From the NCBI RefSeq assembly GCF_003583365.1, contig NZ_QXED01000007.1:186001-250000 (forward strand): a stretch of 64,000 nucleotides of DNA, given 5' to 3'. Position numbers and translations under genes: made by a program. The notes below the pieces were generated by a model, which made no database searches, had not been told where the DNA came from, and worked only from the letters and a program-made list of their open reading frames with translations. The DNA is from Fibrisoma montanum (GTDB taxonomy: Bacteria; Bacteroidota; Bacteroidia; Cytophagales; Spirosomataceae). How positions within the stretch are numbered: position 1 is the stretch's first letter; each line of letters begins with the position of its first letter. Of this stretch, positions 1-64,000 are shown in pieces.

Positions 1-337
1 GGTCCAGTTTACCTTCTTCAACCAGCTTACCCACCGCCAGCGACGTCAGCGATTTGGATACTGATCCGATGCGGAACATAGTCTGGGTTGTTACCGGTAG
101 CCGGGCTTCCAGGTCAGCATAGCCAACCCCCTCGGCCCACAATAGCCTGTCTCTGGTACCGACGCATACCGATACGCCCGGAATGTCCTGTTTGAGCCGT
201 AAGGAATCGACAAACCGCTGAGCCCGTTGAATGGCCGTTCGGTAGGCTTTATCACGCAGCGGTTCGCCGGTTGGGCGCGGCTGTCCGAAGGCGGGAAAAA
301 CGAACAAAAAGCAAAGTACCGGAAAGAGCTTCGACAT
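1..337 (-). CDS. Serine hydrolase, beta-lactamase/PBP4-like family (partial)
   Basis: The gene starts at 337 and runs off the left edge, so only the first 112 residues are present. The start of the protein is a hydrophobic export signal ending near a FGQ motif. The visible part reads into a class C beta-lactamase/esterase fold: a DIPGVSVCVG strand, then the LWAEGVGYADLE stretch, then SVSK at the position of the catalytic SxxK serine and lysine. Proteins of this family hydrolyse amide or ester bonds in the periplasm; the substrate cannot be told. It is divergent in function from the downstream CheB gene, with an 87-base gap. Fold is confident, function is not. Confidence 0.8.
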   Translation of the reverse strand, partial: MSKLFPVLCFLFVFPAFGQPRPTGEPLRDKAYRTAIQRAQRFVDSLRLKQDIPGVSVCVGTRDRLLWAEGVGYADLEARLPVTTQTMFRIGSVSKSLTSLAVGKLVEEGKLD

Positions 338-424
338 GGTTGGGCGTAATAGGCAGCGTTGCCCTAAAATTGGGTAATTTGCCGACGTTCTCCAAACCCT
401 TCCGGCGGGCAGCCCCACCTTTGT

Positions 425-1459
425 TCAGGTCTTTCCGTTACCGCTGAACCGCTGGTCTTCGCTGATCTGCTCCTGCTCAAAAATCATCTCCCGGATCTTC
501 CGAGACCGTTCCCTAACTTCCCTGGCTTTGTCGAAGAACTGGTCGGCCGATTCGGTCTCGCCGGCGTCGGCAAACGCCTGGGCCGACTGCTCCAGCAGCA
601 TCACCGTTTCGTCCAGCCCACGGATGCTGCTCCACATCATTTCTTCGACCGACTGCGTCACTTCCGACAGCAGCGCACTGGCCGTATAGGCGTGACCGGT
701 ATGACACCGATACCGGATCAGCTTGCCTTCTTTGAAGCGCACAAGCGCTCCGTGGCATTCGGGACAGGTCAGTGGCGTCAGTTCCCCCTTGTCGATTATA
801 CCCATTTCGAAGCCGTTGTCTTGAGCTGCAATGTCAATCTCTGTCTGTATCCTGTCTCGTTCCTCCGCCGACAGTTCCGGTGCGCCGGGGGCTTCCTCCC
901 CGGTTAGCCGACATAGCAATGGGCCAATGTCCGACAGCGGCACAACATGCTCTACCTCAACGTATTCCAGCACACTCTCCGGCATACTTGGGTACTCCGC
1001 ATCGTCGGGTTCCTGAATAACGCCTACTCCACCCAGCCGTTTGACCGTCCACATCCCCGACGTACCGTCGTTGAGCAGACCGGTCAGCACGACCCCGATC
1101 ACCCGCGAACCAAACGTGTAGGCCGCCGACCGAAACAGCGCGTCGATCGACGGGCGAAACCGGTTTTCCTTGGGGCCTTTCTTCACCAGAATGTGGTGGT
1201 CCTCAATCAGTATGTGATGATCGGGCGGGGCTACGTATATACGCCCTGGTTCTATCGAATCCCCATCGGCGGGATGAACCGCCTTAAGGGCCCCTACGTG
1301 CGTAAGGATGTCGGGCAATAAACTCTTGGTATACGGTGCCAGGTGCTGAACCACAAAAACAGATGCCGGAAAATCGGCCGGCAGCGACCGAACCAGTTGT
1401 TTCAAGGCCGTAACGCCACCGGCCGATGCGCCAATCACCACAATATTTCGTTTTGCCAT
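425..1459 (-). CDS. CheB-type protein-glutamate methylesterase with C-terminal zinc-knuckle region
   Basis: 344 residues. Residues 1-190 form a CheB methylesterase domain without the usual receiver domain. The catalytic triad is visible: Ser12 in IGASAGG, His38 in VVQHL and Asp130 in LLNDGTSG. Residues about 225-262 hold a CPEC...CHTGH cluster that could bind zinc, followed by a charged helical tail. Classical CheB demethylates chemoreceptors, but no chemoreceptor, CheA or CheW lies in this window, so the substrate is unknown. It is transcribed divergently from the CheB-CheR-kinase fusion at 1621, with 161 bases between them that carry a perfect dyad. The two are likely functionally linked. 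Confidence 0.88.
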   Translation of the reverse strand: MAKRNIVVIGASAGGVTALKQLVRSLPADFPASVFVVQHLAPYTKSLLPDILTHVGALKAVHPADGDSIEPGRIYVAPPDHHILIEDHHILVKKGPKENRFRPSIDALFRSAAYTFGSRVIGVVLTGLLNDGTSGMWTVKRLGGVGVIQEPDDAEYPSMPESVLEYVEVEHVVPLSDIGPLLCRLTGEEAPGAPELSAEERDRIQTEIDIAAQDNGFEMGIIDKGELTPLTCPECHGALVRFKEGKLIRYRCHTGHAYTASALLSEVTQSVEEMMWSSIRGLDETVMLLEQSAQAFADAGETESADQFFDKAREVRERSRKIREMIFEQEQISEDQRFSGNGKT

Positions 1460-1561
1460 AATTGTAAGGGTTCACCTGCCCGGTACGCTCATGTTGGCTA
1501 TTTTGCGCAGGTTTGTGCTTAAATTGCCCAAAAGGTACGACCTTTATTACCTCTCAAACGT

Positions 1562-1591
1562 GTCGGTTCACTTGTCAACAAGTGAACCGAC
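1562..1591. promoter_or_regulatory. Perfect 14-bp dyad between divergent signalling genes
   Basis: The arms GTCGGTTCACTTGT (1562-1575) and its exact complement (1578-1591) are separated by 2 bases. The dyad lies 29 bases before the start of the 1621 gene, between two divergent genes. No T-run follows it on either strand, so it is a poor terminator. It may be an operator or a 5' leader hairpin; which one is inference. Confidence 0.5.
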
Positions 1592-1620
1592 AATTAGTTT
1601 ACCCGTAAAATAACCCCAGT

Positions 1621-4600
1621 ATGGCTCAGGAAGACAAGCCCACCGGCAATCAGGAACCTCGTGTTCATGCCGTACCAGTAGTGGCGATTGGCGCTTCGGC
1701 CGGCGGTATTGAAGCCGTGTCGGAATTACTGCGCAATCTATCACCCACAACGGGCCTGGCTTACGTATACATTCAGCACCTGGACCCCGACTACGACAGC
1801 CAGTTGGCCAGCATCCTCGGTCGGTCCACCACAATGCCTACCCTGCAGGCGCAGGAAAACATGCGCCTTGAACCGAACCATGTCTACGTAATCCCCCCCA
1901 ATCAGGATCTGGAAATTGTGGATGGAGTGCTGACGCTCAGCCCCCGCCGGGCCAAGTCCTTTCTGCACATGCCCATCGACCAGTTCTTTATCTCGCTGGC
2001 CGAACGGCAGAAAGAAGGGGCGGTGGCCGTCGTTCTGTCGGGAACGGCGTCCGACGGCACGCTGGGGCTGCGGGCCATCAAAGTAGCCGGGGGCATTACG
2101 TTCGCCCAGGACGAAACCGCCCAGTTTCAGAGTATGCCCAAATCGGCCATTACGGAGGGCGTAGTGGACATGATCCTCTCCCCGGCCGACATCGCGAAGG
2201 AACTGGAACGACTGAGCCGGCAGCCGCAGATTTTTCAGCAGCGGATACCGGCCGAACTTGACCTGGGCGACGAAGCGACCATGCCCTATAAAGTGGAGCA
2301 GGACGATATGGCCCCGGCCGAAGCCAATGCGTCGGATGAAGACATCAAGACCATCATTCAAATCCTGCGGAGGGTGATCGGGGTGGATTTCAGCCACTAC
2401 AAGATTACCACCGTTCGGCGACGGATCATCCGGCGGATGCTGCTCTTCAAACTCGAATCGCTGAAAGACTACGCGCAGTATCTGAAGCAGCACGTCGACG
2501 AAGTCAGACTGCTGTATAGCGACCTGCTCATCAACGTAACGACGTTTTTCCGGGACGATGACCTGATGGACTACCTCGCCAAAACCCTGTTTCCGCGGCT
2601 TATCAAAGAAAAAGCCCCGCGAGAGGCCATCCGGATCTGGGTGCCGGCCTGCTCAACGGGCCAGGAAGCCTATTCACTGGCTATGCTCCTGCTGGAGGTG
2701 CTGGGCGATCAGGGCACCAGCCGGACCATCCAGATTTTTGCCACCGATCTGAGCGAAGGCGCCATTGCCAAAGCCCGGCAGGGCAGCTACACCCGGGGGG
2801 AGGTCATGGACGTATCGCCCCGGCGGCTTCAGCGGTTTTTCACCAAAGTCGACGACCATTACCGCATCAACCGGAACGTACGGGATCTGTGCGTATTTGC
2901 GCCCCATAACCTGCTCAAAGACCCGCCGTTTTCGCGGCTCGATCTGGTCAGTTGCCGCAATCTGCTGATCTACCTCGACAACGTATTCCAGCGGAGGGCC
3001 ATCGCTACGTTCCACTACGCCCTGACGCCCAGCGGCTATCTGGTGCTGGGCAAATCCGAAACCGTAGGCGCTTCGGGCTCGCTGTTTATCCAGCTGGAAA
3101 AAAACTACAAAATCTATACCCGCCGAAACGACGTAGCCAGCCGGGCCGTCTTCGAAATGAATCCGCGGTTATCGTCCGACGGCGCAGCGGAAACCGCCCC
3201 ATCCGACACCGTATCGGCGGACAATTCGCGGCAACCGGCGCCGGGCCATGCAGCCGCCAATGATCTGGAGCAGGTCGTCGATGAGCTCCTGCTCCGGCAG
3301 TACGTACCCGCCAGCGTGGTGGTGAATCAGGACCTGGATATTCTTCAGTTTCGGGGCTCAACCAGCCTGTTTCTGGAACCCGCCCCTGGTCGGGCCAGTC
3401 TGAATCTGCTGAAAATGGCCCGGCCTTCGCTGGCCTTCGAGCTGCGCAACAGCGTCTTCAAAGCCCGGAAAGCCGGACTACCGGTACGAAAATCAGGGCT
3501 GGAAGTGAAAATAAAAGACAAGACCCATTACGTCACCATCGAAGCCGTTCCGCTTAGCACCAAAACCGAAGATCAGTTATTCCTGATTCTGTTTGAAGAG
3601 ATAACGCCTACGTTGCCCTCGGCCACGGACCTGTCCGACAGCCGCAACCGCCGGATCAAGCAACTCGAAGACGAACTGGCTATTCTGCGCGAAGATATGC
3701 GGTCGATCATTGAGGAGCAGGAGGCTTCGAACGAGGAACTTCAATCGGCCAACGAGGAAATCATCAGCAGCAACGAAGAGCTGCAAAGCATTAACGAAGA
3801 ACTCGAAACCAGTAAGGAAGAGATTGAATCGACCAACGAAGAACTGCTGACGATCAATCAGGAACTGCAGGTACGCAACGACCAGCTTGCCGAAGCCAAT
3901 GATTTCTCCGAAGCGATTTTCGGTACCATTCGCGAAGCGACGCTCGTGCTCGACGAAGACCTGCGGGTGAAAAGCGCCAACAAGGCGTTTTACCGCCTGT
4001 TTAAAGTAAACGAAGACGAAACCGAAGGGCGGCTGATCTACGAACTGGGCAATCGGCAGTGGGACATTCCCCAGCTTCGCGACCTGCTGATGAGCGTTAT
4101 TGACAACGATGCCCAGTTTCAGTCCTACGAACTGACGTACACCTTTCCGGACATTGGCGAAAAAGCCCTGTCGCTGAATGCCCGGCGCGTTGTTCGGCAA
4201 CAGGCCGCCATTCTGGTGGCCATCGACGACGTAACGGAGCAACTCCAGGCCCGGCGCCTGCTCGAAGAGCGTGAAGCCTGGTTCCGGAACATCACCGACA
4301 ACGCCCCGACCCTTATCTGGGTGACCAACGAAGCCGGCCAGTATACGTATTTTAACAAAGTATGGCTGGCCTACACAGGCCGCCTGCTGGACGACGTACT
4401 GCAACAGGGCTGGGAACATAGCCTGCACCCCGAAGACCGGAGCGACTACGTGTCCGTTCGGGATGCCCGGCTTCAGGGCCGTCTGGCTTCCCAGACCAAT
4501 TACCGACTGCAACGGTACGATGGTGCGTACCGCTGGATGCTGGAAAACGCCCAGCCTACCTTCAGTACCGACGGCATGTTTACGGGTTTCATCGGTACGG

Positions 4601-6609
4601 CGGTCGATATTCACCTGCAAAAAGAGCTAAATGACGAACTGGAACAACGCGTGCAGCAGCGAACAGCCGAGTTTCAGGAAAGCAACAACCTGCTGCAGTC
4701 GATCTTTGGTATTGCGCCCGTAGCGATCAGTTTCCTGAAACCCGTTTGGCAGGCCGATGGGCAGCTGGCCGACTTTGAGGTAGTGCTGGCATCCGGCGTA
4801 ACGGGCCAGTACGCCAACCAGACCGACATTTCCGGCAAACACTACGCCGAGCTGTTCCCCGATGCCCGCGAAACCGGCCTGTTTGATCACTTTTTGCTCG
4901 TGCTGAAAACCGGCCTCCCGGCCGACTTTGAAACGCACACTACCCGCGATAAATACGACCGCTGGTTTCAGTATGCTGCCGTGAAACTGGGCGACGGTCT
5001 GGTGGTTATATCGCAGGACATCACGACCAGCAAGCGGGCGGAACAGGAGATCAAAAAGAACTTTACCCTGATGCAGCACGCCGAAGAGCTGGCGAGGATG
5101 GGTAGCTGGGACTACGACCGGACGACCGGCGAGTTCAGCTGGTCGGAAGGTATGTACCAGCTGTTCGAAATGCCCTACGGCAGCGAAGTGTCGCCGGAAA
5201 CGTATCTGAATCACGCCATTTCGGACGATCTGCCCGTTGCACACCGCATCATTGATTTCATCAGGCAAGGCGAGGGTACGTTTGAAGAGACGATCCGGAT
5301 AAAGGGCTCCGAACAGATCAAAACCTTCCGCATCCGGGCCAACGTCGTGAACGGCAGCCAGCCGCGGGTTCTCGGCATCGACGTCGACATCACCGACATG
5401 CAGCAGGCCGAAGACAAAATCCGACAATACAGCGAACACCTGCAGGCCGTTCTGAACAGCTCGCCGGCGTCCATCGCCTTCCTGAAGGTCATCTACGATC
5501 AACAGGGTCAGGTGATTGACTTCCGGGTGCTGGTAAGCAATCAGAAATTTGCCGACCTGGTGGGGCAGCCCATCCACGAGCTGATCGGCAAATCTGTAAC
5601 TGAATTAACCGACGCTCTGTGGGAAACCGATACGTTCAACAACCTGCTGACCGTACTGACAACCGAACAGCCGATGTACCTCGAACGCTACCACGAGGAG
5701 GCTCCCGAAGGCCGCTGGACGGGCGTATCCATCTTAAAAGAGGATAATGGTATTGTTCTGTCGGGGCTCGACATCACGCCCCTCAGGCAGGCCGAGCAGC
5801 AGCAGGAGCGCTTGCTCAGCCAATTGAAAAACTCTGAAGACATGATTCAGGAAATGGATGCCATCCGGTCCCAGATCCGGCAGCGGGGAGAGTTTCTGCG
5901 GCAGACCTCACACGACCTGCGGGGGAGCTTCGGGGTGATTTCGGGAGCCGCCATGCTGCTTAATCTGATGCATAGCGAGGAAGAACGAAACCACATGCTG
6001 AGCATGCTCCAGCGCAACGTGCGGCAGGTCACGCAGATGCTCACGCAGTTGATGGACTACTCCCGGCTGGAATCCGGTCAGGAGCAGGTACGTATCACCG
6101 CCTTCGATGCAGCCCAGCTGCTGCGGGAACTTGTCGATAGCCTGAGACCGGTGGCTAACGAAAAACAACTGATAATAACCATCGACGGACCGGACCAGTT
6201 GCAGGTTGAAAGCGATGACGTGAAAGTACAGCGTATCGCCCAGAACCTGCTCCTGAACGCCATTAACTATACTGGGTCTAGCGAGACCCGGTCTGGCGAG
6301 ACCCGGTCTGGCGAGATCGTTCTTTCCTGGCAGCCGGGCGAAACCCAGGGGAACTGGTCATTCAGCGTACAGGACACGGGCCCCGGCCTTCCGGAGACCG
6401 TCATGGAGCAGTTGACTCACCAGTCGGCAACGCCATCTGATAAACCTACGAAGAGCGCAGGGAATAAGTCGAGCGAGGGAATTGGTCTGGTTATTGTGCA
6501 GCAATTATGCAGCCTGCTAGGAGCCAGAATTACCGTAGACAGCAGCCCGGATACCGGCACGCGGTTTCAAATTGATCTACCCGGCCCGTCAGTCGGCAGT
6601 ACATCGTAA
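1621..6609 (+). CDS. CheB-CheR-multi-PAS hybrid sensor histidine kinase
   Basis: 1662 residues. Order: CheB methylesterase (about 18-200; IGASAGG serine, IQHLDPD histidine, ASDGTLG aspartate); CheR methyltransferase (about 235-495; ACSTGQEAYS SAM loop, SCRNLLIYL motif); a long Glu/Asn-rich coiled coil (about 670-760); about five PAS-like regions (near 765, 885, 1020, 1155 and 1275); HisKA with His1431 in TSHDLRG; HATPase (about 1500-1655) with N, G1 (DTGPGLP) and G2 boxes. No receiver domain, so it probably phosphorylates the single receiver encoded 17 bases downstream. No membrane segment, so it is cytosolic. A 15-base unit is duplicated inside the ATPase domain at 6281-6310. Fusions of this kind are known in Bacteroidota; the signal is unknown. 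Confidence 0.93.
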   Translation: MAQEDKPTGNQEPRVHAVPVVAIGASAGGIEAVSELLRNLSPTTGLAYVYIQHLDPDYDSQLASILGRSTTMPTLQAQENMRLEPNHVYVIPPNQDLEIVDGVLTLSPRRAKSFLHMPIDQFFISLAERQKEGAVAVVLSGTASDGTLGLRAIKVAGGITFAQDETAQFQSMPKSAITEGVVDMILSPADIAKELERLSRQPQIFQQRIPAELDLGDEATMPYKVEQDDMAPAEANASDEDIKTIIQILRRVIGVDFSHYKITTVRRRIIRRMLLFKLESLKDYAQYLKQHVDEVRLLYSDLLINVTTFFRDDDLMDYLAKTLFPRLIKEKAPREAIRIWVPACSTGQEAYSLAMLLLEVLGDQGTSRTIQIFATDLSEGAIAKARQGSYTRGEVMDVSPRRLQRFFTKVDDHYRINRNVRDLCVFAPHNLLKDPPFSRLDLVSCRNLLIYLDNVFQRRAIATFHYALTPSGYLVLGKSETVGASGSLFIQLEKNYKIYTRRNDVASRAVFEMNPRLSSDGAAETAPSDTVSADNSRQPAPGHAAANDLEQVVDELLLRQYVPASVVVNQDLDILQFRGSTSLFLEPAPGRASLNLLKMARPSLAFELRNSVFKARKAGLPVRKSGLEVKIKDKTHYVTIEAVPLSTKTEDQLFLILFEEITPTLPSATDLSDSRNRRIKQLEDELAILREDMRSIIEEQEASNEELQSANEEIISSNEELQSINEELETSKEEIESTNEELLTINQELQVRNDQLAEANDFSEAIFGTIREATLVLDEDLRVKSANKAFYRLFKVNEDETEGRLIYELGNRQWDIPQLRDLLMSVIDNDAQFQSYELTYTFPDIGEKALSLNARRVVRQQAAILVAIDDVTEQLQARRLLEEREAWFRNITDNAPTLIWVTNEAGQYTYFNKVWLAYTGRLLDDVLQQGWEHSLHPEDRSDYVSVRDARLQGRLASQTNYRLQRYDGAYRWMLENAQPTFSTDGMFTGFIGTAVDIHLQKELNDELEQRVQQRTAEFQESNNLLQSIFGIAPVAISFLKPVWQADGQLADFEVVLASGVTGQYANQTDISGKHYAELFPDARETGLFDHFLLVLKTGLPADFETHTTRDKYDRWFQYAAVKLGDGLVVISQDITTSKRAEQEIKKNFTLMQHAEELARMGSWDYDRTTGEFSWSEGMYQLFEMPYGSEVSPETYLNHAISDDLPVAHRIIDFIRQGEGTFEETIRIKGSEQIKTFRIRANVVNGSQPRVLGIDVDITDMQQAEDKIRQYSEHLQAVLNSSPASIAFLKVIYDQQGQVIDFRVLVSNQKFADLVGQPIHELIGKSVTELTDALWETDTFNNLLTVLTTEQPMYLERYHEEAPEGRWTGVSILKEDNGIVLSGLDITPLRQAEQQQERLLSQLKNSEDMIQEMDAIRSQIRQRGEFLRQTSHDLRGSFGVISGAAMLLNLMHSEEERNHMLSMLQRNVRQVTQMLTQLMDYSRLESGQEQVRITAFDAAQLLRELVDSLRPVANEKQLIITIDGPDQLQVESDDVKVQRIAQNLLLNAINYTGSSETRSGETRSGEIVLSWQPGETQGNWSFSVQDTGPGLPETVMEQLTHQSATPSDKPTKSAGNKSSEGIGLVIVQQLCSLLGARITVDSSPDTGTRFQIDLPGPSVGSTS
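6281..6310 (+). repeat. 15-bp tandem duplication inside the kinase ATPase domain
   Basis: GCGAGACCCGGTCTG occurs twice in a row (6281-6295, 6296-6310), with partial copies on both sides. It adds GETRS-type repeats to the loop just after the N box. The length is a multiple of three, so the frame is kept. Probably a recent slippage product in a loop. Confidence 0.85.
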
Positions 6610-6626
6610 TAGATTGAGAGTGAGCC

Positions 6627-7082
6627 ATGAGGACACCTTTTTTGTACATTGTCGACGATGATGATGATTACCGTTTTTTGCTGAAACAGGTCTTCACGCA
6701 GTACCTGCCCCAATACCCGGCCCAGTTTCTGAACGGCGGACAAGCCCTGTTGGAACACGTTGCCACCGACGCCGTCCGGCCCAGTCTGATCCTGCTTGAC
6801 CTGAATATGCCGAAGCTGAGTGGCTACGATACCCTGCTCCGGCTGAAACACCCGGCCAGTGGCCCCACCTTCGATGGCCCCGTTCTGTCCAGTCAGCATC
6901 ACTGGCAGGCCGTACCGGTCGTAATGATGACGAACTCGTCGGTGTCCCATGAACTGGAACTGTGCTACGAAGCCGGCGCAAACTCGTTCATCACGAAACC
7001 GGCCAATCCCGAGCAGCTCCTCCAGACCATGCGGTCGATCTGCCAGTACTGGCTGGACATGAATCGCCTGCCGGGCACCTGA
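6627..7082 (+). CDS. Single-domain response regulator (Rcp1-like)
   Basis: 151 residues, a receiver domain only. The acidic pocket (IVDDDDD, residues 8-14), phospho-acceptor Asp58 in LLDLNMP, the conserved Thr/Ser near TNSS and the ITKPANP lysine are all present. It follows the CheB-CheR-kinase gene by 17 bases and is likely co-transcribed, so it is the probable phosphoryl acceptor of that kinase. There is no output domain; it must act by protein contact or as a phosphate sink. A small insertion (about residues 85-97) between the LNMP loop and the next strand is longer than in many receivers. Confidence 0.9.
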   Translation: MRTPFLYIVDDDDDYRFLLKQVFTQYLPQYPAQFLNGGQALLEHVATDAVRPSLILLDLNMPKLSGYDTLLRLKHPASGPTFDGPVLSSQHHWQAVPVVMMTNSSVSHELELCYEAGANSFITKPANPEQLLQTMRSICQYWLDMNRLPGT

Positions 7083-7167
7083 TGCCATACACTCAGTAAC
7101 CCGGTTGGTCTGCCAACATTCCGCCTGCCCGGCCGGTTGATTCAGCACATAATCCGTGCAAACCATC

Positions 7168-8217
7168 ATGAGTTCATCGAGTCAGAACGGCGGCTTTGGG
7201 CTGTCATCGGCCCTGTTGTGGGGCATTGCCGGCCTTGGTGCCGTAGTAGCCGCCCAGGCCCTGATCAGCCGTCGCCGGAAAACCGACTTCCGGGGCCAGA
7301 CGGTCATCATCACCGGCGGCTCGCGGGGACTAGGGCTGGTCATGGCCCGGCATTTTGCGCGGGAAGGTGCCAAAGTGGCCATCTGCGCCCGCGACGAAGC
7401 CGAACTTCAGGAAGCCGAAGCCGACCTGCGTCAGTACGGCAACTTTATCCTTTCGTTCCCCTGCGACGTTACCGACCGCACCCAGGTTGCCGACTTCATC
7501 CGGGCCGTTCGGCAGCAGTTCGGCCCCATCGACGTACTGGTCAACAACGCCGGTACGATCGTAGTAACGCCCTACGAGAACGCCACCGAAGCCGACTTCC
7601 GGGAGGTTATGGACGCTAATTTCTGGTCGGCGTTCAACACCATCAGCGAAGTGCTGCCGGCCATGCGGGAGCGGCAGTCGGGCCGGATCGTAAACATTGC
7701 CTCGTTTGGGGGCAAAGTGGCCGTACCGCACCTCCTCCCCTACGTAGCCAGCAAGTTTTCGCTGGTCGGCTACTCGGAAGGTCTCCACGCCGAAGTGCTC
7801 AAAGACGGGGTCTACGTCACGACGGTCTGCCCCGGCCTGATCCGGACCGGCAGTCCCCGCAACGCCTGGTTCAAGGGCCAGACCGAGAAAGAATACGCCT
7901 GGTTTAAGATTGGAGATTCGCTGCCGTTTCTGTCGGTGAGCGCCGAACGCTGCGCCCACGAAATCATCGAAGCCGCCCGCTACGGTAAAGCCGAGCTGAT
8001 TGTTTCGCTGCCGGCCAAACTAGCGGTTGTTGTTCAGGGAATCGCCCCCGGCCTGACCTCAGAATTGCTCGGTGTAGTCAACACCCTGCTCCCAGCCCCC
8101 GGCAATACCGGTCAGGAAGCGGTTCAGGGCAAAGACAGCGAATCGACACTGAGCCAAAACGTCCTGACCACCCCTACCGACAAAGCCGCCGAAGCGAACA
8201 ACCAGTTGCACTCGTGA
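7168..8217 (+). CDS. SDR-family oxidoreductase with N-terminal hydrophobic segment
   Basis: About 349 residues from the ATG at 7168; an in-frame GTG at 7156 would add four. Residues about 12-32 form one hydrophobic segment, perhaps a membrane anchor. The short-chain dehydrogenase core follows: TGGSRGLG nucleotide-binding motif, NNAG, the IASFGG serine region and YVASK catalytic Tyr/Lys. The C-terminal tail of about 70 residues is low in conservation and polar. It oxidises or reduces an unknown alcohol/ketone with NAD(P). It is convergent with the phosphoribosyltransferase gene, only 10 bases apart. Confidence 0.88.
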   Translation: MSSSSQNGGFGLSSALLWGIAGLGAVVAAQALISRRRKTDFRGQTVIITGGSRGLGLVMARHFAREGAKVAICARDEAELQEAEADLRQYGNFILSFPCDVTDRTQVADFIRAVRQQFGPIDVLVNNAGTIVVTPYENATEADFREVMDANFWSAFNTISEVLPAMRERQSGRIVNIASFGGKVAVPHLLPYVASKFSLVGYSEGLHAEVLKDGVYVTTVCPGLIRTGSPRNAWFKGQTEKEYAWFKIGDSLPFLSVSAERCAHEIIEAARYGKAELIVSLPAKLAVVVQGIAPGLTSELLGVVNTLLPAPGNTGQEAVQGKDSESTLSQNVLTTPTDKAAEANNQLHS

Positions 8218-8227
8218 GGATCGGAGC

Positions 8228-8899
8228 TTATTGACGACTGGCTGCCAGCAGGCTCCGTACTTCGTCGTCGGTCGTCTGGGTAAAATCGGCGTACCAGAGC
8301 CCAACGCCGTAGAAGGGTTCGGGCGTGGCGGCACAAACAACCGCATCGCTCACAGAAGCCAGGGTGTTGCACACGTCGGCGGCAGCGACCGGTACGGCAA
8401 TGACCACCTGGGCGGGTTGCCGTACGCGCAGCGCAGCCACGGCGGCCCGCATGGTTGCGCCAGTGGCCAGTCCATCGTCTACGAGCAGTACCACCCGGTT
8501 GGCAACAATCGGTTCGGTTCGCTCACCACGATACAGGTGGCCCCGTCGTTCGAGTTCGCGCAGCTCCTGCTTTGTTACAGTGTCCAGTACGGCGGTACTG
8601 ATTCTGTGCGTCCGCAGTACGTCCTGATTCAACACCCGGATTGGTTTGGTAGCGGCTCCGGCAACCGCGATGGCACCCATAGCCAGTTCCTCCTGGCCGG
8701 GAACACCCAGCTTGCGAACCAGGAACACATCCAGAGGTGCCCCAAGCCGTTGCGCCACTTCGTACCCAACCGGAACCCCGCCCCTGGGTAAAGCCATTAC
8801 CAGTACGTCGTCGCGATTGGCGTAGGCCGTGAGCTGCCCGGCGAGTTGCTGCCCGGCATCGTATCGGTTCAGAAAAAGGGGGTGTTTAGCCGGCTTCAT
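8228..8899 (-). CDS. Phosphoribosyltransferase-family protein
   Basis: 223 residues. The PRPP-binding loop is visible as VVLLVDDGLATGATM, and an upstream MALPRGGVPVGYEVA block matches the type I phosphoribosyltransferase fold. Stand-alone proteins of this kind are common in soil and stress-related loci; the base or other acceptor is not known. Its 3' end abuts the convergent SDR gene. It has no obvious operon partner, since 180 bases upstream begins a region without a clear gene. Confidence 0.88.
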   Translation of the reverse strand: MKPAKHPLFLNRYDAGQQLAGQLTAYANRDDVLVMALPRGGVPVGYEVAQRLGAPLDVFLVRKLGVPGQEELAMGAIAVAGAATKPIRVLNQDVLRTHRISTAVLDTVTKQELRELERRGHLYRGERTEPIVANRVVLLVDDGLATGATMRAAVAALRVRQPAQVVIAVPVAAADVCNTLASVSDAVVCAATPEPFYGVGLWYADFTQTTDDEVRSLLAASRQ

Positions 8900-9379
8900 A
8901 GGTCAGACGAGATTACCGGGCAGCCATTGGCTACCCGATGGTTAATGTATTCGGCCCGGCAGCCACCGGCCTGTCCGTTTACGACGACTCGCTGTCGGCG
9001 TCCGTCCTGGTGCGTCCAGGTGCGTTTCGTGGGCTTTACCGCCCTGCTTCATGGCTCCGGCCTGTTGCTGGGCCTGCTTCATGGCAACTTTGGGCGTAAA
9101 CGTGTAATCACATCCGGAGCAGCGTGATCAAAATCCGGCGGTTGCTGCGAAGCCACGTACCGGAGGTGGCCCGGCATCAGTCGCTGTTCCCAAGTTACGA
9201 AATTCGTGGCGTTGTTGCCCAGCACCAGCGCGAGTTTATGGGCTACTAAAACTTCCGGCCTGGAGCCGAAAAAACGGCCTATCGTAACCTATCCCCCTGC
9301 TTTCGGCAGCGGCCGAACTCCCCCGCCCGACTGGCCATTACGTATTCAGTAACCACAGGCAGGCCCGTCGGATAGCCGC
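8900..9379. other. Intergenic stretch with degraded coding-like frames
   Basis: No gene with a convincing start is visible. Two overlapping minus-strand frames look partly coding. One, open from 9288 to 9079, contains VLVAHKLALVLGNN and MPGHLRY. The other, running to about 8944, contains CSGCDYTFTPKVAMKQ. Neither begins with a good ATG near its left limit. They could be remnants of one or two decayed genes, or chance. Confidence 0.35.
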
Positions 9380-9426
9380 AAAAAAACGCCCACCATGCTT
9401 ACCGACCGGCAACATGGTGGGCGTTG
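9380..9426 (-). terminator. Rho-independent terminator of the 9449-9898 receiver gene
   Basis: A 13-bp perfect stem (9385-9397 with 9413-9425, AACGCCCACCATG and its complement) with a 15-base loop. Read on the minus strand it is followed by seven T residues. It sits about 25 bases past the stop codon of the receiver gene. Confidence 0.85.
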
Positions 9427-9448
9427 GTTTATGGGCGCTGCGTCCGGT

Positions 9449-9898
9449 TCAGCGAAGGAGAGTGGTTGCCCCCACCGCGCCCGGCAATCTGACCGTATTC
9501 GACCAAAACCGGTGCGTTATCGCCAGCATATTCGTCAGTTCAGTAAATGAAGTTGGCTTGCTCATAAACGCATTCGCCCCCAATCCATAACACTCCCTGA
9601 TGGCGCTCTCGTAGTTGGTTCCAGATAACACCAGTACCGGAATACACCGTAACTGATCACTCGCCCGCAGGGCCTGCAACACGTCGAAGCCGGTCATGGT
9701 CGGCATATTCAGGTCCAGCAGAATAAACATCGGGAATTTATCGTCACGTAAGGCGATCAGGTCATTCAACAAATCCTCCCCATTGGAGAAAAACACCAGT
9801 TTTGTGTCAGAACACACGTCCAATAGAGCGTTTCTGATCAGCAGGCGATCATCTTCATCATCGTCTACTATAAATATTGACATGTCCCGGCTTTCCAT
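9449..9898 (-). CDS. Single-domain response regulator
   Basis: 149 residues from the ATG at 9898; a second ATG at 9883 would start the protein at MSIFIVDDD and is equally possible. It is a lone receiver: FIVDDDEDD acidic pocket, phospho-acceptor Asp in LLDLNMPTMTG, the conserved Ser in VLSGTN, and MSKPTS lysine. No output domain. It is monocistronic, with its own terminator at 9380-9426. It is similar in layout to the receiver at 6627 and probably accepts phosphate from one of the kinases nearby; the partner is unknown. Confidence 0.88.
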   Translation of the reverse strand: MESRDMSIFIVDDDEDDRLLIRNALLDVCSDTKLVFFSNGEDLLNDLIALRDDKFPMFILLDLNMPTMTGFDVLQALRASDQLRCIPVLVLSGTNYESAIRECYGLGANAFMSKPTSFTELTNMLAITHRFWSNTVRLPGAVGATTLLR

Positions 9899-10023
9899 TT
9901 TCGATTTGAGTAGTATGTAATACAAAAAAAAGAAGGCCAGATGAATACTAACTAAAAAGTAGGTTAAAAGCCAATTAAACTAATAGACTATATCAGTATT
10001 ATGATTAGGCGACGTGCCGTTAA

Positions 10024-10050
10024 TTTGTCGGTTACAGTCGGGTATATTTG
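10024..10050 (+). promoter_or_regulatory. Weak Bacteroidota-type promoter candidate
   Basis: TTTG at 10024-10027 and TATATTTG at 10043-10050 resemble the -33 (TTTG) and -7 (TAnnTTTG) boxes of Bacteroidota housekeeping promoters. The 15-base spacing is shorter than usual. It lies 55 bases before the 10105 gene. Confidence 0.3.
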
Positions 10051-10104
10051 CCCTGTTCTTCGCTTTATTTTCCGTAAACGTTCTAACTCTAATAGCTCCG
10101 TTAC

Positions 10105-11574
10105 ATGCAAAACAGTGAAAAATCAACGACCTCCCGTCGTCAGTTCATACAAACGGGAGCTTTAGCCGCGGGCAGCTTCTTTATTGTTCCCCGTCACGTA
10201 CTGGGAAAGGGTTATATTGCCCCGAGTGACAAACTGAACATCGCTGGTGTCGGCATTGGGGGAAAAGGATTCAGTGATACCAATAATGCGTATAACAATG
10301 GAGCCAACAACATGGTAGCCCTCTGCGATGTTGACTGGAGCCTGCCCCGGGTTAAAGAAAATTTCTCGAAGCATCCGAACGCCAAGCGCTACAAGGACTT
10401 CCGGGAAATGCTCGATAAAGAGGGCAAAGCCATCGACGCCGTAACGGTATCAACCGCCGACCATACGCACGCGGTTGTAGCCATGGCGGCCATGCAGCGC
10501 GGCAAGCACGTGTACGTTCAGAAACCGCTGACGCACAATATTCACGAAGCCCGGATGCTGACCGAAGCCGCCCGCAAATACAAGGTCGTGACGCAGATGG
10601 GGAACCAGGGTTCATCGAACCCGCAGCAGAAGCAGATGGTTGAGTGGTTCGACAAAGGCCTCCTGGGCAACGTACACACGGTGTACCTCTGGACCAACCG
10701 GCCCGTCTGGCCGCAGGGCATTCCGGTACCGCAGGCGGCCGGTGAGGTTCCTGCCGATCTGGACTGGGATCTGTGGCTCGGACCCGCTCAGAAAGTTGGC
10801 TACACCCCTGCTTACCACCCCTTCAAGTGGCGCGGCTGGTGGAACTTCGGAGCCGGGGCACTGGGCGACATCGGCTGCCACATCATGGACGTACCGTTCC
10901 GTGTTCTGGGCCTGGGCTACCCGACGGAAGTCGAAACCAGCATCAGCCAGGTGTTCCTGAAAGACTGGACGCCGGAGTACATTCCGGAAGGCTGTCCGCC
11001 GTCGTCGCAGGTTGAACTGCAATTCCCGGCTTCGGCCAAGAATAAATCGGCCGTTAAGATGGTCTGGCTCGACGGTGGTCTGCGTCCGTTCCGCCCGGAG
11101 ATGCTGCCGGCCGGCGAACCCTTCCCGGAAAACGGGGAGAACGGGGTGTTCCTGATCGGCGACAAGGGCCTGATTGCCTGCGGCATGTACGGCGACGACC
11201 CGAAACTGTACACCAAGAGTGGCGAGAAGATGGAAGCTGCGCCTAAACCGAAGAGCGCCGACGGCAAATCCATTCCTGAGAACGGCCACCAGGTACTATG
11301 GACCGAAGCCTGCAAAGCCGGGTTTAACAGCAAGGAGCATAAAGCACTGACGTCGTCGTTCGACTTTGCCGGTCCGCTGACCGAGTCGGTGCTGATGGGT
11401 AACCTGGCCATCCGCAGCTATACGCTACGGACGCCCAAGGCCGACGGTCGGGGCTTCAGCTATCCGGGCCGGAAGAAACTGACCTGGGATGGTAAGAGTA
11501 TGAAGATCACCAACTTCGACGAAGCCAACCAGTTTGTATCGCGCAACTACCGCGACGGCTGGAAACTGGCGTAA
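10105..11574 (+). CDS. Tat-exported Gfo/Idh/MocA-family oxidoreductase
   Basis: 489 residues. The start of the protein is a twin-arginine signal (SRRQFIQTG followed by a hydrophobic AALAAGSFFIV stretch), so the folded protein is exported. The nucleotide-binding fold begins at IAGVGIGGKG (about residue 46), and VQKPLTHN replaces the usual EKP motif. These secreted family members are frequent in Bacteroidota and are usually thought to act on sugars or glycosides with bound NAD(P); the substrate here is unknown. It is a single gene, convergent with the GAF gene 52 bases later. Confidence 0.9.
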   Translation: MQNSEKSTTSRRQFIQTGALAAGSFFIVPRHVLGKGYIAPSDKLNIAGVGIGGKGFSDTNNAYNNGANNMVALCDVDWSLPRVKENFSKHPNAKRYKDFREMLDKEGKAIDAVTVSTADHTHAVVAMAAMQRGKHVYVQKPLTHNIHEARMLTEAARKYKVVTQMGNQGSSNPQQKQMVEWFDKGLLGNVHTVYLWTNRPVWPQGIPVPQAAGEVPADLDWDLWLGPAQKVGYTPAYHPFKWRGWWNFGAGALGDIGCHIMDVPFRVLGLGYPTEVETSISQVFLKDWTPEYIPEGCPPSSQVELQFPASAKNKSAVKMVWLDGGLRPFRPEMLPAGEPFPENGENGVFLIGDKGLIACGMYGDDPKLYTKSGEKMEAAPKPKSADGKSIPENGHQVLWTEACKAGFNSKEHKALTSSFDFAGPLTESVLMGNLAIRSYTLRTPKADGRGFSYPGRKKLTWDGKSMKITNFDEANQFVSRNYRDGWKLA

Positions 11575-11626
11575 TCGACGCGATGTACTTACTTTTCAGA
11601 CGGGCATCGACTCGTGATGGGGCTTC

Positions 11627-12304
11627 TCATTGCGGGTCGGTGCCCGCTGCGTTATTGGCCGTTAGCCAGGCATCCAGCGCCGATTGCAAAACCTTAGCTT
11701 GCCGCACCACGTCGGCAGGTACCGGGGCTGCGTCCGGCCGGGTAGTCGACGACCCGAGGTTCGTGTATCGGGTCTGCTGAAGACTTTTGCGGCAATTGGC
11801 CAGCTCGGTGCGGGTTTTCCGCAGCTCGAAACTGGTCATGACCCACTGCCCCAGCGCTTTCAGCGACAGCAACTGGCTGTCGGTCAGTTGCCGGGGCCGG
11901 TGATCCAGCACGCAGATAGTACCGAGTGCGTACCCATCGGGCGTAACAAGGGGAACACCGGCATAGAACGCAATTTTAGGGCCGTCCACAACCAGTGGGT
12001 TATCCCTGAAGCGAGCGTCCTCGCGCGTGTCATTGACCACCATGACCGTATCCGGGTCGTTGATCGCATACGAGCAGAAAACAATGTCGCGGGGGGCTTC
12101 CTGTACGTTGAGCCGCTGCCGGGATTTAAGCCACGCCCGGTCGTCGCCGATGACGGTAATGAGCGAAATGGGCGTACGGCATAATTCAGTGGCTACTCGG
12201 GTAATCGCATCATACTCCTCCTCAGGCAGCGTATCCATCAGGTCATATTCGGCAACTGCCTGACGACGGGCCGTTTCGTTAGCGGGTACTGATGGCTTTA
12301 TCAT
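11627..12304 (-). CDS. GAF-domain sensor protein
   Basis: 225 residues. The family's usual opening (ETARRQAVAEYDLMDTLPE, about residues 8-27) leads into a GAF domain covering about 25-160, with VIGDDRAWLKS and CSYAI blocks typical of GAF proteins paired with kinases. The C-terminal 60 residues form a helix with a short polar linker. It binds an unknown small ligand and probably modulates a two-component system. It is downstream of the kinase/CheR/CheB operon on the same strand with a 128-base gap, so it may be read from its own promoter. Confidence 0.82.
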   Translation of the reverse strand: MIKPSVPANETARRQAVAEYDLMDTLPEEEYDAITRVATELCRTPISLITVIGDDRAWLKSRQRLNVQEAPRDIVFCSYAINDPDTVMVVNDTREDARFRDNPLVVDGPKIAFYAGVPLVTPDGYALGTICVLDHRPRQLTDSQLLSLKALGQWVMTSFELRKTRTELANCRKSLQQTRYTNLGSSTTRPDAAPVPADVVRQAKVLQSALDAWLTANNAAGTDPQ

Positions 12305-12432
12305 ATTTCATTGACTCGACTGATCAAGCAATAAAAATAAGCACCCGCGACGCCAGGCCCGTTAAGAACCCATTAATGGCCGATTAATAACCCATTAAAC
12401 CGATTTAATTCATGCCGGATGGACACAACGGT

Positions 12433-13548
12433 TCAGGTTAGCCACTCGAAGAAGAACGTACTTCCTTCGCCGGGCCGGGATTCGACCCAGATTTTACCAC
12501 CCTGTTCTTCGACCAGCATCTTGAGCAGGTTCAGTCCGACCCCCGTACTGCTTTCCTGCGTGGTCGTTGCCGAGTCGCCCGCCCAGAACAACTGGAATAT
12601 TGACTCTTTCTCATCTTCTGATATCCCCGGTCCATTGTCGCGTACGAAAAACTCGGCCCGGTCCGCCCGTTCGACGCAGCCGACCTCAATCAGTCCCTGT
12701 TCCTTGTCGTTGTATTTGATGGCGTTGCTGATCAGGTTCTGAAACACCTGCTGTAATTTCAGCCGGCGGGTTTTCAGCACCGGCATCGGTTTATGCACCC
12801 GGATTTCGATGTGTTTAGGTGGGAAAAGCAGCGTAGCGATCTGACTCACCAGCTCGTACACATCAACCTCTTCCACGGTCTGCTGCGTAAGGCTCTTGCG
12901 GGAGTAGTCGAGCAGTGTCGTAATCATGTTAGCCAGGTGATGAGCCGCCTGTTTGGCCCCGTCGACGTATTCCGTCACCTCGTCCTGCTCCATCGGGCGG
13001 GTTTCGTTGATCATGTCGATCAGCGACAGCGACGCGATCAGGCCCGTCAGGGGCGACTTCAGGTCGTGGGCTACGATGTAGACAAATTTTTCGAGCTGCT
13101 TGTTGATTTTTTCAAGTTCAGCCGCGGTGTTCTTCAGATTCCGCTGGTAGAAGTAAAGTTGTTCAAATACGTTGACTTTTGCTTTAGTGACATTAATATC
13201 CAGGGGTTTCTGCAGGTAATCGACGGCCCCTTGCTCAAACCCCCTGAGCACAAACTGCTCATCGCGGCTGATGGCCGTCACAAAAATGATGGAGATGTCT
13301 TTGGTTTTGGGGTTTGACTTCAGCAGTTGAGCCACCTCAAATCCGTCCATCCCGGGCATCTGCACATCCAGCATGATCAACCCAATCCGGTCGTTGCGGA
13401 GGGCATGACGCAGGGCTTCGTTGCCCGACGTAGCCTTGATAAACGTACGGCCTTCCCGTTCCAGCATTTCCTCCAGCGACAGCAGATTCTCTTCCCGGTC
13501 GTCGACCAGCAGGATCGTGAACTCGTCGGGGTTACTCATCAAATTCAT
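12433..13548 (-). CDS. Response regulator-histidine kinase (REC-HisKA-HATPase)
   Basis: 371 residues. A receiver comes first (about 10-125; ILLVDDREENL, phospho-acceptor in MLDVQMPGMDG, QKPLD lysine), then a short coiled coil, HisKA (VAHDLKSPLTG histidine, near 158) and HATPase (NLISNAIKYND, DNGPGIS, TGVGLNLLK). Receiver-first kinases are usually driven by a phosphorylated receiver, so this protein probably relays from the large hybrid kinase in the same operon. It is the last gene of a four-gene minus-strand run, 5 bases after CheB. A second ATG three codons in is an alternative start. Confidence 0.9.
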   Translation of the reverse strand: MNLMSNPDEFTILLVDDREENLLSLEEMLEREGRTFIKATSGNEALRHALRNDRIGLIMLDVQMPGMDGFEVAQLLKSNPKTKDISIIFVTAISRDEQFVLRGFEQGAVDYLQKPLDINVTKAKVNVFEQLYFYQRNLKNTAAELEKINKQLEKFVYIVAHDLKSPLTGLIASLSLIDMINETRPMEQDEVTEYVDGAKQAAHHLANMITTLLDYSRKSLTQQTVEEVDVYELVSQIATLLFPPKHIEIRVHKPMPVLKTRRLKLQQVFQNLISNAIKYNDKEQGLIEVGCVERADRAEFFVRDNGPGISEDEKESIFQLFWAGDSATTTQESSTGVGLNLLKMLVEEQGGKIWVESRPGEGSTFFFEWLT

Positions 13549-13553
13549 ATAAT

Positions 13554-14120
13554 TTAGGTATTTGTGGACAAAAATTTAATGATCCCATCGGGAGGCAGTA
13601 CGAGTGCCTTCGGGTTACGTTCGGCGGCTGCCCGGGGCATGGCCGAGTACGCAGCCGTGGCCGGATCCTGTACAATCCCCTGCCCTCCGCTCGCCAGGAT
13701 GGCTTCCATGCCCGCGGCTCCGTCGTCGTTGGCGCCACTGAGCAGCACCGCCAGGGCCCGGCTGCCGTATACGCCGGCCACACTTTCGAAGGTCACATCG
13801 ATCGACGGGCGGCTGTAGTTAACCAGTTCCGAGTAATCCAGGCTGAAGCTCCGGTCGGCCTCGATCAGCAGGTGATAGTTCTGCGGAGCCAGGTAGACGC
13901 TGTTGGGCTGAATCAGGTCCTTATCATCGGGCTCGCGTATGTACGTACCCTTGTGGGGTGTAGCCAGCACCCGGTTCATTTCACTATAAACGTTCTTCAG
14001 CCGGTGCAGGACAATAATAACGGCGTACTGAAACGTACCGGGCAGCGCTTCCAGCAGTTCAGAAACAATGGGGATACTTCCTGCCGACCCACCAATGGCG
14101 ATTATATCGAATGACGCCAT
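13554..14120 (-). CDS. CheB-type methylesterase, stand-alone
   Basis: 188 residues, the catalytic domain only. Ser12 (IGGSAGS), His39 (IVLHRL) and the Asp in GANDDGAAG keep the CheB triad, though the usual QH before the histidine loop is LH here. With CheR 8 bases upstream it makes a writer/eraser pair for glutamate methylation. No chemoreceptor is encoded in the window; in such clusters the target may be a kinase or a distant receptor. Short for the family because the receiver and any tail are absent. Confidence 0.87.
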   Translation of the reverse strand: MASFDIIAIGGSAGSIPIVSELLEALPGTFQYAVIIVLHRLKNVYSEMNRVLATPHKGTYIREPDDKDLIQPNSVYLAPQNYHLLIEADRSFSLDYSELVNYSRPSIDVTFESVAGVYGSRALAVLLSGANDDGAAGMEAILASGGQGIVQDPATAAYSAMPRAAAERNPKALVLPPDGIIKFLSTNT

Positions 14121-14128
14121 CGATCTCT

Positions 14129-14956
14129 TTATGTTTTGCGCCGGTAGATGCGGCAGACGGCGTCTACAACATCAAACTGCTGGCGGACGTCTGTAAACAT
14201 CAGCGATTCCTTCATGCCAATGGCAAGGTACCCCAGCGGGGCCAGACTATCCGTCAGCAGGCGGCATACCTGGTTCTGTAGCCGCCGGTTGAAGTAAATC
14301 AGTACGTTTCGGCAGCATACCAGCTGAAACTCGTTGAACACCTGATCCGTCACCAGATTGTGCTGCGAAAAGACGATGTTCCGGCGCAGTTCCTTGTGAA
14401 AAATAGCGTGATCGTACCGGGCCGTGTAATACGTCGAGAAGTCGCTCTGCCCCCCCGATTGCAGATAATTAGCCGTATAATCCTTCATGTGCTGCATCGG
14501 TACGATTCCCTGCCGGGCGCGTTCGAGGTTAGCCGGATTCAGATCGGTTCCATACAGCCGGGTCCGTTCGAGCAGGCCGGCTTCGTGTAGCAAAATGGCC
14601 ATCGAGAATACTTCCTCACCCGTAGCGCAGCCCGCGTGCCAGATCTTGATGGTCGGATACGAAGCCAGGATGGGAATGACGGTGGTGCGCAGGCTTTTGT
14701 AAAAAACCGGGTCCCGGAACATCTCCGTTACGTTCACCGTCAGGTTTTGCAGAAACCAGCTGAAGAACGTTTGATCGTTGGTCAGCGCGTATCTCAGATC
14801 AAAGAATGACTGGATGCCGGCCTGGTCCATGCAGCGGACCACCCGACGGTGGAACGATGCCCGGGCATAATCGCCGAAGTCGTATCCGTAGTTGTGCCGG
14901 ATAACCGATATGATTTCGTCAATTTCACCGTTGGTGATCTGGGTCAGGTTCATCAT
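14129..14956 (-). CDS. CheR-type protein-glutamate O-methyltransferase
   Basis: 275 residues. An N-terminal helical domain (about 1-80) precedes the SAM-dependent catalytic domain: NVTEMFRDP, the SAM loop HAGCATGEEVFS and the CCRNVLIYF motif are all present. It transfers methyl groups from SAM to glutamates of its partner. It lies 3 bases after the hybrid kinase and 8 bases before CheB, so the three are almost surely one transcript. No PAS or TPR extension. Confidence 0.9.
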   Translation of the reverse strand: MMNLTQITNGEIDEIISVIRHNYGYDFGDYARASFHRRVVRCMDQAGIQSFFDLRYALTNDQTFFSWFLQNLTVNVTEMFRDPVFYKSLRTTVIPILASYPTIKIWHAGCATGEEVFSMAILLHEAGLLERTRLYGTDLNPANLERARQGIVPMQHMKDYTANYLQSGGQSDFSTYYTARYDHAIFHKELRRNIVFSQHNLVTDQVFNEFQLVCCRNVLIYFNRRLQNQVCRLLTDSLAPLGYLAIGMKESLMFTDVRQQFDVVDAVCRIYRRKT

Positions 14957-14959
14957 ACG

Positions 14960-17900
14960 CTACTGGGCTAACCAAACCCGCATCAGCGAAATCAACTGCG
15001 TGTTGTTAACGGGTTTAGTAATATAATCGGACGCACCGGCTTCGAGGCATTTTTCGCGGTCGCCGGTCATGGCCTTGGCCGTCAGGGCAATCACGGGCAA
15101 TTTCTGAAGCCGCTGGTTGGCCCGGATTCGGCGCGTGGCTTCGTATCCGTCCATCTCGGGCATCATGATGTCCATCAGCACGATGTCAATGCCGGGCTGC
15201 TCGTCCAGTATCTCCAGGGCTTCTTTTCCATCGCCGGCCGTCAGCACCTCCATGTCATACTCCTCCAGCAATGTACTCAGCGCAAACACATTGCGCATGT
15301 CATCGTCGACCAGCAGCACCTTGCGTCCTTTCAGCACCGCATCCGACGTACTGACGGCAACGTATTTGGGCAAGGGCGAGCGTTCGGCTTCCTGAACCTT
15401 GTACAAAAACAGTTCCAGTTCATCCATCAGCCGGTTTTTCGACTGCGACGAGTCGCGGATTACCACGGGCGAAATTTTGGCCAGCTGCCGTTCGTTGGCC
15501 GCCGTGAGGTCTTTGTCCAGGTACACAATCAACGGAATACCGGTCTGAACCAGGGCCTGCTGCAGGGATTCAAGCTCGGGAATACCGCGTTCCAGATCCT
15601 GCCCGATGTCGGCAATGACCGTATCGTAGGTATGCTCGCCGATTTTCTGCAGGGCTTCGTCGCTCGTACGGGCGTAATCGAAATCAATGTCCATGTGGCG
15701 CTCATCGATCAGTTGCCGGAGCGAATCGCCCTGGAGCGCGTTCGCCGACAGCACCAGCACTTTTTTCAGGCCGATGTTAAGCTGCGACCGGAACTGCGAG
15801 AATACCGTTTCCAGATCCTCCTTGCTCACGGGTTTGCGAACGTAGGCCAGGGCATCGGTACTCGTAAGCCGGGTGTCGTCTGAAGCCGAAACAATATGAA
15901 CCGGGATGTGTTTCAGCGTTTCGTCACTTTTCATGATCTTGAGCAGATCCCAGCCGCTGATAACCGGCAGGCCCATGTCCAGAATGATCGCCGAGGGCTT
16001 ATACTGCCGGGCATACCGCAGCCCTTCGTCGCCCTGCAGCGCAACAATCGTCTTGTATTTCTTTTCCCGGGCGAAGGTCTGAACCACCCCGGCAAACAGC
16101 GGGTCATCTTCAATAATGAGCATCACCTTGTCCTCGGGCGAGAGCGTGTAACGATCGTCGGACAACGGCATCTGTTCAGTCAGTTTTACCGGAGCCATCA
16201 GTTCCTGCACCGGTGGCTCGCTGCTTCCCCCCGGTGCATTGGGCTGAACGGGCGCATCGACCGGCAGGTAGATGGTAAACGTACTGCCCTTGCCTACCGC
16301 GCTGGTCAGGCCCATTTCGCCACCGAGCCGCCGAACCAGCTCCTTACTGATGGACAAACCCAGTCCCGTGCCGCCGTATTTGCGGCTGGTGGAGCCGTCG
16401 GCCTGCTGGAACGCTTCGAAAATGATCTGCTGTTTTTCGGGCGGAATCCCGATGCCCGTATCCGTTACCGAAATGGCCAGCACCTGGCTGGCATTGGCCA
16501 GCGATTCGGTGCCGAACAACTGGTGGGCCGGGGGCGCCGAAAACGACAACGTAATGGACCCGTCGCGGGGGGTAAACTTAAACGCGTTGGACAACAGATT
16601 CCGAATCACCTGCTCCAGCCGCTGCTTATCGGTCCGGATGCCCGCCGGTATGCCCGGTTCCGTATGCGTAATGAACTGTACCCCTCTTTCTTCGGCCACT
16701 ACGCTAAACATCTGGTTCAGGTCCCGAATGATCGACTGAACCGGCACCTCCTCGATATTCATGTCGATCTTACCGGCTTCAATCTTCGACAGATCCAGAA
16801 TATCGTTGATCAGTTCGAGCAGGTTGTTGCCCGATTTATAGATGGTGTTGGCGTATTCGGTCTGTTTATCGGTCAGGTTACCGTTCTTGTTCTCCGACAG
16901 CAGTTTAGCCAGAATCAGGACGCTGTTAAGCGGAGTGCGTAGCTCGTGCGACATATTCGCCAGAAACTCCGACTTGTATTTCCCCGTCACTTCCAGTTCT
17001 TTGGCTTTCATGGCCAGCGCTTTCCGGGCTACCTCAACGGCTTCGTTCCGCTCTTCCAGCTCGGCATTGATCTGACGCAGTTCTTCTTCCTGCACTTTCA
17101 GTTCCTCCTCGGATGCCTGCAGGATACTGGCCTGACGGGTAAGCTCATCGTTCGACTGGCGGAGTTCTTCCTGCTGATTTTCCAGCTCTTCTTTCTGATC
17201 CTGAATCTGTTTGAGCAGGTGCATCACCCGACGGCGGTCGTCGGCCGCATTTACCGCCACGGCTATGTTGTTGGCCACCGCCCGCAGAAGCCCCAGATGC
17301 TGGTCGCTCATCGGACCGAACGACGCCAGCTCCAGTACCCCCTTCAGTTCCTTGTTGTACCAGAGGGGTACAAAAACCAGTTGTTTCGGCCGGGCCTGAC
17401 CCGCTCCGGACTCAACCGACCAGAATTCAGCCGGCACATCGCCGACAACCAGCAGATTCCGGTCGTCGGCCGCCCGCCCGATCAGGCCTTCATGCCGGTT
17501 ATACGTCTGGGGAGCACTCGCCGGCAGGGCTACGGATGCATTGAGCAGGAGCTGCTGGTTGTGTTCATTGTAGCAGTAAAAGGCGCCGGCCGGCAAACCC
17601 AGGTAATCGGTGATCGATTTCAGAATCTGTTGGGTCAACGAGGTAATCTCATTGATGCCCTGTAACGTATCATTGATCGCCGAGATCCCGGTGAGCAGCC
17701 AGTTTTTCTCCGTGGTGACCTGATTGAGCTCTTCGAGTTGTTTAAAATTCTGATACAGCGACGCTTCGGCTCGCTGCCGGCTGTTGAATTCCTTCAGAAT
17801 AAAGTAGATCAACGTAACAACGACCAGCAAAATCAGAAACGTACCGATCAGCAGGCTGATACTGGCCCGGTCGACAGCCTCCGCATTTTCCTCTTCCCGC

Positions 17901-18403
17901 TGCGCAAGCAACGCCTTTTCGGCCTGCAGAATCTCGTCAAATTCGACCCGAATCTGATCCATCCGCTTTTTTTCCTGGAGCATGATCGCGCTGATGGTAG
18001 CCGGGGTGTAGCCGCTGGCATCCTCGCCGAGACTTTTCCAGTACTGAAGCAGCCCCTCGATACGCTGCTCGGCCTGCTCTATCCGCCGTTGCTGCGCTGC
18101 GTTGTCGCTGGTGAGTTCTTTAAGCGCAATAATGGCGGGCTCAATCTTGAGCAGGCCCGTATTATACGGCTCCAGAAACTGTTTGTCGTTGGTTGGACGA
18201 AACCCCCGCCGACCCGTTTCCATGTCGACGAGTAGTTTCTGAATGTTTTCCGCCTGATTCAGCACCTGGTACGTATGCCGGACGCGCTCGGCTTCAACCG
18301 ATTGCGTTCGAAACGTTTGCAACGCCAGCACGCCCACCAGAATGACCAGTAAGACGGCGACCGAAAAGCCAAGGTACAGGCGGTTCAACAAAGAAAGGTT
18401 CAT
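14960..18403 (-). CDS. CHASE3/GAF hybrid histidine kinase with three receiver-like domains
   Basis: 1147 residues. Membrane segment 1 (about 10-28), periplasmic CHASE3 domain (about 30-180), membrane segment 2 (about 186-208), GAF (about 235-390), coiled coil (about 395-470), HisKA (NMSHELRTPLN), HATPase, then receivers at about 758-875 (ILDMGLPVISG) and 1025-1145 (LMDIMMPEMDG). Between them (about 882-1000) is a receiver-like fold with VIADIGQD at the acceptor site and SANALQG instead of an acidic pair, so it may be inactive. First gene of a four-gene operon with CheR, CheB and a receiver-kinase. It senses an unknown periplasmic signal. Confidence 0.92.
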   Translation of the reverse strand: MNLSLLNRLYLGFSVAVLLVILVGVLALQTFRTQSVEAERVRHTYQVLNQAENIQKLLVDMETGRRGFRPTNDKQFLEPYNTGLLKIEPAIIALKELTSDNAAQQRRIEQAEQRIEGLLQYWKSLGEDASGYTPATISAIMLQEKKRMDQIRVEFDEILQAEKALLAQREEENAEAVDRASISLLIGTFLILLVVVTLIYFILKEFNSRQRAEASLYQNFKQLEELNQVTTEKNWLLTGISAINDTLQGINEITSLTQQILKSITDYLGLPAGAFYCYNEHNQQLLLNASVALPASAPQTYNRHEGLIGRAADDRNLLVVGDVPAEFWSVESGAGQARPKQLVFVPLWYNKELKGVLELASFGPMSDQHLGLLRAVANNIAVAVNAADDRRRVMHLLKQIQDQKEELENQQEELRQSNDELTRQASILQASEEELKVQEEELRQINAELEERNEAVEVARKALAMKAKELEVTGKYKSEFLANMSHELRTPLNSVLILAKLLSENKNGNLTDKQTEYANTIYKSGNNLLELINDILDLSKIEAGKIDMNIEEVPVQSIIRDLNQMFSVVAEERGVQFITHTEPGIPAGIRTDKQRLEQVIRNLLSNAFKFTPRDGSITLSFSAPPAHQLFGTESLANASQVLAISVTDTGIGIPPEKQQIIFEAFQQADGSTSRKYGGTGLGLSISKELVRRLGGEMGLTSAVGKGSTFTIYLPVDAPVQPNAPGGSSEPPVQELMAPVKLTEQMPLSDDRYTLSPEDKVMLIIEDDPLFAGVVQTFAREKKYKTIVALQGDEGLRYARQYKPSAIILDMGLPVISGWDLLKIMKSDETLKHIPVHIVSASDDTRLTSTDALAYVRKPVSKEDLETVFSQFRSQLNIGLKKVLVLSANALQGDSLRQLIDERHMDIDFDYARTSDEALQKIGEHTYDTVIADIGQDLERGIPELESLQQALVQTGIPLIVYLDKDLTAANERQLAKISPVVIRDSSQSKNRLMDELELFLYKVQEAERSPLPKYVAVSTSDAVLKGRKVLLVDDDMRNVFALSTLLEEYDMEVLTAGDGKEALEILDEQPGIDIVLMDIMMPEMDGYEATRRIRANQRLQKLPVIALTAKAMTGDREKCLEAGASDYITKPVNNTQLISLMRVWLAQ

Positions 18404-18768
18404 TCAGGGAAAGTTACGATTATTAAGTTTACAATATTAACATACGATTACGTTCAGCATAACGAGCTTAGCCATTTATTATACGTAATCAGGCCGTTGT
18501 CTGTGCGTTGAGTTGTTCACTGGCTGGTGTTGACTGACCATTGGTGCTTACGTGATTCAGTCAATACCGGATTGTTGCGGGTAATTTCCCTATAGACGAA
18601 CATATTGCCGTTGGTAACGGATTTTAAGGTTTCACACCTGTTTTTTTCTGGCTTTGGGTAAATTAATTCATTTCAGGCAGTTCTACGAAAAAACATCGGA
18701 GCCGGGTGTCGCCCGCGTTTCTAAAGAATCTGTTTGTATCTTACTCGTTCTGACCAACACCCCGTATC
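18404..18768. other. Divergent intergenic region
   Basis: 365 bases between the hybrid-kinase operon (minus) and the AhpD-like gene (plus). It is AT-richer than its flanks and must hold promoters for both. No gene, repeat or clear hairpin was seen. Confidence 0.5.
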
Positions 18769-19317
18769 ATGCCACGTATTACCCCCCTTCGCCGGGACGA
18801 CGCACCGGTTGACGTCCAGACGGCTTATGATCAGCACGTTTCCGACTATGCCGGTAGCCGCATCACCAACATGAAAGCGACGCTCGGGCGTTCGCTGCTG
18901 TCGTTTCAGGTGTATATGCAGTGGTATCCGCTGTATGAGGAAGTGAAGAAGACGGTTGGTAACCGGCCGGCCTATCTCTTTGCTCACGCCATCTCCGAAG
19001 GGTCGAACTGCCCGCTCTGTACCACTTTTTTCCGACGGATCATTATCGACAACGGCGAGAAACCGGAAGACCTGCACCTGACCGATCATGAACAGCTTCT
19101 CCTCGATTTCGGCAGCGAAATGGCCCGGCAGCAAGGGCGCGTGTCCGATGCGGTTTATGAACGCCTGGCCGGGCAGTATACCGACGAGCAGCTTGTGGTG
19201 CTGGTGGCTTTTGCCGGACAGATGATTGCGACCAATGTGTTCAACAACGCGCTGGAGGTCGACATCGACGAATACCTGTATCCGTATCGGCCACTCACGC
19301 AGCCCTCAAACGCTTAA
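18769..19317 (+). CDS. AhpD-like / carboxymuconolactone decarboxylase-family protein
   Basis: 182 residues, an all-helical AhpD-like fold judged from pattern. The key feature is a CPLC motif (Cys81, Cys84) with a nearby His73, which match the redox-active CxxC and histidine of the AhpD group. It is probably a peroxidase-type or thiol-redox enzyme. An SDR gene begins 3 bases after its stop, so the two form an operon and may act on one substrate. No signal peptide. Confidence 0.75.
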   Translation: MPRITPLRRDDAPVDVQTAYDQHVSDYAGSRITNMKATLGRSLLSFQVYMQWYPLYEEVKKTVGNRPAYLFAHAISEGSNCPLCTTFFRRIIIDNGEKPEDLHLTDHEQLLLDFGSEMARQQGRVSDAVYERLAGQYTDEQLVVLVAFAGQMIATNVFNNALEVDIDEYLYPYRPLTQPSNA

Positions 19318-19320
19318 CCT

Positions 19321-20124
19321 ATGGCTACGTTACAGGGAACCGTCGCGTTTATCACCGGAGCCGCCCACGGACAGGGCCGGGCCGTAGCGCTGGCGCTGGC
19401 TCAGGAAGGGGTTCACATCGTTGCTTTCGATATTGCCCGGCCGCTGACCTACCCCGGCTACGCGCTGGGCTCGGCCTCGGAGCTGGATACGTTGCAGCAG
19501 GCCTGCGAAGCCTTCGGCGTCCGCTGCCTGACCGCCGAGGGGGATGTCCGTCGGGACGATGATATCACCCGGGCCGTAGAAGCCGCCCGGGATGCGTTCG
19601 GCCGCATCGACATACTGTTCAACAACGCGGGCATCTGCGCCTATGGGCTGGCACACGAGCTGCCGGAAGCCGAGTGGGATGCCATGCTGGACATCAACCT
19701 GAAAGGTGCCTGGCTGGTGGCCCGTCGGATTATTCCGCTGATGATGGCGCAACGCTCGGGGGTTATCATCAACAATTCATCCATTGCCGGCCTGCGGGGT
19801 ATGAATCGCCTGAGTCACTACGCGGCCTCCAAATGGGGACTGGTTGGCCTCACCAAGTCGTGGGCCATTGAACTCGCCCCTTACAACATCCGGGTCAACT
19901 CCATTCATCCCACGGGCGTCAATACCCCCATGAACGACGGACTGGCTGAACTCGAAGGAACCACCACGCAGGAAATCGCCGAACGGTCGGCGGGGAATCT
20001 GCTGCCGGTTCCCTGGGTCGAGCCGGAAGATGTATCGGCGATGGTGCTGTTTCTGGTATCCGATAAAGCCCGCTACGTAACGGGTTCGCAGTTTGTGCTG
20101 GATGCCGGTCTGCTGACCCGGTGA
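19321..20124 (+). CDS. SDR-family NAD(P)-dependent oxidoreductase
   Basis: 267 residues, usual SDR length. TGAAHGQG is the nucleotide-binding loop, NNAGI follows, the catalytic Ser lies in NNSSIAG and Tyr/Lys in SHYAASK. The subfamily looks close to the mycofactocin- or quinone-type SDRs, which is a guess. It is co-transcribed with the AhpD-like gene upstream. Its 3' end is followed at once by the regulatory region of the efflux operon. Confidence 0.9.
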   Translation: MATLQGTVAFITGAAHGQGRAVALALAQEGVHIVAFDIARPLTYPGYALGSASELDTLQQACEAFGVRCLTAEGDVRRDDDITRAVEAARDAFGRIDILFNNAGICAYGLAHELPEAEWDAMLDINLKGAWLVARRIIPLMMAQRSGVIINNSSIAGLRGMNRLSHYAASKWGLVGLTKSWAIELAPYNIRVNSIHPTGVNTPMNDGLAELEGTTTQEIAERSAGNLLPVPWVEPEDVSAMVLFLVSDKARYVTGSQFVLDAGLLTR

Positions 20125-20139
20125 AGCGGACCGAACGCT

Positions 20140-20174
20140 TGTGCGATTTTGTACACCTTGTGCGAAATCGCACA
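20140..20174 (+). promoter_or_regulatory. Two palindromic upstream sites (candidate NtrC-type enhancer)
   Basis: TGTGCGAAATCGCACA (20159-20174) is a perfect dyad with 7-bp arms; TGTGCGATTTTGTACA (20140-20155) is an imperfect copy. Their centres are 19 bases apart, about two helix turns. They lie about 60 bases upstream of a -24/-12-like element. Enhancer sites of sigma-54 activators are usually paired dyads at such distances, and an NtrC-type activator is encoded in this same operon. Confidence 0.6.
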
Positions 20175-20226
20175 CATCTGAAAGGCTTCTTAATCAGCAA
20201 TATATTGACAGACAATAAGTTACCTA

Positions 20227-20244
20227 TTGGCACGTCGTTTGGCT
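20227..20244 (+). promoter_or_regulatory. Candidate sigma-54 (-24/-12) promoter
   Basis: TTGGCACG (20227-20234), four bases, then TTTGGC. The -24 block is a perfect match to TGGCACG. The -12 block reads TTGG/GC with a one-base shift from TTGC. The start codon at 20269 leaves a short leader of about 15 bases. Confidence 0.55.
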
Positions 20245-20268
20245 TCTTATACGCAAACGAACTGACCA

Positions 20269-21525
20269 ATGGACAGAGAGCTTGCCCCGGAGATCACCCG
20301 GCAGAAACGAACCAAAAGCATCGTCATCGTCACGCTGGGTATCGTGAGTGTGGCTGCGGTGCTGGCTTTATTCCGAACCTACCTCAGCACGTCCGTCGAA
20401 GCTTCTAAAATCCGGACGGCGGTTGCGCAGGTGGGTCCGGTCGAAAACACCATCAACGCCACCGGTGAAGTGATCCCGGCATTCGAGCAGGTGATCGTGA
20501 GTCCCATTCAGGCGAGTGTACAACGGGTACTGATCACGCCCGGCACCCGCGTCAGACCGGGTCAGCCGATCCTCGAACTCGACAAATCCTTCTCTCTGAT
20601 CGAACTCGAACGCCTGAAAGACAAGCTCGCCCTGAAGCGCAACGGCATCGAGCAGCTGCGGCTGCGGCTCAACAAGGAATTCTACGACGCCGATATTAAA
20701 GACAAAATCAAATCACTCAACATCAACCGGCTCCGGGCCAACGTAGAAGATACACGCCGGCTCCAGAAAGCCGGTGGCAGCACGCAGGAAGACGTAACGA
20801 AAGCCGAAAACGAACTCCGGATTGCCGAACTGGAAAAGAAGCAGCTGGAAAATGACCTGGCCTACAGCCGCCAGTCGATGGGAGCCAGCCTGAAAGAATC
20901 TGAACTCCAGGCGCAGATTGAAGCCAAAAACCTCCAGGAACTCGAACAGAAACTCCGGCAGGCCGACATCCTCGCCGACCGGCCGGGGGTACTCACGTGG
21001 GTCAACGACCGCATCGGAGCGGCCGTCAGCACGGGCGATATGCTGGCCAAACTGGCCGATCTGGGAAGCTTCCGGATTGATGGCTCCTGCTCCGATATGT
21101 ACGCCGATCAGGTCAAAGTGGGGTTGCCGGTCATCGTAAAAATCAACGAAACCAACCTGCGCGGCACGATCACCCAGGTAAAGCCATCGGTCCAGAACAA
21201 CGTAGTGCAGTTCGCCATCCAACTGGACGACAACCGGCATACGTCGCTCCGGCCTAATATGAAAGTAGAGGTGTTCATCGTCACCAACCGGGTTGGCAAG
21301 GCCGTACGGGTAGCCAATGGCCCGGCCTTCAAAGGCAAACGGCGGCAGTACGTGTATGTATTGACCAAGGGCGTGGCCGAACGCCGGGACGCTGAAATTG
21401 GCCTGACCAACTTCGACTGGGTTGAGCTTAAAAGCGGTGTCCAGCCGGGCGAGCAGGTGATCATCACGGACCTCAGCCAGTACGAACATTCCGAGACCAT
21501 AACCATTACACCCACCGACCAATGA
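20269..21525 (+). CDS. Efflux periplasmic adaptor (HlyD family)
   Basis: 418 residues. One N-terminal membrane anchor (about 19-38) precedes the biotinyl-lipoyl-like half-motifs, a long coiled-coil hairpin (about 110-225) and the beta-barrel part, as expected for an adaptor bridging an inner-membrane ABC transporter to TolC. First gene of the operon adaptor-TolC-ATPase-permease-permease-regulator-kinase. Its stop overlaps the next gene's start in ATGA. It sits behind the candidate sigma-54 promoter. The exported compound is unknown. Confidence 0.9.
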   Translation: MDRELAPEITRQKRTKSIVIVTLGIVSVAAVLALFRTYLSTSVEASKIRTAVAQVGPVENTINATGEVIPAFEQVIVSPIQASVQRVLITPGTRVRPGQPILELDKSFSLIELERLKDKLALKRNGIEQLRLRLNKEFYDADIKDKIKSLNINRLRANVEDTRRLQKAGGSTQEDVTKAENELRIAELEKKQLENDLAYSRQSMGASLKESELQAQIEAKNLQELEQKLRQADILADRPGVLTWVNDRIGAAVSTGDMLAKLADLGSFRIDGSCSDMYADQVKVGLPVIVKINETNLRGTITQVKPSVQNNVVQFAIQLDDNRHTSLRPNMKVEVFIVTNRVGKAVRVANGPAFKGKRRQYVYVLTKGVAERRDAEIGLTNFDWVELKSGVQPGEQVIITDLSQYEHSETITITPTDQ

Positions 21526-23027
21526 TGCGACCTTTCTCTCTCTTTTCGGTAGTGGATAAACTGATAAAACTACTGCTGGAACGAACCCTACTGGCCAGAC
21601 TGCTGACCCTGGTTTACCTCACGACGCACACGGCCCTGGCGCAGACCCAGCGGATGACGCTGGAAGACGTAGTCTCAATCGCCCAGGGTCAGTCGGTGGC
21701 CGCCAAACAGGCCGCTACGACCCAGCGTACCAATTACTGGAAGTACCGGTCGTTCCTGGCCGACTACAAACCGCAGCTCAGCCTCGATGGTACGTTGCCC
21801 GGTTTTACGCGCTCGTTTGTGGAAGTTACCCAGCCCGACGGCACCATCGCCTACCAGCCCGTATCGCTTAACAACTCGGCCCTGAACCTGTCGCTGAGTC
21901 AGAACATCGCCCTAACCGGCGGCAGCATCTTCGTCCAGAAGGAGATCAAGCGGTTTGATAATTTCCTCGAAAGCCAGACGTTGTACAACGGTGTTCCATT
22001 CAGCGTCGGCCTTATTCAGCCCCTGTTCCGCTTCAACCCCATGCGCTGGGAACGCCGGATTGAGCCGCTGAAGTATCAGGAAAGCAACCAGCAGCTGCTG
22101 GAGTCGAAAGAGGAGGTCTCGCTTAACGCAACGATGTATTACTTCGACCTGCTGGTGGCGCAGGTGAACCTGCAGATCGCGGAAAAGAACCTGATGAACA
22201 ACGATACGCTGTACAAAATTGCCCGGAAGAAGCTGGAACTGGGCCGCATTTCACAGAATGATCTGCTCCAGCTGGAACTAAGCGTACTGACCGCCCGCAA
22301 GGACCTGGCGTCGGCCCAGCAAACGGCGGAGGTAGCGTCGCTGAAGCTGAAAACGTATATCGGCTACCGGAACGACAACCGGCTGGAACTGGCTCCGCCC
22401 AACCAGATCGTCCCGTTCTCTGTCGACATCCGGCGGGCCATCGACGAAGCGTTTGCCAATCGGGCCGCGTCGGTCGGTTTCCGGCGCCGACTCCTCGAAG
22501 CCGAACGGGAGGTCGACAGGGCCCGCAAGGAAAACGGTCTGAACGCATCGATGCAGGCTTCGTTCGGGCTATCGAACCGCGGCTCCCGGATCGGTGACGT
22601 GTACGTCCGGCCGCAGGACAGTGAGATTCTGGAAATTCGTTTTTCGGTGCCCATCATGACCTGGGGGCGGGCGCAGGCTCGCACAGAAACGGCGAAAGCC
22701 AACCAGCAGCTGACGCAGCAATCCGTTGAGCAGGACAAGCTTACCCTGGAGCAGCAGGTGTTTACGCAGGTGACCTTACTCCAGATGCTACAGAAGCAGG
22801 TGAAGCTCACCGCCGAAGCCGATCAGATTGCCCAGGATCGCTATCAGATTGCCCAGAACCGCTTTATCCTCGGCGACCTCAGCGTAACGGACCTGGGCAT
22901 TGCCACGCAGGAAAAAGACCGCGCTCGTCGTGATGCCGTGCTTGCGCTTCGTGACTACTGGCAGGCGTATTACACGCTCCGCCTGTTGACTTTATATGAT
23001 TTTGAAACAAACCAGAAGATTCAATAG
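21522..23027 (+). CDS. TolC-family outer-membrane efflux channel
   Basis: 501 residues. The signal peptide is late: a hydrophobic stretch ends at ALAQT near residue 40. The rest alternates long amphipathic helices with short strands, with the two-fold repeat expected of TolC proteins. It forms the outer-membrane exit duct for the adaptor and ABC transporter of this operon. Start overlaps the previous stop by 4 bases, a sign of translational coupling. A periodic GC-rich hairpin follows the stop. Confidence 0.9.
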   Translation: MMRPFSLFSVVDKLIKLLLERTLLARLLTLVYLTTHTALAQTQRMTLEDVVSIAQGQSVAAKQAATTQRTNYWKYRSFLADYKPQLSLDGTLPGFTRSFVEVTQPDGTIAYQPVSLNNSALNLSLSQNIALTGGSIFVQKEIKRFDNFLESQTLYNGVPFSVGLIQPLFRFNPMRWERRIEPLKYQESNQQLLESKEEVSLNATMYYFDLLVAQVNLQIAEKNLMNNDTLYKIARKKLELGRISQNDLLQLELSVLTARKDLASAQQTAEVASLKLKTYIGYRNDNRLELAPPNQIVPFSVDIRRAIDEAFANRAASVGFRRRLLEAEREVDRARKENGLNASMQASFGLSNRGSRIGDVYVRPQDSEILEIRFSVPIMTWGRAQARTETAKANQQLTQQSVEQDKLTLEQQVFTQVTLLQMLQKQVKLTAEADQIAQDRYQIAQNRFILGDLSVTDLGIATQEKDRARRDAVLALRDYWQAYYTLRLLTLYDFETNQKIQ

Positions 23028-23105
23028 CGTAGGGCCTGGGGCGAAGGGCAAGGGGCAAAAGGTAACCCCAGGCCCTCAGCCCTACGCCCCACGCGCCATA
23101 CCCCA
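23028..23105. repeat. Hairpin with short-period G-rich/C-rich arms (copy A)
   Basis: The left arm is G-rich, built from about 7-base units such as AGGGCCT and GGGGCAA. The right arm (from about 23075) is its rough complement, including CCCCAGGCCC and AGCCCTACGCCCC. It fills the whole gap between the TolC and ATPase genes. It belongs with the copies at 23788, 25121 and 26481. Confidence 0.7.
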
Positions 23106-23117
23106 AGCCAAACAACC

Positions 23118-23873
<756 letters not shown>

Positions 23874-23877
23874 TCCC

Positions 23878-25122
23878 ATGCTAACGAACTACATAAAAAT
23901 CGCCTGGAAGGTGCTGCTCCGGCATCCGTTCTACACCTTCATTACGCTCTTCGGCATCAGCCTGACCCTGACGGTGCTGATGGTGCTGACCTCGTTCATC
24001 GATCATCTGGTGGGCAGCCATTATCCCGAAAACAAGCGGGATCGCATCCTGTACGTACAGAAAGTAGCTCTTCGGGACTCACTCCGGCAATCGCAAACCG
24101 TCGGGCCGATGAGCCATGAGTTTACGCAACGCTACATTTCATCGTTGAAAACCCCCGAGAAAGTAGCTATTGCCACCCTGTTTGACTTTGCCAATGCGTA
24201 CGTGAACGGCAAGCGAATTGAGCTCAAGCTCAAACACACGAACGCCGAATTCTGGGAAGTGACGGATTTTGACTTTCTGGAAGGAAAGCCGTACAACCAG
24301 GACAACCTGGCCAAAGGTGATAACGTAGCCGTCATCACCGATGACCTGAAGCGGCAGTACTTCGAGAACAGCGAGGAGCCGGTTGTGGGTAAACCCATCG
24401 AAATCGACAACCGGACATTCCGCGTGATCGGGGTTGTGCGCGGGGCTCCGGTAACACGGCCCATGACCGCCAGTGATGTGTACCTTCCCGTAACGGCCAC
24501 CAACCGCGACGGCAAGAGCAAAGGCTATATGGGAAGCTACGCGGCTCTGATTCTGGCTCGTCAGAAATCGGACATGCCGGCTATCAAAGCCGAGTACGAT
24601 CAGGCCATCAGCCGGATTCCCCTCCCCGGCGATTCAAACGGTTTCCACTTCGCCGTGATCGAGACAAGCGCCGATACGTACCTGGAAGCGTGGCTGCATA
24701 CGTTTTTTCAACGCCCGGCCAGCAGCATCTTCTACTCCGTAGTTGCGTTGTTTATGCTGTTGTTCATGAGCCTGCCCGCCATCAACCTGGTCAACCTCAA
24801 CGTAAGTCGCATCATGGAGCGGGCTTCGGAGATTGGCATCCGGAAGGCGTTCGGTGCGCCCGCCAAAACGCTGATCTGGCAGTTTATCATCGAAAACCTA
24901 TTTATTACGTTCATCGGGGGGGCCATTGCCCTCGTGTTTTCGGTCATCATCATCAGCCTGATCAACAACAGCGGCTGGATTGCCAAGGCCGACCTCACCC
25001 TGAATCTGTCGGTCTTCGCCATCAGTTTGCTCGTGTGCCTTGTGTTCGGATTCCTGTCCGGCGTGGCTCCGGCCATGCGTATGGCTAAACTCAACATCGC
25101 CGATGCGTTGAAAAGTGCGTAG
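23878..25122 (+). CDS. ABC transporter permease (MacB/FtsX-type)
   Basis: 414 residues. One membrane segment near the N terminus (about 19-42), a large periplasmic MacB-like domain (about 45-275), then three membrane segments in the C-terminal 140 residues with the FtsX signature ASEIGIRKAFGA. With the second permease it makes the membrane part of a MacB-type exporter. It starts 4 bases after the ATPase stop. A GC-rich hairpin follows its stop. Confidence 0.9.
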   Translation: MLTNYIKIAWKVLLRHPFYTFITLFGISLTLTVLMVLTSFIDHLVGSHYPENKRDRILYVQKVALRDSLRQSQTVGPMSHEFTQRYISSLKTPEKVAIATLFDFANAYVNGKRIELKLKHTNAEFWEVTDFDFLEGKPYNQDNLAKGDNVAVITDDLKRQYFENSEEPVVGKPIEIDNRTFRVIGVVRGAPVTRPMTASDVYLPVTATNRDGKSKGYMGSYAALILARQKSDMPAIKAEYDQAISRIPLPGDSNGFHFAVIETSADTYLEAWLHTFFQRPASSIFYSVVALFMLLFMSLPAINLVNLNVSRIMERASEIGIRKAFGAPAKTLIWQFIIENLFITFIGGAIALVFSVIIISLINNSGWIAKADLTLNLSVFAISLLVCLVFGFLSGVAPAMRMAKLNIADALKSA

Positions 25123-25262
25123 GGCGGGGGGCTTCGCGCGGGGATGGCAGGGTGCTACGCGCAGGGGAAGCAGGGACAGTACGTCTGACCCTGCCCCCCG
25201 CAACCCCTGCCACCCCCGCTATCCCTGCGCGCAGCACCCCTGCCCCAAGCCCCAACCCCCAC
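25121..25262. repeat. Hairpin with about 9-nt periodic arms (copy C)
   Basis: G-rich left arm (GGGATGGCAGGG, GCGCAGGGGAAGCAGGG) and C-rich right arm (CCCCCGCAACCCCTGCC, ATCCCTGCGCGC) are roughly complementary. It fills nearly all of the space between the two permease genes. No gene lies inside. Confidence 0.7.
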
Positions 25263-25286
25263 GCAACTCATAAACCTTAACAACCC

Positions 25287-26480
25287 ATGCTGACTCATTT
25301 ATTCAAATTAATGTGGAATAAGAAGCGGACCCACACGCTGCTGATTGTGGAGATTATCGCTTCGTTTCTGGTTCTCTTCGGCGTAACCAGCCTGATCGTC
25401 TTTAACCTGCGCAACTACCAGGAGCCCATCGGTTTTGCTTATGAGAACGTCTGGACGCTCAACTTCAACGCCCGCGACCAGCCCGATTCAACCGTCGGGG
25501 AGGTTATGCAGCGGGTTAAAGAACGCATCCAGACGTATCCGCAGGTGGAATCGACCACGCTGTTCAGCAGCAACGCGCCGTACACCATGAACATGTCCAA
25601 CGGCGACGTAACGAACGGCAATGCCCGGACCCTGTCCAACCAGTACCGGACAGACCTGGACATGGCGAAGACCCTGAACGTACCGGTGCTGGAAGGCCGC
25701 TGGTTCAATAAATCCGACGAGTCGGCGGATGTCCGGACGATGGTGATCAACACCCCGCTCAAAGAAGCCCTGTTTGGGGATGAGCCGGCCCTCGGAAAAC
25801 AGATTACCTTCGGCGGTCCCGGCGACAAGCACAAGAAGGAAGATTACTTCACGATTGTGGGCGTCATCGGCAACTTCAAAACGCAGGGTGAATACATGAC
25901 CAATGCACCGGGGCTGTTTCAGCTGAATAAAGGCGAAGCCCGCTCGTACACCCGAACGGCACTGATCAAGGTGAAGCCCGGCACCGACGCTTCGTTTGAA
26001 GCTCAACTGACCAAAGACCTCGGTATGCTGACGAAGGACTGGAACATCGAAGTGTCGTACATGGAAAACCAGCGGCAGTCAACGCATAACATCACACTCG
26101 TACCGGTCACCATCTTCCTGATCATCAGCGGCTTCCTGCTGATCAACGTAGCGCTCGGTTTATTCGGCGTCCTGAACGTCAGCATCACCAAGCGCCGGTC
26201 GGAGATTGGTTTACGCCGGGCTTTAGGTGCTACCGGCAACGGTATCTCGAAGCAGTTCGTCGGCGAAATCTGGGTACTTGCTACGTTTGGTCTGCTGATT
26301 GGCCTGCTCTTCGCCGTTCAGTTTCCGCTGATGAACGTATTTGACCTCAAGGCCGATGTGTACATTACGGCCATCGTCCTATCCGTTGTGGTTATCTACC
26401 TGATCGTTACGCTCTGCGCTGTGTTCCCCAGCCGCCAGGCCGCGGAGATCCAGCCGGCAGTGGCGTTGCATGAGGAGTGA
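25287..26480 (+). CDS. ABC transporter permease (MacB/FtsX-type)
   Basis: 397 residues. Same architecture as the preceding permease: membrane segment about 18-40, periplasmic domain about 45-260, three C-terminal membrane segments, FtsX-type motif RSEIGLRRALGA. The two permeases are diverged, consistent with a heterodimer. Stop at 26480 is followed at once by the left arm of a repeat element. The regulator and kinase genes of the operon lie beyond that element. Confidence 0.9.
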   Translation: MLTHLFKLMWNKKRTHTLLIVEIIASFLVLFGVTSLIVFNLRNYQEPIGFAYENVWTLNFNARDQPDSTVGEVMQRVKERIQTYPQVESTTLFSSNAPYTMNMSNGDVTNGNARTLSNQYRTDLDMAKTLNVPVLEGRWFNKSDESADVRTMVINTPLKEALFGDEPALGKQITFGGPGDKHKKEDYFTIVGVIGNFKTQGEYMTNAPGLFQLNKGEARSYTRTALIKVKPGTDASFEAQLTKDLGMLTKDWNIEVSYMENQRQSTHNITLVPVTIFLIISGFLLINVALGLFGVLNVSITKRRSEIGLRRALGATGNGISKQFVGEIWVLATFGLLIGLLFAVQFPLMNVFDLKADVYITAIVLSVVVIYLIVTLCAVFPSRQAAEIQPAVALHEE

Positions 26481-26573
26481 AGTGGCAGGGGGTTTGGAGG
26501 TAGCAGGGATGGCGGGGGTTGCGGGGATGGCAGGGAGGTGCGAGGATGCAGCGCGCTGGGTGGCGGGGTCATA
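26481..26573. repeat. Left G-rich periodic arm flanking the four-helix-bundle gene (copy D)
   Basis: Units of about 9 bases of the form NGCRGGGRN (GGCAGGGGG, AGCAGGGAT, GGCGGGGGT, TGCGGGGAT, GGCAGGGAG). The last bases overlap the stop codon of the minus-strand four-helix-bundle gene. Its complement is at 26966-27116. Confidence 0.75.
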
Positions 26574-26934
26574 TGCGAATTGATTGCTGGAAGTTATATA
26601 TTTTGCGGCTTAAGTTTGCAAGGTCAATGAATAGGCGTTGTTTCTCGTTTTCGTCTATCTGATTACGACGTTGAACAACTACCAGAATATTGGCGCACTC
26701 GTAGCAGGACCGACGAGCATAGTTGAGAAACTGACGAAACTCATTGGCAGAAGCAGACCCAGATCCTTCTGCTATATTATTTGAAATACTCATGGCAGCA
26801 CCACGAAGTTGCTCTGCAAACCGGTACAGACGTTTTGCTTCCAAAGTATCCGCAATGCTATACAACTCGTCGCCCACTTCGATGGATGTCTGCCAGATAG
26901 CCAAATCCTCAAACCGAAATAGTTTTTGATTCAT
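26569..26934 (-). CDS. Four-helix-bundle protein (S23/23S rRNA intervening-sequence-protein family)
   Basis: 121 residues. The family hallmarks are plain: FEDLAIWQ at 7-14, SISNNIAEGSGS in the middle and FRQFLNYARRSCYE after it. Family members are small pentameric helical proteins, first met inside 23S rRNA intervening sequences; a role in nucleic-acid binding is suspected but not settled. It runs against the efflux operon and interrupts it between the second permease and the regulator. It is enclosed by two complementary GC-rich arms with a 9-nt period, while the gene itself is AT-richer. This looks like an inserted element rather than an operon member. Confidence 0.9.
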   Translation of the reverse strand: MNQKLFRFEDLAIWQTSIEVGDELYSIADTLEAKRLYRFAEQLRGAAMSISNNIAEGSGSASANEFRQFLNYARRSCYECANILVVVQRRNQIDENEKQRLFIDLANLSRKIYNFQQSIRI

Positions 26935-26965
26935 GTTATTTTGTACAAGTTAATCGTTAGTCAGC

Positions 26966-27116
26966 AAGCTACACCAACTCAGCCATCCCTGCAACCCCAG
27001 CCACCCTTGCAACCCCAGCTATCCCAGCCACCCCTGCAACCCCAGCAACCCCAGCAACCCCAGCCACCCCTGCAACCCCAGCCACCCCTGCAACCCCAGC
27101 CCCAGCCCCTCCTCCC
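26966..27116. repeat. Right C-rich periodic arm flanking the four-helix-bundle gene (copy D)
   Basis: About 14 units of 9 bases, mostly TGCAACCCC, AGCCACCCC and AGCAACCCC, ending just before the start codon of the NtrC-type gene. It is roughly complementary to the left arm at 26481-26573. It forms the leader of the regulator gene. Confidence 0.8.
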
Positions 27117-28490
27117 ATGCTCCTGATCATCGACGACGACATAGCGGTTCAAACCTCGCTTTCGCTCCTGTTTCGGAAGGAGGGCTTTGCGGTGCGCGTT
27201 GCTGATGGTCCCTTTGAAACCCGCGAGGTGCTGGCCGACGAAACGCCCGAGCTGATCCTGCTGGACATGAACTTCTCGGTCGATACGTCCGGCAACGACG
27301 GCCTGCGGCTCCTGCGCGAAATCCGGGAGCGCGTACCCAACGTACCGGTCATTCTCATTACGGGCTGGGGTAGCATCGAACTCGCCGTCGAAGGGATGAA
27401 AGCCGGTGCCCGGGATTTTATTACGAAACCCTGGCAGAACGACCACCTCCTGCAATCGGCCCGAACGGCGCTGAACCTGGCCCAGACAAAACCAGCATCC
27501 CCCAACCGCCGACGGCTCGACCAGCAGTATCAGTTTGACCACATCGTCGGCGAAGATCCCAAGCTGCTCGACATCCTGGCTACGATCGGCCGTGTAGCCC
27601 CTACCGACGCTCCGGTGCTGATTACCGGCGAAAGCGGCACTGGTAAAGAGTTGATTGCCGAAGCCGTTCATCAGAACAGCCGCCGGAAACGCCAGCCGTT
27701 CGTTAAGGTCAACCTGGGCGGCATTTCGTCGACCCTCTTCGAGAGCGAGCTGTTCGGTCACGTACGAGGTGCGTTTACCGACGCTAAATCCGACCGGATC
27801 GGGCGGTTTGAACTGGCTAACAAAGGCAGCATCTTCCTGGATGAAATTGGTGATCTGGACGCGTCGAGTCAGGTAAAGCTCCTCCGCGTGCTGCAGGACC
27901 GGACGTTTGAGCCTCTGGGCAGCAGCAAAAGCAAAACCGTTGACGTACGGGTGATCTGCGCGACCAACCGGAACCTGGAAGAGATGGTTGCCCGGGGCAC
28001 CTTCCGCGAGGACCTGTTCTACCGGATCAACCTCATTACGGTGAAGTTACCCGCCCTGCGCGAACGTCCTGGCGACATCCCGACGCTGGTCGAGTTCTTT
28101 GTCAACAACCTGAAAACGATCTACGGCCGCCCGGATCTGCGTGTCAATCCGGCCGCCCTGACCTGGCTGAAAAACCTGTCGCTGCCCGGCAACATCCGGC
28201 AACTGAAAAACATCGTCGAGCGGGCCGTCCTGCTTTCGATTAGTGATGAATTAGCGATTGCTGACTTTGAGAAACACCTTACTTCAGGCCCCACGCCCGC
28301 AGCCTTCAGCCCATTGCCTCCCGTAGGAACCATGACGCTGGAAGAAATGGAATACCAGATGATTCGCCGGGCCATGGAGTTCCACAACAACCGCGTAGCG
28401 AAGGTCGCCCGGGCGCTGGGCATCACGCGGTTCGCACTCTACCGGCGACTGGAGAAGTTTGACATTCCGTATACTACCGACGAATCCTGA
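27117..28490 (+). CDS. Sigma-54-dependent response regulator (NtrC family)
   Basis: 457 residues. Receiver (about 1-125; IIDDD, Asp50 in LLDMNF, TKPW lysine), AAA+ domain (about 143-380; Walker A GESGTGKE near 171, Walker B IFLDEIGD) and a Fis-type HTH (about 425-452, VAKVARALGITRFALYRR). The sigma-54-contact loop reads GAFTDA (about 218-223) instead of GAFTGA. It follows the efflux genes and precedes its probable kinase by 19 bases, so it most likely activates the sigma-54 promoter at 20227 through the dyads at 20140-20174. Confidence 0.92.
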   Translation: MLLIIDDDIAVQTSLSLLFRKEGFAVRVADGPFETREVLADETPELILLDMNFSVDTSGNDGLRLLREIRERVPNVPVILITGWGSIELAVEGMKAGARDFITKPWQNDHLLQSARTALNLAQTKPASPNRRRLDQQYQFDHIVGEDPKLLDILATIGRVAPTDAPVLITGESGTGKELIAEAVHQNSRRKRQPFVKVNLGGISSTLFESELFGHVRGAFTDAKSDRIGRFELANKGSIFLDEIGDLDASSQVKLLRVLQDRTFEPLGSSKSKTVDVRVICATNRNLEEMVARGTFREDLFYRINLITVKLPALRERPGDIPTLVEFFVNNLKTIYGRPDLRVNPAALTWLKNLSLPGNIRQLKNIVERAVLLSISDELAIADFEKHLTSGPTPAAFSPLPPVGTMTLEEMEYQMIRRAMEFHNNRVAKVARALGITRFALYRRLEKFDIPYTTDES

Positions 28491-28509
28491 CCAGGATTAA
28501 GCTGAGTTT

Positions 28510-29802
28510 ATGAGCTTCCGTACCCGCTTTTTACTGTACATTCTTGCCGTTCACGCGGTTATCATTTACCTGACCTTTCGGCTGCTGGAGGACAACAAAG
28601 CGCTGTTCATTGCAGCCGAGGTGCTGGTCCTGGTGTCGGCCGGTATCGCTGTTCAGCTGTACCGCGAGTTCCGCCGGCCATCCGACTTCATCGCTTCGGG
28701 TATTGAAGCCATCAAAGACAAAGATTTCACCATCAAGTTTGTGCCGACCGGCAACCTTGAGATCGATCAGCTGATTGACGTGTATAACCTGATGATCGAC
28801 CAGTTACGGACCGAACGAACGAAACAAATGGAACAGCAATTTTTCCTCGAAAAGCTAATTGAAGCCGCCCCCATCGCCATTCTGATTTTCGACTTTGACG
28901 ACCGTATCGCGATCATCAACCCCCGGGCCAGCCGGCTGCTGCAACTTTCCCTGCCCCAACTGGAACAGCGTACCTTAGCCGATATCGACCACCCGATTCT
29001 ATCGTCGCTGGCCGGCCTTGAAGACGGAGAAGCCCGCACGATCAAGACCAACGGCATCGAGACGTACAAGATTCAGAAATCGTACCTCATGGACCGGGGT
29101 TTCCGGCGTTCGTTTCTGATGATTGAGGAACTGACGGGCGAGATTCTGGAGACGGAGAAGAAGGCATACGGCAAGGTAATCCGCATGATGGCGCACGAAG
29201 TCAACAACTCCATCGGGGCCGTAAACTCCATTCTGGACGTAACGCAGTCGACGATGGATCGCCCCGAAGAAGGCGACCTCAAACATGCGCTGCGGGTGGC
29301 CATCGACCGCAACAACCGGCTGAACTATTTCATGCGCCGGTTCGCCGATGTGGTCCGGCTGCCGCAGCCGAACAAACAGCCTGCCGATCTGAACGAACTG
29401 GCCCGCGACGTTACGCAGCTGATGCAGCCCCAGGCTGAAGCCCGGGGGGTTGCGTTGCAGTGCCTGCCCTACCGAACCCCTATTGTCCGGGCCATCGACA
29501 CCGGACAGCTTGAACAGGTGCTGGTCAACGTTATCAAAAACGCCATCGAAGCGAGCCGCATGGGCCATGCGGTTGAGGTAGTGGTTGACGAATACGTACT
29601 GACCGTGCGCGACAACGGCGCGCCCATCCCCGACGAGACTGCCGCAAATCTGTTCAACCCGTTTTTCAGCACCAAACCCGATGGTCAGGGCATCGGTTTG
29701 ACACTGACCCGCGACATACTGGTTAATCACGGATTTCCGTTTTCACTGAAAACGAACGCTGAAGGCTGGACCGAGTTTACGATTATTCACCAGACCTCCT
29801 GA
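28510..29802 (+). CDS. Sensor histidine kinase (NtrB/NtrY-like)
   Basis: 430 residues. Two adjacent membrane segments (about 6-24 and 29-49) with almost no periplasmic loop, a HAMP-like linker, a PAS domain (about 110-205), HisKA with His229 in MMAHEVNNS, and HATPase (NVIKNAIEAS, DNGAPIPDE, GQGIGLTLTRDIL). It probably phosphorylates the NtrC-type regulator encoded 19 bases upstream. The tiny periplasmic part suggests that it senses membrane or cytosolic cues. Last gene of the efflux operon. Confidence 0.92.
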   Translation: MSFRTRFLLYILAVHAVIIYLTFRLLEDNKALFIAAEVLVLVSAGIAVQLYREFRRPSDFIASGIEAIKDKDFTIKFVPTGNLEIDQLIDVYNLMIDQLRTERTKQMEQQFFLEKLIEAAPIAILIFDFDDRIAIINPRASRLLQLSLPQLEQRTLADIDHPILSSLAGLEDGEARTIKTNGIETYKIQKSYLMDRGFRRSFLMIEELTGEILETEKKAYGKVIRMMAHEVNNSIGAVNSILDVTQSTMDRPEEGDLKHALRVAIDRNNRLNYFMRRFADVVRLPQPNKQPADLNELARDVTQLMQPQAEARGVALQCLPYRTPIVRAIDTGQLEQVLVNVIKNAIEASRMGHAVEVVVDEYVLTVRDNGAPIPDETAANLFNPFFSTKPDGQGIGLTLTRDILVNHGFPFSLKTNAEGWTEFTIIHQTS

Positions 29803-29829
29803 TTTTGCTTATCAGGAAATTAGTAAGTT

Positions 29830-30020
29830 TAACGTGAATTATCGATACATGCCAGCTTAATCCAGGACAGCTGACACGTTGTTCCATTTTTGTCATCCCG
29901 ACGTAAGGAGGGATCTTAGGGTGAGGCTCTGTTTGCTTCCGTTTACCAAAGATCCCTCCTGCCGTCGGGATGACAAAAATGGGCTTAGATGGATCAAATG
30001 CCTGGCCCTAATTCACGTTA
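29830..30020. repeat. Nested inverted repeat, MITE-like (copy 1 of GTCATYCCGAC family)
   Basis: Outer 12-bp perfect inverted repeat TAACGTGAATTA (29830-29841 with 30009-30020). Inner arms of about 34 bp begin CCATTTTTGTCATCCCGACG (29884) and end with the complement at 29982, around a 30-base loop. The inner hairpin is also found at 47421-47512. It contains no gene. Confidence 0.8.
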
Positions 30021-30048
30021 AGTTTATTCCAGCAAACCCGAATTATCC

Positions 30049-30462
30049 ATGAAACCGTTGACTTCCCTCCTGCTATTGGCGGTCTGCCTGACAACGACGG
30101 GCTACACCCTGGCTCAACCGTCGACTGAACAGCTTCAAAGCCGAACTACGTTCAGGCGCATCGACAACCCGGCCAAACCATCTGCCGACGACCTTCAGGC
30201 CTACGCCGGAACGTACAGCTTTCCGAGCGGGGGCCAGCTTCAGAAGTTTACCATCACCGTTAAAGACGGCGAACTGTATGGCGAAGCCGACAGCTACGGC
30301 AGCAACAAACTCCTGAAACAGGCAGAACCCGATACGTATAAGTCGACCAGTTCGTATGGGTCCATCATTGTGTTTAACCGGGATGCAACGTCGAAGGCTG
30401 TAACCAGTCTGTTGATTAAACTGATGGGGCAGGAAGCCACGGCAACCAAAGATAAACCCTGA
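30049..30462 (+). CDS. Secreted DUF3471-like protein
   Basis: 137 residues. A clear signal peptide (MKPLTSLLLLAVCLTTTGY, cleavage near ALAQP-like TLAQP) precedes a small beta-rich domain with YAGTYSFPSGG and FNRDA, resembling the domain often appended to beta-lactamase-type hydrolases (DUF3471). Here it stands alone. Function unknown. It follows the nested inverted repeat and has its own start region; no operon partner. Confidence 0.7.
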   Translation: MKPLTSLLLLAVCLTTTGYTLAQPSTEQLQSRTTFRRIDNPAKPSADDLQAYAGTYSFPSGGQLQKFTITVKDGELYGEADSYGSNKLLKQAEPDTYKSTSSYGSIIVFNRDATSKAVTSLLIKLMGQEATATKDKP

Positions 30463-30562
30463 CCGGCGACGGGTTTGTGTTTCCCTCGTTACGGCAAGTC
30501 ACGACTCAGTAATCAATCGGACTTTTCCCGATTCATTACGCACCAACTAGGTTCCATGAAAA

Positions 30563-30590
30563 AGGCGGCCCGGACTAGTCCGGGCCGCCT
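30563..30590 (-). terminator. Terminator after the RND transporter gene
   Basis: A perfect 14-bp palindrome (AGGCGGCCCGGACT and its complement). On the minus strand it is followed by five T residues. It lies 25 bases past the RND gene stop. Confidence 0.85.
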
Positions 30591-30614
30591 GTATGTTGTA
30601 AGCCGTTGGTCGGC

Positions 30615-33600
30615 TTATATCTTCACCTCCATTTCTTCCGGCTTTCGGGAATCGCCCGTCGGACGGCCGTCGGGTTGCGGCAGCGGACGCTGCTCCACAT
30701 CTTTCCGGCGGCTCATGTACGTGTAAATAACCGGTACGACGTAGAGGGTCAGGACCAGCGAGAACAACAGCCCGCCCACGATCACGATACCCAGCGGAAT
30801 CCGGCTCTTTGCCGCAGAACCTAGGGCAAGTGCCAGCGGAAGCGCCCCAAACGCAGCCACGAGCGTCGTCATCAGAATAGGCCGTAAGCGCATGGCTGCC
30901 GACTCCAGCGCAGCTTCCATCTTGTTCTTACCTTCCAGTCGCTGTTCATTGGCAAACTCCACGATCAGGATACCGTTTTTCGTCACCAGTCCCACCAGCA
31001 TGATGATACCGATCTGGCTGAAAATGTTCAGCGTCTGACCAAACAGCCACAGCGACAATACCGCACCAGCCATGGCCAGCGGTACCGTCATCATGATGAT
31101 AAACGGATCGACGAACGAATCGAACTGAGCCGCCAGAATCAGGTACACCAGAATCAGAGCCAGACCAAAGGCGAACAGGGTGTTCGACGAACTTTCGGCG
31201 TAGTCGCGTGAAGAACCCGACAGAGCCGTCTGGAACGTATCATCGAGTGTGCGGGCGGCAATGGCATTCATGGCAGCAACGCCGTCGCCGATTGTCTTAC
31301 CCGGCGACAGACTGGCCGATACGGTCGCCGACTTAAACCGGTTATAGTGATAAACCTGCGGAGGGCTACTCACCTCTTCAAACTTCACCAGGTTATCCAG
31401 CTGGATTAACTGACCCGAACTGCTGCGGATGTAGAACGACCCCAGATCGACGGGTTCGTCGCGATCAGCCCGGTCTACCTGACCGATCACCTGATACTGC
31501 TTCCCGTTCATCAGGAAGTAAGCCAGTCGCCGGTTACTGAGCGCCAGCTGCAGCGTCTGCGCTACGTCCTGCACCGAAATTCCCAGGCTGGTTGCTTTTT
31601 CGCGGTCTATACTGATGTTCAGTTCCGGCTTATTGAATTTGAGGTCAACGTCGGAGTTCTGGAACGTCGGGTCTTTCTGTACCTCTTCGAGGAATATCGG
31701 TAGTTTCTCCCGGAGCTTTTCGAAGTTCAGGTTCTGAATCACAAACTGCACCGGCAGACCACCCCCACGGCGACCAACCTGAATGGTTTCTTCCTGGGTC
31801 GGGAACATCCGGGCTTCGCTGAACCGGCGCAGCCCTCTGGTCAGAAAGTCGACAATGTCCTGCTGTGATCGTTCCCGTTGAGAAGGCTCAACCAGGTTTA
31901 CGATGACGAAACTGGAGTTAACGGCCCCGGCGCCCGAAAACCCTGGAGCCACGACACTAAACGTCAGTTGGCTCTCCGGTATGGAATCCAGCACGAACTG
32001 GCTGACCCGGTCGGTAATGTTGGCCGTTGATTCAAAACTTGTTCCTTCCGGGGCCGTAATCGGAATCCGGACCCGGCCACGGTCTTCGAGCGGAGCCAGC
32101 TCCGACTTCAGCGTCGAACCTAATCCGAAGATGATAATCAGACAGCCGACAATCATTCCAAACGCCCACCGGCGCTTGCGCATAAACCGCTCCAGCGAGT
32201 TGCGGTACGACCGGTCGAGCCATTGGAAGAATGGCTCCGTTTTTCGGTAAAACCACGATCCCCGGCCGTGATCCTTGCTGGTCAGTTTCACGCTCAGCAC
32301 CGGCGTCAGGGTCAGGGACACGAACGCCGAAATCAACACGGCCCCGGCCACCACAATCCCAAACTCCCGGAACAACCGGCCAACGAAGCCCTGCAGGAAG
32401 ATGATCGGCAGGAACACGATCGCGAGCGTAATGGACGTTGCCAGAACGGCGAAGAAAATCTCATTCGAGCCTTCCCGGGCCGCCTGCTTCGTATCCATCC
32501 CCTGCTCGATCTTCTTGAAGATGTTCTCCGTCACCACGATACCATCGTCCACCACCAGACCCGTTGCCAGCACGATCCCGAGCAAGGTCAGGACGTTGAT
32601 ACTGAAGTCGGCGATGTACATAATGAAAAACGCCCCGATCAGCGACACGGGAATGTCGATCAGCGGTCGGAAGGCAATCAGCCAGTCGCGGAAGAACAGG
32701 TAAATGACCAGTACAACCAGCACGAACGAGATGATGAGCGTTTCGCCTACCTCTTCGATAGCGCGCCGGATGAACGTACTCCGGTCAATACCGACCGTCA
32801 CGATAATGTCTTCCGGCAGGTCTTTTTTGAGCTGGTCGAACCGTTTGTAAAACTCGTCGGCAATGGTAACGTAGTTGGCACCCGGCTGCGGAATCAGAAC
32901 CAGAATAACGCCCTGGGCTCCGTTCTGCTTTGACTGCGTCTCTTCGTTTTCGGCACCCAGTTCGGCCCGCCCAATGTCCTTGAAGCGAACAATCTGGTCG
33001 TTGGTCTGCCGAAGAATCAGGTTATTGAAATCCGCTTCGGAAAGCAGTCGTCCAACCGCTTTCACGGTTAATTCAGTAGCATTTCCGTAAACTTTCCCCC
33101 CCGGCAACTCGACGTTCTGAGCCGTCAGCGCGTTCTGGATGTCCTGGGTCGTCAGGCGGTAGGCCGACAGTTTGATCGGGTCAATCCAGAGCCGCATAGC
33201 CTGGCGCTTCAGGCCGTAGATGGTGGCCTGGCTGACGCCGGGAATGGTCTGGAGCCGCTCCTGCAGAACGTTCTCGGCGTAGTCCGACAACTGCGTCGGG
33301 TTGCGCGTCGTACTCTGCACCGTCATGAAAATAATCGGGTCCGAGTTGGCGTCGGCTTTAGTCACCACCGGGGGCGCGTCGATGTCCTGGGGTAACTGGC
33401 GCTGCGCCTGCGATACCTTATCGCGCACGTCGTTGGCTGCCCGTTCCAGATCCGCACCCAGTTCAAACTCAACCGTGATCGTACTGGCACCCAGCGCACT
33501 GTTCGACGAGATCGTCCGGATGCCTTCGATGCTGTTCAGCGACTTCTCGATGGGCTCCGTAATCTGCGACTCCACAATGTCGGGGTTCGCACCGGTGTAG

Positions 33601-33749
33601 TTTGTGCGCACCGTAATAATCGGCGGGTCAATGGCCGGGTATTCCCGAACGCCGAGGAACGTAAAGCCAATAATGCCGAACAGCACAATGATGATCGACA
33701 TCACCATGGCCAGCACGGGGCGGTTAAGGCTCAATTCGGGGAGACTCAT
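30615..33749 (-). CDS. RND-family multidrug efflux transporter (HAE1 type)
   Basis: 1044 residues, full length for the family. Twelve membrane segments in two sets of six with two large periplasmic loops are evident; the first is MVMSIIIVLFGIIGF near residue 13. The proton-relay region holds VVDDGIVVTENIF in TM4. With the adaptor gene 98 bases upstream it forms an inner-membrane drug/proton antiporter, using an outer-membrane channel encoded elsewhere. No regulator is adjacent. Substrate unknown. Confidence 0.94.
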   Translation of the reverse strand: MSLPELSLNRPVLAMVMSIIIVLFGIIGFTFLGVREYPAIDPPIITVRTNYTGANPDIVESQITEPIEKSLNSIEGIRTISSNSALGASTITVEFELGADLERAANDVRDKVSQAQRQLPQDIDAPPVVTKADANSDPIIFMTVQSTTRNPTQLSDYAENVLQERLQTIPGVSQATIYGLKRQAMRLWIDPIKLSAYRLTTQDIQNALTAQNVELPGGKVYGNATELTVKAVGRLLSEADFNNLILRQTNDQIVRFKDIGRAELGAENEETQSKQNGAQGVILVLIPQPGANYVTIADEFYKRFDQLKKDLPEDIIVTVGIDRSTFIRRAIEEVGETLIISFVLVVLVIYLFFRDWLIAFRPLIDIPVSLIGAFFIMYIADFSINVLTLLGIVLATGLVVDDGIVVTENIFKKIEQGMDTKQAAREGSNEIFFAVLATSITLAIVFLPIIFLQGFVGRLFREFGIVVAGAVLISAFVSLTLTPVLSVKLTSKDHGRGSWFYRKTEPFFQWLDRSYRNSLERFMRKRRWAFGMIVGCLIIIFGLGSTLKSELAPLEDRGRVRIPITAPEGTSFESTANITDRVSQFVLDSIPESQLTFSVVAPGFSGAGAVNSSFVIVNLVEPSQRERSQQDIVDFLTRGLRRFSEARMFPTQEETIQVGRRGGGLPVQFVIQNLNFEKLREKLPIFLEEVQKDPTFQNSDVDLKFNKPELNISIDREKATSLGISVQDVAQTLQLALSNRRLAYFLMNGKQYQVIGQVDRADRDEPVDLGSFYIRSSSGQLIQLDNLVKFEEVSSPPQVYHYNRFKSATVSASLSPGKTIGDGVAAMNAIAARTLDDTFQTALSGSSRDYAESSSNTLFAFGLALILVYLILAAQFDSFVDPFIIMMTVPLAMAGAVLSLWLFGQTLNIFSQIGIIMLVGLVTKNGILIVEFANEQRLEGKNKMEAALESAAMRLRPILMTTLVAAFGALPLALALGSAAKSRIPLGIVIVGGLLFSLVLTLYVVPVIYTYMSRRKDVEQRPLPQPDGRPTGDSRKPEEMEVKI

Positions 33750-33847
33750 ACAATGTCTTTGTGTTTACGATTATCGGTTAACAGTTTTAGTTTACAATAA
33801 TCATATTTAGGTAATTATGATCTGGCCGGAGTCGCTCAACGCAACGT

Positions 33848-35026
33848 CTAGCGGCTTGCCACTTTGTTCGGGTTGGCCCCAGCATTGGTATTTGATCCCG
33901 ACAGGGTTATGACCCTGGCGACTTTCACGGGGGAATCCTGCTTCAAAAACAACAGACCGGTGGTAGCCACCGTGTCGCCGGCCTGAACGCCCGACAGAAT
34001 CTGGATGGCGCTGGCCGTCCGAAGGCCCGTGGTTACGTCGCGAAACTCGGCTTTTCCGTTCTTGATAACAATGACCTGGCGGGTGCGCGTTTGTGGAATA
34101 ACGGCCTGCGTCGGAACGACCAGACTCCGTTCATTCTGAATAACGAGCGTTACCCGGGCAAACGTTCCAGGGCGCAGCTGCGCCGACGCATTATTTACGC
34201 GCGCCCGAATCCGCAGGTTACGGGTCTCCTGTTCAACCCCCGGCTCAATGGCGTAGACGGACCCCTGCCCCGGCTGGTTGGCTCCATCGACCTGAAACGA
34301 AACGGAACTCCCCGGACGAACCGCCGAGCCGTACCGTTCGGGAATTGAAAAATCAAGTTTCAGGGAAGAAATCTGTTGCAGACGGGCAATGAGCGTATTG
34401 GGCGATACGAAGGCGCCCTGGCTGACGTTTCGCAGGCCAATCACGCCCGAGAACGGCGCCCGGATTTCGGTACGCTGCAGGTTAGCCTTCACCAGATCAA
34501 TATCGGCCTGGGTACTCCGCAGATTCGTCGTGACGATATCATACTCCTGCTGGCTGATGCCCCCCCGATCCAGCAGTTGCTTGTTCCGTTCTTCGGTTCG
34601 GCGGGCGTTTTCTTCCTGAGCCCGCAGCTTTTCCAGCTGCGCCCGCAGGTCGGCATCGAACAATTTGACCAGCAGCGCCCCTTTGGCTACGGGCTGGCCT
34701 TCCCGGATATTCAGTTGCGTGATGCGCGCCGAGATTTCGGGGTAAATATCGACCTGTTCGTTAGGCAGCAGCGAGCCGCTGGATACGACCTCTTCTTTCA
34801 AACGCTGAGCCACGACGACAAACCCGTTCACACTCGTCGGGCCGCCACCGCCCCGACCAGCTCCACGGCCGCCGGATGCCGCAGCACCACCGGCTTTGTT
34901 GCCGCCGGCCGCAGCCGATTCGGCCGGGCCTTCGCCTGTGCGGGCGCCCGGACGGAAATACTTATTGTACACAAAAATCCCGCCGACTACTATCGCGACG
35001 AGGCCGACTGCAATCCATCTTTTCAC
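33848..35026 (-). CDS. RND efflux periplasmic adaptor (HlyD/MFP family)
   Basis: 392 residues. An N-terminal anchor (about 5-22) is followed by an unusual Gly/Ala/Arg-rich linker (about 30-65), then the lipoyl half-motif, a short coiled-coil hairpin (about 125-175) and the beta-barrel region. The domain order matches MexA/AcrA-type adaptors. First gene of a two-gene operon with the RND transporter. The glycine-rich linker is likely a flexible tether and is not a family constant. Confidence 0.9.
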   Translation of the reverse strand: MKRWIAVGLVAIVVGGIFVYNKYFRPGARTGEGPAESAAAGGNKAGGAAASGGRGAGRGGGGPTSVNGFVVVAQRLKEEVVSSGSLLPNEQVDIYPEISARITQLNIREGQPVAKGALLVKLFDADLRAQLEKLRAQEENARRTEERNKQLLDRGGISQQEYDIVTTNLRSTQADIDLVKANLQRTEIRAPFSGVIGLRNVSQGAFVSPNTLIARLQQISSLKLDFSIPERYGSAVRPGSSVSFQVDGANQPGQGSVYAIEPGVEQETRNLRIRARVNNASAQLRPGTFARVTLVIQNERSLVVPTQAVIPQTRTRQVIVIKNGKAEFRDVTTGLRTASAIQILSGVQAGDTVATTGLLFLKQDSPVKVARVITLSGSNTNAGANPNKVASR

Positions 35027-35099
35027 GGTATGCGTTTTAAAACGTCAACTTGTTTTTTAACGGGGTAAATCTGTCTTTTGTTATCGAACACCACGGATT

Positions 35100-35489
35100 A
35101 TGACGGTCGACGATTACATAGTTAACCAACTTCCTGCCTGTCAGGTGCTGCTTCGACGACTACGTCAGTTGATTCTGAACGCAGCGCCGGGCGTCACCGA
35201 GAAAATAAGCTGGAACGTGCCTTTTTATACCTATCGAAATCAATATGTCTGCTATTTTAACGTACTGCGCAACGGCGAATCCATTGATGTGGCCTTCCTG
35301 CGGGGTACCGAACTGCCCGACGAAGCCGGACGACTCGACGACCGCGGCCGGAAAACCATCAAGTCACTCGTGGTCCGTTCACTGACCGATGCCGACGAAG
35401 ACCTCTTTCTGACGTATCTGCACGAAGCCTTGCTGCTGAATGAAACGCAGCCACAAAAGCCCGTTACGTCCCGTAAAAAGCGAACTTAA
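35100..35489 (+). CDS. DUF1801-type (YdhG-like) protein
   Basis: 129 residues. The pattern ITEKISWNVPFYTYRNQYVCYF-like (about residues 34-57) and the later RKTIKSLVV block match the small DUF1801 family, whose fold resembles a frataxin-like sandwich and whose function is not established. Cytosolic, with a Lys/Arg-rich tail. It is divergent from the adaptor gene, with 73 bases between starts. Confidence 0.75.
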   Translation: MTVDDYIVNQLPACQVLLRRLRQLILNAAPGVTEKISWNVPFYTYRNQYVCYFNVLRNGESIDVAFLRGTELPDEAGRLDDRGRKTIKSLVVRSLTDADEDLFLTYLHEALLLNETQPQKPVTSRKKRT

Positions 35490-35579
35490 TAGTTTAACCG
35501 CATTTATGCGACTGCATACATCGGTAAAAGCTGGCATTTTCAATCTTTTCCCGGTATAATCTAAAATTGATCTATCACG

Positions 35580-36515
35580 ATGACGGACCGTCGATCTTTT
35601 CTGAAGCAAGCCACCGGCGCGTTGGCGGGTATGGCTGCGTTACCTGCGGTTTTTGCTGAACCGACCGCAAAAAAAATGTTTTTCGATATTTCGCTGGCCG
35701 AGTGGTCGCTGCACAAATCCATCCGGGCGGGCAAGCTGACCAACCTCGACTTCCCGGCGGTTGCAAAAAATGAATTCGGCATCAGCATTGTCGAATACGT
35801 CAATCAGTTTTTCATGGACAAAGCGCAGGACAAAGCGTACCTGAACGATCTCCTCAAACGCTGCAAAGACAACGGGGTTACGAATCACCTCATCATGATC
35901 GACGGCGAAGGCGGGCTGGCCGAAACGGATGCCGCCAAGCGCAACGAAGCCGTGGAGAAACACAAAAAGTGGGTGGAGTGTGCCAAATACCTCGGCTGCA
36001 AAACCATCCGGGTAAACTCGTTCGGACGTGGCTCTGCCGAAGACGTAGCCAAAGCCGCCGTTGAAGGCCTGGGTAAACTGGGTGAATTCGCCAAGCCGAT
36101 GAACATCAACATAATCGTTGAAAATCACGGAGGATACTCGTCCAACGGCCAGTGGCTGTCGGGGGTTATGAAGCAGGTAAATATGAAAAACGTCGGTACC
36201 CTGCCCGACTTTGGTAATTTCTGCGTCAAACGCAGCGAAGGTACCGAGTGGGGTGGCAAGTGCGTCGAGGAATATGACCGCTACAAAGGCGTAGCGGAGA
36301 TGATGCCGTTTGCCAAGGGCGTCAGCGCTAAAACGCACGAGTTTGACGCCAGCGGCAACTGCGTTGAAACCGACTATAACCGCATCCTGAAAATTGTTAA
36401 AGACAGCGGCTTCCGGGGTATCGCCGGTATTGAATACGAAGGCGAAAAACTGGATGAATACGAGGGCATCAAAAAAACAAAGGCGCTGCTGGAACGCGTC
36501 GGCCCCCTCGTATAA
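35580..36515 (+). CDS. Tat-exported sugar phosphate isomerase/epimerase-like protein
   Basis: 311 residues. The start of the protein is a twin-arginine signal (DRRSFLKQATGALAG). The rest is a TIM barrel of the xylose isomerase-like family, with metal-ligand type residues expected in the VENHGG, LPDFGN and KTHEFDA stretches. Exported members of this family in Bacteroidota probably act on sugars in the periplasm; the reaction is unknown. It is followed by a hairpin (36525-36556) and then an aldehyde dehydrogenase gene. Confidence 0.85.
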   Translation: MTDRRSFLKQATGALAGMAALPAVFAEPTAKKMFFDISLAEWSLHKSIRAGKLTNLDFPAVAKNEFGISIVEYVNQFFMDKAQDKAYLNDLLKRCKDNGVTNHLIMIDGEGGLAETDAAKRNEAVEKHKKWVECAKYLGCKTIRVNSFGRGSAEDVAKAAVEGLGKLGEFAKPMNINIIVENHGGYSSNGQWLSGVMKQVNMKNVGTLPDFGNFCVKRSEGTEWGGKCVEEYDRYKGVAEMMPFAKGVSAKTHEFDASGNCVETDYNRILKIVKDSGFRGIAGIEYEGEKLDEYEGIKKTKALLERVGPLV

Positions 36516-36524
36516 CCTACCTTT

Positions 36525-36556
36525 GCCGTAGCCGTTCTGATTGGAACGGCTACGGC
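36525..36556 (+). terminator. Hairpin after the isomerase gene
   Basis: 13-bp perfect stem (GCCGTAGCCGTTC and complement) with a 6-base loop, 10 bases past the stop. There is no T-run directly after it, so it may be a weak terminator or an mRNA-stabilising hairpin. Confidence 0.6.
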
Positions 36557-36584
36557 CTGATTCACGAAACTTTTGACCAATCGT

Positions 36585-38189
36585 ATGCAAGCTACAGAGC
36601 GCTCACTTGGGGTTAATTTCATTGGTACCGACGAGGTGCCGGGTGAAGGGGATGTTTTTTTCGCCTATGCCCCGGCGCAGGACGACCGACTATCCGACGA
36701 ATTTACGAACGTATCGACCGCCCAGGCCGATCAGGCCGTGCAGAAGGCGGCCGATGCGTTTGCTACGTATGCCAAACTGACACCAACCGAACGGGCTGGT
36801 TTTCTGGAAGCCATCGCCGACGAAATCGAGGCTCTTGGCGACGAGCTGATCGAGCGGGCCGTTCTGGAAAGTGGCCTGCCCACGGGACGGATTACCGGCG
36901 AGCGGGGCCGCACGACGGGCCAGCTCCGGCTGTTTGCCCGGCTCGTGCGCGAAGGATCGTGGGTCGACGCCCGCATCAACCCGGCCCTGCCCGACCGCCA
37001 GCCCCTGCCCCGCCCCGATATTCGCCGGATGCTGGTCGCGCTCGGCCCGGTGGTTGTGTTCGGTGCCAGTAATTTCCCGCTGGCTTTTTCCGTAGGTGGT
37101 GGCGATACGGCCTCGGCGCTCGCGGCCGGCTGCCCGGTGATCGTGAAAGCGCACCCGTCGCACCCCGGTACGTCGTCGCTGGTGGGTCGTGCTATCGTAA
37201 CGGCCGCGCAGAAAACCGGTATGCCGGAAGGCGTTTTCTCCCTGCTGCACGCCGATAATGAAGTAGCACAGAGTCTGGTGGCCCATCCGGCCGTGAAAGC
37301 GGTTGGGTTTACCGGTTCACGGGGGGGCGGTCTGGCCCTGCTCAGGGTAGCGCAGTCGCGACCGGAACCCATTCCGGTCTATGCCGAGATGAGCGCGGTA
37401 AACCCGGTGGTTGTTTTTCCGGGGGCCATCCGCGAAAACGCCGAAAAAGTAGCCAAAGGGCTGGCGGCTTCCGTTACGCTGGGCGTTGGGCAGTTCTGCA
37501 CCAACCCGGGGCTGGTATTTCTGCTCGATTCTCCGCAGACGGAGTCGTTTATGGAAACGGTTGCGCAGGAAGTCCGCGCTACGGCACCGGCCACCATGCT
37601 GAACAGCCGCATCCGGCAGGCGTACGAAAAAAGCATTCAGCAACTGCACGTATTGCCCGGGGTGCATCTGGTGGCCGAAGGCGAGGTTCCGGCCGAAGCC
37701 AGCCGCACGGAAGGCCGTCCGGCCCTGCTCAGTACGACCGCCCCGTTGTTTCTGAGCAACGAAGCCTTGGCCGAAGAGGTGTTCGGTCCGAGTTCGCTGG
37801 TTATCGTCTGCAGCACGGAAGCGGAACTGGCCGACTGCCTGAACTCGCTGGAAGGCCAGCTGACGGCGACGCTCTACGCAACGGCCGACGAACTACAGCA
37901 ATCGGCGTTTGACTGGGTAACGCTGCTTCAGGAAAAAGCCGGCCGGGTACTGTTCGGCGGCTTCCCCACCGGCGTTGAGGTCTGCGAAGCCATGACGCAC
38001 GGCGGACCGTTCCCGGCCACTACCGACAGCCGTACTACCTCGGTCGGCACGGCGGCTATTCTGCGGTTTGTTCGGCCCGTATCGTACCAGAGTTTTCCAG
38101 ATGCGCTGCTGCCCGCGGCCTTGCAGAACGCTAACCCACTCGGCATCTGGCGGAATGTGGATGGGGAGCTGACGAAGAAGAGTCTATAA
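36585..38189 (+). CDS. Aldehyde dehydrogenase, alpha-ketoglutarate semialdehyde dehydrogenase-like
   Basis: 534 residues from the ATG at 36585. The catalytic Cys lies in GQFCTNPG, the general-base Glu in YAEMSAVNP and the NADP-binding part in FGASNFPLAFS and FTGSRGGG. The length and the long C terminus match the ketoglutaric-semialdehyde dehydrogenases, which close the non-phosphorylative routes of pentose or uronate breakdown to 2-oxoglutarate. The neighbouring isomerase fits sugar catabolism. The exact substrate is inference. Followed by a strong palindrome. Confidence 0.85.
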   Translation: MQATERSLGVNFIGTDEVPGEGDVFFAYAPAQDDRLSDEFTNVSTAQADQAVQKAADAFATYAKLTPTERAGFLEAIADEIEALGDELIERAVLESGLPTGRITGERGRTTGQLRLFARLVREGSWVDARINPALPDRQPLPRPDIRRMLVALGPVVVFGASNFPLAFSVGGGDTASALAAGCPVIVKAHPSHPGTSSLVGRAIVTAAQKTGMPEGVFSLLHADNEVAQSLVAHPAVKAVGFTGSRGGGLALLRVAQSRPEPIPVYAEMSAVNPVVVFPGAIRENAEKVAKGLAASVTLGVGQFCTNPGLVFLLDSPQTESFMETVAQEVRATAPATMLNSRIRQAYEKSIQQLHVLPGVHLVAEGEVPAEASRTEGRPALLSTTAPLFLSNEALAEEVFGPSSLVIVCSTEAELADCLNSLEGQLTATLYATADELQQSAFDWVTLLQEKAGRVLFGGFPTGVEVCEAMTHGGPFPATTDSRTTSVGTAAILRFVRPVSYQSFPDALLPAALQNANPLGIWRNVDGELTKKSL

Positions 38190-38196
38190 TTATCAC

Positions 38197-38234
38197 AAAC
38201 CCCTGAAGGACGGTCGACCGTCCTTCAGGGGTTT
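38197..38234. terminator. Bidirectional terminator between convergent genes
   Basis: A perfect 38-base palindrome (19-bp arms, AAACCCCTGAAGGACGGTC and complement). It lies just after the aldehyde dehydrogenase and before the end of the minus-strand flavin-type gene. Confidence 0.85.
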
Positions 38235-38328
38235 GGGGTAGTTTTCACAAAAAAAGCTTTGGTATTGGGTGTTAGCCCGCCACCAAAGCCTGGTTAAACA
38301 GAGAGGAAGGTACGAAAAGTATTACATA

Positions 38329-38838
38329 CTATCGGGGTTCATTGCCAAACTTCTCATCCCGGCCCGACGTATCCGGCTGTCCCGTCAGGGCGCCCTTGGC
38401 CATTTCAAACAACTGCATCATTTTACCCCCCGGCCGGTCCCAGTATTCGCCCGAATGCGTCGTCACTTTGAGCAACGTAATGTTCGGGTCGTTTTTACCG
38501 TTCGGGAACCAGGTCTTCAGCACATCGTTCCACAACGCATCAATCTTCCGCTGATCGTCGACTACCTCCGCATTGCCCGAAATAGCTACGTAGGTTTCGG
38601 CCCCTGTATCCACAAACCCCAGACTCACCCGATCATTTTCCTGAATTTCACGTACTTTGTTCGAATCCTTGTAGGTAAAAAACCACATCGTGCCGTCTTC
38701 ATCCACCCCGTGCGTTGCCATCGGCCGGCTATGAAATTCGCCATCCTCGCGCTGTGTCGTCAGCATGGCCGTCCGAATGTCCTTAATTTCCTCCTTTAGC
38801 TTGTGAAGCTCCAGAGGCTGCAACGTTTGTGTTTGCAT
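38329..38838 (-). CDS. Pyridoxamine 5'-phosphate oxidase-like (general stress protein 26 type)
   Basis: 169 residues. A split-barrel flavin-binding fold is suggested by RTAMLTTQREDGEFHSRPM, MWFFTYKDS and VSLGFVDT blocks, typical of the stress-protein-26 group. It may bind FMN or a related cofactor; the reaction is unknown. It starts at an ATG with an AT-rich upstream region and is monocistronic. The small ORF at 38925 is divergent from it. Confidence 0.85.
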   Translation of the reverse strand: MQTQTLQPLELHKLKEEIKDIRTAMLTTQREDGEFHSRPMATHGVDEDGTMWFFTYKDSNKVREIQENDRVSLGFVDTGAETYVAISGNAEVVDDQRKIDALWNDVLKTWFPNGKNDPNITLLKVTTHSGEYWDRPGGKMMQLFEMAKGALTGQPDTSGRDEKFGNEPR

Positions 38839-38924
38839 AAGTGCTGTTGATTGTGTGCATATTCTTAACTATATATCTTTAGTAGGGTTTTGTCAGTTTG
38901 ATTAACAATTCTGAAACTGAGGCA

Positions 38925-39095
38925 ATGGCCCAACAGATCGCAACCCAAGTTTACAGAAACCGAACTCCTGTTCAGAAACACTACGTTCAACAGCGATTAG
39001 TCAACCAAGAAAGAGGCCTTTCGGGGATGGAAACAGTTGAAAGCATCCGGCCTGTACGGTCAGGTATTGAGAACCTGACCGTACAGGCCGAATAG
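38925..39095 (+). CDS. Possible small protein (56 residues)
   Basis: Begins MAQQIATQVYRNRT at an ATG preceded by GAGGCA-like purines. No family recognised. Its last 15 codons overlap the hairpin at 39048-39090, which reads as the 3' end of the neighbouring minus-strand regulator gene. A real small gene or chance are both possible. Confidence 0.35.
   Translation: MAQQIATQVYRNRTPVQKHYVQQRLVNQERGLSGMETVESIRPVRSGIENLTVQAE
39048..39090. terminator. Long hairpin after the XRE regulator gene
   Basis: 18-bp perfect stem (CGGCCTGTACGGTCAGGT and complement) with a 7-base loop, 20 bases beyond the regulator stop. A T-run is weak on both strands. Confidence 0.65.
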
Positions 39096-39109
39096 ATCAG
39101 TTCGGGACG

Positions 39110-40327
39110 TTACAGCCGCTCTACTTCGAATCGCAATTCATCGACCAGTTGTTTCAGCCGGTCGGTATTGGGGGCGGGCAGGGGTAGTTGCTGGCTCACG
39201 AAGGCCTTCACCTCCCAGACTTCCAGCACATCTTTCAGGGCAATTTCGCGGCTGGGTACACTGGCTTTATCGGCCGTCAGCAACAGGGTGCCTTTCACCT
39301 TCACCTGACTGAATACCCGGCGGCAATGCAGCTCCGGCCGGGTGCCCTGAATGAGAAGCACGTAAAGCCGACCGTCGACAATATCGAACCAGTTGCGAAC
39401 AAACTGCCCCACGAGCAAAGCGCCGGGATAGGCAAAATCGGCATCCGCTTCAAAAGCGCGGTACTGGCCTTCGGGTAGGGTCGGCAAATGCATCACGGGC
39501 AGTTGACCCACAAAATCAGTCTGCTGATACCGCTGGGTGTAATCGCCGAACGCCGACAGCATTACAACCGGAATGTTCGCCTGGGCGGTCTGTGAACCGG
39601 CGCTGGATCGGGGCGCTGCGTTTCCGTCAAAGACGTTGTTGAAACTCAGCGAATCCGGTGCTGCATACGCCGGGCGGGTTGTAGCCGGACCAGAGGCAGA
39701 CGTACCGAAGAGCCGATCGACGGGGGCATGACCGGGTGCGTTGGCCTGCACGCGCCGGAACGTCATCGGCTGGGCCAGCAACCGGATTCCGGTGGTCCGC
39801 CGGGGAGCCGGTGGGGTAAACGGAACCGTAGCGGGCGATGTCGGCCGGTTTTCTGTTGGCCGGACCGGGGGCGTAATGACCGGCGGCACCAGTGGCAACG
39901 TAGCCCGTTCGGGTGGGCGGTTCTCCTCCGGTGCCCGGTAGTACTTGTTCAGCAGGTTCGACAGCGGCTGCGGCTCAGGGCCCGGAACGGGTTCCGGCTG
40001 CGCGAACATATCCGACAGATCGGGGTGGATACCGGCCTGCTCCGTTGATTTTTCGTAGCGGGGTTCCGACGACCGGGCGGGCTGGCCGAGGGGGATGCTC
40101 AGGTTGGGCGTCTCGCGAAGTTTCCGTAAATCCTGCCGGGTCAGTAACTCAACCGTCGTGTTAAACGCCTTGGCGATGGCCTGCATGTTTTGCTGGTTCG
40201 GATTGGCGCGGGCTTCTTCGTAAGCCCCTAACAACGAGCGTTTGATGTTTATTTTCCTGGCAAACTGTTCCTGCGTTAGCCCATTGAGTTTGCGCAGGTA
40301 TCGGATATTTTCACTGACGAGCGACAT
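39110..40327 (-). CDS. XRE-type transcription regulator with S24-like C-terminal domain
   Basis: 405 residues. Helix-turn-helix of the Cro/CI type at about 7-62 (LTQEQFARKINIKRSLLGAYE), a long proline-rich linker (about 75-240), then a C-terminal beta domain resembling the S24/LexA fold (about 255-400). The place of the catalytic serine (YRAFEADGDSM in active relatives) reads YRAFEADADF, so it probably does not self-cleave. Likely a repressor or activator that binds DNA as a dimer. Its target is unknown. Divergent from an aldehyde dehydrogenase with a 135-base gap that may hold its site. Confidence 0.85.
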   Translation of the reverse strand: MSLVSENIRYLRKLNGLTQEQFARKINIKRSLLGAYEEARANPNQQNMQAIAKAFNTTVELLTRQDLRKLRETPNLSIPLGQPARSSEPRYEKSTEQAGIHPDLSDMFAQPEPVPGPEPQPLSNLLNKYYRAPEENRPPERATLPLVPPVITPPVRPTENRPTSPATVPFTPPAPRRTTGIRLLAQPMTFRRVQANAPGHAPVDRLFGTSASGPATTRPAYAAPDSLSFNNVFDGNAAPRSSAGSQTAQANIPVVMLSAFGDYTQRYQQTDFVGQLPVMHLPTLPEGQYRAFEADADFAYPGALLVGQFVRNWFDIVDGRLYVLLIQGTRPELHCRRVFSQVKVKGTLLLTADKASVPSREIALKDVLEVWEVKAFVSQQLPLPAPNTDRLKQLVDELRFEVERL

Positions 40328-40462
40328 CCGGTCGGGGTTAATTGTAAATTTTAGCTAAGATATGCGTTTCCGGTTTTAAATGCCAACCGTAACAAACAGA
40401 CCCATTCGTTTGTATTTTTAATGTATTGATTTGCAGGAAACTCACTCCAGCCTACCGAACCT

Positions 40463-41893
40463 ATGATTACGCTGCCTACTGAAACCGAGCTCCGCCATAC
40501 GTTGCGGGCTCTCTTTGATACCCAGCGCCGACACGCCCCCCAGCAGGCTCTGACCACCGCCGACCAGCGCATCGAGCGCATCCGGCGGGTTCAGCGGTGG
40601 ATTACCGACCACGAAGCCGATATCCAGAAGGCCATGTACGACGACTTCCGGAAACCGGCGGTCGAGGTATCGCTGGCGGAACTGTATGCCGTACTCAGCG
40701 AAATCAAATACACGGCCAAACACCTGAAGCAGTGGATGAAACCGCAGCGCGTACCCACGCCCGTCAGCCTGATTGGTACCAAAAGCCACATCCGGCACGA
40801 GCCGAAAGGCAACGTACTGATCCTGGCGCCGTGGAACTACCCGTTCTCGCTGATTGTCCGCCCGCTGGTATCGGCTATCGCGGCCGGGAACGTCGCCATG
40901 CTGAAGCCGTCGGAGATGACACCCCACACGGCCGCGTTGCTGCACCGCATGATCGACGAGTTGTTCCCGCCCGAGGAGGTCGCCCTGGTTGAAGGCGACG
41001 CCGGTGTAGCGCAGGCGCTGCTCGACCTGCCGTTCAACCACATCTTTTTTACGGGGAGTCCGGCCGTTGGGCGGATTGTGATGGCGGCTGCGGCTAACCA
41101 TCTGGCATCGGTCACGCTCGAACTCGGCGGCAAATCGCCCGCCATCGTCGACGAAACAGCCGACCTTAGTCAGGCAGCCGGACAACTGGCCTGGGGCAAA
41201 TACATCAACAACGGCCAGACCTGCATCGCCCCGGATTATCTGCTGGTGCATCAGTCGGTGAAAGAGCCGTTCATGAACGCATTCCGGCAAACCGTAGAGA
41301 CGATGTACCGCCCGAACGGCCAGCCCGCCGACGCATCGGACAGTTACGCCCGGATCGTTAACCGCAGGCATTTTCAGCGCATCCGCGACTTGCTGGATGA
41401 AGCCGTCCAGAAAGGTGCGACCGTAACGATTGGCGGCCGGATGAACGAAGCCGACAATTTCATCGAGCCTACCGTAGTCGAAGGCGTATCGGACGACATG
41501 CGCATCATGCAGGAAGAGATTTTTGGTCCGGTGCTGCCCGTGCTGACGTACACAAATCTGGACGATGCGCTGCGGGTGGTCAATACCCGCGAAAAACCCC
41601 TGGCCTTGTATATACACAGCCGCAGTCGACGGAACATCCAGTACGTACTGGACCGGACCTCGGCCGGCGATACGGTCGTCAACGAAACGATGCTTCAGTT
41701 CGGGAACGTAGAGCTACCGTTCGGTGGCGTCAACAACAGCGGGCTGGGCAAGTCGAACGGCTTCTTCAGCTTCCAGGAGTTTTCGAACCAGCGGGGCGTG
41801 ATGGTACGTGAATTCGGGACCATGAAATTCCTGTATCCACCCTACACCGACAAGGTCAGGAAGCTGATCGGCTGGCTGACGAAGTACGTGTAG
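40463..41893 (+). CDS. Aldehyde dehydrogenase (class 3-like)
   Basis: 476 residues. Catalytic Cys in NNGQTCIAPDY, base Glu in TLELGGKSP, and cofactor contacts in APWNYPFSL and FTGSPAVGR are intact. The short C-terminal region ending in a hydrophobic LIGWLTKYV stretch resembles class 3 / fatty-aldehyde dehydrogenases, which oxidise medium-chain aldehydes with NAD(P). Cytosolic or membrane-associated. It is divergent from the XRE gene and has no clear downstream partner. Confidence 0.9.
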   Translation: MITLPTETELRHTLRALFDTQRRHAPQQALTTADQRIERIRRVQRWITDHEADIQKAMYDDFRKPAVEVSLAELYAVLSEIKYTAKHLKQWMKPQRVPTPVSLIGTKSHIRHEPKGNVLILAPWNYPFSLIVRPLVSAIAAGNVAMLKPSEMTPHTAALLHRMIDELFPPEEVALVEGDAGVAQALLDLPFNHIFFTGSPAVGRIVMAAAANHLASVTLELGGKSPAIVDETADLSQAAGQLAWGKYINNGQTCIAPDYLLVHQSVKEPFMNAFRQTVETMYRPNGQPADASDSYARIVNRRHFQRIRDLLDEAVQKGATVTIGGRMNEADNFIEPTVVEGVSDDMRIMQEEIFGPVLPVLTYTNLDDALRVVNTREKPLALYIHSRSRRNIQYVLDRTSAGDTVVNETMLQFGNVELPFGGVNNSGLGKSNGFFSFQEFSNQRGVMVREFGTMKFLYPPYTDKVRKLIGWLTKYV

Positions 41894-42013
41894 CTTTTCA
41901 CCAGTAGCCCCAGAGGTACTGAATAAGCCGGTACGGTTCATAACGAGTACGCGATGCCCGACGCCGAGGTTGACGGCCATCGTATACGCACACGCTACGT
42001 AGAGCAGCCCGGA

Positions 42014-44179
42014 TTAGTCAACCTTCAGGGAAACGCTTTTGCCGGTATAGACGCCCTGGGGTAAATCCACAATGAACAGGGTGGTGTTTTGTTCGGCATC
42101 GACCAGGGTACGGTAGTTTTCGCCTTTGCCATTGTACAGACCCGTCACCGAAAGCACCATCCGGTTCAGCTTTCTCGACGGGTCAGCCACGGTCAGTTCC
42201 TTCAGTCGGCCACCCTGCATTTTCAGCATGGCCATACCCTGGCTGTCCAGGCCCACTTTTACACCTTGCGCGATGTCGACAGTTCCTGCCTTGTAAAAAG
42301 CCAACTGCGTAATTCCCGCCTGGCCATGTTTTACCGCCTGTAGGTCACGGGTGTTGGCGAGGATCTCGATGGAGCGATTCGTGTTGGCGGTCTGGGCTAC
42401 CTGCTCCTCCGACACAGCCGGTACGACAATGTATTGATACGAAGCCCCAGCCGGTTTGCTGCCGTGGTCGAACCACAACGCAAATACGTCTTCGCTGACC
42501 AGTTCCTTACTGATGTTTTTCTGATCGGTAATGTCCGACCAGCGGCCCGTTTCGGTCTGATTGGACAGGCCCACGGTGACCGGCTGAGGAAAGATATAGC
42601 CTACCCTGTCGTGATGAACCCATTTAACCTTGTCGAGGGTTCGGCTCCCTTTCGGAACAGACTGGACCTTACCGTCCTGCATCATGCGTACATCACTCCG
42701 CATCAGCACCTGATTGATGGTGGTAACGACCGGCATCGCAGGCTTTGCCGTAATATCGGTACCCAGACACACATACTCTTCGTCAAAAAAGAACCACGCT
42801 TTCCTGGCTTCCACCCCATCGTGCGGACTCTTGAAGTCGAAAACGACCGCGCCGAATAAGCCGTCCGTCACCGCGCCCACAAAATCGGTCAGCCCGTCTT
42901 TCTGAATCTGATCAGGCCCGGGCAGGCTGGGCTTCTGCAGGGTGGTTGTCCCCGAAATCTTCTGCCAGTTGTACACCGGCCAGATGTTGTGGTATTCATC
43001 GCCTTTCAGCATCAGGTAATTGGTACCATCGGCGCGGTGATGGGTCAGTTTACCAGGGCCGTTGTAGGGTTCTTCCATGTTGCGGTTGCGGGTCGAAAAC
43101 ATCCGCACCGTGGTGTAGAACGTAGGGCGCTGGAACACAAAGTGCTCGGTTTGCCAGAAGAACTTGGCGAACGACGCCGAAGGCCTGGCGTCACCTTTGC
43201 GCAGCCGGATGATTTCTTCCAGTTCGGCTTTGCGGTAATCCGTACTGATCAACACCCGCTCTATTTCAAGCGTGCTCTGCGGCTGGAAGGTGGCCTTGCC
43301 AGAAATACTACGGTTCTTGACGCTGATGTCTTCGTAGACGCCGTACACCATCTGTTTATAGATCCCGTCAAGGTAGTAGTCGACGAGTTGGTTCAGTTTC
43401 TCTTTGGCGAAGGCGTATCTGGTGCCCGCTACGTAGTACGACCACTCGCCGTAGGCGTTGGCATATTTTCCGTAGCCGTAGGAAGAGGTGTTGTTGACCC
43501 GGTCTACCCGGTGGTGGAAACTGTAATCGTGCTGCAGGCCCCGTTCGCCGGTCGCGAATTTCATCTCCCCCTCAATAATCCTGATGACGGTATCGAACGC
43601 CTGATGATCATTAAGAAACAGCAGATTCTTGGCCAGAATGCCCGCAATCACAATCCGGTCACCGCTGGGGCGGGCACCCGACGCGTTCATGTTGGCCCGG
43701 CCAATCATGGGCTGGGCTTTGGCCACGAGGTCTTTAGGCAGTTCGTCGCCGATCACCAGCATCAGGTTAACCAGATTCGTGGGGGTTGTAATCTGGTTAT
43801 CGTGCCAGTTGTCGCCCACAAAATCGTTTCTGACCCAATATGCCAGCCCGTTGATGATACGCTCTTTCAACTGCCGGTTTCGGTAATACGTCGACGACTT
43901 GTTCTTATACGCTCTGGCCATATAGACCAGATCACGCGTGTGACCTCCGTGCGGAAAGCCGGCCGTTCGACTCAGGTCTTCGTAGTTGATTCCCCGAAAG
44001 CTGCCGTCGTCGTTCATCCTGGCCATCATGCCCTCTACCTGGCTGTCGACAATTTTGCCGGCCATCAGGTCAGTCACCACGCGCTCTTTAATGAGCCTGA
44101 GATCGTTCTGGGCCAGGCAGCCGGAGACAAACAGAAGCGCAACCGGCAGAGATACCAGCCAACGGGGGATGAATTTCAT
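42014..44179 (-). CDS. Polysaccharide lyase family 8 lipoprotein
   Basis: About 721 residues from the ATG at 44179; an upstream ATG at 44197 adds six. The N terminus is a lipoprotein signal (LLFVSGC, lipidated Cys21). Then follow an alpha-toroid domain (about 30-380) and beta-sandwich domains. NWHDNQI, DYSFHHR and NNTSSYGYGKYA hold the asparagine, histidine and tyrosine expected of chondroitin AC/hyaluronate-type lyases. It cleaves uronic-acid polysaccharide by beta-elimination at the cell surface or periplasm. Substrate (chondroitin, hyaluronan, xanthan or similar) is undecided. A sugar isomerase gene lies upstream on the same strand. Confidence 0.9.
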   Translation of the reverse strand: MKFIPRWLVSLPVALLFVSGCLAQNDLRLIKERVVTDLMAGKIVDSQVEGMMARMNDDGSFRGINYEDLSRTAGFPHGGHTRDLVYMARAYKNKSSTYYRNRQLKERIINGLAYWVRNDFVGDNWHDNQITTPTNLVNLMLVIGDELPKDLVAKAQPMIGRANMNASGARPSGDRIVIAGILAKNLLFLNDHQAFDTVIRIIEGEMKFATGERGLQHDYSFHHRVDRVNNTSSYGYGKYANAYGEWSYYVAGTRYAFAKEKLNQLVDYYLDGIYKQMVYGVYEDISVKNRSISGKATFQPQSTLEIERVLISTDYRKAELEEIIRLRKGDARPSASFAKFFWQTEHFVFQRPTFYTTVRMFSTRNRNMEEPYNGPGKLTHHRADGTNYLMLKGDEYHNIWPVYNWQKISGTTTLQKPSLPGPDQIQKDGLTDFVGAVTDGLFGAVVFDFKSPHDGVEARKAWFFFDEEYVCLGTDITAKPAMPVVTTINQVLMRSDVRMMQDGKVQSVPKGSRTLDKVKWVHHDRVGYIFPQPVTVGLSNQTETGRWSDITDQKNISKELVSEDVFALWFDHGSKPAGASYQYIVVPAVSEEQVAQTANTNRSIEILANTRDLQAVKHGQAGITQLAFYKAGTVDIAQGVKVGLDSQGMAMLKMQGGRLKELTVADPSRKLNRMVLSVTGLYNGKGENYRTLVDAEQNTTLFIVDLPQGVYTGKSVSLKVD

Positions 44180-44278
44180 GGAGAGTAAAGTAAACATCTA
44201 ACGTAGATCACCGAATTACAACCAATCTGGTTTGCCGATACAACACTCTACCGAACACTTACCAGTGGGCATGAGGGT

Positions 44279-45160
44279 TTATAGCTTACTGACCATCCGG
44301 TCAAAAACAGCCCGCTGCACCTTCAGGGAAGCTATCTTATCGGGCGGATTGGTATGGCATTCCAGCAGGACCCAGCCGGTATAGTTCATGTTGACCAGAT
44401 TGGTCAGCAGCTCGGTATAGGGGTAGTCGGTTCGGTCAAGTTCACGTACGTGGCAGGTGGCACCGAACCGGTCTTTGACCAGATTGAAATTATAAGCAAA
44501 CCCCTTCCCGTTCAGGTCCTGGGGGTTACAGTTCCAGCAGATGGTGGCATTCGGATGAGACGCAATGTCCATAATTCGCTTGGTTATGGGCAGTTCCTGG
44601 GTTTCTTCCCCGTGCACTTCCAGCCGGATCTGCTGCCCAAATTCGGCGCCGTACCGGGCCAGTTCGTTCAGCGATTCGCCGATCTGGGTCAGCGTCTTCT
44701 CAACCGGAACTTCCTTATGCAGCCCGTTAGGCTTCACCTTCACGCCCGACCCACCCACATCGGCGCTTAACCGGATAAACGCCTTTGCCCGCTCAATAGA
44801 CGCCTTAACCCGCTCCTGTTCAATGAAATCGAACTGCTGATTGGTACCGAAACCCACCAGTTGGACCGGGCTGTCGGTAAATCGCTGTTTGACCTCCCGG
44901 CGTTGGGCCGCCGTAAGTTCGGGCGTTACGTTATGCGCATGATCCACGCGGAGTTCGACGCCCTGAATGCCGGTATCCGCGCAGTTTTTCAGCAGCGTGG
45001 GCAAGTCCCAGTCTTTGCCCCACAGGTACGTAACAAGTCCGAGTTTGATGGCCGACTTCTTCAGGGTTGGTTCAGCAACAACCGTTGGGCCCGACAGGAA
45101 AGAAGCGCCGGTCAGCAGGGCCAGGTCCTTGAGAAATGTTTTCCTATCAATAGCAACCAT
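44279..45160 (-). CDS. Exported sugar phosphate isomerase/epimerase-like protein
   Basis: 293 residues from the ATG at 45160, preferred over an upstream start that would put the export signal inside the protein. The signal reads DRKTFLKDLALLTGASFLSG, a Tat-like motif with RK instead of RR. The TIM barrel shows GVELRVDHAH, RLEVHGEE and NCNPQDL blocks. It precedes the polysaccharide lyase by about 100 bases on the same strand, which suggests joint use of a uronic-acid polymer. Reaction not known. Confidence 0.82.
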   Translation of the reverse strand: MVAIDRKTFLKDLALLTGASFLSGPTVVAEPTLKKSAIKLGLVTYLWGKDWDLPTLLKNCADTGIQGVELRVDHAHNVTPELTAAQRREVKQRFTDSPVQLVGFGTNQQFDFIEQERVKASIERAKAFIRLSADVGGSGVKVKPNGLHKEVPVEKTLTQIGESLNELARYGAEFGQQIRLEVHGEETQELPITKRIMDIASHPNATICWNCNPQDLNGKGFAYNFNLVKDRFGATCHVRELDRTDYPYTELLTNLVNMNYTGWVLLECHTNPPDKIASLKVQRAVFDRMVSKL

Positions 45161-45281
45161 ACTGGGCAGACTTAGGACGTGACGATTGCCGAAACGCTGA
45201 ACGCGTAACGGCTTTACGGGAAAAGACGCCTGCCGGGGTTTACTACCTATCGGGTAAGAGACACATCCAATGTGTTGGGAG

Positions 45282-45893
45282 CTATTGAGCAATCCACCCG
45301 ACGTTTCGGCGCCACGTATCGTACTCGTTCTGCGCGGCCTGCCTCTCGCCGGCCGTTCGTTGTTTTTCCTGCTCAGCTTGCCTCTGGGCTGTCAATTCTG
45401 TTAATCGCTCCTCAAGGGTGTTCAGTCCCAGTTGCTGACGGCGTTGGTTCACCTGGTCGACAGACGCATCAAGCACGTAAGGAACAAGTTGGCCCTGGTC
45501 ATCGTCCACGAACTGAGTCCCGTACGACTGCGGACGATTCTCGAACATAGCAATGCGGTCTGAGAGAAAAGCGACGTTGACCGGATCAATAGTACCGGTA
45601 GTTTCCTGCTCTTTCATCAAAACCAGACAGCTTTTCATGAAGGCAGGCCAGCTGATCGCATGCTGAACAATCAACCAGGCAGCCTGGCTGGCTTCTTCGC
45701 CCACCTGCTCCTGAGTAGGCCAGCCAATCTCAGCGATTATCTCCTGAAGTCGGCGGGCGTTTTCGAGGTGGACTTGTTCCATCTCCGGATTGTAGCCACC
45801 GAATAAGGTGCCTTCGTCGACAAGCCGCTGTCTTACGTCAAGGTCGTGCTTACGGCGTTCGATTAATTCCTGAGCAATAGCGGTGTGTACCAT
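45282..45893 (-). CDS. DUF6624-like protein
   Basis: 203 residues from the ATG at 45893; the upstream reading frame has a weaker start. The IGWPTQEQVGEEASQAAWLI stretch followed by VQHA is typical of the DUF6624 family, common in Bacteroidota and of unknown function. The C-terminal 50 residues are Gln/Glu-rich and helical. It borders the cassette-like region on its left and could be its last member or ordinary chromosome. Confidence 0.7.
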   Translation of the reverse strand: MVHTAIAQELIERRKHDLDVRQRLVDEGTLFGGYNPEMEQVHLENARRLQEIIAEIGWPTQEQVGEEASQAAWLIVQHAISWPAFMKSCLVLMKEQETTGTIDPVNVAFLSDRIAMFENRPQSYGTQFVDDDQGQLVPYVLDASVDQVNQRRQQLGLNTLEERLTELTAQRQAEQEKQRTAGERQAAQNEYDTWRRNVGWIAQ

Positions 45894-45979
45894 CTGAACC
45901 GAAGTGAACGGATAGGTTGACGGCGGACCGGCCCAACTATGAACTGTCGCACATACTCTTTCAAACACATTTTGGGCGA

Positions 45980-46022
45980 TCTAACCAACAACTCCGCGTG
46001 ATGGTGATCCAACAAGTTAGAG
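45980..46022 (-). other. Left-end relic of an attC-like site
   Basis: AACTCCGCGTGATGGTGAT here is close to the AACGACTCCATGTGGTGAT start of the site at 53601. CTAAC at the left and GTTAG at the right give a short inverted pair. It lacks the rest of a full site. It may mark the left limit of the array. Confidence 0.3.
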
Positions 46023-46104
46023 CAAAGCAATGTACCTAATCCCTTTATACATCTGCTGGAATGCGCTTTTGAATTACAGCCAACTGATTATTAACATTCA
46101 TCCA

Positions 46105-46167
46105 AAAAGTTATTTTAACAGATCCTCTGAGGTCGTTTGCACACGAACTCGGTGACAGTTGGGCTGC
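46105..46167 (-). repeat. 63-bp direct repeat, copy 1, holding an attC-like site
   Basis: Matches 47561-47623 at 60 of 63 bases, same orientation. Inside, TTTTAAC (46113-46119) and GTTGGGC (46158-46164) are the outer core boxes. GAGGTCG and CGAACTC pair with one unpaired base, as L boxes of attC do. It follows the TraB-like gene. Confidence 0.55.
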
Positions 46168-46246
46168 TTTGTTTGACTTGGTGACTTGCTTCATATCGAC
46201 CGAAAGCGGCTCCATACGAAGCGTACAAAACGCATCTCTTATTTTA

Positions 46247-47023
46247 TCAATCGTAAGAGTTTTTGATTTCAAAATTATTTTCCTTGAGCATTTCAACTAA
46301 TGCATACTTGTGGTCGTTACCTACAAAAACAACTATTCTCTTTCCTTTGAATTCTTTGGCGTATTTAATAATATTTTCTGTCATTATCTTATTTCTCTTG
46401 TTCCAATAGTTTTTTCTAAGCTCTGCAAAACTCACCCACTTCTCCAAATCTTTAGTTCTTTTTGCTATGGAAATCATCAGTTCAAAGTTTATTTTATTCT
46501 TTAAAGCAAGGAATTTAGTTGCCACGTCAGAATTTGATTCCTTCAATGAATTAAACTTTAAACTTGAATAGCTACTCAAAGCTAAGAGTAAGATTTCAAA
46601 ATCAACTTTACAATCTTCTGATAATTTATTACTTTTATAAAAATCTAACATTTCCTTAAACATATTATTTTCTTTTACTTGGTAATTTTCTTTTTCATAA
46701 AAATCGTGCCTTCCGTTAATATCAAACGGCCGTAACTGTGTTCCTCGCTGTTGCTTGTATTTATAACTAGCAATATTCTCATTGGTTGTTAAATAATCAT
46801 TTATTGAATATTTAGATGTATTAAAATTATAATCTTTGTCAAAGTGTTTCTCTTCCAATTCAATTAGAATTAAATCTGGCTTTATCTTATTTAAAGCAGC
46901 GGTTAGTGTATCTGGATTGATGTAATTATTTTTCTCGTGCGCTGTTCCAATTAACCATATTTTATTTTGGCCATAGCCGATAGAAGTGATAAGTAAGATG
47001 GGGATCAGAAAAAGTAATTTCAT
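46247..47023 (-). CDS. TraB/GumN-like secreted protein
   Basis: 258 residues. A signal peptide (MKLLFLIPILLITSIGYG) precedes IWLIGTAHEKNN and a PDLILIELEE strand, the opening blocks of the TraB/PrgY-GumN fold; a GNDHKYAL block near the end fits the family's third motif. Function of the family is not settled (possibly a metalloprotease-like fold). The gene is far AT-richer than its surroundings, a sign of transfer. It is flanked by a 63-bp direct repeat on both sides, and so looks like a cassette. Confidence 0.75.
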   Translation of the reverse strand: MKLLFLIPILLITSIGYGQNKIWLIGTAHEKNNYINPDTLTAALNKIKPDLILIELEEKHFDKDYNFNTSKYSINDYLTTNENIASYKYKQQRGTQLRPFDINGRHDFYEKENYQVKENNMFKEMLDFYKSNKLSEDCKVDFEILLLALSSYSSLKFNSLKESNSDVATKFLALKNKINFELMISIAKRTKDLEKWVSFAELRKNYWNKRNKIMTENIIKYAKEFKGKRIVVFVGNDHKYALVEMLKENNFEIKNSYD

Positions 47024-47420
47024 AAAATTGTCTAGTAATTTTTTAATCGTAAAAGCCCAAAATATAACAAACCCGGCTTATGTCAATCCAACCTGATAGA
47101 TGTCATATTGAGGTGTTTGGCTGTCAACTTCATTGTACTTCATCTATCTGTCTGACTAACCCCAGCGTTTAGTGTGTCGACCAAAACTCCGAAATATGAA
47201 TTTAAAGCGTGTCTATCTGACAAGTGCGGCTTGTCACCCGAATGCGGCACTCACATTTTACTTTTTGTCTCTGCGTCCAATGCCCTAAATGGTGATGGAT
47301 GCGAGTTCTATACTTCAGAACAAATCCTGACAGCACTTTTAAACCAATTGTTTGATGTGTTTCAATACCAAATTACTTTGAAGTTGTTTAGGATTCAAGG
47401 AAAGAAAATAAGAAGAGGAC

Positions 47421-47512
47421 GTTTTTGTCATTCCGACACCAGGAGGAATCGTCTGTAGCTCGAGGAGTGATCGTCGGCGAAGATTCCTCCTGGCGTCGGA
47501 ATGACAAAAAAC
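47421..47512. repeat. MITE-like hairpin (copy 2 of GTCATYCCGAC family)
   Basis: Arms GTTTTTGTCATTCCGAC... and the complement, about 30 bp with one mismatch, around a 31-base loop. It is related to the inner hairpin at 29884-29982 (TTTTTGTCATCCCGAC). No gene inside. Confidence 0.8.
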
Positions 47513-47560
47513 ACGCTCGGAATGAAACCCTAAACAGCTTCTTCATAAGCTAGCAACATT

Positions 47561-47623
47561 AAAAGTTATTTTAACAGATCCTCTGGGGTCGTTTGCACAC
47601 GAACTCGGTGGCGGTTGGGCTGC
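47561..47623 (-). repeat. 63-bp direct repeat, copy 2, holding an attC-like site
   Basis: Core boxes TTTTAAC (47569-47575) and GTTGGGC (47614-47620). Near-identical to copy 1 at 46105-46167, 1456 bases away. Lies after the methyltransferase gene, read on the minus strand. Confidence 0.55.
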
Positions 47624-47750
47624 CATCTCTGACCTACCAACCCGACGTAGACAACTGGCTACCAGAGCAATTACCCTATTGCTCAGGACCTTCGGAGCCA
47701 AAACTAATGAGCAGAACACAGCCAGTGCGATTAGCCGAGTATCGCCTTTC

Positions 47751-48494
47751 TTAACCCTTCGCCCGAACACACGAAAGCCCAACAATCGGTTGCCAACTTA
47801 AGATAGCTGACCAATAGTCCCTTCCATGCACCTCAACGCCTTCAGGGGAAACCTTCACCGAGTGCCATTGAATCTGGGAAAGACCCGCGGATTGTAATGC
47901 CGTTTCGTGGGTAGCTTTTTCGAGGTGGTAGTTGGTAACGGCGATGTGAGATGCATCCGATTGATAAAAGCGATACGTGATGGCAGCTCCTTCGTCATAG
48001 CTATCGTTTTCGCGGGTGAACCCATACGGAAACATAATCGCAACACTACCCCGGAAATCAGGATTGCTGTTGATAGTAATGAAACGACCGCCGGGTTTCA
48101 AATGGTTGGCAATAACCCGGCACATCTGATCGAGTTCGTCAGCTGTGCGGGCGTAGTTAAGCAGATAACTGGCACAGATAAGGTCGAATTTTTTGTCAAG
48201 ATTGAGCAACAGAACATCCTGGCAATAATACGTTAATCCAAGTTGCGAAGCGGTTTCGGCCTCCCGCGCGAGCTGGATCATACCCTCCGAAATGTCAACG
48301 CCTGTAACCTGAGCAGCCCCTCTATACTTAATTTGCCGGGTGTAGAACCCTTCTCCACACGCTAAATCAAGCACATCCAGGTCGGCCAGATCTCCTGCCA
48401 ACTCAAAGAATGTGTACGACTCAACATAATTTCGCCAGGGTAACAACTTGGATGCCTGGTACTCTTTTGCAATTGCGTTGTAGTCGGTCGCCAT
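47751..48494 (-). CDS. Class I SAM-dependent methyltransferase
   Basis: 247 residues. The SAM-binding motif VLDLACGEGFYT (about 40-51), the acidic GVDIS after the next strand and the LKPGGRF block are typical of the class I fold. The substrate is likely a small molecule. The ATG at 48494 is chosen over the GTG one codon upstream. Followed on its strand by an attC-like repeat and preceded by a spacer; probable cassette gene. Its GC content is nearer the chromosome's than that of its neighbours. Confidence 0.85.
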   Translation of the reverse strand: MATDYNAIAKEYQASKLLPWRNYVESYTFFELAGDLADLDVLDLACGEGFYTRQIKYRGAAQVTGVDISEGMIQLAREAETASQLGLTYYCQDVLLLNLDKKFDLICASYLLNYARTADELDQMCRVIANHLKPGGRFITINSNPDFRGSVAIMFPYGFTRENDSYDEGAAITYRFYQSDASHIAVTNYHLEKATHETALQSAGLSQIQWHSVKVSPEGVEVHGRDYWSAILSWQPIVGLSCVRAKG

Positions 48495-48632
48495 CACGTA
48501 GGTGGTTAGGATAGAGAAAAGAGGAATCTTTTAACAGCAGGGGATGACTTAACAGGACGTGCGGCCTGTCGCCGGGAAGATGGAACACAAGGCAGGAAAA
48601 CCGTCCCCCCGATCGGCATTGGACACCAACGA

Positions 48633-48896
48633 TTACCGGATGTTTCGGCTACGAAGTTCAGCTTCAAGCGCTTTGAAGTTATCTTCGTTTCTCTTGCCGC
48701 CACTACCCAGACTGCCGAAAAGAATCACCAAAAGCACTATTTTAACCAATGAAGCGTGACTCATAACAGCCCAAAAAACGATACCGATGAACGCTCCGAT
48801 AATGAAGGCCCACATGATTCTCTGCTTCTTGATTTTGGCTTCTGCGACCAGCAATTCGTCTACAGTTAATTTTGAGTAGTCAATAGGGGAAGCCAT
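48633..48896 (-). CDS. Small two-helix membrane protein
   Basis: 87 residues. Polar start (DYSKLTVDELLVAEAKIKKQ), then two hydrophobic segments (about 28-45 and 50-63) separated by a short loop, and a charged helical tail. Similar small proteins of unknown function are frequent in Bacteroidota genomes. It has a good ATG start. No clear attC follows; spacer motif (48555-48575) does. Confidence 0.6.
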   Translation of the reverse strand: MASPIDYSKLTVDELLVAEAKIKKQRIMWAFIIGAFIGIVFWAVMSHASLVKIVLLVILFGSLGSGGKRNEDNFKALEAELRSRNIR

Positions 48897-48919
48897 AGTC
48901 TGTTTTCTTTGAGGGTAGA

Positions 48920-48957
48920 CAAATGCAATGTAGCGATCTGTTCAATGCTGGGCTAAA
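48920..48957 (-). other. Decayed right half of an attC-like site
   Basis: GTAGCGAT...AATGCTGGGCT aligns with the GTAGCGAGG...GATGTTAGGCT right half of the site at 51108. The left half is missing. It sits between the two cassettes with genes at 48633 and 49032. Confidence 0.3.
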
Positions 48958-49031
48958 ATACACAGCTGGGCTCACGTACACAAACACTGACCTGCTTCAC
49001 TTGTCGAGGTAGCCTAACGGGGGCGGGCTGG

Positions 49032-49772
49032 TTATTTTGAAACAGGCTTATACATTTTGACATAAGTCTCATATTTCCATTCCTCTGCAGAGGGCTTTTT
49101 TCCATTTATAGAAATAGCCGAAAATTTTACAAGTGTGTAATCTTTAGGATTTAAATTGTCTCTTTGGATCACCTGAAGCGGTAAGTATTTGTCATCTATA
49201 ATGACGGTATATGTTAGTTTCTTTTCGACGCTCAATTTCTCTAACTTGCCAAACCTGCCCATCATATAGTTATTTAGAGTGAAACGAAAAGCACTGAATT
49301 TCTTACCGTTTATTATAGTATCAGCCACTACTCTGTTAATTGAATCAGACGACAGTACAATGGGCAAAAAACGCTTGAGTGAATAGTAAGAATTCACAAA
49401 AAAGGTTTGACTGCGAAATGTGTCGTGAGATGGCTTTTTAGTTAACTCAATAGTATTTGCTTTTTTGTTTATATTGAAATATTCTTCACCGTTAAAAACA
49501 GAAGAATAAGTCTTCTCACTGTCAGTAAAAACCAAACCTAACAATGGCTCATTATTGTCGAACTCCATGTATACTTTCTTGCTAGCGTCTTTATGATAGT
49601 TTTCAGATAAATAATTCAATTCTATATAGTAATCATACTTAACATGATGTATTGAATTTAACTCTTTCAAAGTGCTTCGAATTACCTTGTTTACGACTGC
49701 GGTATCGAGAGTACTACTCGCAAAAGCGTCAGCGGTCACGAAGAATGCAAAATAAAAGAACAACGTTCTCAT
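49032..49772 (-). CDS. Secreted hypothetical protein
   Basis: 246 residues. Signal peptide (MRTLFFYFAFFVTADAFA), then a mostly beta protein with alternating strands (KVYMEFDNNEPLLGLVF, TYTVIIDDKYLPLQVIQ), which recalls the LolA/outer-membrane lipoprotein carrier-like or TlpA N-terminal fold. I do not recognise the family. AT-rich and unlike the chromosome in base use. Same strand as all other genes of the array. Confidence 0.6.
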   Translation of the reverse strand: MRTLFFYFAFFVTADAFASSTLDTAVVNKVIRSTLKELNSIHHVKYDYYIELNYLSENYHKDASKKVYMEFDNNEPLLGLVFTDSEKTYSSVFNGEEYFNINKKANTIELTKKPSHDTFRSQTFFVNSYYSLKRFLPIVLSSDSINRVVADTIINGKKFSAFRFTLNNYMMGRFGKLEKLSVEKKLTYTVIIDDKYLPLQVIQRDNLNPKDYTLVKFSAISINGKKPSAEEWKYETYVKMYKPVSK

Positions 49773-49978
49773 GAGTTTATAGTAAAGCTAAATTTAAGAA
49801 TGACTATCTGAACAAAGGCTATTCTCGTGTCCGACGCAACTTGTCCGACTTGTCAAACCAACTAATACCGGTGTTCGCGGTGTCGACCGGAGCTTGAAAT
49901 GCGAATTTGTAAGATTTTCTATCAGTTAAGTGCGGCTTATCACAATAATGCTAGTTACTATATACTTATTGTGTTTAC

Positions 49979-50065
49979 CCTCAACGCCCGGAGGGCTGAT
50001 GGTGAACAAAAGACAAGATAAAACTCAAGTATGTTACAACCTTTACACCCTCTGCTTCGTTAGGT
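49979..50065 (-). other. attC-like site (weak)
   Basis: CCTCAAC (49979-49985) and GTTAGGT (50059-50065) serve as core boxes. GGTGAACAAAAG on the left pairs with CTTTACACC on the right, and GGAGGG with CCCTC. It lies after the lipoprotein gene at 50224. Confidence 0.4.
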
Positions 50066-50223
50066 GCCAGTTTGGCTAGCCGGGCAGTTTCCTGTCCGAG
50101 GTAAGTGGACCCCGCAGAGCTGACTAACCAAGCACAGCACCGAATAAGCTGAGAGAGGCAGAAGCTTGTCCTCTGAATAGCGCATTGTAACAACTTGAGA
50201 CGTGTGATCTTACAGACTTTATG

Positions 50224-50847
50224 TCATTTATCCTTTATTAGTACGTCCTTGATCTTTATTCGGAACAGTCCTTCAGTGAAACGAGCCGTTTCCGGCAGGC
50301 CGTTTTGGAGTCGGTTAAAGACGGTCATATCTTCATTGAGCGAAAGGGTAAAACGCCCTTCTACTATGCCTGACGAATGATTCACTTTTGTTACCCTAAC
50401 CCAACTATGTTTTGATCCATTATCGACATATCGCTTCATTGTTCCACCAGAATTACCCACATAATAAAAGCTAGTTCGCTCTTTTTTCAAGCTGCCGCGC
50501 TTGTCGAGGTCAGCAATCAGGGTGCGACCCTTTTTCAATGGAATATTGTAGATAGTCAATTGTTGAGTTAGGGTACATTCGGGATCTACACAACCATTAT
50601 CGGTATTCGGGTTAGGCTTATCACCCATACCGGGATAATCAATGTCGGTAAAGACTAGCAGATTAAACTGTCGAACGTCTTCTAATTTTTGGGTCGGCTC
50701 CTTAATTCGTAATACCTGACCGGTTCCATACCAGCTAGAATCATTGAGTATACTAGTCACAGTAAATGGGCTGTTAGCAGGCAAAGAAGGTTGTCGAGCA
50801 CATCCACCAATCAAGAGTACGAGCGCGCTGAAATAAAGACTTTTCAT
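50224..50847 (-). CDS. Hypothetical lipoprotein
   Basis: 207 residues. Lipoprotein signal with LIGGC lipobox (Cys16). The mature part is mainly beta (VLRIKEPTQ, FNLLVFTDIDYPG), with CVDPEC (two cysteines six apart). No family recognised. Moderate AT-richness. Followed by the weak attC-like site at 49979-50065, and so probably the gene of one cassette. Confidence 0.6.
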   Translation of the reverse strand: MKSLYFSALVLLIGGCARQPSLPANSPFTVTSILNDSSWYGTGQVLRIKEPTQKLEDVRQFNLLVFTDIDYPGMGDKPNPNTDNGCVDPECTLTQQLTIYNIPLKKGRTLIADLDKRGSLKKERTSFYYVGNSGGTMKRYVDNGSKHSWVRVTKVNHSSGIVEGRFTLSLNEDMTVFNRLQNGLPETARFTEGLFRIKIKDVLIKDK

Positions 50848-51107
50848 TCTAACTCAGTTTGTAGTTAAGTTTGATTGATGCAGATAAAGTGGTTTTTCAT
50901 AAATACCGTTCGAAATAAACGTATTTGTCGACGTTTTGTCGCCTAGTAGTTGACCTTTTCAATCAGACGCGATACGCCAGCAAAAACATGCTATCCAGCG
51001 GTGACTAGCCTGTCGACCGGAACGCGAAACACCAACATAAATACACTCACTATCAATTATTTACCCTGTCGCCCGATACGTGAACTACCCACTAACTTGA
51101 ACGGGAC
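50848..51107. other. Spacer without gene
   Basis: Holds two copies of the CCTGTCGMCCG-type spacer motif (about 50997-51020 and 51063-51078). No convincing ORF on either strand. Confidence 0.5.
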
Positions 51108-51171
51108 ACCTAACGCCAATATATGGTGATGACGACCGTAGCGAGGCATTTACACACATGGGATGTTAGGC
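51108..51171 (-). other. attC-like site
   Basis: ACCTAAC (51108-51114) and GTTAGGC (51165-51171) match RYYYAAC/GTTRRRY exactly. The centre (GGTGATGACG...CGTAGCGAGGCATTTACAC) is shared with sites at 53601 and 54577. It lies downstream of the ECF sigma gene. Confidence 0.65.
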
Positions 51172-51429
51172 TGTCAGACCTTGCTTTTAGGACAAGCTTC
51201 CTGTCACTGGCAACCAAGCCACACACGCGGAGCGAACTACTAACGTTGAAGCATTGGCGATGTGACGGTATTCATTGAACGTCCAGCCCCAGACCGCTGC
51301 TGAATATAGTTAATTATGTTGATGATAAGCACTCCAGTCAAATGTTGTTCGTAACGCTGGAACAGTTGCTGAGGCTTGCACATAGCTGATTGCTTGTTCG
51401 TTGCCCCGACATATACGCCAATGCATTTG

Positions 51430-52680
51430 TTAGCTGCTGTTTCTCTTTTCTGCAAGAGTTGCTATTGTTTTACCAAGTTGCTTTTTCTCCAAAGGTGAAT
51501 TTGTCAATCGGATAGATTGGTTATAATGGTCTATGGCTTTGTCTGTATCGATAGCAGAATATAAATAGCCAAGTAATGAATGATAGTAACTGTTTGTCGG
51601 CAAACCTAATTTTGCTGCTTCGTTTATTGCTTTTTCATTTCCGTAAATTTTTGCAAAGGCAAATGTTCTGTTTAATGCAGCACCGGACGAATACTCCCAT
51701 AACAGAAGCTCATTATACAACTCTAAAATGTGCTTCCATTTGCCATTATCAATATTGGTTGTATGCCAATAAGCAATGCTTGCTTCAAGGTGATATTTTG
51801 ACAGTTCCTTGGTAGCATAGGCGTTTACTAAATAATAATTCCCTTTATTAATCAGATCTTTGTTCCAAAGCGCGGTGTCCTGCTCTTCAAAAAGAACAGC
51901 GCCGTCAGCAACTATTCTTGCTTCAAGTCTTGAACTTTGAAAACATTGCAAGGCAAGAAGGGCATTTACTTTCGAATTGTTAGTATGGGCATTCTCCGTC
52001 AATGTTAGTGTCAAGCGCATTGCCTCAGCGCATAAATCTTTTCGAACTAAATTGTCGTTTGATTTAGAAAAATAGCCTTCGTTGAATAAAAGATAAAGTG
52101 TGGTCAGAACGGTGTCAAGCCGCGATCCGATATCTTCTGCTCGCAATTCCTCAATCTTAAAATTCTGAATGCGTAAATGTTCTCGTGCCCTAAATAATCT
52201 TTTTTTGATTGTTTCTTTATTGCTTAAAAAAGCATTGGCTATTTCTTCAACACTAAAGCCGCAGAGAATTTGCAAAGCCAAACACACTTGCGCTTCTTTG
52301 GCAATGGCAGGATTGCAAACTGCAAACATCATTGCCAACTGACTGTCCCTGAAGTTTTGTTCCGTAAAATCAATGTCCGTGAAACAGTGGTCATGGCTTT
52401 TCTCCATAATTGTTTTCACTACATTACTTTCAAAAATTGCATTTCGTTTCAGGTAGTCTTTTGTTTTGTTTTTTGCAACAGTATACAACCATGCCGTCGG
52501 GTTCTCGGGCGGTCCGTGTAAGCTCCATACTTCGGTTGCTTTTAAAAACGTATCACTTGCAATGTCTTCTGCAATTTCAATATGCTTCAAACCAAACTGA
52601 CGGCATAGAACAGCCGTCAGTTTGGTATATTCCAATCTAAACAAATGTGGCAAAAGGACGTGGCTCACATTTTCTTTCAC
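51430..52680 (-). CDS. ECF sigma factor with TPR-like C-terminal extension (ECF42-like)
   Basis: 416 residues from a GTG start; the next GTG four codons in is possible. Sigma region 2 (about 10-75; FGLKHIEIAEDIASDTFLKA), region 4 (about 110-165; FSVEEIANAFLSNKETIKKRL) and a helical extension of about 230 residues (LLALQ, YHSLLGYLYSAIDTDKAI). This layout matches ECF42-type sigma factors, which are regularly paired with YCII/DGPF-type proteins, as here. No anti-sigma is seen; the extension may regulate it. AT-rich and probably a transferred cassette. Confidence 0.88.
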   Translation of the reverse strand: MKENVSHVLLPHLFRLEYTKLTAVLCRQFGLKHIEIAEDIASDTFLKATEVWSLHGPPENPTAWLYTVAKNKTKDYLKRNAIFESNVVKTIMEKSHDHCFTDIDFTEQNFRDSQLAMMFAVCNPAIAKEAQVCLALQILCGFSVEEIANAFLSNKETIKKRLFRAREHLRIQNFKIEELRAEDIGSRLDTVLTTLYLLFNEGYFSKSNDNLVRKDLCAEAMRLTLTLTENAHTNNSKVNALLALQCFQSSRLEARIVADGAVLFEEQDTALWNKDLINKGNYYLVNAYATKELSKYHLEASIAYWHTTNIDNGKWKHILELYNELLLWEYSSGAALNRTFAFAKIYGNEKAINEAAKLGLPTNSYYHSLLGYLYSAIDTDKAIDHYNQSIRLTNSPLEKKQLGKTIATLAEKRNSS

Positions 52681-52866
52681 TTGTTACACAGGTTTATTGA
52701 CACGCTTGTAAATAGTTGTCCTATTTACAATGCCTGCCGGTGTCATACTCGATCTACTTATTCTTTTTGGATTGTTGCTATTTGCCTAACCAAGCCTATG
52801 GCACGAGAAAAGGAGGCAAATCGCAAGACAATAAACGAAATGCTTTTCATTTAAAGCAGAATGAGA

Positions 52867-53223
52867 TCAACTCTGATCATCCGGGGTAGTCACGGCTCTT
52901 ACTTCCACATTACCGCCTTCTTTTAATATGGGACAACCTTTGGCTAATTCAACAGCTTCATTAATGTCGGTTGTCTTAACGATGATGTAGCCTTGGATGA
53001 ACTCTTTAATTTCTGTGTACGGTCCGTCAGATACAATGTTGTCAGGCTTAACGGTTTTGGCACTTGAGACCGAAAGCCTGTTGCCATTGTTTGCCAGCTT
53101 GTCTTGAGCAGCAAGGCTACCAAACCAATTCATCCAATCAGTTATCACCTGCTGCATTTGTTCTGGTGACGGTGCATCAGCTGGAGTAGTGCTGTTTCTG
53201 AAAATAAACACGAATTCTTTCAT
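52867..53223 (-). CDS. YCII/DGPF-type protein
   Basis: 118 residues. FRNSTTPADAPSPEQMQQ near the start and SDGPYTEIKEFIQGYIIVK in the middle match the DGPF/YCII-related family, which forms a ferredoxin-like dimer of unclear activity. It is the first gene of a pair with the ECF sigma gene 186 bases downstream, a known ECF42 arrangement. The sigma factor probably controls or is controlled in concert with this gene. Confidence 0.85.
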   Translation of the reverse strand: MKEFVFIFRNSTTPADAPSPEQMQQVITDWMNWFGSLAAQDKLANNGNRLSVSSAKTVKPDNIVSDGPYTEIKEFIQGYIIVKTTDINEAVELAKGCPILKEGGNVEVRAVTTPDDQS

Positions 53224-53600
53224 GTTAAACTAATTTTCTTGTTACGAATAATGATTACGTCTTCATCACGATTGAAAAATAGAAATGGGGACACCAATGT
53301 CGATTTTTTTTCGCGATGAAGGTTCTATCAAAATTGTAACTAACTCGCTGATTGCCGCACTTTTAATACAAAATACATACCGCCCGGCGACCCGGTTCGC
53401 ATTTTGTATTGCTGTATGTCTTCAAGCCTGCCTGTTAGGGCGCTCGCCCTGTTGCAAAGACGCTAACTAGCAACCCTAAACCTGACTTGTCGGGACGTTC
53501 GCCCTGTCAGCTTCCACCTTCCGAAAGAGCTAAAGCCCGACCTCTGGGACGTGCAACCTGTCGCCGGAACGCTGCTTTGCAAGCACGTAATGGCCGGTTC
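53224..53600. other. Spacer with clustered 20-25-base motif
   Basis: No gene. Three copies of a related imperfect motif lie at 53434-53455, 53492-53511 and 53546-53567 (typical: GGGACGTTCGCCCTGTC, GGGACGTGCAACCTGTCGCC), each able to fold into a short stem. Confidence 0.55.
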
Positions 53601-53662
53601 ACCCAACGACTCCATGTGGTGATGAACGTGTAGCGCACATTTACACACATGGCCGGTTGGGC
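53601..53662 (-). other. attC-like site (best example)
   Basis: ACCCAAC (53601-53607) and GTTGGGC (53656-53662) are perfect core boxes. Next to them CCATGTG and CACATGG pair as L boxes. The centre holds GTGTAGCGCACATTTACAC. It lies directly after the PIN toxin gene, where a cassette's attC is expected. Confidence 0.7.
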
Positions 53663-53708
53663 TGTTAGTCTGACCTCGCGGCCTGCATCCTGTCACCCGA
53701 AAGCTAAT

Positions 53709-54125
53709 TTATGCTGATTCAGGGCCGTATTGATGTTTATACTTAGGTCGGTAAAAGCTGATGCCCTCGACAAAATCAAAATCCTTTTTGTTGAAGGTGA
53801 ATAATTCAACGGGATACGTTAGAGCGGTTGCTGCAATGATCATATCAGCTATGCCCGGTCGCTTGGCGTAGTGTTCCCATGTCAGAGTGAGGAGTTGGCG
53901 CGAAATTTCAGCATCCAAACCAATTAAGTTGAACTTATTGATGGTTTCGACCGTCTTGCGCTTCTCGCTGCGTTTCATGCCAACGTACATCTCCGCTTCC
54001 GAAATCACACTCAGATACAGTCGGTCAAAACCAAGTTCATCTAATTCCTGAACCATCACCGGCACTCCTCGGAAGTAGTCAAACAATACGTTAGAATCGC
54101 AAAGGACTATCTTCTTTTTGGCCAT
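53709..54125 (-). CDS. PIN-domain toxin (VapC-like)
   Basis: 138 residues. The PIN active-site acids are in place: Asp10 in LCDSNVLFD, a Glu in VISEAEMYVG, and an Asp in IADMIIAATAL, with KKDFDFV later. Such proteins are metal-dependent RNases that stop translation when not held by an antitoxin. The start overlaps the end of the antitoxin gene by 19 bases. Toxin-antitoxin pairs are common cargo of large chromosomal integrons, where they stabilise the array. Confidence 0.88.
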   Translation of the reverse strand: MAKKKIVLCDSNVLFDYFRGVPVMVQELDELGFDRLYLSVISEAEMYVGMKRSEKRKTVETINKFNLIGLDAEISRQLLTLTWEHYAKRPGIADMIIAATALTYPVELFTFNKKDFDFVEGISFYRPKYKHQYGPESA

Positions 54126-54328
54126 GCTTTTGCCCGGATTGAGGTCATTGTGCGTTCATCATTAGCCCAGATCCCACCGAAAGCGGATGGTGTTTCGCCA
54201 GATTTGGCGTTACTCTTACGTAATAGTGGAATTGTCACTTCGAGTTCTGGCTCAGTTTGAATACCGTTCTCACTCAACAGCTTTACAGCTTTGGCGTAAT
54301 CTTCATCGTTGACAGTTAGTGTTTTCAT
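54107..54328 (-). CDS. Antitoxin partner of the PIN toxin
   Basis: 73 residues. Begins MKTLTVNDEDYAKAVKLLSE, a short helical start, and the C-terminal half is polar with Trp and Arg residues (GIWANDERTMTSIR) likely to dock into the toxin. I do not recognise a named DNA-binding fold. The overlap with the toxin gene and small size support the role. It should also repress its own promoter, which lies in the spacer to 54640. Confidence 0.7.
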   Translation of the reverse strand: MKTLTVNDEDYAKAVKLLSENGIQTEPELEVTIPLLRKSNAKSGETPSAFGGIWANDERTMTSIRAKAWPKRR

Positions 54329-54576
54329 CGTCTTGCAGCGTATTGTACAATATTACAACAACTTGGGCATGAATTTGGCTCGTCATCAACAGCTTTGTCC
54401 AAGTTTGAATGTGGGTGCAGTCGCCTTGCCGCCAGAGTGCAGCCCTTCAAGCCTAACCTGCCCAACTTAAGCGTTTGTCTTGTCAACCTGAAGCTGAAGA
54501 TGGAAGCCAAAACTTACCTAACCGGGGCGTTCGCTTTGTCGCACGAAACCCGGATTTGAAACAGCTTAGACGGTAC
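54329..54576. other. Spacer with promoter of the toxin-antitoxin cassette
   Basis: No gene. It contains two spacer motifs (about 54470-54490, and GGGGCGTTCGCTTTGTCGC at 54523-54545). The AT-rich part next to 54328 is a likely promoter. Confidence 0.45.
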
Positions 54577-54640
54577 ACCCAACGACCCCATGTGGTGATG
54601 ACGAGCGTAGCGAGACATTTACTCACATGGAAGTTTGGGC
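54577..54640 (-). other. attC-like site
   Basis: ACCCAAC (54577-54583) and GTTTGGGC (54633-54640; one extra T) are the ends. CCATGTGGTGATGACGAGCG and CACATGG inside are shared with 53601-53662. It follows the secreted-protein gene at 54725. Confidence 0.6.
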
Positions 54641-54724
54641 TGTTTCGCCTAACCTCGCGGCCTGCTTCCTGTCGCCCGACAAGCCGCCCACGCGAAGCGA
54701 AAGAAAATCCTAACTCAAAAAAAC

Positions 54725-55204
54725 TCATTCTACAACCCGAAATGTGTAGCCCCGTTTAACTTTTTTTAGAGGCTTCCCATTCATCAACAAACCCAACCCA
54801 ACTCCCACAGGTATGATGATGGCGGCTCGGCTGATGAATCTACCGCCCCACGTTCGACCTTCATATTTGCTGCTGTTAGCACCTGGCAAAAACAGTATCG
54901 GTACTACGCTAGCGTAAGGACTTAAACGGCGCATGGACAGGCCAAACTTCGACGTTTTTTTCATTCCTTTAATTTCACCAAGTGCAATCCGCTCAATTCC
55001 CTTGCGAGTTGAGACCAAGATGGAATCCGTTTTCACAGTAATTAGTTGGCCAACTGCGTTCCGTTTTGAGAACGTATTGATTACCACATAATCATTAAGA
55101 GCTACCGTTGTGAAGACCCTGTCATCCGGTCTGATAATTTGTAGATTCTGGCCTTTGCAAATCACCCCCGTGAGAAAGAGACAAAGGAAAAATGTGCTTT
55201 TCAT
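54725..55204 (-). CDS. Secreted hypothetical protein
   Basis: 159 residues from the ATG at 55204, which begins a signal peptide (MKSTFFLCLFLTGVICKG); an upstream ATG at 55228 is less likely. The mature protein is beta-rich with GKPLKKVKRGYTF at the end and a glycine-rich hydrophobic stretch (AAIIIPVGVGLGLL) that may be membrane-associated. Family not recognised. AT-richer than chromosome average. Most upstream clear cassette gene. Confidence 0.6.
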   Translation of the reverse strand: MKSTFFLCLFLTGVICKGQNLQIIRPDDRVFTTVALNDYVVINTFSKRNAVGQLITVKTDSILVSTRKGIERIALGEIKGMKKTSKFGLSMRRLSPYASVVPILFLPGANSSKYEGRTWGGRFISRAAIIIPVGVGLGLLMNGKPLKKVKRGYTFRVVE

Positions 55205-55647
55205 AAAACAGTTGAGATGAGTGAACACTTACTGGACTAATAACAATTTACAATTACAAAAAGAAAAACATCTCCGCAAGAATGTTCCTTCTGTCGCCAA
55301 AGCGTAAAAAGCAACGTAAAAAACCTACTCAACTTCGGCGCTTCCTCTGTCACAGGTAACGTAAAGAGCAAGGTAAATCCTGTCCCTGCGGGGCGGTCAT
55401 TGTGTCGCTGGGAACGTAAAACTCACCACGGCTTTACGTTGGCACCCAACAAGTATATGTACGCCAACTTGCGGAACTACTATTCCCTAATAATCAGCGG
55501 TATGTAGTTAAGTGCAACCGATCTATTCTATAAAACAGATGATCTTGTTTATGCTTAAAGTAAACGGACTTTTACGTCTGTTGCAACGTTCGGTTTCGTT
55601 TTTTGACACGTCGATTTCCCCTAGTTTTTCGAATCGGCCCGGCTCAG
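55205..55647. other. Spacer at the right end of the array
   Basis: No gene. Spacer-motif copies near 55285, 55339 and 55389. ACCCAAC at 55444-55450 and GTTAAGT at 55507-55513 could be a weak attC, but the inner pairing is poor. No integrase gene is seen. Confidence 0.45.
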
Positions 55648-56034
55648 TCACTTAAAATTGTACTCGATCCGCTTTACATCGTACTTGCCGGTCCGCTCAA
55701 ATCGGGAGACGATCTCAGACTGCTTCTCTTCGGCTTCCTTGGCATCCGTGTACGTTTTCAACTCACTCATGCAGCCGCTGCCGGTTGCGCAGACCTTGTT
55801 GACGTGGCCGATGAACAGGCTGGACAACCGCTTCAGGTCACCTTCTCCGCCCGTGGTGCTGTACAGATCCGTGTACAATAGTTGCAGTCGCCTGGAGGGT
55901 TGGCCTTTAGCCGGCTGCTCCATGGCACAACCAAAGTAGTAATACGTCTGCCGACGCCCCGCATCAGGTGCTGTAGATACGATAAAGCCCGAACAGAGCA
56001 GGCCCAGAACAAACAGGCTTAGTAGTTTTTTCAT
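55648..56034 (-). CDS. Secreted hypothetical protein
   Basis: 128 residues from the ATG at 56034 (an upstream TTG is rejected). Signal peptide (MKKLLSLFVLGLLCSGF), a mature domain with three cysteines (GCAMEQ, VCATGSGCM) and a helix rich in Glu (DAKEAEEKQSEIVSRFE). No family recognised. GC content is like the chromosome, so it probably lies outside the cassette array, though it shares its strand. Confidence 0.6.
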   Translation of the reverse strand: MKKLLSLFVLGLLCSGFIVSTAPDAGRRQTYYYFGCAMEQPAKGQPSRRLQLLYTDLYSTTGGEGDLKRLSSLFIGHVNKVCATGSGCMSELKTYTDAKEAEEKQSEIVSRFERTGKYDVKRIEYNFK

Positions 56035-56315
56035 AGTCAATCTGTGTCGAAGATAGGTAGTTTTAAATCGGTTTTGTCAGCTGGCCTACGTTCCGGTACT
56101 GGCCAATCTCACCTGATCGTACAGAAATAATCGTACCAAACTTGCCAACTCGAAGATACAGCCTGAGCCTTTCCGTCCTCTACTGCGCGACGGGTTTGGC
56201 TCCCCCATTGCGTTCAACTATTTACAAATCTTTATCCCTTCCGTACACTTTTTCGGCGAAAATTTGTTCAACCCACATAGAAACTCACGTTACTACGTAA
56301 GAATACCCGTTTTTC

Positions 56316-56909
56316 ATGTCTGTTGTACCCCCTACTTTTCCAGATGACGACCATGCGTTATGGCAGCAATTTCGGGATGGGGACACGACTGCGCTCGGCC
56401 AATTAGCCAAGAAATATTACCGTACTTTGTTCAACTACGCCACCAGGTTCACAAAGGACAGCGCGTTGATTGAAGATTCCATCCAGGATGTATTTCTGAA
56501 GCTGTGGACGCAGCGCGAACAGCTGAGCGATACGTACTTCGTCAAGTTTTACCTGCTGAAAACGCTACGTCATCACCTCATCAAACTCCACCAGCGCTCC
56601 CAGCCCATCAGCGAAAGCCTGACCAGCTGGCTCGACGTGAGCGAAGACAACAACGCCGAAACGCAGATCATCCGGGAAGAAAACTGGCACCTGATGACGA
56701 GTCAGTTGAAAACGAAAGTGGCCGATTTGTCGAAGCGGCAGCAGGAAGCACTTTACCTCCGTTACTACGAAAACCTTACCTACGAGCAGATCGCCCAGAC
56801 GATGGGGATCAACGCACAATCGGTGGCCAATCTGCTTCAAAACTCCCTCAAACGGCTTCGCGAACACTGGACCTACCTGCTTCTTTTCGTTCACGCGCTG
56901 TTTTTCTGA
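56316..56909 (+). CDS. ECF-type RNA polymerase sigma factor
   Basis: 197 residues. Region 2 (about 12-80; ALIEDSIQDVFLKLW) and region 4 (about 130-185; LSKRQQEALYLRYYENLTYEQIA, then an HTH) are typical of ECF sigma factors beside FecR proteins. A short hydrophobic tail (YLLLFVHALFF) is unusual for a cytosolic sigma. It is likely held by the FecR protein encoded next and drives the SusC/SusD genes. Confidence 0.92.
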   Translation: MSVVPPTFPDDDHALWQQFRDGDTTALGQLAKKYYRTLFNYATRFTKDSALIEDSIQDVFLKLWTQREQLSDTYFVKFYLLKTLRHHLIKLHQRSQPISESLTSWLDVSEDNNAETQIIREENWHLMTSQLKTKVADLSKRQQEALYLRYYENLTYEQIAQTMGINAQSVANLLQNSLKRLREHWTYLLLFVHALFF

Positions 56910-57008
56910 CTGTTACGGCCGGCGCAAAAATTTTTCTCAAAAAAACTAAGTATACCGCTCAGGAAACCGGATAATCCATTGTAACGGGGCACATAACTGC
57001 CTTTTTCG

Positions 57009-58133
57009 ATGAAAGATTATCAATTCTTCGAGTTTGAGGATTTTCTGGAAGACGTTGCCTTCCGACGGTGGGTGTTTCATCCGTTGCCGCAGGACGACGG
57101 CTTCTGGCAGCAGTGGCTGGCCGATCACCCCGACCGGGCGGCCATTGTGAACCAGGCGCGGCAGCAACTCCTGGCCATCCAGGGCAACCTCCCCCAGCTG
57201 TCTGACGAACACATTGACCAGAAAGTAGCCCAGCTTGTCCGGCAGGTTCAGGTTGCGCAAACGGCCGCCGAACACCCTCGTCCGATTGTTCGGCCCCTTG
57301 CCCCGACCTGGTATTACCTGGCCGCATCCGTAGCGCTGCTCCTGGGTCTGTTCTGGGTGTACCGGCATCAGACGCAGCCGTCGGCCACCACGCCCACTAC
57401 GTATGCCCATCTGGTCGAAGAGGCTTCCGAGCCACTGGTCGAGGTGACTAACGACGGCCGCTCTCCCCGAAAAGTAACGCTCGCCGACGGCAGTGTTGCG
57501 GTCCTGTATGCCAATAGCCGCCTGAGCTTTCCGAAGCAGTTTTCCGATTCGACCCGCGAAGTGTACCTGACGGGTCAGGCTTTTTTTCAGGTCAGGAAGA
57601 ACCCCGCCCAACCGTTTCTGGTATACGCCAACGAACTGGTGACCAAAGTACTGGGCACCAGCTTTTTCGTCAGGGCCTACGAGCAGGATCAGCACGTTCA
57701 GGTATCCGTCCGGACGGGTAAGGTGTCTGTTTTTGCGCGGGCCAACAGGCAGGCAACGGCCCGAAAAAACACGCGGGAACTGGGCGGTATCATCCTGACG
57801 CCCAATCAACAGGCTACCCTCATGCGGTCGGAGCAGCGCCTGGTTCGTTCGCTGGTGGCCGAACCCCAGCGCGTAGATGCTCCATCGGACCGGAAAACGT
57901 CGTTCGTGTTCCGCCAAACGCCCATTGCCGAGGTCTTTGCCGCTTTGGAGCGGGCCTACGGGGTGGATATTGTGTTCGACGAGACCCTGATGGCTCATTG
58001 CACGCTGACTGCCCGGTTCGACAACGAATCCCTGTACAAGAAACTGGAATGGATCTGCGCCGGTACGGAATCCAGCTACGAGGTGGTAGATGGGCAGATC
58101 ATCATCACGAGCCGGGGGTGCGGTTCACCGTGA
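57009..58133 (+). CDS. FecR-family anti-sigma / signal-transfer protein
   Basis: 374 residues. N-terminal cytosolic part (about 1-95) for sigma binding, one membrane segment (about 102-118, YYLAASVALLLGLFWVY), a FecR domain (about 145-255; VTLADGSVAVLYANSRLSFP, EVYLTGQAFFQV) and a C-terminal DUF4974-like STN-contact domain (about 295-370). It transmits ligand status from the TonB receptor to the sigma factor. Gap of 99 bases after sigma and 241 before SusC. Confidence 0.92.
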   Translation: MKDYQFFEFEDFLEDVAFRRWVFHPLPQDDGFWQQWLADHPDRAAIVNQARQQLLAIQGNLPQLSDEHIDQKVAQLVRQVQVAQTAAEHPRPIVRPLAPTWYYLAASVALLLGLFWVYRHQTQPSATTPTTYAHLVEEASEPLVEVTNDGRSPRKVTLADGSVAVLYANSRLSFPKQFSDSTREVYLTGQAFFQVRKNPAQPFLVYANELVTKVLGTSFFVRAYEQDQHVQVSVRTGKVSVFARANRQATARKNTRELGGIILTPNQQATLMRSEQRLVRSLVAEPQRVDAPSDRKTSFVFRQTPIAEVFAALERAYGVDIVFDETLMAHCTLTARFDNESLYKKLEWICAGTESSYEVVDGQIIITSRGCGSP

Positions 58134-58374
58134 CCAGCTTTCGGTCTACAGGAATCAGCTAAGCCCTGATGCTCAATACTGTAGATCACACCCAGAACCC
58201 TAAAACCCAACATTGCCTATGACATAAACCGCTTTCGCACACACAAAGAAGTCGCCGGTGCGCCAACACCGACGACCTCATACGTTCCGTACGATGTCGC
58301 CAAACATCGGCCTCAAAAAAGGCACACGGAGCTTTTTGCCAATTCTCCAGAACTAACAACTAGCGTCAAAAAAT

Positions 58375-61300
58375 ATGAAAAACCCACGACAGTTGCGTGA
58401 GCAAATCATCAGAATCATGCAAATTAGTCTCATTCAGGTCGTGCTGGCGGTTGCCTTTGCGGGCATTACGCTGGCCCACGACGGACGAGGACAGGAATTA
58501 CTCAACCGGCGAATCAACCTCACGTGCACGAACCAGAGCGTCGAAAGCGTGCTGGAACAAATCGAGAAAACGGCGCAGGTTCGCTTCCTCTACAGCTCGG
58601 AGCTGATCCGGGCCGACCGGCGCGTCAGTCTGTCCCTACAGAACCAGCCGCTGGCTGCAGTACTCGACAACCTGCTGAAACCGCTCCAGATCAACTACGA
58701 AGTATCGAGCGAGCAGATCATCCTGAAACGGGCCGTGAGCACAGCGCCAGCCCGTTCGGGAGCCGTAGGCCCAAACGCCGAACGGGCCGTTCTTCCCATC
58801 ACCGGAAAAGTCACCAGTGATGCAGGCGAAGAGCTGCCCGGCGTAAGCGTGGTCATTAAAGGCACCTCCACCGGAACGGTGACCGACGCCAGCGGGAACT
58901 TCACGCTGAACGTACCCGACAACAACGCGGTGCTGGTTTTCAGCTTCGTGGGTTTTCAGAGTAAGGAAGTGCCGGTGAACAACCAGACCACACTCAACGT
59001 AACGCTGGCCACCGACGTACGGGCCCTGTCAGAAGTAGTTGTGGTTGGTTACGGTACGCAGCGCCGGCAGGAGCTGACCACGGCCGTTACGTCGGTGAAC
59101 AGCAAGTCCATCGAACGCCAGCCGGTTTCGGGTTTCGACCAGGCCTTGCAGGGCCAGGCCCCCGGTATTCAGGTCACCTCACCCACCGGCGCGCCGGGTG
59201 CCGGTATCAACGTCCGGATTCGGGGCAACAACTCGGTTAGCCTGACCAACTCGCCCCTGTACGTGATCGACGGGGTACCGGTACTGCCGACCTACGACCG
59301 CGAACTGGGAGTGGGTAACCAGCGCCCGAACCCACTCAATACGCTGAATCCCAACGACATCGAATCCATCGACGTATTGAAAGATGGGGCCGCAGCCGCC
59401 ATCTACGGTCTGCGGGCCTCCAACGGGGTAGTCGTCATTACGACCAAACGCGGCAAAACCGGCAAAGCCCAGGTTAACTTCAATGCGTACTACGGCATTC
59501 AGCAATTACGCCGGAAAATTCCGCTGCTGAACTCACGCCAGTTTGCCGAGTATTTCAACGACGCCCAGGCAGCCGCCGGCAACCCACCGGCCTTTACCAA
59601 TCTGGATTCGCTGCCGTACAACACCGACTGGCAGGATGCGGTGTATCGCCAGGCGGCCATCCGGAACTACCAGATCAGCCTGAGTGGTGGCACCGACAAG
59701 ACGAAGTACTACGTATCGGGCGGCTACTTCAAACAGGACGGGATCGCCCTCAACTCGGGATTCGACCGGTACAGCTTCAAGCTGAACCTCGATCAGCAGA
59801 TGAGCACCCGCTTCCGGATGGGAACCAGCCTGAACCTGAGCCGCACCAATACGAACGGCAGCGTGCGAAGCGAACTCGGTGCCGGTAACTCCGGTACGGT
59901 ATTGGGTGCCCTGGCGCAGATTCCGACCATCCCGATCCGGAACGCCGACGGAAACTACAGCATCAACCCGTTTCAGCAGTTCGACAACCCAGTGGGTAAC
60001 CTGCTCGAAACCCGCAACAACGCCGTCATCTACCAGGTGATCGGTAATGCCTACGGTGAGTTCGACATCCTGAAAAACCTGACGTTCAAAAGCTCGCTGG
60101 GTCTGGACTTCCGCTCGCAGATTGAGAATGAGTTCATTACCCGCAACTACCCCGGTACGCAGAACGCCAGCCCGGCCACCCGGGGCAGCGCCCGTACAGG
60201 TACTAACCAGCAGATTATCTGGCTGTGGGAAAACACGCTGACCTACGATGCCAACCTCGGCGACCGCCACAACCTGACCCTGCTGGCCGGCCAGTCGGTG
60301 CAGTCGTCGGATCGGTTTACGTCGGGCGCGTCGGTCACGGGCTTCCCGTCGAACGCCGTACCGTATCTGTCGGCGGGGACGCAGTTTACCCGGCCGTCGA
60401 GCTACCAGGATCAGTGGGGGCTGTTCAGTTTGTTTGCGCGGGCCATTTACAACTACGACGAGCGGTACCTGGCGACCCTGAGCTTACGGGCCGACGGATC
60501 GAGCCGGTTTGCGCCGGGCAACCGCTTTGGCTACTTCCCGGCCATCTCGCTGGGCTGGCGTGCTTCCCGCGAAGCCTTCTTCCCGAAAGACATCGCGCTG
60601 AACGACCTGAAAATCCGGGCCAGCTTTGGAGCGAACGGTAACCAGGAAATCGGCGCGTACGACCGGTTCAGCACCTACGGCTCGGGCTTCAACTACGCCG
60701 GCACCAGCGGTATTGCGGGCGGGATTGCGCCCGACCGGATTGGCAACACGAACCTGAGCTGGGAAACAACGTACCAGTACAACGCCGGGGTAGACGCCGG
60801 ATTCTTCAAAGATCGGCTGACGCTGACTTTGGATGCGTACCTCAAGCAGACCCGAAACCTGCTGACCAGCGTACCGTTGCCGTACAACGCCGGAGCGCAG
60901 AATCCGCAGACGGTACAGAACATCGGTACGGTGCAGAACAAAGGGATTGAGATCGGCCTGAACAGCACGAACATTCAGAACGAGAACAGTGGGTTTACGT
61001 GGTCGAGCAATTTTAACTTTACGCTGAACCGCAACAACGTAGTCGACATCGGCACGCTTCGCAACGAGCAGGGGCAGGAAGTAGACCGGGTCATCATCGG
61101 CAGCTATACCGTGACGCAGAAAGGCGCTCCGCTGGGTGCGTTCTACGGCTACGTAGTGCAGGGCATCTTCCAGTCGACGGACGAGATTGCGCAGGCGGCA
61201 ACCCAGCCGGGCCAGCCCAAACCGGGTGATATCCGCTTCGTCGACCTGAACAACGACGGCCGGATTGACGCCAACGACCGGACGATCATCGGCAATCCGA

Positions 61301-61803
61301 ACCCCAAGTTCATCGCGGGTTTCACCAACAACCTGTCGTACAAAGGGTTCGAGCTGAGCATCTTCTTCCAGGGCAGCTACGGCAACGACATCTACAACCA
61401 GAACCGGCAAACAATCGAAGGCATGTCGGACCCGCTCAACCAGACCACGACCGTGCTGAATCGCTGGACGCCTACCAACACGAACACGACGGTGCCGCGG
61501 GCGGTACGCTACGATCCCAACCAGAACAACCGGTTCTCGACCCGGTTCGTGGAAGACGGTACGTATACCCGCCTGAAAAACCTGACCATCGCCTACAACC
61601 TGCCCAACTCGTTCCTGCAGCGGGCCAAAATCAGTGGCGTTCGGGTGTACCTGACCGGTCAGAATCTGCTCACGTTTACCAACTACAGCGGCTACGATCC
61701 GGAGGTGAGCGCCGACCCGTTCTCATCGGTTGGCTTTGGTCGGGACTACGGGGTTTACCCGCAGGCTCGTACGTACACGGCTGGTCTAAACGTCACTTTT
61801 TAA
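58375..61803 (+). CDS. SusC/RagA-type TonB-linked outer-membrane receptor
   Basis: 1142 residues. Signal peptide (to about residue 36), STN signalling domain (about 45-100), carboxypeptidase-D-like beta domain (about 139-225; ITGKVTSDAGEELPGVSV), plug (about 235-345; VVVVGYGTQRR TonB-box region), then the barrel, with the typical C terminus ending in an aromatic (LNVTF). It imports a glycan together with the SusD protein encoded 10 bases later. The STN domain links it to the FecR/sigma pair. Confidence 0.95.
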   Translation: MKNPRQLREQIIRIMQISLIQVVLAVAFAGITLAHDGRGQELLNRRINLTCTNQSVESVLEQIEKTAQVRFLYSSELIRADRRVSLSLQNQPLAAVLDNLLKPLQINYEVSSEQIILKRAVSTAPARSGAVGPNAERAVLPITGKVTSDAGEELPGVSVVIKGTSTGTVTDASGNFTLNVPDNNAVLVFSFVGFQSKEVPVNNQTTLNVTLATDVRALSEVVVVGYGTQRRQELTTAVTSVNSKSIERQPVSGFDQALQGQAPGIQVTSPTGAPGAGINVRIRGNNSVSLTNSPLYVIDGVPVLPTYDRELGVGNQRPNPLNTLNPNDIESIDVLKDGAAAAIYGLRASNGVVVITTKRGKTGKAQVNFNAYYGIQQLRRKIPLLNSRQFAEYFNDAQAAAGNPPAFTNLDSLPYNTDWQDAVYRQAAIRNYQISLSGGTDKTKYYVSGGYFKQDGIALNSGFDRYSFKLNLDQQMSTRFRMGTSLNLSRTNTNGSVRSELGAGNSGTVLGALAQIPTIPIRNADGNYSINPFQQFDNPVGNLLETRNNAVIYQVIGNAYGEFDILKNLTFKSSLGLDFRSQIENEFITRNYPGTQNASPATRGSARTGTNQQIIWLWENTLTYDANLGDRHNLTLLAGQSVQSSDRFTSGASVTGFPSNAVPYLSAGTQFTRPSSYQDQWGLFSLFARAIYNYDERYLATLSLRADGSSRFAPGNRFGYFPAISLGWRASREAFFPKDIALNDLKIRASFGANGNQEIGAYDRFSTYGSGFNYAGTSGIAGGIAPDRIGNTNLSWETTYQYNAGVDAGFFKDRLTLTLDAYLKQTRNLLTSVPLPYNAGAQNPQTVQNIGTVQNKGIEIGLNSTNIQNENSGFTWSSNFNFTLNRNNVVDIGTLRNEQGQEVDRVIIGSYTVTQKGAPLGAFYGYVVQGIFQSTDEIAQAATQPGQPKPGDIRFVDLNNDGRIDANDRTIIGNPNPKFIAGFTNNLSYKGFELSIFFQGSYGNDIYNQNRQTIEGMSDPLNQTTTVLNRWTPTNTNTTVPRAVRYDPNQNNRFSTRFVEDGTYTRLKNLTIAYNLPNSFLQRAKISGVRVYLTGQNLLTFTNYSGYDPEVSADPFSSVGFGRDYGVYPQARTYTAGLNVTF

Positions 61804-61813
61804 CTGAAGCTTC

Positions 61814-63277
61814 ATGAAACGTCTTATCATATTTTTCTCATCCCTATTGCTGCTGGCGGGCTGTGAAGTCTTGGACAAACAACCCTTGCCCAGCATTACG
61901 CCGGAGAACTTCTTTGCCAACGCCGACGACGCCGAAGCCGGTTTGACGGCGGCTTACGATGCCCTGCAACAAACGGGGTTGTACGGCCAGGATCTGAACG
62001 TAGTGGGCGAAATGCCGTCGGATAACGTAACGAGCACGAACGGCGACGTAAACGCCCTCGAACGGCTGATCTGGACACCCCAGACCAACCAGATGAACAA
62101 TACGTTCCAGCAGTCGTACATCGGCATCAACCGGGCAAACGCCGTTCTGAAATACGTACCCGGCATTTCGATGAACGAAACCCGCCGGAACCAGATCCTG
62201 GGTGAAGCGCGGTTCCTGCGGGCACTGCATTACTTCAACCTGGTCCGGATGTACGGCGGAGTTCCCCTGCGCCTGGAACCGACCGAATCGGGCGATCCGG
62301 GTGCGGTGGCGCTGGCCCGCTCGACTGCCGAGCAGGTGTATGCACAGATCAATACGGACTTGCAGCAGGCCGAACAGCTGACGGCGGCTACGTTTGGCAG
62401 CATTACCGCCAACCGGACGCGCATCATCAAAACCGCCGTGAACGCCCTGCAGGCCCGCGTACTGCTAACGCAGCGCCAGTGGGCCGATGCCGCTACGGCC
62501 GCCGGCAAGGTGATCGCTAGTGGCCTGTACCAGTTGTCGCCGAGCTTCAGCGCGCTGTTCCCGGCGGACAATAACCCCGAGTCGATTGTTGAAGTGCAGT
62601 TTGCCGGGAACGCCGATGGCGGGTTCATTCTGCCCGATCTGTTGCTGCCTTCGCCCCCGGCTACGTATTCGTTTCCGAAGTTTAACATCCCCACGACGGA
62701 ACTGATCCAGTATGCCGATACGCTGAACGACCTCCGCTGGAAGTTCACGGGCGAGGTCACGCAGGCCGGTCGCAACCACGCCAGCTTTGTGATGGCCCGG
62801 TCGGGCAACGCCAACGACAACGGCCCGTTCGTGTACAAATGGCGGAGCAATCCGAACGCCTTCAACAGCCCCGACAACTACTACGTCCTGCGGCTGGCCG
62901 ACGTCCTGCTGATGTTTGCCGAAGCGTCGAACGAGCAGAACGGCCCGAACCAGGAAGCGCTGACCCGACTCAACGCGGTACGGACCCGGGCGGGCTTACC
63001 GGCCCTGACCCTGGCCAACCTGGCCACGAAGCAGGCTTTCCGCGATGAAGTCGATCGCCAACGGCGGCTGGAACTGGCCTTTGAAGGCGAACGCTGGTTT
63101 GATTTGCTGCGCTACGCCCGGCAAACGCAGGCCGATGCGGGCGCCACCCACCGGGTGACGGCGCTGGATATTATTCAGCAGGTGCGGGGTTCGCGGGATG
63201 TAAACTATCTGCTGTTCCCAATTCCGCAAAGTGAGATCAACAACAACCCACTGATCCAGCAAAATCCGGGGTATTGA
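61814..63277 (+). CDS. SusD/RagB-type nutrient-binding lipoprotein
   Basis: 487 residues. Lipoprotein signal (LLLLAGC, Cys17), N-terminal SusD-like block (PSITPENFFANADDAEAGL) and C-terminal RagB/SusD region (RRLELAFEGERWFDLLRYAR), both hallmarks. It caps the SusC barrel and binds the incoming oligosaccharide at the cell surface. It overlaps no gene; start is 10 bases after SusC. A periodic hairpin separates it from the glycosidase gene. Confidence 0.95.
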   Translation: MKRLIIFFSSLLLLAGCEVLDKQPLPSITPENFFANADDAEAGLTAAYDALQQTGLYGQDLNVVGEMPSDNVTSTNGDVNALERLIWTPQTNQMNNTFQQSYIGINRANAVLKYVPGISMNETRRNQILGEARFLRALHYFNLVRMYGGVPLRLEPTESGDPGAVALARSTAEQVYAQINTDLQQAEQLTAATFGSITANRTRIIKTAVNALQARVLLTQRQWADAATAAGKVIASGLYQLSPSFSALFPADNNPESIVEVQFAGNADGGFILPDLLLPSPPATYSFPKFNIPTTELIQYADTLNDLRWKFTGEVTQAGRNHASFVMARSGNANDNGPFVYKWRSNPNAFNSPDNYYVLRLADVLLMFAEASNEQNGPNQEALTRLNAVRTRAGLPALTLANLATKQAFRDEVDRQRRLELAFEGERWFDLLRYARQTQADAGATHRVTALDIIQQVRGSRDVNYLLFPIPQSEINNNPLIQQNPGY

Positions 63278-63280
63278 TTC

Positions 63281-63412
63281 GTTTGTAGTGTGTGGTTTGT
63301 AGTTTGTGGTTAGTAGTTCGGGGTTTGTGGTTAGCCGCTGACAGGGCAGAAACTGGCTAACTACAAACCACACACTACAAACCACTAACCACAAATTACA
63401 AACCCCGAACCC
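63281..63412. repeat. Hairpin with 7-nt periodic arms (copy E)
   Basis: Left arm (63281-63334) built of 7-base units GTTTGTA, GTTTGTG, GTTAGTA. Right arm (63356-63412) is the complement, CTACAAA and CCACTAA units. Loop of about 21 bases. Same design as copies A-D, but different sequence. Confidence 0.8.
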
Positions 63413-63434
63413 TTTGAACAACCCTCTTTCAACT

Positions 63435-64000
63435 ATGCTCACTTCCTTCACTAAACATACCGTTACGCTGGGACTGGCTGCCCTATTGGGCTTTGGTGCA
63501 GGCTGCCAGCGCTCTACCGTCAGCCAGCGCCCATCTACGAAAGGCGTCGAGTTCTGGCTGACAAACCCCGGCGGCTCAGCGTTGTTTGAGAAACAGCCCG
63601 GTACGCTCACCTTCGGCAAGGCGACGAACCAGCATCCGACCATCGACATCGACCCGTCGACAACGTACCAGACCATCGATGGTTTCGGCTACACCCTGAC
63701 GGGCGGCAGCGCCATGCTCATCGATCAGATGGAACCGAAGGCCAAAGCTGCGTTACTGAAGGAACTGTTTTCGACCGAGGGCACGGGCATTGGGGTTAGT
63801 TACCTGCGCGTCAGTATCGGCGCATCGGACCTCGACGACCGGGTGTTTTCATACAATGACCTACCGGAAGGAGAGACAGATGTGAAGCTGGCGAAGTTTT
63901 CGCTCGATCCGGACCGTAAGTACCTGATTCCGGTTCTGAAGCAGATTCTGGCGATTAATCCAGCCATCAAAATTCTGGGATCACCCTGGTCGCCCCCAAC
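63435..64000 (+). CDS. Glycoside hydrolase family 30-like lipoprotein (partial)
   Basis: The first 188 residues of a gene that runs off the right edge. Lipoprotein signal (LLGFGAGC, Cys24), then TIDIDPSTTYQTIDGFGYTLT, the characteristic opening of GH30 enzymes, followed by GIGVSYLRVSIGASDLD and ILGSPWSPP. GH30 enzymes are retaining beta-glucosidases, beta-1,6-glucanases or xylanases; which one this is cannot be told without the catalytic part. Third gene of the Sus-type locus, so it probably defines the glycan class taken up. Confidence 0.88.
   Translation, partial: MLTSFTKHTVTLGLAALLGFGAGCQRSTVSQRPSTKGVEFWLTNPGGSALFEKQPGTLTFGKATNQHPTIDIDPSTTYQTIDGFGYTLTGGSAMLIDQMEPKAKAALLKELFSTEGTGIGVSYLRVSIGASDLDDRVFSYNDLPEGETDVKLAKFSLDPDRKYLIPVLKQILAINPAIKILGSPWSPP

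Follow-up and report, generated by a model that had tools for sequence, protein, structure and literature searches.

The minus strand of the window, the 64-kb stretch of DNA analysed here, carries between positions 45974 and 55480 an array that starts with an attI-like site and contains four clear attC-like hairpins, a weaker terminal one and a decayed one. Very probably this locus represents an integron-like platform, of a kind carried by Spirosomataceae, in which the attI and the cassette array persist but the integrase gene has disappeared. Read from sequence, the platform would be integron-like with an integrase of a different lineage. This reading draws on the sites themselves, their covarying stems and single orientation, their linkage to an integrase gene, and the swapping of entire units, whose junctions fall for the most part at the R' box.

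Ten open reading frames were taken as genes (46247-55204), all on the minus strand, in agreement with the first-pass annotation, which had described about ten same-strand genes. Its claim of AT-richness also held, since G+C per kb ranges from 0.32 to 0.48 within the array and outside it lies mostly between 0.50 and 0.63. It had further proposed an attC-like block after each, or almost each, gene; sites do close units, but there are six units only, and three genes (49032-49772, 48633-48896 and 47751-48497) together form one of them. Of the two ends it proposed, 45980 falls inside the last R' box (45985-45979), whereas 55520 lies slightly too far to the right, as the GTTGGGTG of the attI-like site that opens the array starts at 55450. 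The non-coding blocks resemble one another (I1/I2, 67% over 290 bp; I4/I7, 67% over 145 bp; I7/I8, 90% over 73 bp), and Rfam applied to 12.5 kb gave two sub-threshold matches, neither meaningful.

All features described here lie on the minus strand unless stated otherwise, and bit scores of sites are those of covariance model R2 (see below). The attI-like site (55443-55480) consists of GTTCCGC, 4 nt, TTGGCGTACATATACTT and then GTTGGGTG, with cassettes starting after the G at 55450. Unit 1 encodes a 159-aa protein (54725-55204; no Pfam family at E 0.001) and is closed by S1, a site of the short form (54568-54649; R' 54583-54577; 47.1 bits). In unit 2 a small protein, antitoxin-like by position only (54107-54328; no Pfam family), is encoded upstream of, and overlapping, the gene for a VapC-like PIN-domain protein (53709-54125; PF01850, E 2.8e-10), the DNA of which is alike in other arrays (L111, 85% over 803 bp; L086, 82% over 779 bp). 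Its short-form site S2 (53592-53671; R' 53607-53601; 56.5 bits) folds as single-stranded DNA into R stem, spacer and L stem (z -2.19). Unit 3 combines a YCII-domain protein (52867-53223; PF03795, E 5.1e-10) with a sigma-70-like protein carrying DUF6596 (51430-52680; PF20239, E 7.9e-30; PF04542, E 5.3e-8) and ends in short-form S3 (51099-51180; R' 51114-51108; 33.8 bits). Unit 4 holds a 207-aa protein, lipoprotein-like by eye (50224-50847; no Pfam family), and the long-form site S4 (49970-50073; R' 49985-49979; 54.2 bits). The three genes of unit 5 encode a 246-aa protein (49032-49772; no Pfam family), an 87-aa protein (48633-48896) and a class I methyltransferase (47751-48497; PF13649, E 1.2e-20). 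DNA 84% alike to the 87-aa gene occurs in arrays L078 and L087, where the relatives (342 and 335 bp) lie in array orientation beyond the last detected site, and DNA 85.6% alike to the methyltransferase gene over 789 bp immediately follows the final site detected in array L091. A dispersed palindromic repeat with 32-nt arms and further genomic copies is inserted at 47422-47510 (no strand assigned), followed by the decayed site S5 (47266-47366; 13.2 bits, E 0.19), whose block resembles that of S4. Unit 6 encodes a TraB/GumN-like protein (46247-47023; PF01963, 26.6 bits against a cut-off of 26.8) and is closed by the terminal site S6 (45974-46070; R' 45985-45979; 19.9 bits, E 0.0034). The protein scan covered 143 of the 194 proteins encoded in units.

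A covariance model was grown from three window sites, S4 entering neither of the models R1 and R2. The 93 sites aligned in R2 (set A4) include none from the window; they are 95-112 nt long, less than 80% alike and drawn from the top 150 of the 217 matches that R1 gave, three of the 217 being window copies in locus L011. With filters off, R2 found four strong sites in the window, scoring 56.5 to 33.8 bits, so the attC covariance search that the first-pass annotation had named as its check, performed with purpose-built models, gave strong matches. A further R2 match on the plus strand (29887-29979; 24.8 bits) was rejected as an array site because it is a dispersed palindromic repeat; in the list of 266 sites from which units were cut, 45974-46070 takes its place. 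Both R boxes, RYYYAAC and GTTRRRY, are present in 196 of 266 sites compared with 39 of 5320 random stretches, a contrast partly built in because the sites were found by a model containing the boxes. Taken alone, the motif says little: a scan of the window minus strand for strictly complementary pairs, run with no chance control, returned four, all in the array region, of which two are real sites.

The sites are hairpins of 60-85 nt with a single orientation within each locus. Their L boxes covary, the stems being conserved by pairing rather than by sequence, and the paired L boxes, unpaired central spacer and variable terminal part agree with attC as described in the portion of PMC2727003 at hand. 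By eye only, the R''-L'' arm of the consensus L stem is one base longer than the L'-R' arm, a possible counterpart of the extrahelical bases that set the strand in attC.

Such sites occur in 53 of 222 Spirosomataceae genomes according to the covariance model (a genome given 17 sites in this survey has at least 17), and in a sample of the phylum they were found in 3 of 395 genomes, all three Spirosomataceae. Whole units bounded by sites differ between relatives; the first-pass annotation had asked for this comparison, and unit-wise differences were found rather than a gene set shared throughout with no unit gained or lost. A same-genus species (G001) has at the same chromosomal place a different, smaller array, in which a site (L125 1695-1783; 23.5 bits) adjoins the same flank as S6. 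Units were cut at R', skipping four sites with no readable R' and adding attI in 13 loci by the strict pattern. Four of the five junctions examined fall at GTTGGGTG, the R' box: three of four in the G175/G003 pair, the fourth lying elsewhere, and one in an attI/attC pair. An alternative is that the sites are ordinary repeats, such as terminators, 3' regulatory elements or mobile palindromes, lying between unrelated horizontally gained genes that are shuffled by homologous recombination. In its favour, the likeness of the blocks extends past the hairpin, one G175/G003 junction is away from R' and a dispersed palindrome is present within the array. Nevertheless, the other four junctions at R', L stems kept by pairing, fixed orientation and a conserved attI argue against it, and we think it extremely unlikely.

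The integron-like platform is best seen in loci that are complete, which have the order integrase gene, small conserved gene on the opposite strand, attI, and cassettes in integrase orientation. An attI-type core lies 346-396 nt past the integrase stop codon in 21 of 24 platforms (by eye), and the strict attI pattern is also present in three loci of the window's own genome (L009, L010 and L103). No clear family was found for the small partner protein. Sites and the array-linked integrase go together in 36 of 41 genomes with four divergent-integrase genomes kept (36 of 37 when these are left out). As the first-pass annotation had observed, no integrase is visible in the 64-kb window, and the window's contig has no array-type integrase at E ≤ 1e-60, our own covariance model finding four to six sites in the array; the attI-like site is present, so the locus looks like a platform minus its integrase. 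Outside the window, the same genome carries one intact and one broken copy of the array-type integrase.

The array-linked enzyme has a tyrosine recombinase fold (PF00589 in all 23 members of set A5), with the catalytic residues R250, K275, R343, H366 and Y375 in all 20 aligned sequences of set A3 and H340 in 19. Judged by its sequence it is not IntI, as the IntI-specific insertion is absent and it belongs to a separate clade. The spacing from catalytic Lys to His is 66-71 residues in 19 of 20 array integrases tried and 107 in 19 of 20 IntI tried. The spacing was measurable in 18 of 55 distant relatives, and in a tree built with those 18 the array integrases form their own clade, outside that of IntI. 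The best curated models are NF040815 (XerA; 190 bits, cut-off 220) and TIGR02249, both below cut-off, the latter matching in two stretches and skipping positions about 180-237. On moderate evidence, the N-terminal domain appears to resemble HARP/XPB-DRD folds; a PDB profile search with it gave 12 weak and unrelated matches.

These data bear on whether the array is an ordinary integron remnant (CALIN), its cassettes having been collected by a canonical IntI in this genome or in a donor genome, with the patchless recombinase as a bystander next to them. The hairpin layout is that of attC, as is the R-box consensus in most sites, and the search for IntI covered 33 array-bearing genomes rather than all of them. 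However, TIGR02249 exceeds its cut-off in none of these 33, although 105 of the 395 genomes sampled across the phylum are positive with it; the window's own genome is among the 33, and where the first-pass annotation had suggested searching elsewhere for a recombinase with the IntI patch, a patchless integrase was found instead. Moreover, the sites come downstream of this integrase in each of the 26 loci carrying both, and R2 found zero sites in 20 IntI stretches (71 kb in all). We therefore regard an ordinary remnant as improbable. When 28 stretches surrounding relatives of the integrase were scanned for hairpins under strict rules, only L135 (2), L146 (2) and L186 (1) gave matches, the four control rows giving 9, 1, 12 and 0. 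The scan missed L127 and L143, both matched by R2; the terminal G.T pair makes it blind to minus-strand loci, and its silence on distant relatives is weak evidence. R2 itself, applied to 65 of 79 integrase-relative loci, gave 15 matches, 13 strong (L127, L134, L135, L141, L143 and L146) and two weak.

Another host recombinase could instead move the units, as XerC/XerD are proposed to do for dif-flanked modules. The array integrase is itself XerA-like by its NF040815 score, and its genome contains further tyrosine recombinases that look Xer-like. Xer genes are general, however, whereas the sites track the array-linked integrase across genomes, and hairpins of 60-85 nt in one orientation are unlike the short dif sites, making this explanation quite improbable.

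For the integron-like platform we propose that the patchless recombinase cuts R' at G|TT and would join attI to attC, and attC to attC, a folded single strand being the probable substrate. Its HARP/DRD-like domain may help to read the hairpin, replacing the IntI patch, and the intact integrase elsewhere in the genome could still act in trans on the window array. We lean towards the view that integron function either evolved twice or passed to a different enzyme. A non-IntI lineage of Xer type would have gained a HARP/DRD-like domain for reading DNA structure and, with this domain and perhaps the help of the small partner protein, become able to recombine attC hairpins in the absence of the patch, giving rise to a cassette system that spread through Spirosomataceae.

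If this is true, hairpin cassettes can be recombined in another way, without the IntI-specific domain, and the roles of the patch, extrahelical bases and extra domains become comparable across two lineages. The consulted parts of PMC9668308 and PMC2426708 present the IntI-specific additional domain as defining integrons and as the means of finding them, and those of PMC8352920 give 11 attC taxon models, none for Bacteroidota. Searches resting on that domain would overlook such systems, including one widespread in the Spirosomataceae. Within a literature scope that leaves out preprints and subscription papers, no such system appeared on screening titles and the start of abstracts, and no paper paired integron with Spirosomataceae; for Spirosoma, three papers mentioned both words, a single time each.

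Compared with known integrons, the enzyme of these arrays is missing the IntI-specific domain, groups apart from the IntI clade and carries an additional domain at its N terminus, and the inner motif TGTAAAGG...CCATCA is peculiar to this system. Integrase and array are co-oriented here, as is known for some integrons, with a small extra gene in between. The window array resembles a CALIN in having sites with no integrase nearby; the first-pass annotation had called it such an array in a Spirosoma-like genome, and while the cassettes, attC-like sites and Spirosomataceae host stand, the array differs in keeping attI and in matching an integrase family that is not IntI. With archaeal XerA and with XerC/XerD, which act on dif in dimer resolution, the enzyme shares fold and catalytic residues, but its gene shows linkage to arrays and also encodes the HARP/DRD-like domain. 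Finally, in contrast to HARP of SMARCAL1 and DRD of XPB, this domain is fused to a recombinase, with no helicase, and its putative role is to bind DNA structure.

The array under study (window 45974-55480, minus strand) consists of an attI-like start, attC-like sites and the gene units between them. Ten minus-strand reading frames between 46247 and 55204 were taken as genes, and the G+C content per kilobase is 0.32-0.48 within the array compared with mostly 0.50-0.63 outside it. A Pfam scan named few of these genes: a VapC-like PIN protein, a methyltransferase and a YCII protein, the last accompanied by a DUF6596 sigma-like protein, while a TraB/GumN-like protein fell just below the cut-off. 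The intergenic blocks are mutually alike (up to 290 bp), and three of the non-coding blocks contain an element of 62-65 nt in which GCCYAAC (or a variant) is separated from CCATGTG by a short spacer, a core follows, and a further spacer then divides CACATGG (or a variant) from GTTRGGT. One R-box pair of the three elements is altered on both sides. The whole 7.79-Mb genome has three matches to a pattern derived from their core, all in this array, and none of 38 relatives has any. Folded as single-stranded DNA, one of the three short sites was better than shuffled sequences (z -2.19); the other two gave z values of 0.05 and 0.99.

A covariance model built from the three window elements (R1) found matches in 49 of 222 family genomes, with 217 matches across 45 loci, three of them being the window copies. 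We aligned 93 long-form sites with MAFFT without supplying a structure, and RNAalifold returned a consensus in which an unpaired spacer separates an R stem of 7 bp from an L stem of 8 bp; the R boxes are near-invariant and six of the eight L pairs are altered on both sides. The covariation score was 0.311 compared with 0.123 in shuffles, none of 500 of which reached the observed value, and sliding the pairing partners gave at most 0.088. Two of five covariation measures did not rise above shuffles, namely pairs with double changes (223/500) and pair types (432/500). A second model, R2, built on these 93 rows, none of which is from the window, gave 266 matches from 44 sources at E 0.01, with a median site-to-site distance of 823 bp (below 4 kb in 223 of 227 cases). 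Both RYYYAAC and GTTRRRY stood at the site ends in 196 of the 266 matches as opposed to 39 of 5,320 random stretches, a contrast partly built in, since the finding model itself holds these boxes. With filters off, R2 identified four strong sites in the window, including one at 49970-50073 that is in the training rows of neither model, as well as a weaker terminal site (45974-46070, minus strand) and a decayed one (47266-47366, minus strand). R2 matches keep a single orientation per locus, the sole exception (window 29887-29979) being a palindromic repeat. This dispersed repeat of ∼90 bp (TTTTTGTCATNCCGACG...) also lies at window 47422-47510 and at 13964-14057 of fetched locus L103; its arm pattern has 21 genome matches with up to two mismatches allowed, and it can imitate an attC match.

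The integron-integrase profile TIGR02249 remained below cut-off in all 33 array-bearing genomes searched, our own included. Its sub-cut-off matches led us to a tyrosine recombinase of ∼390 aa directly upstream of arrays. Sites occurred in 26 of 28 fetched recombinase loci, many of which had been picked for nearby sites, and in all 26 loci having both, every site lay downstream of the recombinase and on the same strand. Across the 222 family genomes, sites were present in 36 of 41 with the recombinase gene or pieces of it (E ≤ 1e-105) versus 17 of the 181 others (Fisher p 4e-23, kinship ignored). The window's contig has no such integrase at E ≤ 1e-60. The intact copy of this genome is on another contig (C36:89749-90927), a second copy on C35 has an internal stop, and sites lie near both; one enzyme may serve several arrays of the genome. 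Contig C36 carries four sites with the intact gene, C35 two with the broken one plus a single further site where the contig ends, C28 an attI and four sites with no integrase at E ≤ 1e-60, and C2 two sites. Longer cousin recombinases of 536 and 550 aa (L107 6730-8337 and L108 8850-10499) carry, ahead of their integrase domain, a match to Pfam HARP that is above cut-off in L108 only, and R2 sites are absent from both stretches.

By eye, 21 of 24 platforms share a core like GTTCCGC, 4 nt, TTGCGTACAATACTAT and then GTTGGGTG, positioned 346-396 nt past the integrase stop, and in most cases an inverted repeat with variable arms lies before it. The strict attI pattern occurs at window 55450 and in three further arrays of the same genome. 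In 24 of 28 loci, a reading frame between integrase and attI encodes, on the opposite strand, a conserved ∼80-aa protein bearing a WDIxGYPxYFF-like motif (for example, L010 9231-9470), for which no match to a known family was found and which is possibly an accessory factor or regulator. Neither an integrase nor this partner frame was seen beside the window attI. The inverted repeat, between partner gene and attI, has arms that differ among species and appear complementary by eye; it may serve as an operator or belong to attI itself.

Cutting at the GTT-side R boxes (R′) defined 235 units (median length 818 bp), and in 205 of them the longest forward frame exceeded the longest reverse frame. 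Two species of one genus (loci L080 and L085, the latter from a genome matching Rudanella paleaurantiibacter) have flanks, integrase and attI in common; their identity ends at GTTGGGTG, restarts at GCGTTGGGTG for one common unit (99.5% identical, 597/597 bp) and ends again at that unit's end, the remaining units being different. At the fourth, distal junction, likeness restarts 43 and 149 nt past the last R′ boxes. Another unit (92%, 744 bp) directly follows attI in one species and attC in another; compared uncut, the two copies become alike a single base ahead of GTTGGGTG and stay so until ∼10 nt beyond the following GTTGGGTG. The window PIN unit recurs in two other arrays; two more have the 87-aa gene past their last sites, and a fifth has the methyltransferase following its last site, with no further window-array stretch of at least 200 bp alike in those five loci. 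At the orthologous place in a genome matching Fibrisoma limi, flanks 87-89% alike enclose 1.65 kb versus 9.7 kb in the window, with a single gene that looks like a prolipoprotein diacylglyceryl transferase and sites on both sides. The best explanation, that the window holds the array of an integron-like platform that lost its integrase and kept its attI, is one we consider well favoured, our confidence having slipped very slightly because one junction fell off R′.

Among 143 of 194 unit proteins scanned, PDDEXK_2 was the commonest Pfam family (10 proteins), followed by IS110 transposases (three) and PIN, Imm10, DUF4279 and DUF6934 (two each), among the 25 of 71 families listed. Single-member PADLOC rows, among 25 of 47 listed, included AbiLi, Aga_SIR2, HEC-01A, AriA and candidate systems. 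R2 matched three of 395 phylum-wide genomes, all Spirosomataceae. Among the best 80 of 121 matches, the named holders of high-identity integrases were Spirosoma, Rudanella, Fibrella, Fibrivirga and Fibrisoma species. Flavobacterium sp. SUN052 was also among these matches, with an integrase 73% identical to the Spirosomataceae query and one site in its stretch; the alternatives here are inter-order transfer, contamination and a mislabelled record.

TIGR02249 exceeded its cut-off in 105 of the 395 phylum genomes, one genome of the window's class being among those listed, and in the phylum's other classes canonical integron integrases seem to be common. None of 20 stretches with IntI, the canonical enzyme, was matched by R2. 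Judged by sequence, the system is integron-like in most features that can be tested in this way, the enzyme being the exception, and under a definition requiring the IntI-specific domain it is not an integron.
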